A stretch of DNA of 64,000 bases from Candidatus Fermentibacterota bacterium (GTDB lineage: Bacteria; Fermentibacterota; Fermentibacteria; Fermentibacterales; JCC-6), in NCBI GenBank assembly GCA_014728175.1, contig WJMA01000010.1, positions 1 to 64,000 of the forward strand, in the 5' to 3' direction. The notes below the pieces were generated by a model. The model was not told the origin of the DNA, made no database searches, and was given only the letters and a program-made list of their open reading frames with translations. Shown piece after piece: positions 1 to 64,000 of the stretch. The position numbers and the translations under genes are program-made. Each line of letters begins with the position of its first letter. The first letter of the stretch is position 1.

Positions 1-1
1 C

Positions 2-502
2 GAGATAGTGTCCGGGACCTCTGGTCCGTTCGAGCCGGGCACCGGCGTGTATTCGGGCACCGAGGGATGGCGTCAGGTCAACCTTACGATGTCCTCGCAG
101 TACGCCGGTCCTCGTCAGTTGCGCTGGGTGTTCGGAAGCGACGCCTCCGGTAATCGCGAGGGCTGGTACGTGGACGACGTGTCGGTGTCGGCGGAGACGG
201 GTGTCGGGGAGGAGCCCGGGATGGGCGTACACGCCGACCTCCGGGCCGAGGTCTTCCCCAATCCGTTCTCCGGCTCGGCCGAGTTCTCCCTGTACGTGCC
301 CTCATCCTCGGGTGCCCGGATAGAGATCTTCGACATGGCCGGAAGGCTGGTGCGGGAGCTCTCCTACACCGGTGGCGCGGGAGACGCCTCGGTGGTCTGG
401 AACGGAAACGACTCGTCCGGAAAGCCCGTATCGCCGGGGATGTACCTGGGACGGGTGAGTTGTGGGGATCGAACGGAGGCCCTGCGGCTGATCAAGCTCT
501 AG
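2..502 (+). CDS. 3' end of a secreted protein with a C-terminal FlgD-like / T9SS-type-A-like sorting domain (partial, continues upstream)
   Basis: Frame is open to the left edge. C-term VFPNPFSGSAEFSLYVPSSSGARIEIFDMAGRLVRELSYTGG...WNGNDSSGKPVSPGMYLGRVSCGDRTEALRLIKL matches the PNPF...V.I.D..GR.V......W.G.D..G..v..G.Y pattern. Confidence 0.75.
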   Translation, partial: EIVSGTSGPFEPGTGVYSGTEGWRQVNLTMSSQYAGPRQLRWVFGSDASGNREGWYVDDVSVSAETGVGEEPGMGVHADLRAEVFPNPFSGSAEFSLYVPSSSGARIEIFDMAGRLVRELSYTGGAGDASVVWNGNDSSGKPVSPGMYLGRVSCGDRTEALRLIKL

Positions 503-517
503 ATCCGAAATGCTGAT

Positions 518-550
518 GGGAGTGCCCCGGGGAATCTCGGGGCGCTTCCC
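518..550. terminator. Bidirectional hairpin between convergent genes
   Basis: GGGAGTGCCCCG..CGGGGCGCTTCCC, about a 12-bp imperfect stem directly between the stop of the left CDS (502) and the stop of the minus-strand GT2 (550). No clear T-tract. Confidence 0.5.
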
Positions 551-1494
551 TATTCCCGCTCCGGAGGATGGGTCTCCCTGACCAGGGGAGCGGACTTGTC
601 TTTCATTCGGACCACCATCTCCCCCAGCAGACCCAGCGATACGAACTGCAGGCCTACGATCAAGAGCAAAACGCCGAGGAGCAGAAGCGGCCTGTCGCCT
701 ATTCCCTCCCCGCCGAACCACAGTATGGTCAGGTACAGCAGTATCCCGAATCCCGCCACGCTGAGGACCGTGCCCACTCCCCCGAACAGGTGCAGGGGCC
801 TTACCGAGTATCGGTGGAGGAACAGCACCGTCAGGAGGTCGGCGTAGCCTCGAAAGAAGCGTGAGACCCCGTACTTGGTCTGGCCGTACTTCCGAGGCCT
901 GTGGTTGACGGCCTTCTCTCCCACCGCGAATCCGTTCTGGTAGGTGATTACCGGCGTGTACCTGTGCATCTCGCCGAACAGCCGGAGCGTCTTGGCGGCC
1001 TTAGCTCTGTATACCTTCAGCCCGCAGTTGAAGTCGTGCAGCCTTATCCTGGTGGTGAGCCTGACCGCCAGGTTGAACAGGCGTGACGGCACCTTCTTGG
1101 TCACCGGGTCGCGGCGCTTCTTTTTCCAGCCGCTTACCAGATCCAGGTCGTTCTCCCTCAAGTGCCGGATAAGGCGGGGAATCTCGGCGGGGTCGTCCTG
1201 CAGGTCCGCGTCTATGGTTGCTATGAGCTTTCCCCTGGCCCTGGCAAAGCCGGCGGAGAGAGCCGCAGCCTTGCCCTTGTTGGTTCCGAACCGGAGACAG
1301 ATAAGGGGGTATTCGTCGGAGAGGCCGCGCAGCACCTTCCAGGTATCGTCGGTGCTTCCGTCGTCTACCGCTATTACCTCGTAGCTGTGCTCGGAGAGCG
1401 CGGCCGCCGTCTCCCTCAACAGCTCGGAGAGGCTTTCGGACTCGTTGTAGGCGGGTACCACCACCGATACGTCGGGCCTGCTCGTATTGTCCAT
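550..1494 (-). CDS. Glycosyltransferase family 2 (dolichol-phosphate mannosyltransferase / undecaprenyl-phosphate glycosyltransferase-like) with C-terminal TM helices
   Basis: MDNTSRPDVSVVVPAYNESESL...EVIAVDDGSTDDTW...IATIDADLQDDPAEIPRLI; two hydrophobic C-terminal segments. ATG at 1494 chosen over the longer ORF. Confidence 0.85.
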   Translation of the reverse strand: MDNTSRPDVSVVVPAYNESESLSELLRETAAALSEHSYEVIAVDDGSTDDTWKVLRGLSDEYPLICLRFGTNKGKAAALSAGFARARGKLIATIDADLQDDPAEIPRLIRHLRENDLDLVSGWKKKRRDPVTKKVPSRLFNLAVRLTTRIRLHDFNCGLKVYRAKAAKTLRLFGEMHRYTPVITYQNGFAVGEKAVNHRPRKYGQTKYGVSRFFRGYADLLTVLFLHRYSVRPLHLFGGVGTVLSVAGFGILLYLTILWFGGEGIGDRPLLLLGVLLLIVGLQFVSLGLLGEMVVRMKDKSAPLVRETHPPERE

Positions 1495-1526
1495 GGATCG
1501 AAGATTCTGAGGGGGCGGAGCGCTTG

Positions 1527-2300
1527 TCAACTCTCCGCGCCTTCTTCTTCGCGGTAATCCAAGCAGCAGCTGTCGGAAAGCCTGCCGTCCACGTACAGCT
1601 GCAGCTCGCCTTTCTGGAGGAGGGCGTAGGAGAAGCTCTTGAGCCAGTCGCCCAGCGAGAGATGACAGCCATCTGGCAGCCTTCTCAGCATCGGTACGTG
1701 GGTATGTGCGGTCACCACCAGATCGACGTCGGACAGCATCGACTGCGCCCAACTAGCCAGTCCGGCGGGTAGGCCTTCGCAGTCTTTCCGGAGGAATCTC
1801 CGGCTGGTTCCGGAGAAGGACCTGGCCAGAGGAGCGCTCAGGTCGGGATGCAGCAGATAGAACAGGACCCTGCTCAGCGGCGACCTTATTATCGGCCTCA
1901 GAAGGAGCTTGTAGCCCAGGTCTCCCCTGCCCAGGGCGTCACCGTGCGAAAGCAATACGTCCAGGCCGTTCATTTCGGTTTTGACGTACTTCCTGTCGTG
2001 GATCTCCGATCCGGTTATCCTGCGGAAGCGCTCGCCCGCCCATGCGTCGTGGTTGCCCGGCAGGAAGTGGACGCACCATCCGGAGTCGGTAAGGTCCCTG
2101 AGAGCCTGTAGGATTCGATGGTATCCGTCCGGGATTACCGACCTGTACTCGAACCAGAACTCGAAAAGGTCCCCCAGGACCCACAGATAACCCGGCTCCT
2201 CCCCGGTCAGGTCTCGCAGGAAGCTCAGCAGCCTTTCCCTGCCCGGATGGGGCTCGGGCTCGGGAAACAGATGCGCGTCTGCGATCATGTAGTACCTCAC
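1527..2300 (-). CDS. lpxH: UDP-2,3-diacylglucosamine diphosphatase-like metallophosphoesterase
   Basis: MRYYMIADAHLF...LGDLFEFWFEYRS...FLPGNHDAW...LLSHGD...VTAHTHVPM metallophosphatase motifs, LpxH/LpxH2-like. Confidence 0.75.
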   Translation of the reverse strand: MRYYMIADAHLFPEPEPHPGRERLLSFLRDLTGEEPGYLWVLGDLFEFWFEYRSVIPDGYHRILQALRDLTDSGWCVHFLPGNHDAWAGERFRRITGSEIHDRKYVKTEMNGLDVLLSHGDALGRGDLGYKLLLRPIIRSPLSRVLFYLLHPDLSAPLARSFSGTSRRFLRKDCEGLPAGLASWAQSMLSDVDLVVTAHTHVPMLRRLPDGCHLSLGDWLKSFSYALLQKGELQLYVDGRLSDSCCLDYREEEGAES

Positions 2301-2815
2301 GGGGGGACCATCCCGACCTCTCTCAGAATTCTGCGGGGGCTTCCGTAGCCGGCACTTCGCAGCTCTTCTTCCATCGTGACGAGTGCCGAGAGGGGAAGAA
2401 CCCCGGAAGAGAGATGTTTCTGAAGGATCGCGTCTCCCAGGTAGACGGGAAGCGACAACCCCAGATCGTTAACCACACGTTGTGCCTCGTTCCTTACCGC
2501 TTCGTCGAACTGCACCGGTATCACCCTCACCACGCTGTCGTTACGAATCCTATCCAGTTGCCGTAGATCGTTCTCCATGTCCGGGTGGCCGGCCAGAGGG
2601 AGCCAATGGTAAAGCAGCAGCATGGAGTCCCGGCGTACCGAGACGGTGTCTCCGGGAGGAGAGATGAGCGTGCCCGGAATTTCCATGACCGGCGGCGGCG
2701 TTGGCTGGGATGGAGCGGGTGGTTCGATCCGGTCGCAGGAGAGGGCGAAAAGCAGGGTTAGAGACGATGCGATGGCATAGGCAGCCGTTGCCGGCCCTGG
2801 TTGGAGTTGCCTCAT
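2297..2815 (-). CDS. Putative lipoprotein with thioredoxin/TlpA-like fold lacking CxxC
   Basis: Lipobox-like SLTLLFALSC; thioredoxin-like pattern LLLYHWLPLAGHPDMENDLRQLDRI...VIPVQFDE...LGLSLPVYLGD...LPLSALV. Confidence 0.5.
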   Translation of the reverse strand: MRQLQPGPATAAYAIASSLTLLFALSCDRIEPPAPSQPTPPPVMEIPGTLISPPGDTVSVRRDSMLLLYHWLPLAGHPDMENDLRQLDRIRNDSVVRVIPVQFDEAVRNEAQRVVNDLGLSLPVYLGDAILQKHLSSGVLPLSALVTMEEELRSAGYGSPRRILREVGMVPP

Positions 2816-2831
2816 TCAGTGGTGCTCGGAA

Positions 2832-3083
2832 CTATTCGCTGGTTTTCATCAGGATGCTGTCCCGGAGCTCCTGAGGCGCGGTCATCTTCAAAAGATTGCG
2901 TACCCTGGAACGGAAGCCGTGCATGTTGGACACACAGGCTCTGCAGCTCTCGCAGCTCTGTAGGTGGTTCTCTATGCGTTCGGCGTCGGAGCTGTTCAGC
3001 TCGCCCGAGACGAAATCGTGAAGGTTATCACGTACGAAGGAGCAACTCAAGACCCCAACTCCCCCTCCCCCTCGAGATACCAT
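2832..3083 (-). CDS. Zinc-finger anti-sigma factor (ZAS, RsrA-like), soluble
   Basis: C14-x25-H40-x3-C44-x2-C47 (HLQSCESC) motif, 83 aa, no TM. Overlaps the 3' end of the ECF sigma gene. Confidence 0.75.
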   Translation of the reverse strand: MVSRGGGGVGVLSCSFVRDNLHDFVSGELNSSDAERIENHLQSCESCRACVSNMHGFRSRVRNLLKMTAPQELRDSILMKTSE

Positions 3084-3622
3084 TTCTCCAGCAGCTCTCT
3101 CAATCTTGCTCTACCCCTATGGATCCTGGAGCGGACCGTTCCTATGGGTATGTCCAGTATCTCCGCTATCTCCTTGTACGAGAATCCTTCTACGTCACAC
3201 AAAACCACGGCGCTCCTGAAGGTCTCGGGTAACAGCGCCAGTCCTTCCTCTATGTTCTCCGCCAGCAGATCGTTGAGGAACTTGTCGTACGGATCGGGCC
3301 CAAATCTGAGCAACTGGGGAACATCTTCCCTCGGTAACTCGTCCACCCAATCACACGGTACCTCGGTCGGCCTTCTCTTGGTCGATCTGCGCTGGTTGAG
3401 AAAGGTGTTCCTTAGTATCGCAAACAGCCATGCTTTGGCATTTGTTCCCAGCGTGTACTGTTTCCAGGCTTTGAAGGCCCTGGCATACGTTTCTTGAACA
3501 AGGTCGCAGGCGTCCTCGGGGTTCCTGGTGAGGTGCAGGGCATAGCCGTAGAGGCCGTTGAGGAACTGCAGAACCTCTTCCTCGAACCTTTCCTTGTCCG
3601 TCTTGTGGGATTCTGACGCCAT
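3047..3622 (-). CDS. ECF-type RNA polymerase sigma factor (SigH/SigR/RpoE-like)
   Basis: Region 2 YGYALHLTRNPEDACDLVQETYARAFKAW and region 4 LPETFRSAVVLCDVEGFSYKEIAEILDIPIGTVRSRIHRGRARLRELL. Confidence 0.93.
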   Translation of the reverse strand: MASESHKTDKERFEEEVLQFLNGLYGYALHLTRNPEDACDLVQETYARAFKAWKQYTLGTNAKAWLFAILRNTFLNQRRSTKRRPTEVPCDWVDELPREDVPQLLRFGPDPYDKFLNDLLAENIEEGLALLPETFRSAVVLCDVEGFSYKEIAEILDIPIGTVRSRIHRGRARLRELLEKWYLEGEGELGS

Positions 3623-3777
3623 AGCCTCCCCTGGTTTGTGCTAGTCTACGAACGCCGAGTGGGCCGGGCAAGAGCGGATTGGCGACCGATGCCCTTAAGG
3701 GCCGGTACGACGCAGGGATCGAGTTATTGCATTTCATACCATAAGTTGTGGCTAAGCAATGGATTCTGCACTAGATA

Positions 3778-3806
3778 TTGACATGACCCTGGGCCGGCCG
3801 TACGTT
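3778..3806 (+). promoter_or_regulatory. Putative sigma70-type promoter of nrdJ
   Basis: TTGACA (3778-3783) - 17 nt - TACGTT (3801-3806). The -10 is weak. Followed by IR GCGCAGT(3814-3820)/ACTGCGC(3839-3845). Confidence 0.4.
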
Positions 3807-3872
3807 CGAGTCGGCGCAGTTAGCCAAGTTCTATTTCTACTGCGCATGCATCGTATGGGGGTTTTCAAATAG

Positions 3873-6230
3873 ATGTCTGAGGTTCGCAAGGACCTGTTCT
3901 CGGAGATCGAGCCCGAGGTCTCCGAAGAGCTGGTCAAGCCCGAGTACTCGTCCAACGCCGTCACAGTCCTGCAGAAGAGGTACCTGCGGAGGTCGCCCGG
4001 GGGCGAGATTCTGGAAGCGCCCGAGGATATGCTGTGGAGAGTTGCCACCAGCGTCGCCGATTCCGAGAGCAACTTCGGCAAGGACCCCCACAAGACCGCT
4101 GTGATGTTCTACAACATGATGGCCAAGAAGGAATTCCTGCCCAATTCCCCCACCCTGATGAACGCCGGCAGGGAGCTGGGGCAGCTATCGGCCTGTTTCG
4201 TCCTCCCGGTGGAGGATGACATGGAGAGTATCTTCGAAGCGGTGAAGAACACCGCCCTGATACACAAGAGCGGGGGGGGAACGGGCTTCTCCTTCTCCCG
4301 GGTAAGGCCCAAGGACGACACTGTGCTCTCCACCAAGGGAGTGTCCAGCGGACCGCTGTCCTTCATGACCGTATTTGACAAGGCCACGGAGACCGTGAAG
4401 CAGGGCGGCGTAAGGCGGGGTGCAAACATGGCCGTTCTCAGGGTGGATCACCCCGATATAGAGAGTTTCATCAACACCAAGACCGACATGAGCCGCTTCA
4501 ACAACTTCAACCTCTCCGTGGCGGTCACCGAAGACTTCATGGATTCGCTGGAGCGGGGCGAGAGCTACGATCTGATAAACCCCCGTACCGGCAAACCCGT
4601 CGGCTCGATGGATGCCCGGGAGGTGTTCGGAAGCATAGTAGACGCGGCGTGGGAATCGGGCGAGCCGGGGCTGATCTTCATAGACAGGGTCAACGATGCC
4701 AACCCCACCCCCCACGTGGGAAGGATAGAGGCGACCAATCCCTGCGGAGAACAGCCCCTTCTTCCCTACGAGGCCTGCAACCTGGGGTCGATAAACGTAT
4801 CCCGAATGATCAAGGGGCAGCCCGGGCAGGGCTGCCAGGTGGACTGGGCCAAGCTGGGGAGAACCGTCCGTCAGGCGGTCAGGTTCCTGGACGACGTGAT
4901 CGAGGTGAACAGGTATCCGTTGGAGCAGATAGAGGCCATGGTCTCCGCCAACAGGAAGGTAGGCCTGGGGGTGATGGGATTCGCCGACCTGCTCTTCAAG
5001 CTCCGGATCCCCTACGACTCGGAGGAAGCGCTGGCCCTGGCCGAGGACCTGATGAGCTTCATCGCCGATCGGGGCAGGCAGGCGACCACCGATCTGGCGA
5101 AGGAGAGGGGCCCCTTTCCCAACTTCCCCGGCAGCGTGTACGACAGGCAAGGTCTGCCGGAGATGAGGAACGCCACCGTGACCACCATCGCCCCGACCGG
5201 TTCCATCAGCATCATAGGGAGTTGCTCCAGCGGAGTGGAGCCGGTCTTCGCTCTGGCTTTCGTGCGCCGTAACCTCCTCGACGAGGGTGACGAGCTCCAG
5301 GAGGTGGTCCCCGACTTCGAGCAGGTGGCGCGGGAGGAAGGATTCTTCACCGAGGAGATAATAGAGAAGGTCGTGGAGAACGGATCTTGCCAGGGCATGG
5401 ACGGGGTTCCCGAGGAGGTGCAGAGGGTATTCGTAACCGCCCACGATATAGAGCCCACATGGCACGTACGGATGCAGGCGGCCTTTCAGAAGTACACCGA
5501 CAACGCTGTGTCCAAGACCGTGAACCTTCCCCGGGAGGCAACCAGGGCCGACGTGGGAGAGGTTTACAAGCTGGCCCGGAAGCTGGGCTGCAAGGGCGTA
5601 ACGGTGTACCGTGACGGAAGCCGGGACAAGCAGGTTCTCAACAAGACGAGCAGCGCCCCGGACGTGGAAGTCGAGGCTTCCAGGGAGAGCGGTCCTCCGG
5701 CGGTTCCCCGCTCCAGGCCGGAGGTCACCTCCGGGGTCACCAGAAGGATCCGCACCGGTTGCGGAAACCTCTACGTAACCATCAACAGCGACAAGAACGG
5801 CCCGGTGGAGCTGTTCACCCAGATGGGCAAGGCGGGAGGATGCGCCGCCAGCCAGGCGGAAGCCATAAGCAGATTGGTGTCGCTGGCCCTGAGGTCGAAC
5901 ATACCGGTCGAGGACATATGCAGACAGCTGAAGGGAATAAGCTGTCACCGGGTGGTGTGGCAGGGAGGCAGCAGGATACTGTCCTGCTCCGACGCCATAG
6001 GAAAGGCCCTGGAGTGGCACACCGGGCAGAGAACGAACGGCCTGGTAACCACCGCCAGGGAGTCGGAGAATCATCAGGAGAAGGAAGAGGAAGTCGCGAA
6101 ACCCGAGGGAGACCACGACGAGGTTCTGGAGAACCTTGCCGGTGCCTGTCCCAATTGCGGCGGTCCGCTTAAGTACGAGTCCGGATGCGTCTCCTGCGCT
6201 CTGAACTGCGGCTACAGCGAATGCGGATAG
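3873..6230 (+). CDS. nrdJ: Vitamin B12-dependent (class II) ribonucleoside-diphosphate reductase
   Basis: [45 protein letters not shown]-terminal GCANLYVTIN-like TSCG domain and Cys-rich tail [27 protein letters not shown]. Confidence 0.93.
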
Positions 6231-6245
6231 GGGCTGCGGCTCCTA
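6228..6245. terminator. Convergent-gene hairpin containing both stop codons
   Basis: TAGGGGC-TGCG-GCTCCTA, 7-bp stem with one G:U and a UNCG-type loop (C-UGCG-G). Stem contains the nrdJ TAG and the reverse-strand TAG of the PC4 gene. Confidence 0.45.
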
Positions 6246-6467
6246 GTCGCTCGATTCGCTCAACGACTCCAGAGCCTCGTCGACCGCCTCCCGTACCGTT
6301 CTCATCATCTCCGGACTGAGGGTGATACCTTTTTTGGTAGGCTTCCAGTTGCCCTCGCCGTCCATGTAGAACAATCTTACGTCTATGTACTGCCTGCCAC
6401 GGAACTCCGTGAGAGAGACTCGTACGATGTCCTCGCCCTTCTCGAGCTCTGTGATGGTCTTCTCCAT
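6243..6467 (-). CDS. PC4/p15-family transcriptional coactivator-like ssDNA-binding protein
   Basis: VSLTEFRGRQYIDVRLFYMDGEGNWKPTKKGITLSPEMMRTVREAVDEAL matches the PC4 core pattern. Confidence 0.85.
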   Translation of the reverse strand: MEKTITELEKGEDIVRVSLTEFRGRQYIDVRLFYMDGEGNWKPTKKGITLSPEMMRTVREAVDEALESLSESSD

Positions 6468-6563
6468 GTCGTCCCCCCGTATCTGAATGGGGTTTTCCCG
6501 TTCCCGGTCTCGATGTTCGGCAAGTCATAAGACAGAACGGGGCCGCGTCAAGGTCCGGGGGGC

Positions 6564-6947
6564 TCAGTCCTCGGTGGAGAAACGCATGGGCAGCAGCTCG
6601 TGCAGGGTGTGCTCCTCCACCGTGCCGTCGGGGCCGACTATGCTTACGATGAGCTCTGCCGGGCACAGCTCGGAGAGGGTTTGCAGGCAGGCTCCGCAGG
6701 GAACGGGCTTGGCGTCCGGAGAGTATATGAGGAGGTTAGTGAACCGGCGGGCTCCATCGGTAACCGCGGCGGCCAGAGCGGACCTTTCGGCGCAGATGGT
6801 TAGGCCGTAGGAGGAGTTCTCTATGTTCACCCCGGTGTAGACTTTTCCGAAGTCGTCCTCCAGCGCGGCGGAGACCCTTACTCCCGAGTACGGCGAGTAG
6901 CTGTTCTCGATCCTGTCTTTGGCGGCCTTCATCAACCTGTCGCTCAA
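6564..6947 (-). CDS. cdd: Cytidine deaminase
   Basis: YSPYSGVRVSAAL...GVNIENSSYGLTICAERSAL...PCGACLQTLSE. Confidence 0.93.
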   Translation of the reverse strand: MSDRLMKAAKDRIENSYSPYSGVRVSAALEDDFGKVYTGVNIENSSYGLTICAERSALAAAVTDGARRFTNLLIYSPDAKPVPCGACLQTLSELCPAELIVSIVGPDGTVEEHTLHELLPMRFSTED

Positions 6948-8113
6948 ACCTCACCTCCGATGAGGGGGTCTCCCGGGAACCGCTCCCTCAAACCGAGATG
7001 GCCGGCGAACGTGCAAGCCACGTCGGAGAAAGTTCTCCTGGTTCGGAGATCGGCCACGGGACCCCGGCTTTGGTACATCAGCAGCGGGACGTACTCCCTG
7101 GAGTGGTCGGTGCTTTCCGTGGTCGGGTCGTTTCCGTGATCCGCCGTAACTACGAAGATGTCGCATTCACTCAACAGACTCAACATGGTAGGGAAATGGG
7201 CGTCAGCCTCTTCCAAGGCCTCGGCGAAACCCCGTGGATCGTTGCGGTGCCCGTACCTGCTGTCGAAGTCGCACAGGTTGGCGAATATCATTCCGGAGGC
7301 CACGTCCGCCATCTGCCCTTCCAGGGCCCCCAACCCCTCCGCGTTGTTGGCCACGTGAACCGTCTCGATGTTGCGGTGGGCGAAGAGGTCGTCCACCTTG
7401 CCCACGCCGGTTCGGGGAATACCGGCCTCTTCCAGAGCGTCCAGAAGGGTTCGACCCGTAGGCGGTAGCGAGAAATCCCTCCTGCGGGCGGTTCTGCGAT
7501 AGTTTCCCGGCCGTCCCTGGAAGGGCCTGGCTATAACCCTTGCCACCCCGTGCTCCGGGGGGGCGAGGATATCCCTGGCGATTGAGCAGTAACGGTAAAG
7601 ATCGTCCGGAGGTACGATATCCTCGTGGGCGGCGATCTGGAAGACGCTGTCGGCCGACGTGTACACGATAAGCGCTTCCGTACGCCGCTGCTCCTCTCCC
7701 AGCTTCTCTATTATCTCCGTTCCCGAGGCCGGTCGGTTGCATATGACCTTGCGTCCCGTGCGCCGCTCGAACGATTCGATGATATCCCGAGGAAAGCCTT
7801 CCGGGTAAGTGGGGAAGGGCTCGGACCTCACAAGGCCCATCAGCTCCCAATGCCCGGTGGTGGAGTCCTTGCCCCGAGACCGCTCGGCCATCCTGCCGTA
7901 ACTGGCCAGCGGCCACTCCACCGGGGGGACTCCCTCTATCCGATGGAGGTTCCCCAGACCCATGGAGGTCAGGTTGGGCAGGCTCAATCCCCCCACCTCC
8001 CGGGAGAGGTTGCCCAGGGTATCGCTGCCCCGGTCGCCGTACTCCCCGGCGTCGGGAAGCTCTCCCACTCCCACCCCGTCCAGGACCAGAAGAATGGCCC
8101 GGGGGCCGGTCAA
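6944..8113 (-). CDS. deoB: Phosphopentomutase
   Basis: ILLVLDGVGVGELPDAGEYGDRGSDTLGN...GKDSTTGHWELMG...TADHGNDPTTESTDHSREYVPLL. Confidence 0.93.
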   Translation of the reverse strand: MTGPRAILLVLDGVGVGELPDAGEYGDRGSDTLGNLSREVGGLSLPNLTSMGLGNLHRIEGVPPVEWPLASYGRMAERSRGKDSTTGHWELMGLVRSEPFPTYPEGFPRDIIESFERRTGRKVICNRPASGTEIIEKLGEEQRRTEALIVYTSADSVFQIAAHEDIVPPDDLYRYCSIARDILAPPEHGVARVIARPFQGRPGNYRRTARRRDFSLPPTGRTLLDALEEAGIPRTGVGKVDDLFAHRNIETVHVANNAEGLGALEGQMADVASGMIFANLCDFDSRYGHRNDPRGFAEALEEADAHFPTMLSLLSECDIFVVTADHGNDPTTESTDHSREYVPLLMYQSRGPVADLRTRRTFSDVACTFAGHLGLRERFPGDPLIGGEV

Positions 8114-8619
8114 AGCGACCTCTCGACATGCAGCATGGCCCTGAGCTTGTCGTTGGCGTTCCTCAGCCTTCTGGAGAGTACCTCTGCGAACTTCCTGACG
8201 ATCTGGAAGCCCAGGTCCGGACGCTCATCGAAAACCTCCAGTAACTCGTCATGGCTGAATACGGCCAGTTCGGTGGTCTGGTGGGCGTACACGGAAGCGC
8301 TCCTGGACATCTTGTCCAGCAGCGCCATCTCCCCGAAGAACTCCCCCTTGCCCATGAACCCTATCACCTGCTCATAGTTCTCCGGCATGCGCTTGGTTAC
8401 CCTTACCCTGCCCGAGAGAATCAGGAAGAGGTCCGCTCCCACGTCCTCCTCGCTCAACACCATCTCGCCCGGGCCATAGTTCTCGTAGCGGGCCATGCTT
8501 CTGAACAGGCTCAGTTCTTCCGAGCGCAGACCCTCGAACAGGTAGGCGGTCCTGAATACGTCCTTGCCTTCCAGCGTTGGCAAAACCGCTCCTTTCCCCG
8601 GGGCCGGTAGAGGTTCCAC
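8110..8619 (-). CDS. Stand-alone cyclic nucleotide-binding (CAP_ED) domain protein
   Basis: LFLILSGRVRVTK...GEFFGEMALLDKMSRSASVYAHQTTELAVFSHDELLEVF; phosphate-binding cassette with Arg intact, no HTH C-terminal domain. Confidence 0.85.
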   Translation of the reverse strand: MEPLPAPGKGAVLPTLEGKDVFRTAYLFEGLRSEELSLFRSMARYENYGPGEMVLSEEDVGADLFLILSGRVRVTKRMPENYEQVIGFMGKGEFFGEMALLDKMSRSASVYAHQTTELAVFSHDELLEVFDERPDLGFQIVRKFAEVLSRRLRNANDKLRAMLHVERSL

Positions 8620-8631
8620 CCCGGATTCCGG

Positions 8632-10284
8632 TCATCGCTGTCTTTTTGTACTTCGATCCAAACTCCGGGCCAACTTCTCGCCGTCGTACGAGGACAGGTC
8701 GACGAAGAGGGTGTTCTCGTCCGAGTATACAACCTGACCCGGTTTTCCGCCCTTCATCCGCCGCACCTTCTGTATCTCCGTGTAATCTACGGGTACCACT
8801 CCGGTGTTTTTTTTCCGGCTGCTGTACGCGGCGAGGGCCGCCGCCTGTAGCAGCACCTTGCGGGGCGGATTGTCGGGCTTGCCGTCCCTCTTGAGAAGGA
8901 CGTGCCCTCCGGTCTCGCCCCGGGCATGCAGCCAGAGGTCTCCCCTTTTGCCCAGGCCGAAGGTCAGCTTCTCGTTCTCCCGGGCGTTGCGGCCCACGAA
9001 GCACCTCCAGCCCATGGCCAGCCGAACCTCGGCCAACGGCCTTTCGGTTTGGGCCGAGGGAGAGCTCTCGATCTCTCCCAGACGGGCCTCGATCTCCTCC
9101 AGGTCGAGATCGGGGACTTTCTCCATCTCCTTGCGCAGCTTCCGGATCTCCCGCTCGGTTCGCCTAACTATCTTGCGTAGGTTGCCGATCTCCCTCTCTC
9201 CGTTCCTGGCCTTCCGGAAGTAGCGCTGGGCGTTCTCCACGGGGCTGCGAGAAGGCTTGAGGGGTATCTCCACCTCGTTGCCCCGCCAGTCCTCCAGCCT
9301 GGCCACCGTGGCTCCCTTTTCCAGCTCCCGGGCCTGGGTAAGGAGAAGGTTTCCCCAGTCGCGATAAGTTGCGGGCGGAGTTACATTTTCCAGCGCCCGG
9401 GCCGCGTTCTCCCTTCTCCTGGAGAGCCTGCCCATCCGCTCGTTCAGGTGACGGATGTACTCCCTCCGGGCCAGTTCCCCCAGTTCCCGGGCCTTTCCGG
9501 GACGATGGGGGCCCAGCGGGTCGTCGATGGGCTCTCCGGGGCCCAACCTTACCGGTAGAGGCGCCCGGGGCCCCTGCCAGGGAGTGAATACCTCCTTCTC
9601 CAGGGCCTTTTTCATCTCCATGACCACCTCGTACGGAGTGACCGATCTGTCTCTGGCCTCGGTCAACACCGCCTCGGCCGTAACCGGCCCCACTCCCTCC
9701 AATATTGAATAGACGTCCTTGGAGGTAACCGTTTCGGGCGGCTTCTCCAGACGGTCCCGTGAGCTTCCCCATTCCCCCCGACCCAGGCCGGAGGGGGGCG
9801 GGGCCTGGTAGGTGGCGCCCGGGACTACGGTTCTATAGCGGCTTCTTTTCGGCCCTATCCTCCTGAGGCAGGCCAGTATCCGGTCGTCAGAGCTACGGAC
9901 CAGGATGACGTTGGCGTTACGGCCGGTGATCTCGAACACCAGCCGGATTCCGCCGTCATCGTAGGCCTGGGGATGGTCGAGCCCTATCACCAGCACCCGG
10001 TCCAGGCCCATTTGCCGGGCCGACCCTACACGAGCTCCCTCCAGGTGGTCCTTCCAGACCGCGGTCGGGGAGGCCATGGGGCAGCCGTCTTCCTCCCACC
10101 AGAGGTCCGGGGACTCGGGCAGGGCGGAGAGAACCAGGACCGGCTTTCGGAACCGAAGTCCGAGCCCGGGACGGACCGGGACGCCGACCGCCGTGCACCG
10201 GCGGCCCTCGATGCGCTCCCGGAGGGAAGGCATGATGGCGGCCAGAAACACACCGTCCACCTCGGCCTCCTTCCCGTTGGACAA
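8632..10284 (-). CDS. NFACT/RqcH (Rqc2/NEMF, FbpA) family protein
   Basis: N-terminal NFACT-N, HhH SILEGVGPVTAEAV, coiled coil, NFACT-R core FVGRNARENEKLTF...GDLWLHARGETGGHVLLK...LAAYSSRKKNTGVVPVDYTEIQKVRRMKGGKPGQVVY. Confidence 0.88.
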   Translation of the reverse strand: MSNGKEAEVDGVFLAAIMPSLRERIEGRRCTAVGVPVRPGLGLRFRKPVLVLSALPESPDLWWEEDGCPMASPTAVWKDHLEGARVGSARQMGLDRVLVIGLDHPQAYDDGGIRLVFEITGRNANVILVRSSDDRILACLRRIGPKRSRYRTVVPGATYQAPPPSGLGRGEWGSSRDRLEKPPETVTSKDVYSILEGVGPVTAEAVLTEARDRSVTPYEVVMEMKKALEKEVFTPWQGPRAPLPVRLGPGEPIDDPLGPHRPGKARELGELARREYIRHLNERMGRLSRRRENAARALENVTPPATYRDWGNLLLTQARELEKGATVARLEDWRGNEVEIPLKPSRSPVENAQRYFRKARNGEREIGNLRKIVRRTEREIRKLRKEMEKVPDLDLEEIEARLGEIESSPSAQTERPLAEVRLAMGWRCFVGRNARENEKLTFGLGKRGDLWLHARGETGGHVLLKRDGKPDNPPRKVLLQAAALAAYSSRKKNTGVVPVDYTEIQKVRRMKGGKPGQVVYSDENTLFVDLSSYDGEKLARSLDRSTKRQR

Positions 10285-10324
10285 ACGGAATTCGAAAAAC
10301 CATGTATCGGGAGAGAGGTTATAC

Positions 10325-10330
10325 TATAAT
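10325..10330 (+). promoter_or_regulatory. Putative -10 box upstream of yicC
   Basis: TATAAT embedded in ATACTATAATACC, 42 nt upstream of ATG 10372 in a divergent intergenic region; no convincing -35. Confidence 0.4.
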
Positions 10331-10371
10331 ACCTGCCAGTCTGCGACTCGTCCGCTCCGAAGGGGATCGTA

Positions 10372-11253
10372 ATGCAGTCCATGACAGGCTTCGGCTCCGC
10401 TTCTGCCTTGTTGGAGGGTTTCGCTCTGCGCATCGAGGCCCGCTCTGTAAACCAGAGGGGGCTGAAGATCCATCTGAGGTTCCCTTCGCATCTGGTCTTC
10501 CTGGAGGAGCGGGTGCAGGATCTGGCCCGGGAACGCTTCCATAGAGGCAGGATAGACGTATGCGCCGTCGTGGAGACCCCGGACGGCTCCGAGCCCCTTC
10601 CCCGCGTGGACGACCGGGTGGCCAGAGCCTACGTGAGAGCGGCGAGGAAGCTTTCGGAGAGATTGGACCTATCCAACGACCTGACCGTTTCCAGGCTCCT
10701 GAGCCTTTCCGGAGTGATGGACAGGGGGGATCCGGGCAGGGTCGACCAGGACCGGTGGGCGAAGCCCGCGGAGGATTGTGCCCGTCAGTGCCTGGACGAC
10801 CTGCGGGCCTGCCGGGAGAGGGAAGGACGGGAGCTGTCCGCTACCATGAACGAGAAGCTGCGGGCAATACAGGACATGGGTATTCCGCTGATGGAGGGCC
10901 AGAAGGAAAGGGTCGAAGGCAGGCTTCAGAACCTTCGATCCAGGATGGACGCGTTGTTGGGGGATCGTTCGCTGGACCAGGACCGGCTGTACCAGGAGCT
11001 GGCCCTGTTGGCGGATAAGATAGACGTAACCGAGGAGTACGAGCGATTGCTGACCCATCTGTCCGCCGCGCTTTCCCTGCTTCAATCCGACGGCGAACCT
11101 CTGGGCAGGAAGCTGGGTTTTCTGGTGCAGGAGATGCACAGGGAGCTCAACACCATGGGCGCCAAGGTGGCCGATGGCGCCGCGTCCCTGCGGATCGTGG
11201 ACATGAAGAACGAGCTGGCCGCCCTGAGAGAGCTGGTTGCTAACGTTGAATAA
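10372..11253 (+). CDS. yicC: YicC family endoribonuclease-like protein
   Basis: MQSMTGFGSASALLEGFALRIEARSVNQRGLKIHLRFP...LGRKLGFLVQEMHRELNTMGAKVAD. Confidence 0.93.
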   Translation: MQSMTGFGSASALLEGFALRIEARSVNQRGLKIHLRFPSHLVFLEERVQDLARERFHRGRIDVCAVVETPDGSEPLPRVDDRVARAYVRAARKLSERLDLSNDLTVSRLLSLSGVMDRGDPGRVDQDRWAKPAEDCARQCLDDLRACREREGRELSATMNEKLRAIQDMGIPLMEGQKERVEGRLQNLRSRMDALLGDRSLDQDRLYQELALLADKIDVTEEYERLLTHLSAALSLLQSDGEPLGRKLGFLVQEMHRELNTMGAKVADGAASLRIVDMKNELAALRELVANVE

Positions 11254-11260
11254 CTGTGGA

Positions 11261-12523
11261 ATGCTGGTGGTGGTCGCCGGTCCCTCCGGAGCGGGAAAGA
11301 CCACCCTGGCCAAGCACCTCGTTGACAAGATCCCCGATACCCGTTTCTCCGTATCCTGTACCACCCGGCCCCGACGGGGCAACGAGAGAGAGGGGCGGGA
11401 TTACCATTTCCTGAGCGAGAAGGAGTTCGAACGCCTGCGGGAAGAGGGCTACTTCCTGGAGTGGGCCCGGGTACACGGTCGGCTCTACGGAACTCCCGGA
11501 GAATGGGTGAGAGAAAGGCTTCGCGAAGGTCTCAACGTGGTGTTGGACATAGACGTCCAAGGGGCTCTACAGGTCAGGGAGCGCCATCCGGCAGCGGTGT
11601 TGGTCTTCGTACTTCCCCCCTCCGTGGAGAGGCTTCGCAGCAGGCTGGTGGGGAGAGGTACGGACACCGATGAGGAGGTCGAGAGAAGGATGACCGCCGC
11701 CGCCGAGGAAGTGGGATGGGCGCCGGCTTTCGATTACCTGGTAGTAAACGATGACCTGGAGAGGGCCCGTCGACAGGTGGAGTCCGTGATGATCTCCGAG
11801 GGGCTCCGGACGAGCCGGCTACCGGTGGACGGGCTGCTGGAGTACGGCCGATGGCCCGGTGGCAGGAGCTACTGGAATGGTGTGCGCGCAGTGGTCTCGG
11901 CCGGTCCGACCAGGGAGCCCATAGACGATGTGCGATTCCTGGGTAACCGCTCATCGGGCCTGATGGGGCTCTCGATGGCCATGGCCCTCCGGGATGCCGG
12001 GGCCGAGGTTACGCTGGTCCACGGTCCGACTTCGGCCCGACCGCCCGACGGTGTGAAGCCGGTGGCCGTACGGACCACGAAGGAACTCCTGGAAGAGCTT
12101 AGGCGGTTGGTTCCGGAAACGGGTTTTCTGGCCATGGCCGCGGCGGTGAGCGACTTCCGAGCCGAGCGGAAATTACGGGGAAAGACGGAGCGTAGGGAGG
12201 GCGGGCTTGATCTCAGGCTGAAGAGTACGCCGGACGTGCTCGGCGAGCTTTCACCCCGATGCCCGGTACTGGCCTTCGCCCTGGAGATGGGGGACGACGC
12301 CGAAAAGCGGGCTGAGCGCAAGATGCGCTCCAAGAAAGCAACGGCCATCTTCGTAAACCGGGGGGACGTTGGGGGAATCGGCATGGAGTCCCTGGGCAAC
12401 GAGGGCGTTCTGCTCTTCGAGAACGGGCGACGGGTGGAGGTGCCGTTCTCCTCGAAGAGGATGGTGGCCGAGCGGATAACGCACGAGATGGGGCTTTACC
12501 TCGGGGGTGGAGATGCCCGCTAA
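11261..12523 (+). CDS. gmk: Guanylate kinase - phosphopantothenate-cysteine ligase (CoaB domain) fusion ORF
   Basis: N-term MLVVVAGPSGAGKTTLAKHL...SCTTRPRRGNEREGRDYHFLSEKEF (Gmk); C-term VRAVVSAGPTREPIDDVRFLGNRSSGLMG...AAAVSDFRAERKLRGK...KSTPDVLGEL (CoaB) in one uninterrupted frame. Confidence 0.88.
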   Translation: MLVVVAGPSGAGKTTLAKHLVDKIPDTRFSVSCTTRPRRGNEREGRDYHFLSEKEFERLREEGYFLEWARVHGRLYGTPGEWVRERLREGLNVVLDIDVQGALQVRERHPAAVLVFVLPPSVERLRSRLVGRGTDTDEEVERRMTAAAEEVGWAPAFDYLVVNDDLERARRQVESVMISEGLRTSRLPVDGLLEYGRWPGGRSYWNGVRAVVSAGPTREPIDDVRFLGNRSSGLMGLSMAMALRDAGAEVTLVHGPTSARPPDGVKPVAVRTTKELLEELRRLVPETGFLAMAAAVSDFRAERKLRGKTERREGGLDLRLKSTPDVLGELSPRCPVLAFALEMGDDAEKRAERKMRSKKATAIFVNRGDVGGIGMESLGNEGVLLFENGRRVEVPFSSKRMVAERITHEMGLYLGGGDAR

Positions 12524-13220
12524 GTCGCGTGATCCACTATGGAACGCCTTGTCCACCTTCGGTATGGATAAGGTTTACGTACCGGAGGGATGGCGGTCGA
12601 CCTCCGGCGGCGGAGGGCGGGGAAAGAACGAGCCCGGCGTGGCCGCGGCCCTGAAGAGGCTGCGGAAAGAGGTGGGCGACTGCGACCGCTGCCGCCTGTC
12701 CGAGTCTCGCAACCGGTTGGTCTTCGGGGATGGAAACCCCGAGGCCGGAATAGTTCTGATAGGGGAAGGGCCGGGGGCAAACGAGGACCGTACCGGAAAG
12801 CCTTTCGTGGGACGGGCGGGCAAGCTGTTGGACAAAATTTTGGCCTCCATAGACCTGAACAGGAGCAAGGTCTACATAACCAACGTGGTGAAGTGCAGAC
12901 CTCCACGGAACAGAACCCCCCGGCGGGACGAGGTGACCTCCTGTCTGTGGATTCTGGAGGAGCAGGTGCGGATAATGCGTCCGGGGATAATAATCGCCCT
13001 GGGAGCCTCCGCCGCCAGAACCATAACCGGCATGGACAAGGGCATCGGGATGCTGCGGAGCGGCCTGCACAGGTTCATGGGCTATCCGGTGATGGCCACC
13101 TACCATCCGGCGGCCCTACTTCGTACCAACGCCCTGAAGAGGCCGGTATGGGAGGATATGAAGAAGCTAAGGGAAATGCTCAAGGAAAAGGATCTACCCA
13201 GAAGGGAGGGAAATGGCTGA
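12513..13220 (+). CDS. Uracil-DNA glycosylase family 4 (Fe-S type)
   Basis: CDRCRLSESRNRLVFGDGNPEAGIVLIGEGPGANEDRTGKPFVGRAGKLLDKIL...YITNVVKCRPPRNRTP...TYHPAALLR. Confidence 0.92.
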   Translation: MPAKSRDPLWNALSTFGMDKVYVPEGWRSTSGGGGRGKNEPGVAAALKRLRKEVGDCDRCRLSESRNRLVFGDGNPEAGIVLIGEGPGANEDRTGKPFVGRAGKLLDKILASIDLNRSKVYITNVVKCRPPRNRTPRRDEVTSCLWILEEQVRIMRPGIIIALGASAARTITGMDKGIGMLRSGLHRFMGYPVMATYHPAALLRTNALKRPVWEDMKKLREMLKEKDLPRREGNG

Positions 13221-14571
13221 GACCGAGGGTTACTCACCTCCTTCCAACGTGGAGGCGGAGAGAAGCGTGCTGGGCGGAATCCTGCTGGATGAGGAGATCG
13301 CTCTGGAAGCCTTCAGCAAGCTTACCAGCAAGGATTTTTTCGAGAGCAGGCACCGGCGAATATTCCAAATCTGTCGTGATCTGGATTCCAGGAACTGCAG
13401 AATAGACCTGGTGACGGTTACCGACGAGCTGACCGATCGCAAGATGCTGGATCAGTGCGGGGGAAGCGATTACCTGATATCCCTTACCGACGACATTCCC
13501 ATTTTGAGCAATATTACCGAGCATTTGAAAATAGTTCGTAATAAGTCGCTGTTGCGCAGACTGCTGGGTGCCTGTCAGGACGGCATCAAAATGGTTCTGG
13601 AGGGCGGTGGGGAGGCCCGGGAGATAATAGACCTCACCGAGAAGAAGGTGTTCGAGGTAAGCGTGGATCGGACCCTTACCGATTTCGTTCCCCTCTCCGA
13701 GCTGGTGGGGGAGGGAGTGACCGAGTTGGAGAGGCTGCGCGACTCCACCAGTATGGTAACCGGGCTTTCAACCGGATTCGACGAGTTGGACGAGCTGACC
13801 ACCGGCCTGCACGAGAGCGAGCTGGTCATAATCGCCGCCAGGCCGGCGGTGGGCAAGACCAGCCTGGCCCTGAACATGGCCGAGCACATGGCCAACATGA
13901 CGGACAAAGCGGTGGGATTCTTCAGTCTGGAGATGTCGGCGAAGCAGTTGGTCAGAAGGTTTCTCTGCGCCAACTCCGGAGTGGGAATAAGGGCCCTGGC
14001 CGATGACACGCTGCCGGAGAAACACAGGCGCGAGGTTCAGCACGCCGCGGACAGGCTGTCCAGGCTCAGGATCTACATAGATGACACGGCCAGCATAGGT
14101 CCCATCCAGCTGAGGGCCAAGGCCAGGAGGCTGGCCAGAAGGGCGGATCTGGCGGCAGTGTTCGTGGACTACCTGCAGCTGATGAGAGTGGAGGGCCGGG
14201 CGGAGAACAGACAGCAGGAGATATCCCAGATCTCCGGGTCCCTCAAGGCTCTGGCCAAGGAGTTGCGGATACCGGTGATCGCCCTTTCCCAGCTTAGCAG
14301 GAGGGCGGCGAACAGGGAGGGACCGCCCAGGCTGAGCGACCTCAGGGAGAGTGGAGCCATAGAACAGGACGCCGATCTGGTGCTGTTCCTGCACGATCCC
14401 GGCCTGGAGTCCGGTCCGGACGAGATGGAACCGCTGGAAGACAGCCTCTTCAAGGAGATATTGCTGAGGATAGGCAAGCAGAGAAACGGTCCCCGGGGGA
14501 ACGTGAGACTGGTATTCGATACGGCCATATCCAGGTTCTTCTCCCAGGCGAGGGAGGAGGCGGCTCCTTGA
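13213..14571 (+). CDS. dnaB: Replicative DNA helicase
   Basis: PPSNVEAERSVLGGILLDEE...ELVIIAARPAVGKTSLALNMAEH...VFVDYLQLMRVEGRAENRQQEISQISGSLKALAKEL. Confidence 0.95.
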   Translation: MAETEGYSPPSNVEAERSVLGGILLDEEIALEAFSKLTSKDFFESRHRRIFQICRDLDSRNCRIDLVTVTDELTDRKMLDQCGGSDYLISLTDDIPILSNITEHLKIVRNKSLLRRLLGACQDGIKMVLEGGGEAREIIDLTEKKVFEVSVDRTLTDFVPLSELVGEGVTELERLRDSTSMVTGLSTGFDELDELTTGLHESELVIIAARPAVGKTSLALNMAEHMANMTDKAVGFFSLEMSAKQLVRRFLCANSGVGIRALADDTLPEKHRREVQHAADRLSRLRIYIDDTASIGPIQLRAKARRLARRADLAAVFVDYLQLMRVEGRAENRQQEISQISGSLKALAKELRIPVIALSQLSRRAANREGPPRLSDLRESGAIEQDADLVLFLHDPGLESGPDEMEPLEDSLFKEILLRIGKQRNGPRGNVRLVFDTAISRFFSQAREEAAP

Positions 14572-14593
14572 GCCTCGGGATCCCGATCGCTTG

Positions 14594-15988
14594 ATGGCCC
14601 GCAAGAGATCCTACTTCGTCTGCTCCGAGTGCGGGGGAGAGTCCTACGCCTGGAGCGGCAGGTGCGAGCACTGCGGGGCGTGGAACACCCTGGTGGAGCA
14701 CGCGGCCCGGGAAAAGGACAAGAGGGCGCGGACAACCGATTCCCAGGCGACCGCGGTACCCCTGGCTGAGGTTCCGACCACCGAGGGCGACAGAATATCC
14801 ACCAGTATGGAGGAGCTGGACCGGGTTCTGGGTGGGGGGCTTCTGTCCGGATCCATGAGCCTGATCGGAGGGGAGCCGGGAATAGGTAAGAGCACCCTGA
14901 TGCTCCAGCTGGTCTCGGCGATAGCGAGTTCCGGCGGCACCGTCCTGTACGCCACCGGAGAGGAGTCGGCCTCCCAGGTGGCCAGGAGGGCCCGGCGCAT
15001 AGGATGCAACACCTCGGAGGTGATGGTCCTGGCGGCCACCTCGCTGGAATCAATTATGGGAACGGTGGCCAAGGCCTCACCAGGTCTGCTGGTCGTCGAC
15101 TCCATCCAGACCGTATACTCGGCCGATCTGACCAGCGCAGCCGGCTCGGTCTCGCAGGTGAGGTACTGCACCGCCGAGCTCCTGAACCTTACCAAGAGCA
15201 GGGGTATGACCACGTTCGTGGTGGGGCACGTAACCAAGCAGGGGGCCATAGCTGGTCCGAAGGTGATGGAACACTTGGTGGACGCGGTCGTATATTTCGA
15301 GGGCGACTCCGGGCATAACTACCGTCTGCTCAGGGTGGTCAAGAACAGATTCGGGTCCACCAACGAGTTGGGTATATTCGAGATGACCTCGAAGGGCCTG
15401 GAGGGCGTCAGAGAGGCTTCCGCCTACTTCCTGAGGCGGGAAGGAATAAACCGCCCGGGAAGCGTGGTGGCGGCGGTCATGGAAGGTAGCAGGCCGTTCC
15501 TGGTCGAGGTGCAGGCCCTTACCAGCATCTCCCGGTACGGCGTTCCCCAACGTACGGTCAACGGCTTCGACTCCAGAAGGCTGTCCATGCTGCTGGCTGT
15601 ACTTGAAAAGAGGTGTGGTACGGACTTATCGAACCAGGACGTATACGTCAACGTGGCCGGAGGCGCCAACCTTACGGATCCCGGAGCCGATCTCGGGGTC
15701 TGCGTGGCGGTCGCCTCCAGCAGAAGGGACCTTACCGTAAGGGAAGGAGTGGCGATTTGTGGTGAGGTGGGGCTGGGAGGCGAGGTAAGGCCCGTCTCCA
15801 GCTTCGACAAGAGGCTGAGCGAGGTTCTCAGCCTGGGATTTTCGATGCTTGTGGGCTCCGTCGAGGATACCGGAGAAGCCAGAGTGGACGGAAAGCCCGT
15901 CAAGGAGGGAGTGCAAGGCTATTCAAATGTGATGGATTCTATAGAGAGCCTTCTCTCCCGGGACTCAGAAGGAGGTAGCTGGATATGA
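14594..15988 (+). CDS. radA: DNA repair protein RadA
   Basis: VCSECGGESYAWSGRCEHCGAWNTLVE; Walker A GGEPGIGKSTLMLQ; KNRFGSTNELGIFEM. Confidence 0.95.
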   Translation: MARKRSYFVCSECGGESYAWSGRCEHCGAWNTLVEHAAREKDKRARTTDSQATAVPLAEVPTTEGDRISTSMEELDRVLGGGLLSGSMSLIGGEPGIGKSTLMLQLVSAIASSGGTVLYATGEESASQVARRARRIGCNTSEVMVLAATSLESIMGTVAKASPGLLVVDSIQTVYSADLTSAAGSVSQVRYCTAELLNLTKSRGMTTFVVGHVTKQGAIAGPKVMEHLVDAVVYFEGDSGHNYRLLRVVKNRFGSTNELGIFEMTSKGLEGVREASAYFLRREGINRPGSVVAAVMEGSRPFLVEVQALTSISRYGVPQRTVNGFDSRRLSMLLAVLEKRCGTDLSNQDVYVNVAGGANLTDPGADLGVCVAVASSRRDLTVREGVAICGEVGLGGEVRPVSSFDKRLSEVLSLGFSMLVGSVEDTGEARVDGKPVKEGVQGYSNVMDSIESLLSRDSEGGSWI

Positions 15989-16989
15989 GCACCAAAGGCT
16001 GGGGCGCAAGAATTGTTTTTATTCTCGTGCTCGGCCTGGTAGGAACACTAGCCTTCAAGTGGTGGATGGGTTTCGTTGGCCTGGGGATAGGCATGCTTGC
16101 CATCGCCCTGGAGATCCTCTTCTTGAGGCTGCCGGCCGAGGAAATAGCGTACGCATTGGTGGGGACCGGAGCGGGTCTGGTTCTGGGTATTCTGGTCGTG
16201 CTGGTGTTGAAGTTGGCCAACATAGACTTGAGCGCCGAGGAGTCAGGTGATCCCCTGGTCATGGTTCCACTGGCCCTGTGCTTCGCCCTGGGGCACGTGG
16301 CGGTAAGAAAGGGAAGACGTCTGGGTCTTTTGGACGCCGGCGAGAAGGAACCCGTGGAGAGAACCCCCATGGTGGTGGATCTATCTGCGGTCGTGGACGG
16401 CAGAGTGGCCGACATGGTCCTGGTCGGTCTACTCAACGGCCCTTTCGTAATTCCCGCTTCCGTCGAGCTGCAGCTGGAGGAGATGAAGAACTCTGACGAC
16501 GTAGTCGAACGGGGCAAGGCCAGACGAGGCCTGGAAACCCTGGAAAGGCTGGAAGAGGCGTGCCGCTCCGCGGAAGAGATCCAGTACAGGGATTTCGGGG
16601 AGGGTCCTCGGGAGAAGCTCCGTCTCCTGGAATGGCTCAGGGACGAGCCGGCCAAGCTCCTAAGCGCGGACGAGGAGCTTCTGGACACCGCCGAGAGGGA
16701 AGGCATCCTCGTCATCAGGCTGGACGAGATCGGGGGCGCCGCGAAAAGGGTCATCCTGCCCGGAGAGAGAGTAAGGCTCAAGCTCATCCGCAAGGGTAGG
16801 AACCCCGGTCAGGGCGTGGGATTCCTCAACGACGGCACCATGGTCGTGGTGGAGGACGGAGAGGACGACGTGTCTCAGATGATCGACGCTATCACCCATA
16901 CCACCTTCAGGGCGTCGGGAGGAACCATGGTGTTCGCCCGGAAGGCTACCGAGGAAAGCCCGGAAGAGCACCAAGAAATAATCACCTGA
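15985..16989 (+). CDS. PIN/TRAM domain membrane protein (YacL-like)
   Basis: N-terminal TM helices, PIN VVDLSAVVDGRVADMVLVGLLNGPFVIPASVELQLEEM, TRAM LPGERVRLKLIRKGRNPGQGVGFLNDGTMVVVEDGE. Confidence 0.92.
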   Translation: MSTKGWGARIVFILVLGLVGTLAFKWWMGFVGLGIGMLAIALEILFLRLPAEEIAYALVGTGAGLVLGILVVLVLKLANIDLSAEESGDPLVMVPLALCFALGHVAVRKGRRLGLLDAGEKEPVERTPMVVDLSAVVDGRVADMVLVGLLNGPFVIPASVELQLEEMKNSDDVVERGKARRGLETLERLEEACRSAEEIQYRDFGEGPREKLRLLEWLRDEPAKLLSADEELLDTAEREGILVIRLDEIGGAAKRVILPGERVRLKLIRKGRNPGQGVGFLNDGTMVVVEDGEDDVSQMIDAITHTTFRASGGTMVFARKATEESPEEHQEIIT

Positions 16990-18143
16990 TGGCCTCCCCG
17001 GTCTGGGGCGCGGTAATCGTCGCCGCCGGAAGGGGCAAAAGGCACGGCGGGGAGGTCCCCAAGCAGTTCCTGGACCTTGGCGGCAGACCGGTCGTCGATT
17101 GGAGCCTGGCCCTGTTCTCCTCTCCGGAAGAGATGGAGGAGCTGGTGGTCGTGCTCCCTCCGGATGGAAGCTGGCGCTCTATCTGGGCCCCTCCGGACGA
17201 TCTGCAGCTGCTGCAGGCCAAGGGCGGACGGCGAAGGAGCGACTCCGTGCTTAGCGGGCTTTCGAAGCTCCGGAAGGCCACCCACGTGTTGGTGCACGAC
17301 GCCGCCCGGCCGTTGGCCGGCGAGAATCTGCTGCGCCGGGTGATGGAGGTCACGATCCGTTGCGGAGCGGCGGTCCCCCTGGTGAGGGTCCCCGATACGA
17401 TAAAGAGGGTCTCCGATGAAGGGCATATACTGGGCACCGTTCCCCGGGACGATCTTCGATTGAGCCAAACCCCCCAGGGCTGTCTTCGGGAAAGGCTCCT
17501 GGAAGCTCTGAGCACGGGGGAGGAATTCACCGACGAGGCTGCCGCCCTGGAGGCTTCCGGAGTGGAGGTAGCCGTGGTGCGGGGCGACCCGCGGAACATC
17601 AAGATAACGACGAGGGAAGATATGGATACGGCCGAAAGGCTGGTGCGAAGCTACGGTCCGGGCCGTCGAACGGGGCTGGGAATGGACTTCCATCGCTTCG
17701 CGAAGAAGGGGACCCTGGCTCTGTGCGGGGTCACCTTTCCCGACCTACCGGCCCTGGAAGGCCACTCCGACGGAGACGTCGGCCTGCATGCCATAGCCGA
17801 CGCGGCACTGTCGGCATCCAGGCTGGGGGACGTGGGAACCCTCTTTCCTCCGGACGATCCCGCATACCGGGGAGCGGACAGCGGCTTGCTGCTCCGAAAG
17901 GTGCGGGAGGTGGTGCAGAGCGAGGGATGGAGGTTCGGGTTCGTGGACTTGACCGTAGTGGGAGAGAGACCTAAGGTCAGCGAGCATCGGGAATCCATGA
18001 TCGAATCCGTAGGCTCCCTGCTCGGGCTGAGACGGAGTCAGGTCTGGGTCAAGGGTACCACGACCAACTCCCTGGGCGAGATAGGCCGGGGAGAGGGACT
18101 GGGAGCCGTGGCGCTGCTGACGCTGGAGCGGTCCGGGTCTTGA
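16989..18143 (+). CDS. ispDF: Bifunctional 2-C-methyl-D-erythritol 4-phosphate cytidylyltransferase / 2,4-cyclodiphosphate synthase
   Basis: IspD: AVIVAAGRGKRHGGEVPKQFLDLGGRPVVDWSL...VHDAARPL; IspF: RTGLGMDFHRFAKKGTLALCGVTFPDLPALEGHSDGDVGLHAIADA...VKGTTTNSLGEIGRGEGLGAVALLTL. Confidence 0.93.
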   Translation: MASPVWGAVIVAAGRGKRHGGEVPKQFLDLGGRPVVDWSLALFSSPEEMEELVVVLPPDGSWRSIWAPPDDLQLLQAKGGRRRSDSVLSGLSKLRKATHVLVHDAARPLAGENLLRRVMEVTIRCGAAVPLVRVPDTIKRVSDEGHILGTVPRDDLRLSQTPQGCLRERLLEALSTGEEFTDEAAALEASGVEVAVVRGDPRNIKITTREDMDTAERLVRSYGPGRRTGLGMDFHRFAKKGTLALCGVTFPDLPALEGHSDGDVGLHAIADAALSASRLGDVGTLFPPDDPAYRGADSGLLLRKVREVVQSEGWRFGFVDLTVVGERPKVSEHRESMIESVGSLLGLRRSQVWVKGTTTNSLGEIGRGEGLGAVALLTLERSGS

Positions 18144-18757
18144 TAGCGTGGGTCCTTTCGCTTCTGCAGAGTCATCCCCCCGGGATATGGGTGTTGGGGC
18201 TTCTGGGCATGACCGCCGCCACCGAGACCATGTTCCCGCCCTTTCCCGGAGACCTGGTCTTCTTGATAGTCGCCGGGTGGGCGGTTCTGGGAGGATCACC
18301 CATCTGGGGCGTGATTGCTGTCGGGTTCCTCGGCTGCCTGGTCTCCAGCTACTTCCTGTACAGAATAGGAAACACGGCCGGTCGGGGTTTCACCAGGGGC
18401 TATCTCTCCAGGAAGTTCGACCCGGAAAAGGTTGAGCGGGCGCAGAAACTCTTCTCCGGACATGGGCCGATCATCCTGATAGCCAGCAGGTTCATCCCCG
18501 GCATAAGGTCTCTCCTGGTAGTGGTCGCCGGTGCCTCGGGAATGACCGCCACCGCCACCCTGCTCCCGGTCGCTCTCAGCGCCGCTGTGTGGTACTCGCT
18601 GCTGGCGGTGGGCGGAAAGTTGATGGGAGCGAATGCGGAGGCGGCCAGAGCGTTCATGGACAGCTACGAGCGATGGATATGGCTTGCCGTAGGGGTCGGG
18701 GCGGGGATATACGCCCTGGGAATGATCTTCAGATCGAGGGGAGAGAGTGAGGGATGA
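18140..18757 (+). CDS. DedA family membrane protein
   Basis: TETMFPPFPGDLVFLIVAG...RFIPGIRSLLVVVAGASGM. Confidence 0.87.
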   Translation: MIAWVLSLLQSHPPGIWVLGLLGMTAATETMFPPFPGDLVFLIVAGWAVLGGSPIWGVIAVGFLGCLVSSYFLYRIGNTAGRGFTRGYLSRKFDPEKVERAQKLFSGHGPIILIASRFIPGIRSLLVVVAGASGMTATATLLPVALSAAVWYSLLAVGGKLMGANAEAARAFMDSYERWIWLAVGVGAGIYALGMIFRSRGESEG

Positions 18758-19494
18758 GCGGCGGCGATGTATGGCGGGCGGTCTCGGCCGTATTCGTTCA
18801 GCTGGTAAGACCTGGCCGGGCCTACAGGCTTCTGCGACGACCCCGCGCGGCGATGGTAGCCCTGTCGGTAACCGCCGGGGTGGTGGTCGGGCTATCCGCC
18901 CTTACGCTGATGCTTATGGATTGGGAACGGATAGAGAGGGAATGGCGTCTGGAGAGGACCGAGGAGCTTCTATCGGAGGAACGCTCGACTGCCTACACGG
19001 ATAGCGTCCTGACCGAGGAGATGTCCATGCTGGAGTGGCGCAGGAGCTCCCTTCCTCTCATAAGCCTCATGGAGAGAGCGCTTTACGCATTGGTAGGCGG
19101 GCTGGCGACGTTCGGTGTGGTCTACGCCGCCAAATGGAACTGGAAAAGGAATATATTGCTCCACTTGAAGGCGGCCGGCCTGGCTCAGGGAGCGTACATG
19201 ATCGTGGGTTTCCTGATCTCGGCCGTTTACGCGGCCGCCGGGTACTGGGACGCACCCTCCCCGGCCCTCTCTGCATTAATGCCCACAGATCTTGCCGACC
19301 CCTCCCGCCTCTACGTGTTCCTGTTCGTCATGCTCTCCCATGTGGACCTGCAGTCCGTGGTTGCGGTGGGACTCTGGGGCACCGGTCTGTCCGCGGCGTT
19401 CGATCGTCCGGCCGGAACGGGAATAAGGGTCACTTCTTTCGTTTATCTCTGCGGTGTGGTTCTGGTGGCTGCTCCCGTACTGGCCTCCCGATGA
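18754..19494 (+). CDS. Yip1-like polytopic membrane protein
   Basis: LVRPGRAYRLLRRPRAAMVALSVTAGVVVG; multiple TM helices. Confidence 0.55.
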   Translation: MSGGDVWRAVSAVFVQLVRPGRAYRLLRRPRAAMVALSVTAGVVVGLSALTLMLMDWERIEREWRLERTEELLSEERSTAYTDSVLTEEMSMLEWRRSSLPLISLMERALYALVGGLATFGVVYAAKWNWKRNILLHLKAAGLAQGAYMIVGFLISAVYAAAGYWDAPSPALSALMPTDLADPSRLYVFLFVMLSHVDLQSVVAVGLWGTGLSAAFDRPAGTGIRVTSFVYLCGVVLVAAPVLASR

Positions 19495-19540
19495 GGGCGT
19501 CGCGGGGATCGCCACCGGTCTTGGGCTCGGGGAGGTTTCC

Positions 19541-20863
19541 ATGAAGGTTCTTCTATTTCTTTTCGCTCTGGGTTTTCTGGTAACCGGGGTTTCCGGTGAG
19601 GAGACCGACTCGGGCGACAGCCTGGCCCTTGATCTGTCCGGATGGGTATCGCTGGCCCTGCGAAGCTCCCCCGATCTGGTATCGGCGCGGGCGTCTGTCA
19701 ATACTTCGGAAGCCGCGCTTACCGCATCCAGGTCGTTTATGTGGCCCAGCCTGACCTTTTCCGCCTCCGCCGGTCACGAGTGGACCTCCTCCTCTCTGGG
19801 AGAGTACGAGGTCGGCTCGGGACAAACCGACTACGATTCCTACTCCAGCTCGCTGCTCCTGTCGCAGGAGCTTCTATCCTCCGGCGGCTCCAGCTGGATG
19901 GACCTCTACGCCAGCAGGCATCGGCTCCAAGCATCCCGGCAGGACTACAGGCAGACCGAGCTGGACGTGGTGTTGGAGGTCGTGGAGAGCTACTACTCCT
20001 TCGTGGAGGCCCGGGAGCTTCTGGAGTCCTCCCGCAGAACGCTTCGCAGAAGCAGCAGTCAGCTGGAGAAGACCGAGCATCTTTACGACCTGGGCGCGGC
20101 CACCACCCTGGAGATCACCCAGGCCAGGGTACGGGAAAGCTCGGACAGGCTTGACGTGGCCCAGCGCAGGCAGGCTCTTTCCACGGCTTACTACGATCTA
20201 TGCGAGGCCGCGGGGGTAGAGCCCGACGGCAGTTACGCCGTTCGAGCGGAGGAAGTGTTCCAACCGCTTACCGAGGAGGACGTTCAATCCATCCCCCTGG
20301 TCCTGGACGGGAATCCCTCCCTGGTCGCCCAGAGTGAGAGGTTGTTCTCCACGGAGGACGAGCTCTCCGCCAGCAAGCGCAGCTACTGGCCTTCGCTCAA
20401 CGCGAGGGGCAGGTGGAGCTGGAGCTCCACCGAGTTCGATCTGGGTGGCGTACCCGAGGAGGACAGCTGGAGCGTGTCTCTCAACCTTACCTGGTCGATC
20501 TTCGATGGCTGGCTGCGGGAGAGCAACATCAATAGCGCCCGGGCCAGCGTGCTGCAGAGCAGGGCGTCGCTGGAGTCGCTGCGAAGGTCTTTACGCACCG
20601 GCCTGGAGAGCGCTTACGAGAACCTGCTTTACTCCATAAGGAGCTACGAGCTGGCCGAGCTCAGCTTGGAGCAGGCCCGCAAACAGCTTGAGCTCTCGCA
20701 GACCAGCTACGATCTGGGAGCCCTGAGCCTGCTGGACCTCCTCGAGGCCCAGGAGGGGCTGTCGGATGCCGAGGCGTCGGTGGTCTCCGCCAGGATCTCC
20801 TGCCTGAAGGCCGAGGCCGGTCTGTGGGTTTTGATGGGTAGGATGCCCAGGCTGGGGGAGTAG
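19541..20863 (+). CDS. TolC family outer membrane efflux protein
   Basis: Signal peptide MKVLLFLFALGFLVTGVSG; SWVSLALRSSPDLVSARASVNTSEAALTASRSFMWPSLTFSAS; ARKQLELSQTSYDLGALSLLDLLEAQEGLSDAEASVVSA. Confidence 0.92.
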   Translation: MKVLLFLFALGFLVTGVSGEETDSGDSLALDLSGWVSLALRSSPDLVSARASVNTSEAALTASRSFMWPSLTFSASAGHEWTSSSLGEYEVGSGQTDYDSYSSSLLLSQELLSSGGSSWMDLYASRHRLQASRQDYRQTELDVVLEVVESYYSFVEARELLESSRRTLRRSSSQLEKTEHLYDLGAATTLEITQARVRESSDRLDVAQRRQALSTAYYDLCEAAGVEPDGSYAVRAEEVFQPLTEEDVQSIPLVLDGNPSLVAQSERLFSTEDELSASKRSYWPSLNARGRWSWSSTEFDLGGVPEEDSWSVSLNLTWSIFDGWLRESNINSARASVLQSRASLESLRRSLRTGLESAYENLLYSIRSYELAELSLEQARKQLELSQTSYDLGALSLLDLLEAQEGLSDAEASVVSARISCLKAEAGLWVLMGRMPRLGE

Positions 20864-20869
20864 GCCGTA

Positions 20870-21149
20870 GTGTCACGTACCCGGAGAGCGTTTCTGACGG
20901 GGCTGGCGCTGGTGGTAGTCGTGGTCCTTATAGTGTCGGTCTCCGGCCGGGAGAATCCTGGGTATCCTGATCGGCTACGCTCTGGCCGCGGCGGTATCGG
21001 AGTTTACGCCCATTCCCTCCAATGTGGAGCCGTGGAGCGTCGCGGTGGCCTTTGAAACAAGCGCCGGTGCGGGAATCATTGCCGGAGTCTACCCTGCCTA
21101 TAGGGTATTCCGGATGAGCCCGGTGGACGCTCTGGGTTACAGATGGTAG
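20870..21149 (+). pseudogene. Fusion scar: 5' end of a MacA/HlyD-like adaptor joined out of frame to 3' end of a MacB/FtsX-type ABC permease
   Basis: Frame from GTG 20870: MSRTRRAFLTGLALVVVVVLIVSVSGRE (TM anchor). From about 20943 in the +1-shifted frame: GRILGILIGYALAAAVSEFTPIPSNVEPWSVAVAFETSAGAGIIAGVYPAYRVFRMSPVDALGYRW* (stop 21147-21149). Confidence 0.8.
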
Positions 21150-21185
21150 CCTATCGCGGTGCGCGGCTGTGGGGGGGTATGTGAC

Positions 21186-23672
21186 ATGATCTCCGGGCGA
21201 AGGCCCCTGGCCAGAAGGCTGACCGCGTTTTCGGCGGGTGTGGGCATCCTGCTTGCGCAGATAGTCTGGAATAGGCAGCTGGTTCTTCTTCTCGGCGGCA
21301 GCGTGGATGCGACGGCGGCGGTTCTGGCCGCGTTCATGCTGGGTCTGGGTCTGGGAGGAAGGACATTCGGCCTGCTGGCCCAGCGCTCCGACCGTCCGGT
21401 GGTGGTGCTCAGGCGCATACTGGCTCTCTGCGCCGTGGTTTCCTTCCTGCCCTTCTTCGGCTCCCGTCTGGCCTCCCAGATGTATCCCACCCTATACGGG
21501 TCCGGGCTTCCAGTACTGCCGGTACGATTCCTGATGAGCCTGGTACTGGTCTTTCCCGCGACCTTCCTGGCGGGGGGCGTGGTCCCGGTTATGGCCAGAA
21601 TCGTCCAGGGGGCGGACGGAGAAAGGGAGACGGCCAGACTATATGGGATAAACGCCGTGGGATCGGCCATCGGAGGCTTCCTGGCGGGATTCGTCCTGCT
21701 GGAGGTCTGCGGCGCGATGTGGACCTTGATCATCGGGGCGGTCCTGCTGGTCCTGCCGTCGGTGCTGTACGTCGAGACCACAGCGAAACCGACCAGAAGG
21801 ACGGGCCGGGGAGAGCGGCCGCCCTGGTTCCTTCTGGGGATATACGCGACCAGCGGCATGATAGCCCTGGCCTACGAAAGCGTCTGGACCAGGCAGTTGT
21901 CCTTCGTCCTGGGAAACAGCACCTACGCGTTTTCCCTGATGGGGGTGATGGTCCTTCTGGGAATAGGCCTGGGGAGCATCGCCGGACAGAAGGCTGGCAG
22001 CAGGGCGGCCAATCCGCTGGTCAGCCTGGCACTGGTGGAGACCGGGTTGGGCATAGCCAGCATACTGCCCCTGTCCGCCCTGGGAAGCTTCAACGACCTG
22101 GTGGATCTGTTCAGTGCGGGCGGCTGGGGAGGAATCGTACTGGGAAGAACCGTTTCCTGTGCCCTGTACATGTTGCCGTCGACCATGCTCATGGGAGCCA
22201 CCTTTCCCCTGATGGTGATGGCTGCGGCCAGAAGTCAAAGGCTGGGAGAGGACGTGGGAACGCTGTCGATGGCCAACTGCATCGGCGCGGCCCTGGGCCC
22301 GGTCTTGGCCACCATGGTTCTGTTCCGCTTCCTGGGCGTTACGGTATCCACCGCGGTGCTGGCCTGCGGCAGCATAGCCCTGGGTACCCTTTTGTTCCTG
22401 AAGGCTTCCCGGAAGCTGTTTCTGCCGATAAGCCTGGTGGCGGCCGCGGTGGTGATAGCCCTGGTTGCGGAATCGCCCCCCCCCGGTTCGCAGCCCCCGC
22501 CGGACATGGAGCTTTTGTTCTTCAGGGAGGATCGAACGGCCACGCTGTCGGTTTTCGGAAGGGAGTGGGACTCGCATAGAAGCCTTCGCATAAACGGGGT
22601 GGAGGAGGTCCCGATCGACCAGCCGTCTCTGGAAGCGTTCTACTCCCTGGGACATCTTCCCTGGGGGTACAACCCCGGGGCGGACCGGGCGATGGTGGTT
22701 GCTCTGGGAGGAGGTGTTACCGCCGGGGCGCTGCTTACCCATCCCCTGCAGCGGGTGGTTTGCGTAGAGCTGTGCCCGGGGCTTCTGGAGGCGCTGCCCC
22801 TGTTCGAGCGGGAGAACCGCAGGCCGGATAGGGACCGGAGGTTCGAGCTGGTCGCAGACGACGGGCGCAACTTCCTTTTGGGCAATGCAGATCTTTACGA
22901 CATAATAATTTGCGATGCAACTCATCCCGGTTCGGTGGACAGCTGGGTCCTCTACACCAGGGAGTTCTACGGATTGGTAAATTCCCGCCTGACCGAGGAC
23001 GGGATCGCCGCCCAGTGGGTACCGCTCCATCAACTCCCACCGGAGGAAATGCTGCGCATACTCGCTACCTGGGCCAGGGTGTTTCCCCATGCCGCGGTTC
23101 ACCTGGTCGGGGGAAGGCACATGGTGCTAGTAGGGTCTCCGGAGGAGCTGGAGCTGGACGTTCAGGCGATGTTCGAAGAGCCGGAGGCCGAAAGCCAGCT
23201 TCGAAGCTTGGGCTATGATCCCCGCTTCCCGGATCAGCTGAGGCCCCTTCTCCACGACCGACACCTGGACCGGCTGGCCGAAAGGGAGAATCTTCGTTCC
23301 AATACCGACACCAGGGCCTACTGCCAGTTCATTCGCTCCAAGCTGAAGGGAGGGGCGCAGAGCACGATCACCCCGAACGTGGCGTCTGCAATGTCCCTGA
23401 GGGATCGACCACCGTCCGATCTGCGCCTGGGCCAGATGATGTACTGGGAGGGTCTTCTTCCCCGGGCGGCGGAGCTTTTTCGGGACCTGGAATCTCCCCT
23501 GGGCAGAAGGTGGCTTTCGGTATGTCTGACCACGGCTGCCGAGCAGCAGGTCCAGGCCGGCAGAGGCGACGAATCGATACCGCTGTTGCGGGAGGCGCTG
23601 AGGGCGGATTCCACATGGAACCGGCCGAAGCGGCTCCTGGATATGATTGAGTCACGACTGCAGGAGTCATAG
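21186..23672 (+). CDS. Fused MFS-like membrane / spermidine-synthase-like (SpeE fold) protein with C-terminal helical repeat
   Basis: Multiple TM helices then MVVALGGGVTAGALLTHPLQRVVCVELCPGLLEAL...LVADDGRNFLL...YDIIICDATHPGS...LYTREFYGLVNSRLTEDGIAAQWVPL. Confidence 0.82.
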   Translation: MISGRRPLARRLTAFSAGVGILLAQIVWNRQLVLLLGGSVDATAAVLAAFMLGLGLGGRTFGLLAQRSDRPVVVLRRILALCAVVSFLPFFGSRLASQMYPTLYGSGLPVLPVRFLMSLVLVFPATFLAGGVVPVMARIVQGADGERETARLYGINAVGSAIGGFLAGFVLLEVCGAMWTLIIGAVLLVLPSVLYVETTAKPTRRTGRGERPPWFLLGIYATSGMIALAYESVWTRQLSFVLGNSTYAFSLMGVMVLLGIGLGSIAGQKAGSRAANPLVSLALVETGLGIASILPLSALGSFNDLVDLFSAGGWGGIVLGRTVSCALYMLPSTMLMGATFPLMVMAAARSQRLGEDVGTLSMANCIGAALGPVLATMVLFRFLGVTVSTAVLACGSIALGTLLFLKASRKLFLPISLVAAAVVIALVAESPPPGSQPPPDMELLFFREDRTATLSVFGREWDSHRSLRINGVEEVPIDQPSLEAFYSLGHLPWGYNPGADRAMVVALGGGVTAGALLTHPLQRVVCVELCPGLLEALPLFERENRRPDRDRRFELVADDGRNFLLGNADLYDIIICDATHPGSVDSWVLYTREFYGLVNSRLTEDGIAAQWVPLHQLPPEEMLRILATWARVFPHAAVHLVGGRHMVLVGSPEELELDVQAMFEEPEAESQLRSLGYDPRFPDQLRPLLHDRHLDRLAERENLRSNTDTRAYCQFIRSKLKGGAQSTITPNVASAMSLRDRPPSDLRLGQMMYWEGLLPRAAELFRDLESPLGRRWLSVCLTTAAEQQVQAGRGDESIPLLREALRADSTWNRPKRLLDMIESRLQES

Positions 23673-23687
23673 CTCTTTGGAGGAAAG

Positions 23688-24629
23688 ATGCCCAAGATAG
23701 CCTTTCTCTTTCCCGGCCAGGCCTCCCAGAGTGTGGGCATGGACGAGCATCTCGATGCGTACCCGGAAGCCGTGGAGGTGCTGGACAACCTGTCTCAACT
23801 CCAAACCGACGAGGACCTGAGAGAGCTGATATCCAACGGCCCTGAGGATCTGCTGACCAGGACCGACAACGTTCAGCCCGCCATAGCGGCGGTCAGCCTG
23901 GCCACCCTGGCCGTGCTCGAGAGGGCGGGAGTGGTGCCGCAGGGAGCGGCCGGCCACAGCCTGGGCGAGTACTCGGCACTGGTGGCGGCCGAGGTGATCG
24001 ATGTAGACCGGGCCTTGAGGCTGACCAGAGTCAGGGGAGAGCTGATGCAGCGATGCGCCGACCGTCATCCCGGAGGCATGCTCGCCCTGCTGGGTATGGA
24101 GGTGGAGCGGGTGAGAGAATGTCTGGAGGATGCTTCCCGATTGGGCCCGGTCGGCATCGCCAACGTCAACTCGTCCGGACAGGTTGTCGTCTCCGGTGCC
24201 CGGGAGGCCTTGGATAGGGCTAAGGAGCTGTGTAAAGAATCGGGTGCCAAGAGGATAATACCCCTGAAGGTGTCCGGGGCCTGGCACTCGCCGCTGATGG
24301 AGGATGCCGCGGAGGGATTGTGGTCGGCTCTGGTGGAGACCCGGTTCGACGACCCCGACCTGCCGGTTCTGGCCAACGTAACCGCCGACTACCTGGTCTC
24401 CGGGGATGAAAGCAGGATTCTTCTGCGCAAGCAGGTAGTATCTCCAGTGATGTGGGCGGCCACCATGGACAGGATGATCGATGACGGCTACGACACCTTC
24501 GTAGAGGTGGGGCCGGGTAGGGTGCTTCAGGGCCTTCTGCGCCGCAGGGAGGACATCTCCCTGTACGGCACCCAGGACGCGGACGCCCTCACCAGAACCG
24601 TAACCAACCTGGGGACGGGGGAACGTTAA
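23688..24629 (+). CDS. fabD: Malonyl-CoA:ACP transacylase
   Basis: KIAFLFPGQASQSVGM...AGHSLGEYSALVAA...ANVNSSGQVVVSGAREAL...PLKVSGAWHSPLM...FVEVGPGRVLQGLL. Confidence 0.94.
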   Translation: MPKIAFLFPGQASQSVGMDEHLDAYPEAVEVLDNLSQLQTDEDLRELISNGPEDLLTRTDNVQPAIAAVSLATLAVLERAGVVPQGAAGHSLGEYSALVAAEVIDVDRALRLTRVRGELMQRCADRHPGGMLALLGMEVERVRECLEDASRLGPVGIANVNSSGQVVVSGAREALDRAKELCKESGAKRIIPLKVSGAWHSPLMEDAAEGLWSALVETRFDDPDLPVLANVTADYLVSGDESRILLRKQVVSPVMWAATMDRMIDDGYDTFVEVGPGRVLQGLLRRREDISLYGTQDADALTRTVTNLGTGER

Positions 24630-24745
24630 ATCTCAATTAAAGCAAGCATAGTACACTTTTGCCTGGCTCGAGTTGAACGCTCACCCCGATTGCGGGGCTA
24701 CGGGATGCAGCAATTTAATTGGCGTTTAACATTCCCCCGTCCCCA
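24610..24745. repeat. Long imperfect inverted repeat / structured hairpin (31-nt arms) spanning the fabD stop and intergenic region
   Basis: 24611-24641 GGGGACGGGGGAACGTTAAATCTCAATTAAA versus the reverse complement of 24714-24744 GGGGACGGGGGAATGTTAAACGCCAATTAAA, 27/31 identical; interior also pairs (gcat/atgc, CCCCG-attg-CGGGG). Confidence 0.85.
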
Positions 24746-24756
24746 TAAGGGATAAG

Positions 24757-27700
24757 TTGGAAAACTGGCAAACCCTGCTGGAACGAGACCTGCAGAAGCT
24801 GGCCAAGCCCACCACCTCTCATCGGGGCGAGACTGCCCGGCTGGTCAAGGGAGAGCGCAGGAACGTGGCGGTTCTGTTCCTGGATCTGAAGGACTTCACC
24901 TCGCTTTCGGAGACCCTGGACCACGAAACGGTTCACAGCCTGGTGAACACGGTGATGAGCGCTTTGGCGGACGTGGTCACCAACTACGGAGGCTACGTGG
25001 ACAAGATAGAGGGCGATAGAATCATGGCCCTCTTCGGTGCCAGAAGGGCCGCCGAGAACGACAGCATCAGGGCGGTCTCCTGCGGGCTCAGGATGCTGCA
25101 GACGGTGGACGAGCTCAACACCATCCTGGAGGAGAGGGGCATCAGGCTGGGCGTTCGGGCCGGGATAAGCTGGGGTCCGGTAACCGTGGCCCCGGATGCG
25201 GTGGACCATCTGACGGCGACCGGAGACACGGTCAATCTGGGATCCAGGATGGAGGCTTCAGCCCCCCCGGACTCGATAATGGTTACCGGGGAGGTGAGAA
25301 GCGAATGTGGGGACTACTTCTCCTGGGAGAACCTGGGGCGGATATCCGTTAAGGGCAAGAAGGAGCCGGTGGACGTTTACAAGCCTCTGGGCCCCGGAGA
25401 GGTGCAGAAGGCCAGATGGGAGAGGGCCTCCAGGCTGGCCAGCACCTCCCTGGTGGGAAGGGATACGGAGCTGGACCTGCTGCGGAACTACTTCCACAGT
25501 CAGGTCGCCGAACGGCCGGACCTCAACCTCAGGGGAGGGCGAAGACATCTGGTGGTGGGCCTGAAGGGAGAGGCGGGGGTGGGCAAATCCAGGCTGGTGC
25601 ACGAATTTCTACGGGGCATCGACCGGACCGATGCGCTGGTGCTCAAGGGCCGGGCCCGGTCCTTCGCCCAGCAACCTTTCTGGCTCTGGACCTCCCTCGT
25701 AAGCGATTACCTGTCCCGAACCGGCGATGACTTCGACAGCGAGGCGGCGCTCTACGAGCGCGTAGAGTCCCTGGTGGCCGAACTGGATGCCCGGGCGGTC
25801 GGCGACGCTTTGGTCCGGTCGGTCCCGTTTCTCTGCTCGCTTCTGGCCGTTCCCTCCGAAGACCCCAGGCTGAGCGAGCTCGACGAGCGGTCCAGACACA
25901 GGGAGACGGTCATCGCCGTTCGTAATTTCGCAAGAGCCCTGGGCTCGGGTCACAGACTGGCGATCGTTCTGGACGACCTGCAGTGGATGGACCAGCCTTC
26001 CCGGCAGACCTTGAGCTTCGTGCTGAACAACTGCGACCTGCAACGGCCCATCCTGGTTCTGTGTATGTACAGGCCCGATTGGAAGGAAGAGGGATCTCCT
26101 CTGTCCGAGGTCCATCAAAATTACGCGGTAACGGAGGAGGTATTGCTGGAGCCTCTGACCGAGGCCGACTGCGAGCGACTGGCCGTAGGAATGCTGGATG
26201 GACCTCTGACCGAGGAGGCGCTGCGGTTCCTGGTCCGGCGTTCCGGCTGCAACCCCTTCTTCCTGGAGGAGCTGGTTCTGGATCTGGTCGAATGCGGAAA
26301 CCTGACCGAGACCCCGGAGGGATGGGCCTTGTCGGGAATGGAGGAAGACGTTTACGTTCCCTCGTCCGTAGACGGCCTGATCCGTTCGAGGATAGACCGG
26401 CTTCCCCTCGGGGAAAGGGAGGCCATGCAGCACTGCTCGGTTCTGGGCATGGACTTCGATCTGGCCCTTTTCGAGGAGCTCCATGGGGGACTCGGTCTTC
26501 GGACCGATGCGAATGCGGTGCTCGATTACCTGGTGGAAAGAGGTTTTCTGGTTCGCCCGGATCCTGCGGAGACCGGGGATTACTCGTTTAAAAACGCCCT
26601 GATAAGGCATTCCGCCTACGACACCCTCCTTCTGCACAACCGGAGGACGCTCCACCGATTAGCCGCCGAGTCCATGGAAGCGACGTACGCCGAAGACGAG
26701 GTGGAGAGGATGGCCCCCGTAATCGCCATGCACTGGGAAAAAACGGGTGACGTCGACCGGGCGATTCGGTGGGGGCTTAGGGCCATGCACACCTGCAGAA
26801 GGAATTATCTCAACGAGGAAGGACTGCAGTGGTCGGAGAAGGTCCTGGCCATGCTGGAAGATCGCCCAAGGGAGGGACGGTGGAAGCGCGACCTCCTGGA
26901 GACCCTCCTGGGAAAGGACGATCTTCTCAAGATTCTGGGAAGGCCCGAGGAGAGGGAGCGAAACCTGGAAAGGCTGCTCCGGCAGGCTCCGGAGAGCGAG
27001 CTGCCCGCCGACCACGCCGAGGTGCTCAGCCGTACGGCCCAGCTGTACCGGGTAACCGGAAGGCCGAAGGAGGCCCTGGAGATATGCGAGAGCGCTCTTC
27101 CCATCGCCCGAAGGGCGGGTGCCAGGAAAACAGAGATATACGTACTCAATACGATGGGGGTAATAAGAAGCGGGCTGCTGGGGGAGAGCGAGAAGGCACG
27201 GAAGATAATGACGAAGGCCCTCCAGCTCGCAGAGGAAACCGGCGACCTTTTGAATCAGATCACGCTGCTGGGTAACCTGGGCAATCTGACCTTGAGGTTG
27301 ATGGATCATAGGAAAGCCGCCGAGTATTGCAGCAGAGCGCTGGAGCTGGCCAGAGAGGTGGGAGAGAGAAGGATGGAGGGCATCCTGCTGGGCAATCTGG
27401 CCAGCCTTTACATGGAGGGCGGCAAATTCGACGAGGCCCACGAGTACTACCTCCAGGCTCTGGAGGTAAACAGGGAGACGGGTAACAGGCACGGTGAAGG
27501 CATAGTTCTGGGAAACCTGGGGATTCTTCTTAAAAGGCAGGAGAAGGCCGACGAGGCCAAGGAGTGCTACGACCGCGCTCTACAACTGAACGTCGAGACC
27601 GGAGACCTTGTGCCGCAGGCCCGGTTGCAGGTGAACCTGGGCAACCTGCACGATTCCCTGGAAGAGTACGAGGAGGCCATGAGCAGGTACGAGGCCGCCA

Positions 27701-28086
27701 GGGACATCGCTGCAAGCATAGGTGACAAGAGCACCCTGGCCATCGCCGAGGCCAGCCTGGCCCGGCAGTACGGAAGACTGGAGCAGGTGGACAAACAGGA
27801 AGAGGCCTTGAGGAGGTCGCTGCAGCTTTACAGGGAGCTTGCGAATCCCAGGAACGAGGCCATGGTGCTGGCCGACCTGGGAATAGTTCTGTCCGGGAAA
27901 GGCGAGGACAAGGCTGCCAGACGCTGCTATCTGAAAGCGGTGGAACTGATTGTTTCCAAACAGTTATCCTTGGCCGATTTCGACTCGCTGGGAACACTCT
28001 ACGATATCCTGAGGCAGGGACAGGACGAAGCGACGGAGGAGCTGCCTCCTCCGCCCGAGGATTCGCTCGATGGGGAAAAGGATTAG
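24757..28086 (+). CDS. Class III adenylate/guanylate cyclase - AAA ATPase - TPR multidomain signalling protein
   Basis: VLFLDLKDFTSLSE...YGGYVDKIEGDRIMALFGA...GDTVNLGSRMEA; Walker A GEAGVGKSRLVHEFLRG, Walker B AIVLDDLQWMD; many C-terminal TPRs. TTG start. Confidence 0.9.
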   Translation: MENWQTLLERDLQKLAKPTTSHRGETARLVKGERRNVAVLFLDLKDFTSLSETLDHETVHSLVNTVMSALADVVTNYGGYVDKIEGDRIMALFGARRAAENDSIRAVSCGLRMLQTVDELNTILEERGIRLGVRAGISWGPVTVAPDAVDHLTATGDTVNLGSRMEASAPPDSIMVTGEVRSECGDYFSWENLGRISVKGKKEPVDVYKPLGPGEVQKARWERASRLASTSLVGRDTELDLLRNYFHSQVAERPDLNLRGGRRHLVVGLKGEAGVGKSRLVHEFLRGIDRTDALVLKGRARSFAQQPFWLWTSLVSDYLSRTGDDFDSEAALYERVESLVAELDARAVGDALVRSVPFLCSLLAVPSEDPRLSELDERSRHRETVIAVRNFARALGSGHRLAIVLDDLQWMDQPSRQTLSFVLNNCDLQRPILVLCMYRPDWKEEGSPLSEVHQNYAVTEEVLLEPLTEADCERLAVGMLDGPLTEEALRFLVRRSGCNPFFLEELVLDLVECGNLTETPEGWALSGMEEDVYVPSSVDGLIRSRIDRLPLGEREAMQHCSVLGMDFDLALFEELHGGLGLRTDANAVLDYLVERGFLVRPDPAETGDYSFKNALIRHSAYDTLLLHNRRTLHRLAAESMEATYAEDEVERMAPVIAMHWEKTGDVDRAIRWGLRAMHTCRRNYLNEEGLQWSEKVLAMLEDRPREGRWKRDLLETLLGKDDLLKILGRPEERERNLERLLRQAPESELPADHAEVLSRTAQLYRVTGRPKEALEICESALPIARRAGARKTEIYVLNTMGVIRSGLLGESEKARKIMTKALQLAEETGDLLNQITLLGNLGNLTLRLMDHRKAAEYCSRALELAREVGERRMEGILLGNLASLYMEGGKFDEAHEYYLQALEVNRETGNRHGEGIVLGNLGILLKRQEKADEAKECYDRALQLNVETGDLVPQARLQVNLGNLHDSLEEYEEAMSRYEAARDIAASIGDKSTLAIAEASLARQYGRLEQVDKQEEALRRSLQLYRELANPRNEAMVLADLGIVLSGKGEDKAARRCYLKAVELIVSKQLSLADFDSLGTLYDILRQGQDEATEELPPPPEDSLDGEKD

Positions 28087-28087
28087 A

Positions 28088-28300
28088 TCAGGTCGCCCAT
28101 CCCGAGCCGTTGCAGCCGGCACATCTGGAGACCTCTTCGGTGATCTCGTTCTTGATCCTGCCGCTTCCGTTGCACCTTCCACACTTGGTGGCCGGATCCG
28201 GGACTTCTAGGAAACCATCCCCACCGCATATGTCGCATGGAGAATCTCCGGGGCCGTCCACTCCCGAACCCTCGCACCATGCGCATTTGACCAAAGCCAT
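28088..28300 (-). CDS. Stand-alone DnaJ-type zinc-finger (4x CxxCxGxG) small protein
   Basis: CAWCEGSG..CDICGGDG..CGRCNGSG..CAGCNGSG in 70 aa, no J domain. Confidence 0.8.
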   Translation of the reverse strand: MALVKCAWCEGSGVDGPGDSPCDICGGDGFLEVPDPATKCGRCNGSGRIKNEITEEVSRCAGCNGSGWAT

Positions 28301-28355
28301 ACGGTTACTCCTTACGCTTAACGGGTCGTTCTCTCTGTTCGTCCAATGCTACGGA

Positions 28356-29663
28356 TTACCGTTCTCGGGAGTCAAGTCTTTCGGCGGCCCCGAGAAGAAT
28401 TCTTCTGTGAGCCTCGAACGCAAGCTCGGGGATCTCCGACAGTTCGGCCCACAGCGTGTCAGAGGCGTCATCGCCGGCCTCGGGGCTTCCGTACCACCGC
28501 AGGGCCTGCAAGGCTATCAGTAACACCCCCCCTTGGATGGTCCTCTCGGTCTCCGTTCCCTGTATCGCGAAGTCTTCGCATACCACGGAGGTTTCCTCCA
28601 GCAACTCTCTGCTGGCGCACTCCGCAACCGTCTCGTCCAGCTCCATGAAACCGCCGGGCAGACAGAGGGCCCCCACGGCCGGAGGCTGGGCCCGCTCTAC
28701 CAGCAGCACCCTGGTTCCCTTCCGGACCACTATGGCCACCGCGGGCAGGGGATTGCGATAGAAGGAGGACCCGCATTCGGGACACAGGGCCTTCCGGAGT
28801 GGTTCCTGGCGCAGCTCCGTCCCGCAGGCGGGACAGAACCTGGGCGGCATGTAGAAGGCCTGCTCCGATCCCCTGGATATGGGCGGGAACAGCAGGGAAG
28901 GGAAGTGCCCGGGCAGCCGTCCGCCGATCCTGTCCAGGCTGCCCCTTATGACCACCCTAACGTAGCTTCTGGCCAGGAAAACCGCCCTGTCCAGATCGTA
29001 GCCGCCACCCAGCAGCGAGGCGATCGCGGAGGCCAGCGTGCAGCCGGTGCCGTGCACGTCGAAGTCGCCTATGCGCTCTCCTGCGAACCAAGTTGCGCCG
29101 TCGGAGGTCACCAGAACGTCCGCGGGGTCTCCCGCCAGATGTCCCCCGGTCACCAACACCGCCCCGCACCCCGATTGCAGGAGCTTTTCGGCGGCCTCCA
29201 CCATGCCCTCTCGGCTGTCTGTGGGTACGCCGCTGAGCAACCTGGCCTCCTCCAAGTTGGGTGTGCACAGGTCGGCCAACGGTAGCAGTTCGCTGGCAAC
29301 CGTTTCTACGATATCTCCATCGGTCAGCCGCTTTCCGGCACTCGCCGATAGAACCGGATCCAGAACGTAGGGGACGTCAGGGAGACGCCGCGCGAGGATC
29401 CGGGCCAGCTCTTTCACGGTTGTAGACGTGGCCAGCATGCCGCTTTTAACCGCGGAGACCGGACCATCGTCCAGGACGGCCTCCATCTGGCAACGGACGT
29501 CCTGCGGGGGGATCGGTTGCCAGGAGCGAACCTCCCCGCAGCTCTGGCACGTAACCGCGGTGACCACGGGGCATCCGTGCGCCCCCATGGCCGCAGCGGA
29601 TTTAAGGTCCGCGGCCAGGCCGGCTCCACCGGTGGGATCGGTGCCCCCCAACAGAAGGACCAT
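28356..29663 (-). CDS. thiD: Hydroxymethylpyrimidine/phosphomethylpyrimidine kinase (ThiD) fused to a zinc-ribbon Nudix hydrolase
   Basis: LLLGGTDPTGGAGLAADLKSAAAMGAHGCPVVTAVTCQS...DPVLSASAGKRL...HGTGCTLASAIAS; then FCPACGTELRQEPLRKALCPECGSSFYRNPLPAVAIVV...GGFMELDETVAECASRELLEETSVV. Confidence 0.85.
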   Translation of the reverse strand: MVLLLGGTDPTGGAGLAADLKSAAAMGAHGCPVVTAVTCQSCGEVRSWQPIPPQDVRCQMEAVLDDGPVSAVKSGMLATSTTVKELARILARRLPDVPYVLDPVLSASAGKRLTDGDIVETVASELLPLADLCTPNLEEARLLSGVPTDSREGMVEAAEKLLQSGCGAVLVTGGHLAGDPADVLVTSDGATWFAGERIGDFDVHGTGCTLASAIASLLGGGYDLDRAVFLARSYVRVVIRGSLDRIGGRLPGHFPSLLFPPISRGSEQAFYMPPRFCPACGTELRQEPLRKALCPECGSSFYRNPLPAVAIVVRKGTRVLLVERAQPPAVGALCLPGGFMELDETVAECASRELLEETSVVCEDFAIQGTETERTIQGGVLLIALQALRWYGSPEAGDDASDTLWAELSEIPELAFEAHRRILLGAAERLDSRER

Positions 29664-29752
29664 CGGAGCGCCTCCACCGGATACCGCATCCGACCGGTTC
29701 GATCGAATCAGGTGTCTACCTCCGTTCTTCGAAGCTGGTTATGGTTGGTTCT

Positions 29753-31558
29753 ATGAAAGAACCGCTACTCTCCGCAAGGTTCGCTCTGTTTTTCTTCCTG
29801 GCTCTATTGAATCTGCCCGCGGTTGGCGCCTACGTCGAGCCCGAGGTGGATTCGATAGCTGTGGAGGGTACCCTGCCCGTCTCCGTGGGCGACCTGCTCG
29901 ACGGCACCGGGCTCCGGGAGGGAGCCTCACTGTTCTCCACCACCAAGTCGGAGGTCTATAAGGGGGCGTTGGAGAATCTGAGGTCGCGTGGTTACCTCGA
30001 TGCCCGGGTCGAGGTCGAATGGCCCAACTGGTACGATCCGGAGCCCCTGGTGGTCATAGATGTGGACCCCGGGCCGCAGTGTCTGGCCGGAGGGTTGGTC
30101 TTCAAAGGAGTGGACGTTCTGGATACGCGGCGGTTGGCCCGGATGTTTCCCCTGCGGGCGGGCGAGGTTCTGTCGCCGGAAGCCGTACAGGGCTTCGAGG
30201 ATCGGGTGACCCGGATGTACAGGGAGCGAGGGTACGCCAGAGTCCGGGCGAACGTGACGGTACTGGCCGGCGATTCGTCGCTGGCGGATACCGGTACCAT
30301 GCACCGCACCGTGGAATGTGTCGTCGAGGAGGACGAGAGGGTGTACCTGGGCGAGGTTCGAGTGGAGGGAACCGAGACCGTACGGGACAAGGTGGTGCGC
30401 AGGGAGATACCGCTTTGCCGGGGAGACTCGTTGAACATGACCCTACTGCGGGAAGCGGTAAGTGACATCTACAGGCTGAGACTGTTCAGGGAGGTCAGGT
30501 TCGGTTACGAGGGGCTGTCGGAAGGCAGGGACACCGTCGACCTGGTGGTCAGGGTGACCGAGAGGGACTACCACGAGTTGGACGTCGGCGTGGGATACCT
30601 CTCTCCGGCCGCGGTGATAACCAGCCTTTACTGGCGCCATCCCAACCTGTGGGGCAACAACCAGCGTCTGAGGATCGGAGGAACGTACAAACGCTACTTC
30701 GGGTCCGGCGGGGGGGACGTGTTCGAGCCCGAGCTCACCTACGTGGAGCCGTGGTTCATATCCACCAGATGGGAGGCCACTCTAAGGTTCAGCTACACGT
30801 ACTTCCAGCTGCCCTCTCTAGAGGAGCGCAAGTACGGCGGAGAGCTGGAGATAGAGCGGGAGATCGCCCGGGACCTGGATTACTCCATAGGGTACAGCCT
30901 GGAGCGGGGGAGGCACCGCACCATCACGGAGAGTGGCGAGGAGGACGTATCCGACTGGACCACCAGTTCCAAGGTCTTCAGCGGCATCGTCTACGACACC
31001 AGGGAGCCGTTGCTGGATCCCGTTCGGGGAGAGATGGCGTCCTTCGGTGCCATGATGTCGGGAGGTCCCCTGGGTGGAAGGAGCTTCTACAAGTTCGAGG
31101 CGGAGTTCAGGTACGTCAAAGGCATAGCCGAGGGATTGGTGGTGGCATGGCGGTTGAGGTCCGGGGTTATCCATCCCTTCGGCGATACCGAGGTGGTTCC
31201 ACCCACCGAGCGCTACTACCTGGGGGGAGGGTCGACCGTCCGCGGATACGGCTTCAGAGACATCGGCCCGGAGGACGGTGAAGGCAATCCCATAGGCGGC
31301 AAGGTAATGAACCTGGGTAACGCGGAGGTAAGAATCGGCTTGTGGGGAATCCTGGGAGCCGCTGTCTTCGTAGACGCCGGGGGCCTGTGGCAGTCGATAT
31401 ACGACGTAACCGCCGGCAGCACCGGTTTCGGAACCGGTATGGGCCTGAGGATAGCCACGCCGTTCGGGCCCCTTCGGCTGGACTACGGCTTCGCTCCCAC
31501 CTGGCGGGAGGGTTTCCGGAGAGGAAGGGTGTACGTTGCGCTCGGGCATGCCTTCTAG
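29753..31558 (+). CDS. BamA/TamA (Omp85) family outer membrane protein with POTRA domains
   Basis: POTRA-like repeats; barrel GGGSTVRGYGFRDIGPEDGEGNPIGGKVMNLGNAEVRIGL...GTGMGLRIATPFGPLRLDYGFAPT; C-terminal F. Confidence 0.9.
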   Translation: MKEPLLSARFALFFFLALLNLPAVGAYVEPEVDSIAVEGTLPVSVGDLLDGTGLREGASLFSTTKSEVYKGALENLRSRGYLDARVEVEWPNWYDPEPLVVIDVDPGPQCLAGGLVFKGVDVLDTRRLARMFPLRAGEVLSPEAVQGFEDRVTRMYRERGYARVRANVTVLAGDSSLADTGTMHRTVECVVEEDERVYLGEVRVEGTETVRDKVVRREIPLCRGDSLNMTLLREAVSDIYRLRLFREVRFGYEGLSEGRDTVDLVVRVTERDYHELDVGVGYLSPAAVITSLYWRHPNLWGNNQRLRIGGTYKRYFGSGGGDVFEPELTYVEPWFISTRWEATLRFSYTYFQLPSLEERKYGGELEIEREIARDLDYSIGYSLERGRHRTITESGEEDVSDWTTSSKVFSGIVYDTREPLLDPVRGEMASFGAMMSGGPLGGRSFYKFEAEFRYVKGIAEGLVVAWRLRSGVIHPFGDTEVVPPTERYYLGGGSTVRGYGFRDIGPEDGEGNPIGGKVMNLGNAEVRIGLWGILGAAVFVDAGGLWQSIYDVTAGSTGFGTGMGLRIATPFGPLRLDYGFAPTWREGFRRGRVYVALGHAF

Positions 31559-31573
31559 AATCGGGCTCTCGGC

Positions 31574-34500
31574 ATGAGCGGAAGAAGCATCAAGACCCTC
31601 AGGAGGCTGGTGATCTTCTCGGCCGGGGGCGTCTTGCTGTTGTTCCTCGTCTTCTACGTCCTGTTGGTGACCGGCTCGCTCACCGGCCCGGTCAGCGACC
31701 TGGTCGGAAAGCTGTCCTCCAGCGCCGAGACCACGGTAAGCATTGAGGGTCTGCGGACGGATCTGTTCTGGAAGACCACTGTGGACCGGATAAGGGTAAC
31801 CGACGACGAGGGTCTGGTGGTGGAGGTGGACAGCGCAAGAGTGATCGGGAGCATGACCGACCTCCTGTGGAACAGGCACGTCGATACCCTGACCGTGGGC
31901 TGCGTGTACATAGCCCTTCCACCCCCCGGCCCGGACACCGAGCCGGACACCCTGGACAGGATACTGGAGGACGTCCGCTCCGGGTTCTACACCGCCACCG
32001 ACCGCATCGGAGTTCGCTACGGAATTCTACTTGACCACAGGGGAACCCTTCTGGACTCGATGTACCTGGAGGGATCGATCTCCCTGGGAGAGGGAATGGA
32101 GCTGGCGTTGGACAGCGTTCACGTCCGCATTCGGGAGGTGGGTGGAGTATCGGGAAGAGGGCTTTTAGGCATGAGGGAGAACATCGCCTGGGCCCGGGAC
32201 TTCCGTGCCAGCGCGGCCATGGGATCCCTGGTTGTGGACGGGACCTTTAGCGGGCCGGACGGAAGCTACGACTTCTCGGTCTCGGGTCGGGTTGGTCCTC
32301 GGATACCCGGGGTGCCCTTCGATCTGAGTATGGGAATGAGCGCTACCGTGGGAGGTAGGCTGGCCCATCCGACCGTTGCGATCTCCACCGGGGAAGGGAG
32401 CGCGAATCTGGCGGGGGAGACCACCGACTTCTCGGTCGATTCGGTACGGCTGTCGACCGACAGCGTGGAGGTGTTCGGTTTGCAGGCGAGCCGGTCGGGT
32501 CTTTACGCCACCCTCAGCGGTGCTCTCGACCTGGATGAGCTGGCATGGCGGGGGAGTGCGGATCTGTCGTTCGACCACCTCGATCCCCGATCGCTTACGG
32601 AGAGCATGCCCGAAGGAAACTGTACCGGCTGGGCCACCGTATCCGCTACGGGGAACCTGGACGGTCCCCGCAACCTGAGCGTGCACCTTAGAATGGACTC
32701 CAGCATCGTCGGTCCGATCAGGGTGCTCTCCACCGACGTGAGGGGAGGAATGCAGGGAAGCGGCTGGAATTGCTACGGAACGGTCGAGATTCCGGAGGGC
32801 AGGGTGCGGATGGATCTGAGGGGACGCATCGGGCCCGACGGTCTTCCGCACGGTTACCAGGGGACGCTGCAGGCGTTGCTGGACGGAGAGAGCATGGTGC
32901 GGATACTGCGGCTGGAAAGTATCGAGGAGTTGCGGACCGTAAGGCTCAGCGCAGAGATCGAAGGGGACAGGGAGGAGGTCTCGGGCACCGGTAACCTCCT
33001 GGTCTCCGGACTGGTAATCGGTCCGTTGGAGCTGGAGGATGCAGAGCTGGAGGGCCGGGCAAGTATCTCGTCCGGCTCCCGAACCGCAGAGGCCACTCTG
33101 GAGATTCCCGTTCTGAGGGTGGGTGGAAGAGAGTTGGCTTTGAACGGCACCTTCCGGCTGGATCAGGACAGCGCCTTCATCTCCGGGCTCTCGCTGGAAG
33201 AGCAGGATGGATACCGAGCCGACATGACCGCCCGGTCGCTCCTGGGCGACAGCCTTAGGTTCGCGCTTGAAGAGCTGCACGTAGGCAGGTCGAAGCTCAT
33301 TCTGGTTACGAAGGGAAAGGTGTCTGGCCTGATGACCTCGGGCTTCGTCCGACTGGATTCCCTGTGGGTGATGACTCCCCATGGCTGGGTGGAAGGCTCG
33401 GCGGTCATCGGCCCGGGAGACTCGCTGGGGGCCGATCTGAAGGTAAACAACCTCGATCTTTCGGGTTTGGGCGGGGTGGTAAGGCCCTTGAGGGGCATCG
33501 CGGGGGTGGGGGACTTCCGCCTGTCCGCGTCCAGGCCTCGCGGCGCGCTCTCCGCCTCTCTGCGCGGTAGGGTGGTTTCCCCCGCGTTCGGGCCGTACAT
33601 ATCCGATAGTCTGACCATGGATGCCTCCATGAGCGACTCCATGCTGGTGGTGGAGGGCGTGTACTCCTGGACGGACGGAGTGAGATCGGGGATCAGGCTG
33701 GGAGCCAGAGATTTCTGGAACAGGGGCAGGCTGATTCCCGCCCTGTCGGACCTAACCTGGATGGAGCTGGAGCTGAGCAATATAGGTGACTGGCTCTTCT
33801 ACGCCCTCCCCATACCCATCAAAACCAGGGGAGCGAGTATCTCCGCCCATGCCGAGTACTGGAGGAACGAGCAGGACGAGCCCGAGTTCGAGCTTCATGC
33901 GGTAGCCCAAGCCAGACAGATGATAATCACCACCATGGACCATATGCTGCCTAACGTAACCGTGAACCTGCTCTACGGTTACCCCAGCGAAGGCGATTAC
34001 TCCGCCAGGCTGTCTCTGACCTCCGGTGACGAGAGCAACGGGATCCTAACCGCGCAGGCCATGGTGGACGTGGTCCGTCACTTCCCCTCTCCTCGTATCG
34101 GGGATTACTACATGGGAGTGGACTTCGACAATTTCAGGACCATCCTGGGTTCCTTCGCCGACGTTATCCTGGATGGGAGGATATCCTCCGGGGGACATGG
34201 GTTAAGCGAGCGCCCGGAGATAACCGGCGACCTGATCGTTAAGGAGGGTTTCGTGGGGGTACCACCCTCGTCCGAGGGCTCGGGGGGCTCGTCCGGCCCG
34301 GAGCTTCCTTTCGACCTGAGGATCGCCCTTACCAGCGAGCGTGGCCTGTGGTTCAGGAATCCGATGGCCGACCTCGAGCTGTACGCCGATCTGGTGGTAC
34401 TTACGCAGGACCGCATACCAACCGTCTCCGGGCGGCTGACCGTCAGGAGGGGAAACGTCTATCTGTTGCAGAAGTCGTTCGATATCACGGAGGGATACGT

Positions 34501-35065
34501 GGAGTTCGCCCAGGGGACTCCTTTGAGGTTGCGGTTGTACATACTGGCCGAGACCAGGATCCGGGGCCTTCTGGATCACAAGAGCTACCTCATCTCCGTA
34601 CAGATGACCGGCCCCCCGGACAATCCGGACGTGGTCCTGTCCGGTACCGGGCCCGACGGTGAGCTGGCCCAGGAAGATATAATCGCCCTGTTGGCCTCCG
34701 GCCTGACCTACGCTCAGCTACAGCAGCTGGATTCGGGAGCCATGGAGTCGGGGGTGGGTGAGCTGGCCCAGGGGTATCTGGGCAAGCTCTTGGCCAAGAG
34801 CCTCCGTGAGGATATAGGATTCGATGCGCTGGAGCTGTCCCCCGAGCTTTTGTCGGATACCACCAGCTTCCAGGTAAACGTGGGCAAGTACGTGCTCCCT
34901 GACCTGTTCATTTCCTACGAGGGGGACGTTTTCTCATCGGAGCCCGGTACCATCAGCGCCCAGTACTTCATAGGCAATAAGCTGTACATGTTGGGCAGCT
35001 CCCGGTCTACGCTGCACGGTGACCTGGAACCATCGATGGAGCTGCACTATACCTACAACTACTGA
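31574..35065 (+). CDS. Translocation/assembly module TamB (DUF490) family protein
   Basis: N-terminal TM, long beta-helical middle, C-term LTVRRGNVYLLQKSFDITEGYVEFAQGTPLRLRLYILAETRIRGLLDHKSYLISVQMTGPPDNPDVVLSGTGPDGELAQEDIIALLASG. Confidence 0.87.
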   Translation: MSGRSIKTLRRLVIFSAGGVLLLFLVFYVLLVTGSLTGPVSDLVGKLSSSAETTVSIEGLRTDLFWKTTVDRIRVTDDEGLVVEVDSARVIGSMTDLLWNRHVDTLTVGCVYIALPPPGPDTEPDTLDRILEDVRSGFYTATDRIGVRYGILLDHRGTLLDSMYLEGSISLGEGMELALDSVHVRIREVGGVSGRGLLGMRENIAWARDFRASAAMGSLVVDGTFSGPDGSYDFSVSGRVGPRIPGVPFDLSMGMSATVGGRLAHPTVAISTGEGSANLAGETTDFSVDSVRLSTDSVEVFGLQASRSGLYATLSGALDLDELAWRGSADLSFDHLDPRSLTESMPEGNCTGWATVSATGNLDGPRNLSVHLRMDSSIVGPIRVLSTDVRGGMQGSGWNCYGTVEIPEGRVRMDLRGRIGPDGLPHGYQGTLQALLDGESMVRILRLESIEELRTVRLSAEIEGDREEVSGTGNLLVSGLVIGPLELEDAELEGRASISSGSRTAEATLEIPVLRVGGRELALNGTFRLDQDSAFISGLSLEEQDGYRADMTARSLLGDSLRFALEELHVGRSKLILVTKGKVSGLMTSGFVRLDSLWVMTPHGWVEGSAVIGPGDSLGADLKVNNLDLSGLGGVVRPLRGIAGVGDFRLSASRPRGALSASLRGRVVSPAFGPYISDSLTMDASMSDSMLVVEGVYSWTDGVRSGIRLGARDFWNRGRLIPALSDLTWMELELSNIGDWLFYALPIPIKTRGASISAHAEYWRNEQDEPEFELHAVAQARQMIITTMDHMLPNVTVNLLYGYPSEGDYSARLSLTSGDESNGILTAQAMVDVVRHFPSPRIGDYYMGVDFDNFRTILGSFADVILDGRISSGGHGLSERPEITGDLIVKEGFVGVPPSSEGSGGSSGPELPFDLRIALTSERGLWFRNPMADLELYADLVVLTQDRIPTVSGRLTVRRGNVYLLQKSFDITEGYVEFAQGTPLRLRLYILAETRIRGLLDHKSYLISVQMTGPPDNPDVVLSGTGPDGELAQEDIIALLASGLTYAQLQQLDSGAMESGVGELAQGYLGKLLAKSLREDIGFDALELSPELLSDTTSFQVNVGKYVLPDLFISYEGDVFSSEPGTISAQYFIGNKLYMLGSSRSTLHGDLEPSMELHYTYNY

Positions 35066-35460
35066 TCCTCCCCTATCGGGTCGCTCTCAGGATACTTCTG
35101 CTTCTCGGGTATTACCCCTCTTACCCCTCCCCTGGGGTCGGGTACGTCGCGGTCGAAGCGGGGGATCATGTGCACGTGAGCATGGGCGATGGTCTGACCT
35201 GCGGCCCTACCGTCGTTGATCCCGATGTTGAACCCGTTGACGGTTAGGGTTTGGGCCAGCTGGTCCCTTCTGGCCCTCAGGGCCTCGACGATGGAGCGCA
35301 GCTCCTCCGGGGTGGCGTCGAAGAGGCTGGCGAAATGGCGGAATGGGACCACCAGGGAGTGGGAGGGAGATACCGGATAAAGGTCCCTAACGATGTAGAC
35401 GTTCTCGTCTTGCCAGAGAATGGTCTCCGGGTCCGGATCGCAGAACGGGCAGTTCTTCAT
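35059..35460 (-). CDS. HIT family protein (histidine triad hydrolase)
   Basis: CPFCDPDPETILWQDENVYIVRDLYPVSPSHSLVVPFRHF...GQTIAHAHVHMIPRF. Confidence 0.92.
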   Translation of the reverse strand: MKNCPFCDPDPETILWQDENVYIVRDLYPVSPSHSLVVPFRHFASLFDATPEELRSIVEALRARRDQLAQTLTVNGFNIGINDGRAAGQTIAHAHVHMIPRFDRDVPDPRGGVRGVIPEKQKYPESDPIGEDQ

Positions 35461-35507
35461 GCTGCCACCTCCCTTCTGAAGTCAATTCAACCATAATAAT
35501 CCGTACG

Positions 35508-36158
35508 ATGTCAAGACGAGAAGAAGGTTCGGAATGCCCGGAAGAGGTAAGGTTCTCCCACCTCCCCCCGGATACATGGCAAAAGCCCCCGCCTTCGCTG
35601 TTCGCAGAAGATGCGCTGACCCTGGCCGGTAAGTTACTCGGCTGCTTGCTGGTTCATACCACCGCAACGGATCGGCGCTCGGGGGTGATGGTGGAGACGG
35701 AGGCCTACATGGAGAGCGAGCCGTCCTGCCATGCCTGGGGAGGGCCGACCGAGAGGAACCGCCCCATGTTCGCCCGGGGCGGACTGGCGTACGTGTACCT
35801 TTCCTACGGGATTCACCACTGCTTCAACGTCGGCTCGGGAGGAAAGGGCAGGGGAGAAGCTGTGCTGGTAAGGGCTATGGAGCCTTGCGAAGGCCTGGAG
35901 ATGATGAGTAAGGCGCGGGGCGGGAAGGACCTCTCCCAGCTGTGCAGCGGGCCTGGAAAGCTGTGTCAAGCCATGGGAATAGATTTGTCGCACAACGGAG
36001 TCAGCCTGACGGGCTCTTCACTGGGGATCCTGGTTCCCCGGGAAAGGTTGGTTTGGAGTATCGGACGGAGCGCCAGGATAGGCATCACCAAGGCAGCCGA
36101 CCTTCCCTATAGGTTCTACGTGAAGGGATCGCCCTTTCTCTCCAGAAGCTCCTCGTAG
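35508..36158 (+). CDS. DNA-3-methyladenine glycosylase (AAG/MPG family)
   Basis: LAGKLLGCLLVHTTATDRRSGVMVETEAYMESEPSCHAWGGPTERNRPMFARGGLAYVYLSYGIHHCFNV...LCSGPGKLCQAMGI. Confidence 0.93.
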   Translation: MSRREEGSECPEEVRFSHLPPDTWQKPPPSLFAEDALTLAGKLLGCLLVHTTATDRRSGVMVETEAYMESEPSCHAWGGPTERNRPMFARGGLAYVYLSYGIHHCFNVGSGGKGRGEAVLVRAMEPCEGLEMMSKARGGKDLSQLCSGPGKLCQAMGIDLSHNGVSLTGSSLGILVPRERLVWSIGRSARIGITKAADLPYRFYVKGSPFLSRSSS

Positions 36159-36298
36159 ATCCTCAAGTACTTCTGGACCTTCTTGGGGTCACACTGGAGG
36201 ATCCTGGCCGCCTGGGATTTGTTACCGTCACAGGAGCGCACGATGCGGTGGATGTGCATGGCCATCGCTGTCTGTGACCACGCCGGGGACGTTTTCAA
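36116..36298 (-). CDS. Mini Fis-type HTH ORF (orphan regulator or remnant)
   Basis: HIHRIVRSCDGNKSQAARILQCDPKKVQKYLRIYEELLER resembles the Fis/NtrC C-terminal HTH; TTG start, overlaps the convergent AAG 3' end by 43 bp. Confidence 0.5.
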   Translation of the reverse strand: MKTSPAWSQTAMAMHIHRIVRSCDGNKSQAARILQCDPKKVQKYLRIYEELLERKGDPFT

Positions 36299-36394
36299 AA
36301 AACTTAAAAAACCATCTCCGGACGTTCAAGAATCGATGGCTCGTTCCCCCAGAAAAGCCAAAAAAGCCAGAAAGGCTAGGAACGTCCCTCGGGG

Positions 36395-37180
36395 TTAGAG
36401 GGAGTGTACCTCTATATCGCCCATGCTGGTGTCCAGTACGATGGTGGCTCCGCCCTCTCCCAGAATGGCCGTGCCCTCCGTCTCGGATATGTTGGCTTCC
36501 CGTAGTTCCAAGCCCTCGACGGAGATGTCGCCCATGGAGGTGTCCATTACCAGTTCGGCGCTCAAGTCCGGCGACAGGTAAACCACTACGTCGCCGTTCG
36601 AGGTTTCGAGGATGATCTCGTCGCCTTCGACGGCCCTGATTTCGGCTTCGATGTCGCCGTTGGAGGTGTCCGCACCCTTCAGGGTACCTCCCCGGACCGT
36701 GATATCGCCGTTGGAGGTGTACAGCTCGGATGTGCCGTCGAAATCGAGCACGGTTATATCCCCGTTGGAGCTGCTGGCCAGGAGATCGCCCCCGCCTCCG
36801 CTCACGGTTATGTCGCCGTTGCTGGTCTGTAGACGGCCCACGGTTACGTCTTCGGGAATGCTGACCGTGAAGTCGACCCCGACGTCGACGATTCTCTCCA
36901 GCTTGGTGGCCTCTACGTAGGTGGTGTCGCCCACCGAGACGGTTACCTCCACCTTGTCTAGCTCGGACTGGCTGCGCCAGGAGGTTCTCTCCACCTCCAC
37001 CCTGAGGTCGTCGCCGTCGTACGTATTGACGGTGATGTCGCCGTTGAAGGTATCGATTACCACCACGCTTCCACTTTCTATGGCGTAGCTGTCGGTGTTG
37101 ACCGTCATGTGTTGGCTGCACCCGGTGGTGCTCAGAAGCAGAAGAAGCGCTATTGACATCCGGAGTCCTATTCGGCTCAT
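36395..37180 (-). CDS. DUF4097-type beta-strand repeat lipoprotein
   Basis: Lipobox LLLLLSTTGCSQ; repeated SNGDI(T/E/V)V motifs typical of DUF4097. Confidence 0.8.
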   Translation of the reverse strand: MSRIGLRMSIALLLLLSTTGCSQHMTVNTDSYAIESGSVVVIDTFNGDITVNTYDGDDLRVEVERTSWRSQSELDKVEVTVSVGDTTYVEATKLERIVDVGVDFTVSIPEDVTVGRLQTSNGDITVSGGGGDLLASSSNGDITVLDFDGTSELYTSNGDITVRGGTLKGADTSNGDIEAEIRAVEGDEIILETSNGDVVVYLSPDLSAELVMDTSMGDISVEGLELREANISETEGTAILGEGGATIVLDTSMGDIEVHSL

Positions 37181-37263
37181 GTAGGGTTTCCCTTCCGCTT
37201 GGGCGATGACAATTCCATCTTCTCCATGGGATAAGACGGGATGTGAGCGGTTACGTTACACCT

Positions 37264-38694
37264 TTACCAATTGTACCTGGCCTGCAGCCAACCGAGCCAG
37301 TCCTCCAGACGGGCTCCGGACAGATGGTTATGGTTGTCGGTCCACCTGCGGCCGCCGCTTCCGTGCAGCTCCAGGCCCGGCCAGGGATACCAGGAAACCC
37401 CCACCCGGGCCCTGGTGGTGCGCTCCACTACTCCGGAGGGGAAGCTTCCCCCCGATTGGATTGAGTCCGGCCATCCCTCGTAGACGGTTCCCTCTCCCTG
37501 TCGCTCGTACTCGACTCTGCCCTTGAGCAGCAAGGGCCACAACTCGACCCAGCCTACGGAAAGCGTTGACCTGTCAGCGTCCGGGCCCAGGGTCGACCCG
37601 ATTATCCGGCCGTCGTGAAGGTAGTAGTTGCAGGGTTTGCGCTGGCTGTAAACGTACCTGTCGATCCTGGTGTACTCCAGCGCGCCGCACAGACCGGACC
37701 CGTCATCCGCCATATCCGCTCCCAAGGTCCATCCCATCTTGTGCGGCCTGTCGTATCGACTCTGATACTGGAAGTCGTCGACCAGCAGCTCTCCATATAG
37801 GGCCATACCGGAGAAGGGCTTCCACTCCACATCGATTCCCAGCAGAACGTTGTCGTCGTCCCGCTCGTTCCACTGCACCAGGTAGTAAGGGACCAGCGGG
37901 TTGACGTAGGCCATCTCCAGCCCCTCGGACTTGTAGAGCACGGCCTCGGAGAGGCCTGCTCTCAGGTTGCGAAGGGGAAAGAAGTCCAGGCGGTGGGCGG
38001 ACAGGTAGATGGACGAGTCGGAGGAAATGCTTCCGGTCAGTCCGGTAAAGGAAAGCCATTCGACCGGCTTTAGCCCCAGTCTTACCATATCGATGCCCGG
38101 GGCGTTATCGGACAGAAGCAGCTGGGTGAACCTTCCCGGCCCCCACCTTTGGGGAACCCTGCCCATGGAGGCGCAGACCCAGCCGCCCCGCCATCTCAGA
38201 TAGCCCCAGTCCACGTAGAAGTGTCTGCCCTTCTCCGCGCCGATATGAAAGGGCGAGAAGAACTCCGGAGGTTGCTCGTCCGAGCCGGACCAGATGGACA
38301 GCCTCTCGTGTACCGAGAATCCGGCGGGAAGGCCGGCGAACAGGCGCAGAGCCGTCCCGACCCTGTACTCCCGGTCTGTATCGTCCAGCACCTCTGCGGT
38401 GACCAGACCATCCAATCCCAGGAAGAACTCCCCCGGCTTCCTACTTCCCGCTATCCCGTGCCTGCCCTCCAGGCCGCATCTGGAGAGGGCCGCAACGATT
38501 CCCCGGAAGTTTTCCGTGTAGGGTCCTTCGTAGCCGTAGCCCGAACGTGGCAGGATGCCCGGTACCACCTCCGGGCCCAGGGTCGATAGCCTGTAGGCCC
38601 AGTAGTGGGAGGGGCTGCTTAAGGGAAGGGCGGAAAAGGCGTTGGATATCGAAAGGGCAATCAATGCCACCCCGACCAAAACTGGCGCTCTCAT
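37264..38694 (-). CDS. Outer-membrane beta-barrel, Wzi/capsule-assembly-like
   Basis: Signal peptide VLVGVALIALSISNAFS; GRVPQRWGPGRFTQLLLSDNAPGIDMVRLGLKPVEWLSFTGLTG; alternating strands; ends RYNW. Confidence 0.6.
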   Translation of the reverse strand: MRAPVLVGVALIALSISNAFSALPLSSPSHYWAYRLSTLGPEVVPGILPRSGYGYEGPYTENFRGIVAALSRCGLEGRHGIAGSRKPGEFFLGLDGLVTAEVLDDTDREYRVGTALRLFAGLPAGFSVHERLSIWSGSDEQPPEFFSPFHIGAEKGRHFYVDWGYLRWRGGWVCASMGRVPQRWGPGRFTQLLLSDNAPGIDMVRLGLKPVEWLSFTGLTGSISSDSSIYLSAHRLDFFPLRNLRAGLSEAVLYKSEGLEMAYVNPLVPYYLVQWNERDDDNVLLGIDVEWKPFSGMALYGELLVDDFQYQSRYDRPHKMGWTLGADMADDGSGLCGALEYTRIDRYVYSQRKPCNYYLHDGRIIGSTLGPDADRSTLSVGWVELWPLLLKGRVEYERQGEGTVYEGWPDSIQSGGSFPSGVVERTTRARVGVSWYPWPGLELHGSGGRRWTDNHNHLSGARLEDWLGWLQARYNW

Positions 38695-39986
38695 CTGCTC
38701 CTCCGTTCCGGGCCGGCGGACAGACGGATCACGCACTCCACGTGATCCGTATGGGGAAATAGGTCCAACGGTCTGGCCTCTTCGGCCGTGTAACCGTTGT
38801 CATGTAGTATCTTCACATCTCTGGCCAACGCAAAGGGATTGCAGCTTACGTACACCACCGTTCGGGGAGAGAGCCTGGCCAGCAGCCGGGTCACCCTCTT
38901 GCCCAGGCCCGACCGGGGCGGGTCGACCACGGCGGTGTCTACTTTACGGTCCTCCGCCACCGCCCGGGACAGGAACCTTCTGGCGTAATCGCTCTCGAAG
39001 CTAACCCCTGTGATCCCGTTCATCTTCACCGCCTCTATGCCGGCATTCAGGGTGCTAACGTTCCTCTCGACCACGTGGACCGCCCGCCCGGGTCGAGCCA
39101 GGGCCAGGCCGAAGCACCCCATTCCTCCGTACAGGTCGAGAACCGGCCCGTCGCCGTCGGCCAGTTCCACGACCTGCTCCACCAGAACCTCCGCCGCCTT
39201 GGTGTTGACCTGGAAGAAGCAGCCCGGAGGAACGGGGAAGGCCAGGCCGGCCAACACTTCGGTCATTCTGTCACCCTTTTCGGTCCAGTTGCCGTCGATC
39301 CGGGAAGCCAGGCAGGTCGTTTCCCTCAGTACCCGCCCGGGCATCTCCGGTAACCCTCCCCTGAGCTCGATCATGGTGTCGGGCGTATTGCACGAAGCTC
39401 TTACGGTCAACCGCCGGCAGGAGGAAAGATCCGTTTCCAGCAGGCCCGTCATTAGCTTCCTTCCCCGGGGATGCAAGAGCGGGCAGTCGTCTACGGGGAG
39501 GGGATCGCCGCGGTACCTGTGAAGGGCAGGATGGCCGTCAACGACGTCGAACGAGACCCGATTCCGATAGCCCTGCATAAGAGGGCTACCGATGGTCGGA
39601 AGCACATCGATCCGCTCCAGACCGGCCCTCCGAAAGGCCCTGGCCACCCATTGCCTTTTCCAGTACAACTGTCTCTGGTAAGCCAAATGCTGAAGCGAAC
39701 AGCCGCCGCACTCCGGAAAGAAGGGGCAGAACGGCTCCACCCGATGGGGGGAGGGGCTGAGGATTTCCTTCAGCTCCGCCTCCAGATGTCTTCGACCCAC
39801 GCGGGAGGATGTGCACCTGATCCGTTCGCCGGGCAGCGCCCTCCTTACGAAGACCGTACGACTTCCCTCCCGGGGAGCGATGCCCCCGACCCCGTTCCCC
39901 AGGCGGGCGATATCCACCTCCAGCACCTCATCGAACGGATTCAATAGGTCTCCGAATCGAAGCTCTCTCTCGTTTCGTGCCAACAC
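38691..39986 (-). CDS. Class I SAM-dependent RNA uracil-C5 methyltransferase (TrmA/RlmD family) with TRAM and Fe-S motif
   Basis: CPFFPECGGCSLQHLAYQRQLYWKRQ...VLDLYGGMGCFGLALA...VDTAVVDPPRSGLGKRV...VVYVSCNPFALARDV. Confidence 0.92.
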   Translation of the reverse strand: MLARNERELRFGDLLNPFDEVLEVDIARLGNGVGGIAPREGSRTVFVRRALPGERIRCTSSRVGRRHLEAELKEILSPSPHRVEPFCPFFPECGGCSLQHLAYQRQLYWKRQWVARAFRRAGLERIDVLPTIGSPLMQGYRNRVSFDVVDGHPALHRYRGDPLPVDDCPLLHPRGRKLMTGLLETDLSSCRRLTVRASCNTPDTMIELRGGLPEMPGRVLRETTCLASRIDGNWTEKGDRMTEVLAGLAFPVPPGCFFQVNTKAAEVLVEQVVELADGDGPVLDLYGGMGCFGLALARPGRAVHVVERNVSTLNAGIEAVKMNGITGVSFESDYARRFLSRAVAEDRKVDTAVVDPPRSGLGKRVTRLLARLSPRTVVYVSCNPFALARDVKILHDNGYTAEEARPLDLFPHTDHVECVIRLSAGPERRSR

Positions 39987-41080
39987 TGCCGGAATTCATG
40001 GTAAGCGTCCCGATCGATGGCCTTCCTGATGGATTCCATCAACCTGGCGTAGTAGCGGAGGTTGTGCAGGGTCGCCAGTATGGGTCCCAGCCATTCCCCG
40101 GCCAGGAAGAGATGCCTGAGGTAGGCGCGGCTGTGGTTCCGGCAGGCGTAGCAGTCGCAGCCATCCTGGACCGGTCGGGGATCCAGGGCGAACCTGGCGT
40201 TGGTTATGTTGACGTGTCCTCCGGGCACGAAGAAGCTTCCCCCCCGGGCGTTCCTGGTAGGAACCACGCAGTCGAACATATCCACTCCCATGGAGACGTA
40301 ATCCACCAGATCATCGGGCTTGCCCACTCCCATCAGGTACCTCGGGCTGGTTTCGGGGAGAACCTCGATGGAGCTGGCCACGGCTCGAACGGTGCTGTAT
40401 CTTTCCTCGCCCACCGAAAGCCCGCCCATGGCGTAGCCATCGAAGCCCATTTCGCAGAGTTCCTTGGCGGCCCTCTTCCTTAGATCCGGAAACGTTCCTC
40501 CCTGAACGATTCCAAATAGGGCCTGGCCGGACGACGGGCCCATCGCTTTTGATCTTCGGGCCCAACCCAGCGTACGGTCGAGGGATCTCTCCGTCCGTTC
40601 CCGGCTGCTCGGTTGTTCCAGGCACTCGTCCAGGACCATTGCGATATCGCTCCCGAAGGCCCGCTGGAGCTCTACGACCTTCTCCGGGGTCAGAAGATGG
40701 CTGGATCCGTCCACGTGAGACTGAAAGCTGTAGCCTTCGTCGGAGGACTTGCGCAGACGGGCCAGGCTCCAGATCTGGAAACCCCCGCTGTCGGTAAGGA
40801 CCCCCCTGGGCCAGCCCATGAAATCGTGAAGACCGCCCACGCTCTCTATCGCCCTTACCCCCGGTCGTAGATAGAGATGGTAAGTGTTGGCGAGAACCAG
40901 CTCGAAGCCGTACTCCAGAAGGTCGGCCCCTCTGATCGTTTTGACGCTTCCCTGGGTGCCCACGGGCATGAACACCGGAGTTCGAACCGGGCCATGGGGA
41001 AGGTTTAGAACGCCGGTTCTGGCCAAGCCTGAGCTGTGGTCAAGGGTTAAGAGCCTTTTCTCAGATGTTGCTCTCTGCAT
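39941..41080 (-). CDS. tgt: tRNA-guanine transglycosylase
   Basis: GPVRTPVFMPVGTQGSVKTIRGADL...VLANTYHLYLRPG...LTDSGGFQIWSL...MGVGKPDDLVDYVSMGVDMFDCVVPTRNAR; C-terminal Zn Cys motif DCYACRNHSRAYLRHL. Confidence 0.94.
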   Translation of the reverse strand: MQRATSEKRLLTLDHSSGLARTGVLNLPHGPVRTPVFMPVGTQGSVKTIRGADLLEYGFELVLANTYHLYLRPGVRAIESVGGLHDFMGWPRGVLTDSGGFQIWSLARLRKSSDEGYSFQSHVDGSSHLLTPEKVVELQRAFGSDIAMVLDECLEQPSSRERTERSLDRTLGWARRSKAMGPSSGQALFGIVQGGTFPDLRKRAAKELCEMGFDGYAMGGLSVGEERYSTVRAVASSIEVLPETSPRYLMGVGKPDDLVDYVSMGVDMFDCVVPTRNARGGSFFVPGGHVNITNARFALDPRPVQDGCDCYACRNHSRAYLRHLFLAGEWLGPILATLHNLRYYARLMESIRKAIDRDAYHEFRQCWHETRESFDSETY

Positions 41081-42257
41081 CTTCAAGCATCCGGCCGTCG
41101 GTGGGGACGGGCTGCAGGGTATCACCCGCCGCAGCGCTGTCGGCCGGAATTTCCCCCGACGGCTCGATAGTGGTGGTGCTGTCCGGGGAAACTTCTTCGA
41201 CGCTGGCGGTATCGGCTTTCTCCGACAGGGCGGAGTCGGGATGCAGGGAGGAGTAGACGGAGTCCTCGGGTGCGGGACCGCCGGTGGAGACCTGACTGTC
41301 CGGACGGGAAGTTATGAGTAGCCTGTCGTTCCCCGGTGAGTGGGAGTAGAACGGCGTGGCCTCGGCGATACCCACCGACCCGCTCGCTGCCGGACTACCC
41401 TCCTCTACGTGCACCAGCAGATCGCCGAACGTCAGGTCCACATCTTCTCCCAGAAGCAGCATCGGGTGATGGGGATCGAGTCGACGTATCTGAAGGAGCT
41501 CGTTCCTGAGGTCCCGCCGCATATCGTTGCGGTAGTAAAGACTCGCCAGCCTGACGTGGTATTCGATACTGTCGGGGCACCGGGCCGACATCTGCAGATA
41601 TTCGCGCAGGAGCTCCCGGTCGGGGCCGTCCACGGTATCTGCGGCGCCGCGCACCACCACGCGTGGATTCAAGGGAATGGAAGGCTCTGGGAGCGAGGCG
41701 ACCACGCCGGCTGCGGCCAGGGACAATAAGGCGTAACCGGAGACCCTGGCCAGAACGGAGCGGCGCCTACTGGTTATCGTCTCCGGGCTCCTGGGATCCA
41801 GGGCGGGTACGGTCTGGACCAGCCTGATTCCGGACAGGTATTCCGCCACCGAGGCCTTGCCGAATCCGGCGGGAGCCAGACCCAGGGTCAGGACGAGCAG
41901 GCAGGGAGGAGTGAGAAGGACCCGGAGGAAGATCCGGGGCAAACAGGGGCGTTCCCCATCTGCGGCAAGCTGAAGGATTCCCAACGCCCCCAATGGATTG
42001 GCGTCCCCAAAACGGGAATACCTCTCCAGCAGTGAAATCATCATACAAGATGCCAGGTACCAGAGGGGAATCAGAAAGTTCTGGTTGGAAAGCAGCAGTC
42101 CGGCCAGGGAGTGGAGAAGATAGCTCCAGGTCAGAGCCAGCAGGGTCTCCAACCCGCTCAGGCCAAGCAGTCTTGCGTATCCGGCCCCGGAAAGCTTACT
42201 CAGGGTAACCGCACCCGGTCGTCTGGACATCGGATCCTTCCGCTGCCAGTTCCTCAT
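41061..42257 (-). CDS. Hypothetical multi-TM membrane protein with Ser/Thr/Pro-rich C-terminal tail
   Basis: Several TM segments, TPR-like stretch, low-complexity tail; 4-nt overlap with queA. Confidence 0.65.
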   Translation of the reverse strand: MRNWQRKDPMSRRPGAVTLSKLSGAGYARLLGLSGLETLLALTWSYLLHSLAGLLLSNQNFLIPLWYLASCMMISLLERYSRFGDANPLGALGILQLAADGERPCLPRIFLRVLLTPPCLLVLTLGLAPAGFGKASVAEYLSGIRLVQTVPALDPRSPETITSRRRSVLARVSGYALLSLAAAGVVASLPEPSIPLNPRVVVRGAADTVDGPDRELLREYLQMSARCPDSIEYHVRLASLYYRNDMRRDLRNELLQIRRLDPHHPMLLLGEDVDLTFGDLLVHVEEGSPAASGSVGIAEATPFYSHSPGNDRLLITSRPDSQVSTGGPAPEDSVYSSLHPDSALSEKADTASVEEVSPDSTTTIEPSGEIPADSAAAGDTLQPVPTDGRMLEDAESNI

Positions 42258-43339
42258 ATCACCAGCATGGCGTCGCCGTAGCTGTAGAACCTGAACCTGT
42301 CCTCTATGGCCTTGGCATACGCATGCTTCATGAAATCCAACCCCATGAACGCAGCCAGAAGGCTCAACAGGGAACTCTCCGGCAGATGGAAGTTGGTCAG
42401 GAGCATGTCCGTGTTTCGGAATCGGTAGGGCGGGAATATAAACAGATCGGTGTGCCCTGAAACACCCTCCCGTCCGCGCCCTGCATGGAGATAAGCCTGC
42501 AGCAGGTCCTCCTCGATGGTCTCCAGAACCCGGGTCGAGGTGGTCCCCACGGCGATTATCCGACGTCCCTCCGATTTCGCCCGGGCGATCTTTCGAAGCT
42601 CCTCACCGCGGACCTCGAAGCGTTCCGGCTCCAGCTTATTCTCCCCCAGCTCTTCACGTCTCAGGGGCTCGAAGGTCCCCGGACCAACGTGGAGGGTGAC
42701 GAAGCACAGCTCTACACTCATGGCCCTAAGATCATCCAGCATCGCCTCGTCGAAGTGAAGCCCCGCGGTCGGGGCGGCGACCGCTCCGCTCCGTGTTGCG
42801 TAGACGGTCTGGTAGCGGCTTCTATCCAGATCCACCGCTTCTCTTTTGATATACGGGGGCAGGGGCACCGATCCGTGCCTTTCGATCGACTCGGTCACCC
42901 TTCCGGACGGAGCCGCGAATCGCAGAAAAGCCCTGCCCCTCCCCAGAGACTCCAGGATCTCCGCTGACAGTCCACCCTCTTCGAACTCCAGCGAGATCCC
43001 CTTTCGGCACCTCTTTCCCGGTCTCACCAAGGCCCTCCATAAGTCCTCCCTCTTCCTTTCTAGAAGCAGCACCTCGGCCTTGCCTCCGGTATCGGCCCTT
43101 GCGCCGAACAATCTGGCCGGAAAGACCCTGGAGTCGTTCATTACCATAAGGTCTCCACTGGTGAGGTAATCCGGCAGGTCCGCGAAGCGGTCCGACCGGA
43201 TCGACCGCTCGCTCCGCGAAGCGATCATAAGACGACTGCCCGTTCTATCCTCGGAAGGCCACTGAGCTATGAGCTCCGGGGGAAGATCGAAGTATAGATC
43301 CGATCGGCGGACGGTCTCATCCCGTCTGGTCTCAGCCAC
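42254..43339 (-). CDS. queA: S-adenosylmethionine:tRNA ribosyltransferase-isomerase
   Basis: YFDLPPELIAQWPSEDRTGSRLM...AAPTAGLHFDEAML...THVGPGTFEP-like VTLHVGPGTFEPLR; LTNFHLPESSLLSLLAAFMG. Confidence 0.94.
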   Translation of the reverse strand: MAETRRDETVRRSDLYFDLPPELIAQWPSEDRTGSRLMIASRSERSIRSDRFADLPDYLTSGDLMVMNDSRVFPARLFGARADTGGKAEVLLLERKREDLWRALVRPGKRCRKGISLEFEEGGLSAEILESLGRGRAFLRFAAPSGRVTESIERHGSVPLPPYIKREAVDLDRSRYQTVYATRSGAVAAPTAGLHFDEAMLDDLRAMSVELCFVTLHVGPGTFEPLRREELGENKLEPERFEVRGEELRKIARAKSEGRRIIAVGTTSTRVLETIEEDLLQAYLHAGRGREGVSGHTDLFIFPPYRFRNTDMLLTNFHLPESSLLSLLAAFMGLDFMKHAYAKAIEDRFRFYSYGDAMLVI

Positions 43340-43351
43340 GGCCGGGCCCGA

Positions 43352-45922
43352 TCATCCGGAAATCGGAAACCTGAGTATGAAGCGGGTACCCTGGCCCTCC
43401 TGGCTCCATACGGTGATGGTCCCGTCGAGGGACTCGGTGAACTTCTTTACTATGGCCAGACCCAGCCCCATGCCTTCCACCGTGTCGGCGGAGCTGCCGC
43501 CGGTGTAGAATCTGTCGTAGATGTGGGGAAGGGCCGAGGAAGGGATACCCCTTCCGGTGTCGGATACCTCCAGCACCCACGACTTCCCGTTCCGACGCAG
43601 AGATACGGTTACGCTTCCCCCCGGTTTGTTGAAGTGGATACCGTTGTCCACCAGGCTGATCAAGATGGCCTCCAACCGGTTTCTGTCGAAACACGCCGTA
43701 AACGGCTCATCGGGAAGGTCGGCAATTATCTCCACGTCCTTTCTCTCTCCCTTCTCCACGAAAATGGTCATCAGATCCTCGATCACGCCCGAGGGGTGAG
43801 CCCACCGGGAGTCCATCTCTCCCTCGGCCAGGTCCAGCTTCATGAAGGTAAGGAGTTTCTCGGATTGCTCGGCGATGTCCAGCAGGGCCCTGTCCATGGA
43901 CATCAGCGCTTCCCTCTGGTCGTCGCTCAGCTCTCCCAGCTTGCCGCCCAGAGCCATGTCCAGGTTGGTTCTGGCGGAGGTTATGGGAGTTCGAATCCGG
44001 TCTGCCAGATTGGTGAACAACGCTTCCAGCTCCAACCTGTCCGATGTGCTCCGGGTGGCCCTGACCTGGGTCGAACCGGCCTTGAACCCTCCGGCTCCGA
44101 AAAGCAGAAGCGATATAGACGAAGCCACGGCCTGCAACACGGCGGGAATGGGAGCTCCGAAAGATCCTCTATTCCTGGAGCAGACCAGAAGAGATCCGTG
44201 GATCCTTCCCTGATGTACCAGGGGAACGCCCAGCTCGCTCTTGGAGTCCGGAGTCAGAGGGACGAACCTGGCGTCCCTGGGCATGTCCGCCACGTAGGCG
44301 ATCTCCCCGTGGGTATACGACCAACAGGAAACGTACTCCTTCTGTACCGGGAGCGAGGGAAGCCTGCTTTCGAGCCCGTATCCGGCCAAAGGTTGGAGAA
44401 CCGATTCCGTGCCCCTGACTATGCTGAGCAAGACCATGTCGGCCTTCGCAGTTGCGGCCACACCCTGGGCGATATTCTGCAGAGTTTGCTCAGAGGACGA
44501 GAGCGAAGAGACGAAGTTCGATATCTGGTCGAGTATGCGGGCCAATGAAACCTGGTATTCCCTGCTGGCTATGTAGGAGATCAGATGGGGAGCCAGGCTG
44601 AGAAAGAACCTGCCCATGGGGGGGAGGTTGTCCGACGGCAGACCGTAGAGCCTGAGATTCTGCAGGCCCCGCTCGTGCCTTATGGGAAGCGTAAGGTTGA
44701 AGGTTCCCTCCTCGGTTTCCTCCCAACTCCGGGTTCTCTCCAGCTTGCGCTGGGTCTCCTGCTGGGCTATGGGGACCTCGCCGGCGGAGACCGTCTTTTC
44801 CCTGCTGACCAGAAGGACGCCGTAGGCGTGAACTCCAGACCTGATCAGCTCCAACAGGTTGGAGGTCATATCCTCACGTGAGGCCTGATCGAGAAGCTCT
44901 GCCAGGCGGCTGGTCGGAGCCTGGGGAATGTGGGTGGAGTATCCGGGCAGGTCCCGCAGGGGCTCGATAAAGGCCAGCGTCTCGTCGCCGCTGGGGGTTC
45001 TCAGAGCCGTGACCTCGCAGGGTATGTCCATACCTTCGCCAAGGGAGAGCCTTACCTGGTACTTTATGGGAGCGTAGTGACCGGAGTTCCTCCTCTCCTG
45101 GAGCGCGTTCATCTTCTGTCTATCCTCTGGATGGATCCATTCCAGGTAATTGGTCGATTTGGGATGCTTTCCCGAAGCCTGCAGGGTTATCCTCACCAGC
45201 TCCTCGTTCGCCCTTACCACCGTGCCGTCCTTTCCAAGACGTATGGCGGGGACGGGCACGTTGCTCATTACCGTATCCAGGAAGTTTATCTCCTCCGGAG
45301 AGAAGTCGGCCAGGTTCAGGGTGGGGGATGAGAGGGCCACCGCGACCAGATTGCCCGGCACTCCCAGCCGCCATATCCTTACCACCTGAACCCCTCCGTG
45401 GCCGGAGTCCATGCGGGTTCTGACGGTGAACTCATAGGTCTCTCTTCCGGCCAGGCAGTCCTCCAGGGCGTCCTGGAAGGCCATTGAGGACGAGGAATCG
45501 AGTATCTCGGCCATCTTGGAACCGGCCAGATCCTTGGTCATCTCACTCTGGCAATGGCTGGACGCGGCGCATACTGACCCTTCCGGGCGCACCAATAGAA
45601 CGTTCTCGCTTCCATAAACCCGATCCAGGTACTCCTGCAGGGACTTCGGATTCGCCAGCTCCGCGACCAGCAACCGGGCGTCCCGCCGGGGAAGGGTGAC
45701 CGTGCACAGGAGGTACGACTCCCCCAGCCTGGCCGGATACTCACCCGTCCTGTCCAGCGCGAAGCTTAAGAAATCCTCCGCCATGCTTTCAGTGGTCGAC
45801 CCCAGAAGATCGGTAAGCGACTTCGATAACCTGTGCTCCCCATCAGATTGGAGGACCGCCGCCAACCGATCGTCGGACACGGATACCAGCAGCTCTCCGC
45901 CTTCGAGGCTCTCGCCGTTCAA
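43352..45922 (-). CDS. PAS/GAF-domain sensor histidine kinase
   Basis: PAS-like VPVPAIRLGKDGTVVRANEELVRIT; GAF; H-box LEALFTNLADRIRTPITSARTNLDMAL; HATPase NGIHFNKPGGSVTVSLRRNGKSWVLEVSDTGRGIPSSALPHIYDRFY. Confidence 0.88.
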   Translation of the reverse strand: MNGESLEGGELLVSVSDDRLAAVLQSDGEHRLSKSLTDLLGSTTESMAEDFLSFALDRTGEYPARLGESYLLCTVTLPRRDARLLVAELANPKSLQEYLDRVYGSENVLLVRPEGSVCAASSHCQSEMTKDLAGSKMAEILDSSSSMAFQDALEDCLAGRETYEFTVRTRMDSGHGGVQVVRIWRLGVPGNLVAVALSSPTLNLADFSPEEINFLDTVMSNVPVPAIRLGKDGTVVRANEELVRITLQASGKHPKSTNYLEWIHPEDRQKMNALQERRNSGHYAPIKYQVRLSLGEGMDIPCEVTALRTPSGDETLAFIEPLRDLPGYSTHIPQAPTSRLAELLDQASREDMTSNLLELIRSGVHAYGVLLVSREKTVSAGEVPIAQQETQRKLERTRSWEETEEGTFNLTLPIRHERGLQNLRLYGLPSDNLPPMGRFFLSLAPHLISYIASREYQVSLARILDQISNFVSSLSSSEQTLQNIAQGVAATAKADMVLLSIVRGTESVLQPLAGYGLESRLPSLPVQKEYVSCWSYTHGEIAYVADMPRDARFVPLTPDSKSELGVPLVHQGRIHGSLLVCSRNRGSFGAPIPAVLQAVASSISLLLFGAGGFKAGSTQVRATRSTSDRLELEALFTNLADRIRTPITSARTNLDMALGGKLGELSDDQREALMSMDRALLDIAEQSEKLLTFMKLDLAEGEMDSRWAHPSGVIEDLMTIFVEKGERKDVEIIADLPDEPFTACFDRNRLEAILISLVDNGIHFNKPGGSVTVSLRRNGKSWVLEVSDTGRGIPSSALPHIYDRFYTGGSSADTVEGMGLGLAIVKKFTESLDGTITVWSQEGQGTRFILRFPISG

Positions 45923-46003
45923 GTCGTTTCCCCCGTCTGTTCCGAAGTACCATCAAACACTGTGCAGAGAAGTCCTCACACTCTATATTAACGCCTAACC
46001 TGA

Positions 46004-46019
46004 AAAGGAGAAATCCTTT
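46004..46019 (+). promoter_or_regulatory. RBS-occluding hairpin in front of the EIIA-like gene
   Basis: AAAGGA-GAAA-TCCTTT, perfect 6-bp stem with a GNRA tetraloop covering the SD (AAGGAG 46005-46010) and the first two nt of the TTG start (46018). Confidence 0.5.
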
Positions 46020-46458
46020 GAAGAACAGATGCTATTGCAAGTGGAACCTCATGTCCACTGACCGGTCCTCTGCAATCGCTGAGCTTCTCGACATTGTTCC
46101 GCCCTTCGATGAAAGGCGAAAGAGCCTTCTGCTTACGGCTCTGGAGTCCAGGGAGCAGGCCGGGGCAACGGTCGTACACGAGTCCATCTCGATGCCGCAT
46201 TGCCGCAGCATCCTGGTGGACGATTTCGAGATAGTGTTGGGTCGCTCCAAGAAAGGCGTTGGATGGCCCGAGGAGAAAGTAGAGCTGGTTATCCTGTTCA
46301 TCTCACCGGTCACCCCTAAGAGCCCCGAGGAGCATACCCAGCTGATCAAGCAGTTTGCCGACAGGATCAAGGACGGTGGAGCCGAGAAGATCTTTGCGGC
46401 GGAAGACTGCGCGGAGCTGGCGGAGCTGCTGGACCTCGACCTCCTGGACGGCGGCTGA
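46018..46458 (+). CDS. PTS EIIA (EIIA-Ntr/fructose-type) domain protein
   Basis: AIAELLDIVPPFDERRKSLLLTALESREQAGATVVHESISMPHCRSILVDDFEIVLGRSKKGVGW; catalytic His in SMPHCR. Confidence 0.82.
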   Translation: MKNRCYCKWNLMSTDRSSAIAELLDIVPPFDERRKSLLLTALESREQAGATVVHESISMPHCRSILVDDFEIVLGRSKKGVGWPEEKVELVILFISPVTPKSPEEHTQLIKQFADRIKDGGAEKIFAAEDCAELAELLDLDLLDGG

Positions 46459-46459
46459 T

Positions 46460-50011
<3,552 letters not shown>

Positions 50012-50065
50012 TGAACACATCTGATTACGCTGGCAATAACGCATATCGGAGCCATGGGAGGTTCT

Positions 50066-50575
50066 ATGCGATTTTCTCCTAAAGATAAAGTTGTCCACCC
50101 CATACACGGCGCAGGCGTGATAACCGAGATAGCTGTAAAAAGCATCTCCGGCGAACCAACCGAATGCGTGGTGATAAAGCTGATGGTGGGTAACGCCGGC
50201 ATACTTCTGCCGACGGATTCTGTGGAGAAGACCGACCTGAGGTTCGTTGTGGATAAGAAGTCCATGCAGGAAGCGCTGGACGTTCTCTCCGAAAAGGCGG
50301 AGGAGCTTCCCAAAGACTGGAGGCGCAGAATAGAGACCCTCAAGGAGCGGGTTCACTCCGGTGATCCCGGGGAGGTCGCCAAAGCGGTGAGGGACATCAT
50401 AGCCCGGTCGATCAACAGCAAGATGAATCCCTCCGAGAAGCGGGTCCTTTCCGAGGCTGTGGGGGTTCTTGCCGGAGAGGTGGCTCTGGTGAAGGAGATC
50501 AAGGTCTCTTCGGCGAAGTCCATGATCCGCAGGGTGGCCAAAACGGCCCAGGAGGCGGAGCAGGAGGAAGACTGA
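50066..50575 (+). CDS. CarD/CdnL family transcriptional regulator
   Basis: MRFSPKDKVVHPIHGAGVITEIAVKSISGEPTECVVIKLMVGNAGILLPTDSVEKTDLR. Confidence 0.92.
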   Translation: MRFSPKDKVVHPIHGAGVITEIAVKSISGEPTECVVIKLMVGNAGILLPTDSVEKTDLRFVVDKKSMQEALDVLSEKAEELPKDWRRRIETLKERVHSGDPGEVAKAVRDIIARSINSKMNPSEKRVLSEAVGVLAGEVALVKEIKVSSAKSMIRRVAKTAQEAEQEED

Positions 50576-50593
50576 GAGGATGCTCCCCGGAAA

Positions 50594-51919
50594 ATGATCG
50601 AGCCCCAAAAGACGCTGAGTGCCGGGATTGTCGCTCCGGAGGAAGTAATACTCGTCCGGGTGTCCTCCGGGCCCTGGGATGAGCTGGATTCCCTGAGAGA
50701 GATAAAGGCCCTGGTCGAAAGCGCCGGAGGCCGGGTGGTAGAGACTTTCGCCCAGAAGAGGACTGCTCCCGATCCCAAGTACTACGTGGGCAGTGGCAAG
50801 CTGGAAGAGGTATCTTCTGCCGCCCGAGAGCTGGGTGTATCCACGCTGGTGTTCGACCACAACCTTTCTCCGGGACAGGTGGCCAAGCTGGAGGAGAGTA
50901 CCGACTGCAAAGTTTTGGATCGAACGGAGATAATCCTTGCGATCTTCGCGACCAGGGCCAGGACAAAAGAGGCCAAGCTTCAGATCGAGCTGGCACAGCT
51001 CCGCTACGCTCTGCCCCGCCTGACCCGGAAGTGGCATCACCTCTCCCGTCTGGGAGCGGGAATAGGCACCAGGGGCCCGGGTGAGACCCAGCTGGAGATA
51101 GACAGAAGGAGGGCGAGGTCCCGGATCCGTCTCCTGGAGTCCCAGTTGGATAAGACCAAGCTGCAGGGCGAGGTTCGCAGAGAAAGGCGTGGGAACCTGT
51201 ACCGGGTTACCCTCGTAGGATACACCAATGCCGGCAAGAGCACCCTGATGAACGCCTTCTGTGACGCGGGCGTATACTCGGCTGACAAACCGTTTGCCAC
51301 CCTGGACACGGTATCCAGGAAGCTCAGGCTGGGGCACGACGATCACATATTGATATCGGACACCGTAGGCTTCATCAGAAGATTGCCCGAAACACTGGTG
51401 GCAAGCTTCGAGGCTACTCTGGCCAACGTCAGGACGGCGGGTCTTCTCCTGGTGGTGAGCGACAGATCCAGAGAGGATAGACAGACTCGTCTGGCTACCG
51501 TATACAGAACCCTGGAGAGAATAGGAGCGGGCGATATCCCCCGCCTGCTGGTGTGGAACAAGATGGACCTGGCCCGGAAGGACTTGCCTCCCAGGACCGG
51601 AATAGCCGTTTCGGCGACCCGGCGGGAAGGCCTGGACGAGCTGCTGAAGGCCATCAGGATGCACAGGGACCGGCGGTTGGAATGGTTCGAGCTGTCCATG
51701 GAAAGGCCGGGCGGGAAGTTCCTCAACTGGCTCTATAGGAACTGCCTGGTACGTGACTTCGACCGCGACGGCTCGGGAGTCAGTGTTCTGGCAGGATGCT
51801 ATCCCGGTACCGAGAGGATAAAAAGCCGGCTGGGCGGAGAGAGCTTCGGATGGACGTTGCGGGAGGTCGCCTCCCCGGCCTCCGGGGATTATCACGAAAG
51901 CGGATCGGGCAATGGCTGA
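50594..51919 (+). CDS. hflX: GTPase HflX
   Basis: LDRTEIILAIFATRARTKEAKLQIELAQLRYALPRL...GIGTRGPGETQLEIDRR...LVGYTNAGKSTLMNAFC...VSDTVGFIRRLPETLVASFEAT. Confidence 0.95.
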   Translation: MIEPQKTLSAGIVAPEEVILVRVSSGPWDELDSLREIKALVESAGGRVVETFAQKRTAPDPKYYVGSGKLEEVSSAARELGVSTLVFDHNLSPGQVAKLEESTDCKVLDRTEIILAIFATRARTKEAKLQIELAQLRYALPRLTRKWHHLSRLGAGIGTRGPGETQLEIDRRRARSRIRLLESQLDKTKLQGEVRRERRGNLYRVTLVGYTNAGKSTLMNAFCDAGVYSADKPFATLDTVSRKLRLGHDDHILISDTVGFIRRLPETLVASFEATLANVRTAGLLLVVSDRSREDRQTRLATVYRTLERIGAGDIPRLLVWNKMDLARKDLPPRTGIAVSATRREGLDELLKAIRMHRDRRLEWFELSMERPGGKFLNWLYRNCLVRDFDRDGSGVSVLAGCYPGTERIKSRLGGESFGWTLREVASPASGDYHESGSGNG

Positions 51920-52346
51920 GGACAAGGTAGGAGAGGCAAGAGATACCTTGATGGAGCGGCTGCGCTCGCTACACGAGCTATTCGGTCGAAAGGTTCTTAC
52001 CGCCCGTTTGCTGGGTAGGCAGCTAGTCCAGCTGGTAAGCTCCGACGAGGCCCGAACAATCTGTGCCGAGATACCGGCCAAAGAGCAGGAGGCCAGACGA
52101 CTGCTCATTCGCATGTCTGATCCGGAGCAATGGCGCAACGACTCCCAGAAGAGCGAGGAGGAGAGAAGAAATCTCTTCCCGGCCAGGCTGGTAGAGGTCT
52201 TCCGATCCAAGGGCGAGCCTTCCGACGAGATGCTGGACGCCATACTGGACACCGCCAACCTCCCTTTCTTCGTGGGCTTCGTAAAGGATGAGCGCGGAGA
52301 CAACGACGGACAGAAGAAGAACAGCAGGGTAAGCGTTCTGGATTAA
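51912..52346 (+). CDS. Hypothetical protein
   Basis: 144-aa ORF overlapping the hflX stop by 8 nt, same strand; no recognised domain. Confidence 0.6.
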   Translation: MAEDKVGEARDTLMERLRSLHELFGRKVLTARLLGRQLVQLVSSDEARTICAEIPAKEQEARRLLIRMSDPEQWRNDSQKSEEERRNLFPARLVEVFRSKGEPSDEMLDAILDTANLPFFVGFVKDERGDNDGQKKNSRVSVLD

Positions 52347-52396
52347 GCCCTACCGGCTGGCCGAGGGAAGCTTCCTCACCATATTCGACGCGGGCA

Positions 52397-53461
52397 ATGG
52401 CGATTGGTCAATCGTCGCCGGGCCTTGGGCAACACCCCTGGAGGGAGATCCGCTTGGGCGAAGGCAGCAACAAACGTTCGCGCCTCGACAAGCTCTTCAA
52501 CGTTCTGGGAGTTCTGCTGGCGGCGGTGGCGCTGGTCTATCTGGCCAGGTCCTTCCACCAGGGGCTGACCAGAGCGGGAAGCCTGTCCGCCCTGCTGAGT
52601 TTCAAGCCATGGCTTTTCGCCGCATCCATGGCGCTCTTGATGGTTCACATGTGTTTGGCCGCGCTCTCCTGGATGATGGTCTCCGGCATCGTAGGCTGTC
52701 CCGTCAGCTATGGTCAGGCCTTCGCCATACATTTCCTCACCCAGGTGGGGAAGTACGTTCCGGGAAAGGTCTGGGCCGCCGTGGGAAAGGTCGGCCTGAC
52801 CAGGACCCTGGGATTGTCGGCGACCAAGGCCAGTCATGCCATGGTTCTGGAATCACTGTTCATAGTTTCCGGCTCGATGATCGTGGCGCTGCCGCTGGTT
52901 CCGGTGGCGGCGGACCATCTGGGGATGGGAAGGGTACTCAGCCTGGTCGCGGTCTCGGTCACCGCAGGAGCCCTGGTTCTAACCGCCCATCCTACCGCTT
53001 TCCGCCGCACTCTGCGATTCGTAGGCAGGATCACCGGAAAGACCCTCAGCTGCGAGGACCCCGGGTTCTTCAACGTAGTAAGGCTGCTGCCTATCTATCT
53101 GCTTGTTTTCCTGACCCAGGGCCTGGCCTTCGTGCTACTGGCCTGGAGCTTCGGAACCGACCTTCCCCTGTATCCCGGAATGTTCGTCTTTCCCATGGCC
53201 ATGGTCATCGGTTTCATAGTGGTGTTCGCTCCGGGCGGTCTGGGCGTGCGCGAGGTTACACTCTCATGGCTGGTCGCGCTCAGCGCGCCCACGGTCGGTC
53301 CGGGACAGGCCGAGTTGCTCTCCATAGCTGCCCGTCTTTGGATAACCCTGGTGGAGGCTCTGGCCTTCGGTATCGCCGTTTTCCTATGGGGTGGCGGTCG
53401 GCCGTGGAGAATCGTGATGGGCAGAGGTCAGAATACATCCAGACCTTCCACAGCCACGTAG
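52397..53461 (+). CDS. Flippase-like / lysylphosphatidylglycerol synthase TM-region family (UPF0104) membrane protein
   Basis: ARSFHQGLTRAGSL...LSWMMVSGIVGCPVSYGQAFAIHFLTQVGKYVPGKVWAAVGKV...VFAPGGLGVREVTLSWLV. Confidence 0.85.
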   Translation: MAIGQSSPGLGQHPWREIRLGEGSNKRSRLDKLFNVLGVLLAAVALVYLARSFHQGLTRAGSLSALLSFKPWLFAASMALLMVHMCLAALSWMMVSGIVGCPVSYGQAFAIHFLTQVGKYVPGKVWAAVGKVGLTRTLGLSATKASHAMVLESLFIVSGSMIVALPLVPVAADHLGMGRVLSLVAVSVTAGALVLTAHPTAFRRTLRFVGRITGKTLSCEDPGFFNVVRLLPIYLLVFLTQGLAFVLLAWSFGTDLPLYPGMFVFPMAMVIGFIVVFAPGGLGVREVTLSWLVALSAPTVGPGQAELLSIAARLWITLVEALAFGIAVFLWGGGRPWRIVMGRGQNTSRPSTAT

Positions 53462-54747
53462 GGCAGGCTGTCCTGCCCCACCAGGTGACGTTTCCGCCCC
53501 ACCATGGAGATCCGGCTCAAGGCGCGGTATACGTTGCCGGTTACCCGCAGTCTTCCGGCCCTTCCCTCTACCGTGCCCCGACGGCATACGTAGGACAGAC
53601 TCGCGTCCAGGCTGAAGTCTCCGCTGAGCACGTTGCTGGTTCCCCCGGACAGGATCTGGTCCACCAGGACGCAGTCCCCGGCGGCGGACAGCATCTCCTC
53701 CGGGGTGTGCTCGCCGGTCTCGACCAACAGATTCGTGCAGACCGGCTCGGGCAGGTCGTTGTAGTTCCTGCCGGCGTTTCCGGTAGAGGCCTCTCCTGCC
53801 TCCGAGGCGGTGGCCAGGTCGAAGATGAAGCCCGTGAACCTTCCCCGGTCCACCAGTGCCTTGTCCCTGGTCGCCGTTCCCTCGGCGTCGAAGGGAGCGG
53901 ATGCCGCCCCGTAGTTCAAAAGCGGCCGGTCGTTTACGGTCAGCAGGTCGCTGAAGATAGCCCGACCCACCGAGCCGGCCAGGGGGCTGTATCCCCTGAC
54001 CAGGGAGCTGCCGCTTACTCCGGCCCGGAAGCCCTGGAGAAGTACGGAGAAGGCCTCCGGTGACAGTACGACGGGCGTACCGCCGGGGGGATGGTGCGGA
54101 GGGGCCAAAGCCAGCCATTCCGATGGGGGAAGGATCCGGTCGGGATCGGGAAGGGCCTCTTGCCAGCTTCCCGATGAGCCGGTGGTGGCTATGCTCACGG
54201 TGCCCTCGCCGGTGGGGACGGAAACCCTCAGGTTCCATTCGACGAACATCTTTTCATAATCGGCGTCCAGGCCTTCGGAGTTGGCAAGACGGAACGATCT
54301 TCGATGAAGGCTTAGACTTCCATCCATTGATCCGTGAGGGAATACGTCGCGTACATCCTGTCTGAAAGCTCTCAGACGATCTAGAAGATCTTCGGGCCCG
54401 ATCGGAGCCAGCTCCGGGTCGACCAGCTCGACCGAGGACGGCTGGAGCGAAGAAGGCAGGTCGAAGGTCGCGGGGCGGCCGAACTTGGACGAGGCCATGG
54501 CCAGCTCGGCCAGGGTCTCCAAATCTCCGGAGGCGGTGCCCGCGATACCGATTCTGCCGTTTCGGAAAATCCTCAGGCTGAGCAGATCCTCCGTTGCGCT
54601 GTGGACCTTGGTTATACCGGTCTTGGATATGCTTACCGTGTTTTCCTGCAGATACGTGCCCAGAGCCTCGGAGGAGTCGGATACATCCCGGACCAGGTCG
54701 AGGATCTCCTCGGTCCGGCCCAGGTTGGCTTCCGGGTCAGCCCGCAT
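53428..54747 (-). CDS. pmbA: TldD/PmbA family protein (PmbA/TldE subunit)
   Basis: VSISKTGITKVHSATEDLLSLRIFRNGRIGIAGT...PVVLSPEAFSVLL...FDAEGTATRDKALVDRGRFTGFIFDLATASEAG...NLLVETGEHTPEEML. Confidence 0.87.
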   Translation of the reverse strand: MRADPEANLGRTEEILDLVRDVSDSSEALGTYLQENTVSISKTGITKVHSATEDLLSLRIFRNGRIGIAGTASGDLETLAELAMASSKFGRPATFDLPSSLQPSSVELVDPELAPIGPEDLLDRLRAFRQDVRDVFPHGSMDGSLSLHRRSFRLANSEGLDADYEKMFVEWNLRVSVPTGEGTVSIATTGSSGSWQEALPDPDRILPPSEWLALAPPHHPPGGTPVVLSPEAFSVLLQGFRAGVSGSSLVRGYSPLAGSVGRAIFSDLLTVNDRPLLNYGAASAPFDAEGTATRDKALVDRGRFTGFIFDLATASEAGEASTGNAGRNYNDLPEPVCTNLLVETGEHTPEEMLSAAGDCVLVDQILSGGTSNVLSGDFSLDASLSYVCRRGTVEGRAGRLRVTGNVYRALSRISMVGRKRHLVGQDSLPYVAVEGLDVF

Positions 54748-56119
54748 ATACACTTCCCAGAAGAACGTGGGGGCCACCGAAGCTTACCGGAAGATAGTGA
54801 TCCTCGCCCCTGGAGCAGCCCCCGATTCCGCTGAACATGGACAGCTCGTCACCCAGGGCCCGGACCGATCCCAGAACGTCGAAAACGCTTCCGGATATGG
54901 TAACCGGTCTGACCGGGTCCCGGACCATCCCCCCCTTTACGATGTATGCCGCCTCGGAGGTGAAGCTGAAGCGCTCCATGTCGGTCGTGCCGCCCGTGGC
55001 TCCCCGCAGGTACAGACCCTCGTCCATAAGAGCCAGCATGGATTCGAGGTCCAGGTCGCCGGGCTCGAGGTAGGTACAGGACATGCGAACCTCCGGCGGT
55101 TTACGGAAATCGACGGCCCTGCCATTACCTGTGCTCCTAGAGCCTTCCGCACCCGCGGTCTGGAGGGAGTGGAGCCTTCCCACCAGCTTGCCCCCGGAGA
55201 CCAGAGTCGTGGACTGCCCAGGCTCTCCCTCGTCGTCGAAGTCGTAGCTTCCCGGCATGTCCTGCATCGTAGCGTCGTCCACCACGTTGACGCTGGGTGG
55301 ACCGACCTGCCTGCCCAATTCCAGAAGATCCTCCAGGGCGGGGCTGTCCCGTTGAAAGTCGGCCTCGCTCAGGTGACCGAAGGCCTCGTGGGTAAGTATT
55401 CCCGCCAGCTCGGGGTCGACCAGAACCCTGTACTCGCCCGGGGTTATGCTGCGGTCGGTGTCCCGGCCGGAGAGCTCCTCCGCCATCTCCTCTATAAGCC
55501 GTTCCCTGTGTCTTACGAACTCGAAGCCTCCCCTGTGGGAAAATGCCCGGGAGACCGAGGTCGCGTGCTCGCCACCGGTCATCTCCAAGCTCATCCCGCA
55601 TATGCTCTCGTGCTCCCTGACCCGGGTTCCCAGCGAGCTGAGTATGACCCGCTCCCTCTCGATCTCCCTGTAATAGACCCTGGAGGATACGTCGGGAAGC
55701 GCCGCTGCCATAAGGTCACAGTAACGGCGGCAGAGAAACGCCTTCTCCTTCATGGGAACGTCGCACAGGGGCTCCACCGAGGGGCGGCCCACCGTCTTCA
55801 CCAACCCGCTTCCCGCCGCCAGCTGGATTCGTGGGCCCCCGGTGATGTCCTCCGCCCTGGCGATTGCCCGTTCCAGCGAGGAACTAAGCTGTTCGAGACC
55901 GGTGAAGGAAGCGGTACCCCAATTGCCGCCACTGAGCACGCGTACGAAACCGCCCTCGTCGAAGGCGGGGCCGTAGCTCTCTACGTTTCTGCCGGCGTGG
56001 ACCAGATCGAGCACGTGCCTCTGCTCCAGGCGGACGTCCAGGAACTCGCCCCGGAAATCGTTGGTGAGATTTATCGCCTTGTTCACCAGCGCTTCGAAGG
56101 TGTCGCTGTATATCCTCAT
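54737..56119 (-). CDS. tldD: TldD family metalloprotease
   Basis: YRVLVDPELAGILTHEAFGHLSEADF (HExxxH); NVVDDATMQDMPGSYDFDDEGEPGQSTTLVSGGKLVGRLHSLQTA. Confidence 0.92.
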   Translation of the reverse strand: MRIYSDTFEALVNKAINLTNDFRGEFLDVRLEQRHVLDLVHAGRNVESYGPAFDEGGFVRVLSGGNWGTASFTGLEQLSSSLERAIARAEDITGGPRIQLAAGSGLVKTVGRPSVEPLCDVPMKEKAFLCRRYCDLMAAALPDVSSRVYYREIERERVILSSLGTRVREHESICGMSLEMTGGEHATSVSRAFSHRGGFEFVRHRERLIEEMAEELSGRDTDRSITPGEYRVLVDPELAGILTHEAFGHLSEADFQRDSPALEDLLELGRQVGPPSVNVVDDATMQDMPGSYDFDDEGEPGQSTTLVSGGKLVGRLHSLQTAGAEGSRSTGNGRAVDFRKPPEVRMSCTYLEPGDLDLESMLALMDEGLYLRGATGGTTDMERFSFTSEAAYIVKGGMVRDPVRPVTISGSVFDVLGSVRALGDELSMFSGIGGCSRGEDHYLPVSFGGPHVLLGSVYAG

Positions 56120-56871
56120 TCGAAGGCGGACCCGCTCTCGGTCATGTAGAGACCCTCGGAGGCCAGCTCGTCCAGAACCATCCTGGCAGAGTCGCTCCAG
56201 GGACCATCGGGCGAGAGGTAAAGGTACCTATTCATGTTGTCCGACGCCCTCATGTAGTCTTCCCATGCCAGGTAGACCCTGGCCAGACCCCAGTAGGCGG
56301 GGGGGTAGTCGGCCCGAGCGGCCGGGATGAGAACGTCCCGGGCCTCGCTCAGCTCCCCCTTGCCTCTCATCATGGAGCCCAACATCACTCTGGCCTGAAG
56401 CCCCGTATCCCCGCCGTGGTCTATCGTTTTAAGCAGCCACCGACGGGCTTGGGTCGAGTCCACGCAGGCGATGGAGGTACGGGCCATCAGCAACCAGGTT
56501 TCCGGAAGGGAGGGCGCGAGAAGATAGGCCTCGTTCGCCATCTCGTGGGCCGCTTCGGCGCTGTCGACCCGTAGCAGGATCCTGCCCAGCTCCAGGGGTC
56601 CCCTGTGGTCCTCCGGGTTTTGTTCCATGAACTCCCGGAGAAAGCTGCAGGCCGTCACCAGGTCGCCCTTTCTGGCCTTTATTATTCCCAGGCCCAGAAA
56701 CGCCTCCGGGCATGAGACGCCGCTCTCCAGGGCGGTGGCGAACTCCGCCTCGGCCCGTTCCAGGAGTCCCTGGGACATGTAGGCCATACCCATCTCCACG
56801 TGTAGTTTCGTGGTCTCCTCCTCGTAGTCCAGGCCTAGAAACAAGACTGCAAGAACCAAGAGCCAGGCCAT
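56116..56871 (-). CDS. TPR-repeat protein with N-terminal signal/TM segment
   Basis: MAWLLVLAVLFLGL; GMAYMSQGLLERAEAEFATALESG...FLGLGIIKARKGDLVTACSFLREFMEQNPEDH. Confidence 0.78.
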   Translation of the reverse strand: MAWLLVLAVLFLGLDYEEETTKLHVEMGMAYMSQGLLERAEAEFATALESGVSCPEAFLGLGIIKARKGDLVTACSFLREFMEQNPEDHRGPLELGRILLRVDSAEAAHEMANEAYLLAPSLPETWLLMARTSIACVDSTQARRWLLKTIDHGGDTGLQARVMLGSMMRGKGELSEARDVLIPAARADYPPAYWGLARVYLAWEDYMRASDNMNRYLYLSPDGPWSDSARMVLDELASEGLYMTESGSAFE

Positions 56872-56973
56872 TGTGTCCTTCCTTTCCCTCAGGTCGAAGT
56901 TTATCATAAAAGCTCGCTTCATCACCGTCAGTAAGCAGCCTCCATCCTTCGCACAAACTACGGGGGAAAGAGC

Positions 56974-58332
56974 ATGGAAGAGTTCGATCTGGTAGTAATC
57001 GGCGGTGGCCCGGGCGGATACGTCCCGGCCATCCGGGCGGCCCAGATGGGTAAGAAGGTGTTGGTGGTCGAGGAGAGGGAGCTGGGAGGAACCTGTCTGA
57101 ACGTGGGGTGCATACCCACCAAGGCCCTGTGGGCTTCGGCCCGGCTTCTGCAGGATGTGCGTCAGGCGCGGAAGCTCGGTATGCAAGGATCCATGGAGTT
57201 CTCCTATTCCTCCCTGGCCAAGCGGAAGGATAAGGTAACCCGCCGGCTGAGGAAGGGAGTGGAAGGCCATCTGGAGAAGCTGGGGGTGGAGGTCCGCAAG
57301 CTCCACGGAGAGTTGGTGGCCCCCGACGTGGTGGATGTGGACGGAACGCGGGTCAAGGCATCCAGGGTTCTCCTGTCGCCGGGGTCACGTCCCGCCCTTC
57401 CCGGCCCCTTTTCAGTGGAGGGAGTTCCGACCAGCACCGAGGCTCTGGCGTGGACGGAGCTGCCCCGGAGCCTGACCGTGGTGGGCGGAGGCGTGATAGG
57501 TTGCGAGTTTGCGGGGATATTCGCCGCCCTGGATGTGAAAGTGACCGTAGTGGAGATGCTTCCGGACGTACTGCCCGGGGTGGACCCCGACGTTACCCGG
57601 GTGGTGGTCAAGGGGCTGAAGCGCCTGGGGGTGGAGGTTCTGACGGAGAGCCCCGCCAAGAGCGTGGAAGTGAACACCGATGCCGCTGCCGTGGTTCTGG
57701 AGCAAGGCGACCGAATAGAGTCCGACCGGCTCCTGGTGGCAGTGGGAAGATGGCCCAGAGTGGACGACCTGGGCTTAAAGCAGGCCGGGGTGGACCATAC
57801 CTCAGAAGGCATCTCCATAGATGAGCATTGCAGAACCAACCTTCCCGGGGTCTACGCCGCCGGTGACGCGACGGGCAAGTGGCAGCTGGCGCACGCGGCC
57901 AGCGCTCAGGCCCTGGCCGCCGTGGATCACATGTTCGGCTCGGGCCGAAGAACGGTGGATCCCGATACCATGCCCGCCTGTATCTTCACTCATCCCGAGG
58001 TGGCGGTAGTGGGACCGGGAGAGGAGGAGTGCGAGGATCGGGGCATTCCGGTCCGAGTGGGCCGAGCGAGGTACATGGCCAACGGCAAGGCGGTGGGAAT
58101 GGGAAAGACGGACGGCTTCCTGAAGCTTATCTGCCGGGAGGCGGATGACGTGGCGGTGGGAGTCCAGATAGTCGGAGCCGACGCCAGCTCCCTCGTCGGA
58201 GAGGCGGTAGCCGTGTTGGGTGCCGGTACGACGGCAACGGAGCTTGCCGGTCACCCGCATCCCCATCCCACCCTCACCGAGATGTTCATGGAGGCCGCCG
58301 AATCGCTGGGGGAGGGCGCCATCCATGGCTGA
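56974..58332 (+). CDS. lpdA: Dihydrolipoyl dehydrogenase
   Basis: DLVVIGGGPGGYVPAIRAAQMGKKVLVVEERELGGTCLNVGCIPTKALW...AAGDATGKWQLAHAAS...HPHPTLTEMFMEAA. Confidence 0.93.
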   Translation: MEEFDLVVIGGGPGGYVPAIRAAQMGKKVLVVEERELGGTCLNVGCIPTKALWASARLLQDVRQARKLGMQGSMEFSYSSLAKRKDKVTRRLRKGVEGHLEKLGVEVRKLHGELVAPDVVDVDGTRVKASRVLLSPGSRPALPGPFSVEGVPTSTEALAWTELPRSLTVVGGGVIGCEFAGIFAALDVKVTVVEMLPDVLPGVDPDVTRVVVKGLKRLGVEVLTESPAKSVEVNTDAAAVVLEQGDRIESDRLLVAVGRWPRVDDLGLKQAGVDHTSEGISIDEHCRTNLPGVYAAGDATGKWQLAHAASAQALAAVDHMFGSGRRTVDPDTMPACIFTHPEVAVVGPGEEECEDRGIPVRVGRARYMANGKAVGMGKTDGFLKLICREADDVAVGVQIVGADASSLVGEAVAVLGAGTTATELAGHPHPHPTLTEMFMEAAESLGEGAIHG

Positions 58333-59128
58333 CAGGCTTGAGGCGCTCTCCGAGCTGCTGGATGTTGTGGACAGGCTGCGGGGGCCGCAGGGATGCGCAT
58401 GGGACCGGGATCAGACCCTTTCCTCGCTGCGACCCTACATGCTGGAGGAAGCTTACGAGGTAGCCGACAGCATACAGGATGGCGACTGGCACGCCCTACG
58501 GGGGGAATTGGGAGACCTTCTTCTACACGTGCTCATGATGGCGGCCATCGCCGGGGAAAGGGGGCTGTTCGACGTATCCGACGTAGCCGGAAGCATTCGG
58601 GACAAGCTGGTGAGAAGGCATCCCCACGTTTTCGGCGACGGAGACCAGCTGACGCCGGAGCAGGTGGAAAGGCAGTGGGAGTCCATAAAGGCGTCCGAGA
58701 AGCGCCTCGAGGGATTTTTCGACTCCATCCCCTCCAGCATGCCCGCTCTGCAATTGGCCTGGAGGATCCAGCAGAGGGCCTCCGAGGTGGGCTTCGACTG
58801 GCCGGTTCCGGAGGGGGCCCGGTACAAGTTGATGGAGGAGCTGGAGGAGTTCGAGGAGTCGCTGGAGAGCGAGAGCTCCTGCCGGCAGGAGGAAGAGCTG
58901 GGTGATCTGCTGTTCAGCCTGGTGAACTACTGCCGCCTCTCGGGGTTCGAGCCGGAGCAGGCCCTCAGGAGGGCGAACCGCAAGTTCATGTGCCGTTTCT
59001 ATCTGATGGAGAAGGGATTGCGCCAAAAAGGACTATCGCTTCGGGACGCCAGCCTGGAGGAGATGGAGGAGGAATGGCGGAGGGCTAAGGAGACGGCCGA
59101 GCCCCCGGACGAAGGAGGTAATTCCTAG
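58325..59128 (+). CDS. mazG: Nucleoside triphosphate pyrophosphohydrolase
   Basis: LDVVDRLRGPQGCAWDRDQTLSSLRPYMLEEAYEVADSI...GELGDLLLHVLMMAAIAGE...LEEFEESLE...EELGDLLFSLVNYCR. Confidence 0.94.
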   Translation: MADRLEALSELLDVVDRLRGPQGCAWDRDQTLSSLRPYMLEEAYEVADSIQDGDWHALRGELGDLLLHVLMMAAIAGERGLFDVSDVAGSIRDKLVRRHPHVFGDGDQLTPEQVERQWESIKASEKRLEGFFDSIPSSMPALQLAWRIQQRASEVGFDWPVPEGARYKLMEELEEFEESLESESSCRQEEELGDLLFSLVNYCRLSGFEPEQALRRANRKFMCRFYLMEKGLRQKGLSLRDASLEEMEEEWRRAKETAEPPDEGGNS

Positions 59129-60627
59129 AGGAAGGGAGAGTCGGAATAACCCAGCCTGATCTCCTCGAAAAACGGACTGACTCGCCTGTTATCGGTCCCC
59201 AGCAGAATCCTGTACTGCAGGTATGCGCATCCGGGAAAGAACAACCGATCGATCTCTGCGGGTGAAGAGGAAAGGGTGTGCCATTCGCCCATGCGCAGCC
59301 GGTCCGGAGAGATTCTCACCTGCACCTCCACCGATGTTCCCGGGGGTTTCCGGGCAGTCCATTCCACCATCCCCATAGCCGGGTCTCCACCCAGGTAAAG
59401 TATCTCCGAGTCCAGCCTTCCCGAGTACGCGTGGTCGAAGAGGTTCCACCAGCAAAGCGAGCCGTCGGCCATGGATGCCGTAGCCAGCTCGAGTCGGTCG
59501 TCGGAGTCCATGTTCGCGGCGCATACCCAGGAGCACCCCTGCTGCATGCCGACCCGGTGGAGGGCGAAGCTCCTGGTACCGAGATTCTCCCACCAGGACA
59601 CCTCGTTGCCCACCCTGGAGGAGGCGAAGATATCCGGGTCCCCGTCGCCGTCCAGATCGGCCGCCCCCACGTGCTCGGGGGCTACGATTCCTTTTGCCAC
59701 CTCCGTTCGCAACCATTCGCCGCCGGTCCTGGAGAAACGGTATAGACGGTCTTCCCAGGAGGAGCAGGCCAGTACGTCGATAATCCCATCCCCGTTCAAG
59801 TCGGATTGGGTAAGGCAGGAAGGGCCGGGACACTCTCCCAGCAACTCCTTCCGCCAGCCGGAGCCTTCAGGACGCAGCAGCAGGATCCGGTGGGTGTCGA
59901 AGTCGCTTACCAGTATCTCCATGGAGCCGTTGCCCTCCAGATCGACCGCTCGCACGCACCAGGGCGCGGTTAGATCGACCTCGATCCGGTGCTCGGCCCA
60001 TTCGTCTTCGGCGGCGCCGGGGTTGTCCATCCAGACCAGGGCTCCCTCCGAGGGGAAGGCGGCAACCAAGTCCGGGTCACCGTCGGCATCGATGTCCCCG
60101 GCGTCCACCCATCCGCAGCCCCCTCCCGAGTCGTACACCGCATGGACCGGCCAGGGATCCGACCCCGTGTTCTCCAGCCAGTAGATCCCCAGGGACTCGG
60201 AGGCCCGGGAGCAGGCGGCCATATCCAGGTCTCCGTCGGAGTCCATGTCCACCTCGACCACCATGTCTGGCCCGAACGCATCGAAGGTACGAAGGGAGTG
60301 GATCACGAAGCTACGCCCGGCTCCCAGGTTCTCGAACCAGGTGATGTTCCCCCTGAGCTCCAGGGCGGTGATATCCACGTCTCCGTCGGAATCCACGTCG
60401 AAGGCCAGCAGCTGCGATGCTCCCTCCCCCCGGGCCTGTATGCCTATGCATTCCGGGGAGTAACCCAGAGTGAGTTCCGAGTCGTCCGTCCACCAGTTGA
60501 CGTGGTTGGAGGACCGGAAGGAGGACGACCAGGCCCTTACCGGAAACCCGGCGGAGGGACCGCCCGACCAGGAGCCCTGCGAGGCCTCGTGCGCCGCAGC
60601 CTGGGAGGCGAGCGAAAGTAGTATCAT
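59125..60627 (-). CDS. Secreted FG-GAP/VCBS repeat protein
   Basis: Repeated DxDxDGD(x)DI motifs (DVDSDGDVDITAL, DMDSDGDLDMAAC, DIDADGDPDLVAA, DLDGDGDPDIFAS). Confidence 0.85.
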   Translation of the reverse strand: MILLSLASQAAAHEASQGSWSGGPSAGFPVRAWSSSFRSSNHVNWWTDDSELTLGYSPECIGIQARGEGASQLLAFDVDSDGDVDITALELRGNITWFENLGAGRSFVIHSLRTFDAFGPDMVVEVDMDSDGDLDMAACSRASESLGIYWLENTGSDPWPVHAVYDSGGGCGWVDAGDIDADGDPDLVAAFPSEGALVWMDNPGAAEDEWAEHRIEVDLTAPWCVRAVDLEGNGSMEILVSDFDTHRILLLRPEGSGWRKELLGECPGPSCLTQSDLNGDGIIDVLACSSWEDRLYRFSRTGGEWLRTEVAKGIVAPEHVGAADLDGDGDPDIFASSRVGNEVSWWENLGTRSFALHRVGMQQGCSWVCAANMDSDDRLELATASMADGSLCWWNLFDHAYSGRLDSEILYLGGDPAMGMVEWTARKPPGTSVEVQVRISPDRLRMGEWHTLSSSPAEIDRLFFPGCAYLQYRILLGTDNRRVSPFFEEIRLGYSDSPFL

Positions 60628-60644
60628 CGCCGCCCGGAAGACCT

Positions 60645-61196
60645 TCACCGGCTTCGGCCTCCGAAGTCGGTCTCTAGAGCCTCGAAGGATTCGCGGTCCA
60701 GAAGGAACTCGTAATCGAGAAAGCCCTCCGGACCAACCTCTCCCTCCTCCGGGAAGTAGTCGGGTCCGGGCGGGGGGAACCATACCATTTCCCCATCGGT
60801 GGTCCCACCCCTCAGCAGCTTTACGAAAACCTCGCCCGGATCGCCCTCCGAGCCGTCGCGTACCCCCACCCGAAAAGTCGTGTACTCCGCGCTGTCGGTG
60901 GGGAGGGAGAACGTGCCGTCAACCAGGTAGCCGCCCAACGGAGCCACGATCCAGGTAACCCTGCATACGGTGACCTCCGACGCTCCCATTCCCATAAGGG
61001 AACTCGCGGCCGCCTCGGAGGCCATCTGTGGCGTCAGGAGATCCGGAGACTCCAGACTGTCCGGGTAGTTCGCGGGCTCCAGCTCCACCCGCGGATGCAT
61101 CCTCCAGTCGGCGGGGGTCTGGGTCCGCTCTCCGCAGGCCGATAGCTCGGACAGAACAATTGCGATAATGGCCAGGGTAATCGTTTTCGTCAGCAT
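60645..61196 (-). CDS. Hypothetical lipoprotein
   Basis: MLTKTITLAIIAIVLSELSACGE lipobox; no recognised domain. Confidence 0.6.
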   Translation of the reverse strand: MLTKTITLAIIAIVLSELSACGERTQTPADWRMHPRVELEPANYPDSLESPDLLTPQMASEAAASSLMGMGASEVTVCRVTWIVAPLGGYLVDGTFSLPTDSAEYTTFRVGVRDGSEGDPGEVFVKLLRGGTTDGEMVWFPPPGPDYFPEEGEVGPEGFLDYEFLLDRESFEALETDFGGRSR

Positions 61197-61288
61197 ATGG
61201 CAACCTCTCTCCAATTCATTCCCGTCCGACGGTGGGGGAACGACCATCGAAGTTCGGGGCGCCGCTAAGGCTTTCCAAGCTTCGGCAC

Positions 61289-61304
61289 CTTTGTATAGTC
61301 AAAG
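61289..61304 (+). promoter_or_regulatory. Putative -10 box inside an inverted repeat
   Basis: CTTTG-TATAGT-CAAAG: perfect 5-bp arms centred on a -10-like hexamer, 26 nt upstream of ATG 61330. Confidence 0.35.
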
Positions 61305-61329
61305 ATATGCGAGAAATGGGGGAGGGAAA

Positions 61330-63114
61330 ATGAGCAGGCTTTTGACGTACGTGCTCGGTTGTCTTTTAATCGCGGCCGGAACGGGCCGGTCGGTGTCGTT
61401 GGTATCCAAATCCAACGGCCTGGAGGTGCCCCAGAAGGAGGGTGGCAACACCGAGGTCGAGGTTGCTGACATAGACGCGGACGGCCATCTGGATCTGATC
61501 TCCGTGGGCGACCACGGTTCTCCTTACGTCAACTCCGATCAGCACGGCATAATGGTCTGGTTTGGCGACGGCGTCAGCAGTTGGTCGGTGGTGCAGACCG
61601 GCGAGTTCGGATACGGCGGCTGCGCCGTGGGCGATCTGAACCTCGATGGCTACATGGACGTCGCCTGGGGGGTACATCACGGGTGGGGCACCGGTGGTTT
61701 CGGCGACACCCTGATGGGTGCGGCCCTGGGTGACGGCTCGGCAAGCTCTTGGGACCCCTGGGACGACGGCCTTTGCAGCACCGGCGAGACCTGGGGGATG
61801 TTCGCGACCGATTTGGCCGATTTCGACCTCGACGGCGACCTGGACATAGTTTGCGAGTCGTTCGGCTCCGGCAACGGTGTAAGGCTGTACGAGAACAACA
61901 TGGACGGGACCTGGAGCTACGCCTGGATGGTGGACGGGGGCAACGCCGGGTCCACCATAGAGTCGGGTGACTTCGATGCTGACGGCTGCATGGACTTCGT
62001 CTGTACCCGATGGGGCACGCAAATCTACTTCGGCGACGGGGAGATGGGCTTCACCCTCAACCAGGCCGGAATTCCCGACCAGGACATGGTGGCCGTGGAT
62101 TGCGGCGACTACAACGGCGACGGCCGCGACGACGTTGTCTGCTCGTTTGGCTCCGACTCCGGCGTGCACTGCTACTACTACGACGATGGTTCCGGACAAT
62201 GGATCGATGGATCCACCGGGCTGCCCTCGGGGGGTGCCTATTACGATCTGGTCCAGTTCGGTTACATCGATGGCGATTCCAACCTGGACCTGGTTATATA
62301 CGACGACCCCACCGGAGAGGTCTATCTGGGAGACGGCAGCGGCAACTGGACCGCTGACGCCACCTGGACCATGCCGTCCTCCGGTGACGCCTCGGCCCTG
62401 AGGATCGACGGTGACGTAGACCACGACGGCCGCGAGGACATCGTGATCGAAGGCGAGGAGTCCGGAGGCATGTTCGACAGGAACCAGCTGCGGGTCTACT
62501 CGCCCTACAGCATGCCGGGGCAGTTGTCGACGGACGTTATATCTCCCGACGGAGGGGAGACACTGGTTGAATGGTCCGTGCGGGAGATCCGCTGGCTCAC
62601 GGCGGTTCCCCCGTTGCAGGGGCAGGCGGAGATCGACCTCTACCTGTCCATGGACGGCTCCGGAGGTCCCTGGACCGAGATAGCCGGCAACCTGCCGGAC
62701 AAAGGCAGCTACCAGTGGACGGTCCACGGCGACGGTTACTCCAGCACCTGCAGGATAAAAGTAGTAGCCACCAGCAGTTACGGATCCACGGAAGCCATCT
62801 CTGACGCCGACTTTACCATAACGGGCAACACAGGGGTGTCTCCGGAGCACGGGGCTCGAACGGAGGAACTGGCGATATCCGTAGTGCCCAACCCATGTAA
62901 GGGAACGCCGGTGATCAGGTTGGAAAGCCCATCCGGGGAACCGGTCGTGGTGAAAGTGTTCGACCTCACCGGACGGGAGGTCGGGTCCGTCGGGCTGAAT
63001 GGCGGCTCCTACGGGCCGATCCCCCTGGAAGGATTCGAGCTGAGCCCCGGAATTTACCTGGTCAGAGCCAGCACAGCCGATCGTACCACCACAACCAGGC
63101 TGGTACAGCTCTAA
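61330..63114 (+). CDS. Secreted FG-GAP/VCBS repeat protein with C-terminal T9SS-type-A/FlgD-like sorting domain
   Basis: Signal MSRLLTYVLGCLLIAAGTG; DIDADGHLDLISVGD, DFDLDGDLDIVCE; C-term SVVPNPCKGTPVIRLESPSGEPVVVKVFDLTGREVGSVGLNGG...LSPGIYLVRASTADRTTTTRLVQL. Confidence 0.87.
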   Translation: MSRLLTYVLGCLLIAAGTGRSVSLVSKSNGLEVPQKEGGNTEVEVADIDADGHLDLISVGDHGSPYVNSDQHGIMVWFGDGVSSWSVVQTGEFGYGGCAVGDLNLDGYMDVAWGVHHGWGTGGFGDTLMGAALGDGSASSWDPWDDGLCSTGETWGMFATDLADFDLDGDLDIVCESFGSGNGVRLYENNMDGTWSYAWMVDGGNAGSTIESGDFDADGCMDFVCTRWGTQIYFGDGEMGFTLNQAGIPDQDMVAVDCGDYNGDGRDDVVCSFGSDSGVHCYYYDDGSGQWIDGSTGLPSGGAYYDLVQFGYIDGDSNLDLVIYDDPTGEVYLGDGSGNWTADATWTMPSSGDASALRIDGDVDHDGREDIVIEGEESGGMFDRNQLRVYSPYSMPGQLSTDVISPDGGETLVEWSVREIRWLTAVPPLQGQAEIDLYLSMDGSGGPWTEIAGNLPDKGSYQWTVHGDGYSSTCRIKVVATSSYGSTEAISDADFTITGNTGVSPEHGARTEELAISVVPNPCKGTPVIRLESPSGEPVVVKVFDLTGREVGSVGLNGGSYGPIPLEGFELSPGIYLVRASTADRTTTTRLVQL

Positions 63115-63118
63115 CCCG

Positions 63119-63136
63119 TCTCCGCCGAGGCGGAGA
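63119..63136 (+). terminator. Hairpin after the FG-GAP gene (terminator/attenuator candidate)
   Basis: TCTCCGCC-GA-GGCGGAGA, 8-bp perfect arms starting 5 nt after the stop codon; no T-tract. Confidence 0.4.
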
Positions 63137-63161
63137 GGATATGGAGGAGTAGGAGGATCCA

Positions 63162-64000
63162 ATGGTAGCGTTGATGCTCGCCGTTCTTTGCGCACAGCCG
63201 CATCCAAGGCTGGACCGCTCCGCCCTGGCCAGGCCGATACCTCCCACCTACGTCCTCTCCGGGGAGGAGCATCCTCCGAACCCATGCGATGTGATCCACT
63301 ACGACATTGACCTGGAGGTTCTGCGGGACATCGAGGAGATCGATGCGGTGACCGGCATTCTGATGACCTCGGCCGGAGGAACGGTGTCCGAGATCAGGCT
63401 GGATCTGAAGCAGGTGGTGCCCGATTCGGTCTGGGACGCGTCCGGGCCCCTGGACTTCCATACCCAGGGCGACTCGCTGTTCCTCACTCTTTCCTCCCCC
63501 ATCGGACCAGGCGACACCACCGAGGTGTTCGTCCATTACTCGGGAACTCCTTTCCACGAGGGATGGGGCGGCTTCTGGTTCAACGCCATGATCACCTACC
63601 ACATAGGGGTTGGCATTTACACAGAGGGCCAGTGCATGGGCAAATGCATGTTCCCCTGCTGGGACCATCAGAACGACAAGGCAACCATAGATTTCCACAT
63701 AACCTGCCCGGATACCCTCTACGCGGTGGCCAACGGTGACTCCACCGGCGTGGAGTACTCCGGTGGCAAGGCGACCTACAGCTGGGAGTTCGACCAGCCG
63801 ATTCCCACCTACCTGGCCATGCTGGCGGTGGGAGACTACACCGTTCTGCACGACTCCACCGACCAGAGGATCTACTACTACGTGTACTCCTGGGACGTGG
63901 AGGACGCCCTGGGCAGCTACGTCAACGTGGATCACATGCTTGCCAACCTGGAGTCGCTGTTCGGCACCTACCCGTGGGACTGCAAGTTCAGCCTGGTGCA
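63162..64000 (+). CDS. M1-family aminopeptidase-like protein, N-terminal part (continues past window; not in the ORF track)
   Basis: Open frame from ATG 63162: MVALMLAVLCAQPHPRLDRSALARPIPPTYVLSGEEHPPNPCDVIHYDIDLEVL...FVHYSGTPFHEGWGGFWFNAMITYHIGVGIYTEGQCMGKCMFPCWDHQNDKATIDFHITCPDTLYAVANG; M1 N-domain pattern. HExxH lies beyond the window. Confidence 0.75.
   Translation, partial: MVALMLAVLCAQPHPRLDRSALARPIPPTYVLSGEEHPPNPCDVIHYDIDLEVLRDIEEIDAVTGILMTSAGGTVSEIRLDLKQVVPDSVWDASGPLDFHTQGDSLFLTLSSPIGPGDTTEVFVHYSGTPFHEGWGGFWFNAMITYHIGVGIYTEGQCMGKCMFPCWDHQNDKATIDFHITCPDTLYAVANGDSTGVEYSGGKATYSWEFDQPIPTYLAMLAVGDYTVLHDSTDQRIYYYVYSWDVEDALGSYVNVDHMLANLESLFGTYPWDCKFSLV

Follow-up and report, generated by a model that had tools for sequence, protein, structure and literature searches.

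An intact tolC gene followed by the joined ends of a MacAB-type efflux operon in a Candidatus Fermentibacterota genome: very probably an internal deletion scar

Known systems and the operon of related genomes

Among the described tripartite efflux systems, MacAB-TolC of E. coli (MacA, MacB and TolC; PDB 5nik) is closely comparable to the operon from which the present locus appears to derive. The operon of related genomes likewise encodes an OEP channel, an HlyD-type adaptor and MacB_PCD/FtsX permeases, and the second permease of one relative (G027) matches MacB structures with an E-value of 5e-48. The two differ in that MacB is one fused homodimeric protein, whereas the relatives encode an ATPase and two different permeases as separate polypeptides. 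An ATPase encoded apart from the permease is also a property of the YknXYZ- and LolCDE-type transporters of the MacB superfamily, and LolCE use two different permeases, as in the relatives' operon (PMC5985334). These transporters differ from the relatives' operon, in which genes for a TolC-family channel of the outer membrane and for an adaptor are also present. A MacAB-TolC pump has been lost naturally in Salmonella Typhimurium ST313 lineage 2, in which macB is a pseudogene as the result of a frameshift (PMC8018540). In the present study, we describe a locus where such a system, intact in relatives, is destroyed, not by a frameshift in macB but apparently by a deletion of about 4 kb across four genes. 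No report of this locus was found in the efflux literature searched, and the event is of a known kind, of which the locus is a good example and not something new.

The window, that is, the whole stretch of 64,000 nucleotides analysed, lies on contig C54. Its genome, G000, is a 2.6-Mb draft in 67 contigs with a completeness of 95.9%. The features given below between 14591 and 24629 are on the + strand. In relatives with the intact arrangement, the syntenic order is radA–ispDF–dedA–tolC–macA–ABC–permease1–permease2–spermidine-synthase-like–fabD. The full operon was found between the same flanking genes in four genomes of the sister family f3 (G026-G029); the contig of G029 stops before fabD, and in a further genome (G025) the contig starts inside macA and keeps the same order from there on. 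Wherever a contig with the syntenic operon includes the end of tolC, macA is the very next gene. The G027 genes encode an HlyD-type adaptor of 390 aa, an ABC ATPase of 229 aa, and MacB_PCD/FtsX permeases of 411 aa and 416 aa. The initial annotation had expected a complete tolC-macA-macB operon in related genomes, and it was recovered there in synteny, in the form tolC-macA-ABC-permease-permease. This also supports the proposal that one deletion took the middle of the operon and orphaned TolC, as the intact operon stands between the same flanks.

The two gene ends behind tolC

The upstream flank (14591..18757) consists of radA, a gene at 15985-16989, an ispDF fusion and a dedA-like gene, of which radA, ispDF and dedA are syntenic anchors. 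It is followed by a further anchor, a membrane protein identified by synteny and without a Pfam match (18754..19494). The tolC gene (19541..20863, stop codon at 20861-20863) is whole and encodes a TolC-family outer-membrane factor of 440 aa with full-length OEP domains (Pfam PF02321, 214 bits), 44-51% identical to the tolC products at the same position in relatives; it now has no operon partners. Downstream lie an MFS/spermidine-synthase-like gene (21159..23672; Pfam Spermine_synth), which is the same neighbour in G025-G029, G003, G004, G007 and G018, and a fabD-like gene (23688..24629), whose counterparts at the corresponding position in relatives are 57-61% identical. Beyond this anchor, a large protein of 1109 aa is encoded at 24757-28086, in which, by eye, an adenylate-cyclase domain, an ATPase and TPR-like repeats seem to be present.

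Between tolC and the spermidine-synthase-like gene, two gene ends are joined. The first opens with a GTG at 20870, just past the tolC stop, reads MSRTRRAFLTGLALVVVVVLIVSVSGREN and then runs out of frame. This left fragment (20870..20948), probably the first ~26 codons of macA, holds a start, an Arg-rich run and a hydrophobic anchor, so that the GTG reading frame with an anchor-like beginning described in the initial annotation is present. Its identification as a MacA N-terminus stands by position and layout: the order of basic residues and then a hydrophobic helix is that of a MacA start, and macA begins at this very position, right after tolC, in G026-G029. The similarity itself did not bear the claim out, as the match to MacA N-termini is not above composition-matched shuffles, 102 of 500 of which score as well. 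Since shuffles often equal the score, the MacA identity rests on position. No HlyD domain was found in the remnant of the window, in which at most the adaptor anchor is left.

The left fragment could instead be the beginning of a different gene that followed tolC and was deleted along with the operon, for example that of a secreted protein of ~1000 aa known from genera g5 and g2. Such a protein is encoded directly after tolC in several relatives, the last residues of its signal peptide are GEN or GKN, where the window reads SGREN, and the similarity to MacA is, as stated, not significant. Nevertheless, MacA scores better than the secreted protein both in the profile comparison (12.1 vs 5.4 bits, the MacA score not being above shuffles) and in the best pairwise comparison (36 vs 23), the right fragment shows that a MacAB operon was adjacent, macA follows tolC in the syntenic operons, and the G000 homolog of the secreted gene sits elsewhere, on contig C63. 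We consider this origin unlikely, and the assignment of the left fragment to the 5' end of macA, by position and layout, quite probable. As to the secreted protein itself, it was observed after tolC at L055 11026-14097 and L059 6670-9672 and as two tandem copies in L061. The copy of G008 gave no Pfam match, and by eye the C-terminal end looks like a sorting domain.

The second gene end, the right fragment (20949..21149), reads GRILGILIGYALAAAVSEF...ALGYRW in the +1 frame, from 20949 to a TAG stop at 21147-21149. It holds the last ~66 codons and the stop of a second FtsX/MacB-type permease, as judged from alignment with G027, grouping with permease2 and the Pfam FtsX profile, of which positions 60-120 of 120 are matched (26.7 bits vs a cut-off of 25.5). 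Identity to residues 350-415 of the G027 permease2 is 55-56%, with E-values of 1e-13 to 1e-15, so that the match is not due to chance. The fragment clusters with permease2 and not with permease1; its placement among the permease2 copies A and B has tree supports of 34-89. The switch into an FtsX/MacB C-terminus in another frame, claimed earlier, is therefore real. The attribution to MacB holds for the type of permease C-terminus, but not for a single fused MacB, since the relatives have a separate ATPase and two permeases. The junction, where the frame moves by +1, was placed approximately at 20940..20957 by frame comparison and by permease homology, which begins at 20946-20949.

Missing from the window are the ABC gene and permease1 as a whole, the greater part of macA and ~84% of permease2, with its periplasmic domain and half of its FtsX domain; of an FtsX/MacB permease with a periplasmic core domain, only the last ~66 residues are at the locus. 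In G027, about 4.0 kb separate codon ~28 of macA from codon ~350 of permease2, and we take this as our estimate of the loss. The initial annotation had noted the absence of the adaptor rest, the ATPase and most of the permease from this place, and the missing parts are not found elsewhere in G000 either. The ABC ATPase is not at the locus and has its best match elsewhere in the genome at 44% identity; for macA and the permeases no ortholog was found elsewhere, with best identities of 32% and, outside the remnant, at most 31%, respectively. These best matches to the relatives' ABC, adaptor and permease proteins are distant members of other systems.

Taken together, we consider it very probable that the locus is a genuine internal deletion scar in a split two-permease MacAB-TolC-type operon, an ordinary case of gene decay. 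On synteny and frame analysis, an ancestral tolC-macA-ABC-permease1-permease2 operon would have lost one stretch of ~4.0 kb that began among the opening codons of macA and ended near codon 350 of permease2, a loss that kept tolC whole and joined two gene ends out of frame. The remnant would make no pump.

Age and reality of the deletion

A tree built from four flanking proteins places G000 as the sister lineage of the genera g2, g4 and g5 sampled from family f1 (bootstrap 99), on a branch of 0.55 substitutions per site in these proteins. The tolC gene is kept in 20 of 23 other f1 genomes compared, at 45-50% identity, and the operon at the tolC locus was absent in all other f1 genomes searched. 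A related adaptor-ABC-permease-permease set occurs among these other f1 genomes only in G003 and G004, in both at another locus. In G003 (contig C8, L063 5144-10614), this was observed as a second, intact tolC-adaptor-ABC-permease-permease operon, the adaptor, ATPase and permeases of which are 47-68% identical to those of the syntenic operon and the tolC 34% to that of the window. A search for decayed permease ends at the tolC locus in the other family genomes gave none, the only clear matches being the intact second copies of G003 and G004. In a comparison with public contigs, the TolC of the window matched only Candidatus Fermentibacter daniensis, and no conspecific was found.

The slot after tolC varies within the family. 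In many g2 genomes it holds nothing, and fabD follows within about 85 bp; in g4 and G014 the spermidine-synthase-like gene follows directly; most g5 genomes, G008 and G019 have the secreted protein there, and G002 has a protein of 360 aa (a diguanylate cyclase by eye) and an ORF of 117 aa. In G009 (g5), a parallel scar occupies the same slot (contig C48, L125, about 1310-1690): ~22 codons from the start of the secreted-protein gene run into the final ~107 codons of the spermidine-synthase-like gene, and a TGA stop lies inside. The scars of G009 and of the window share the layout of a 5' gene end joined to a 3' gene end as well as the slot. The endpoints of the G009 scar correspond in relatives to GGGGAGAACATGT in the secreted gene of G012 and to GGAGAGAACATGT in the spermidine-synthase-like gene of G007, a near-repeat of 13 bp, which supports a deletion between short direct repeats there. 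The same kind of recombination would be the likely mechanism in the window, where it is proposed by analogy, the sequence support coming from G009; near the window junction itself, the search for repeats gave short matches only, unrelated to the missing endpoints. A broader idea is that the slot 3' of tolC is a recurrent hotspot of deletion and replacement, in which tolC and some 25 codons at the start of the gene behind it may be spared by selection on the 3' end of the channel gene or by translational coupling while the pump partners are dispensable. We put this forward as a speculation that is more doubtful than likely.

As every sampled member of the family lacks the operon at this locus, a single ancestral, family-wide deletion might have made the window scar, with the other genera losing the leftovers later. 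However, the remnant is open and conserved despite a branch of 0.55, which neutral decay would not allow. At 0.05 substitutions per site, frame and stop survived in 33% of the runs of our simulation, a simple one with indels at 10% per substitution; at 0.1 this fell to 10%, and at 0.2 to 1%. The remnant is also as similar to the relatives as the functional flanking proteins are. Because the branch is long and the remnant is still open and well matched, the deletion probably took place much later than the split, and an origin in the family ancestor has a low probability. A late deletion on the window lineage, probably separate from the losses in the other genera of f1, is the reading suggested by these sequence comparisons. 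Of 23 residues shared without exception by the other second permeases in the comparison, six differ in the right fragment, which is compatible with some decay of the remnant.

It was also considered that the organism has the full operon and that ~4 kb was left out or wrongly joined during assembly, or that strains with and without the operon were collapsed into one. The genome is a draft, with the contig number and completeness given above, and the genes missing here are exactly those present in the full-operon relatives. However, the missing genes are nowhere in the assembly, the junction sequence occurs in it once and not in a repeat, and the operon is missing at this locus from other genera of the family too, one of which has a comparable scar. 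The absence of the missing middle from the rest of G000, together with the single occurrence of the junction, makes a simple mis-join unlikely. We regard an assembly error as decidedly improbable, and a genuine deletion as much better supported.

Least credible of all is a remnant that still functions, for instance by yielding a small membrane peptide if ribosomes shifted by +1 out of the left fragment into the end of the permease: both pieces are open, their frames differ by +1 and the permease piece stays open as far as the original stop codon, but there is no start codon in the permease frame ahead of the conserved part, so that translation of its own is not expected, and the changed invariant residues and the missing domains also stand against it.

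The remaining TolC channel

TolC of E. coli serves several pumps. In G000, two channels of the OEP family were found, one in an RND operon on contig C43 and the other the orphan tolC described here. A further set on contig C17 (L114 5331-9445) encodes a TetR-like regulator, an adaptor of 352 aa and an AcrB-family RND pump of 1019 aa, and no channel gene was found near this adaptor-RND pair. Since the RND pump has no channel of its own, the orphan TolC is an obvious candidate partner, and it has probably been kept for use by other pumps such as this one. The locus thus illustrates operon erosion in a little-studied phylum, with the channel kept and the dedicated adaptor, ATPase and permeases lost; retention of the channel while its partners are lost suggests that it serves several pumps. 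Beyond this example of operon erosion, we see no broad consequence. For annotation, a lone tolC gene is not evidence for a MacAB system.
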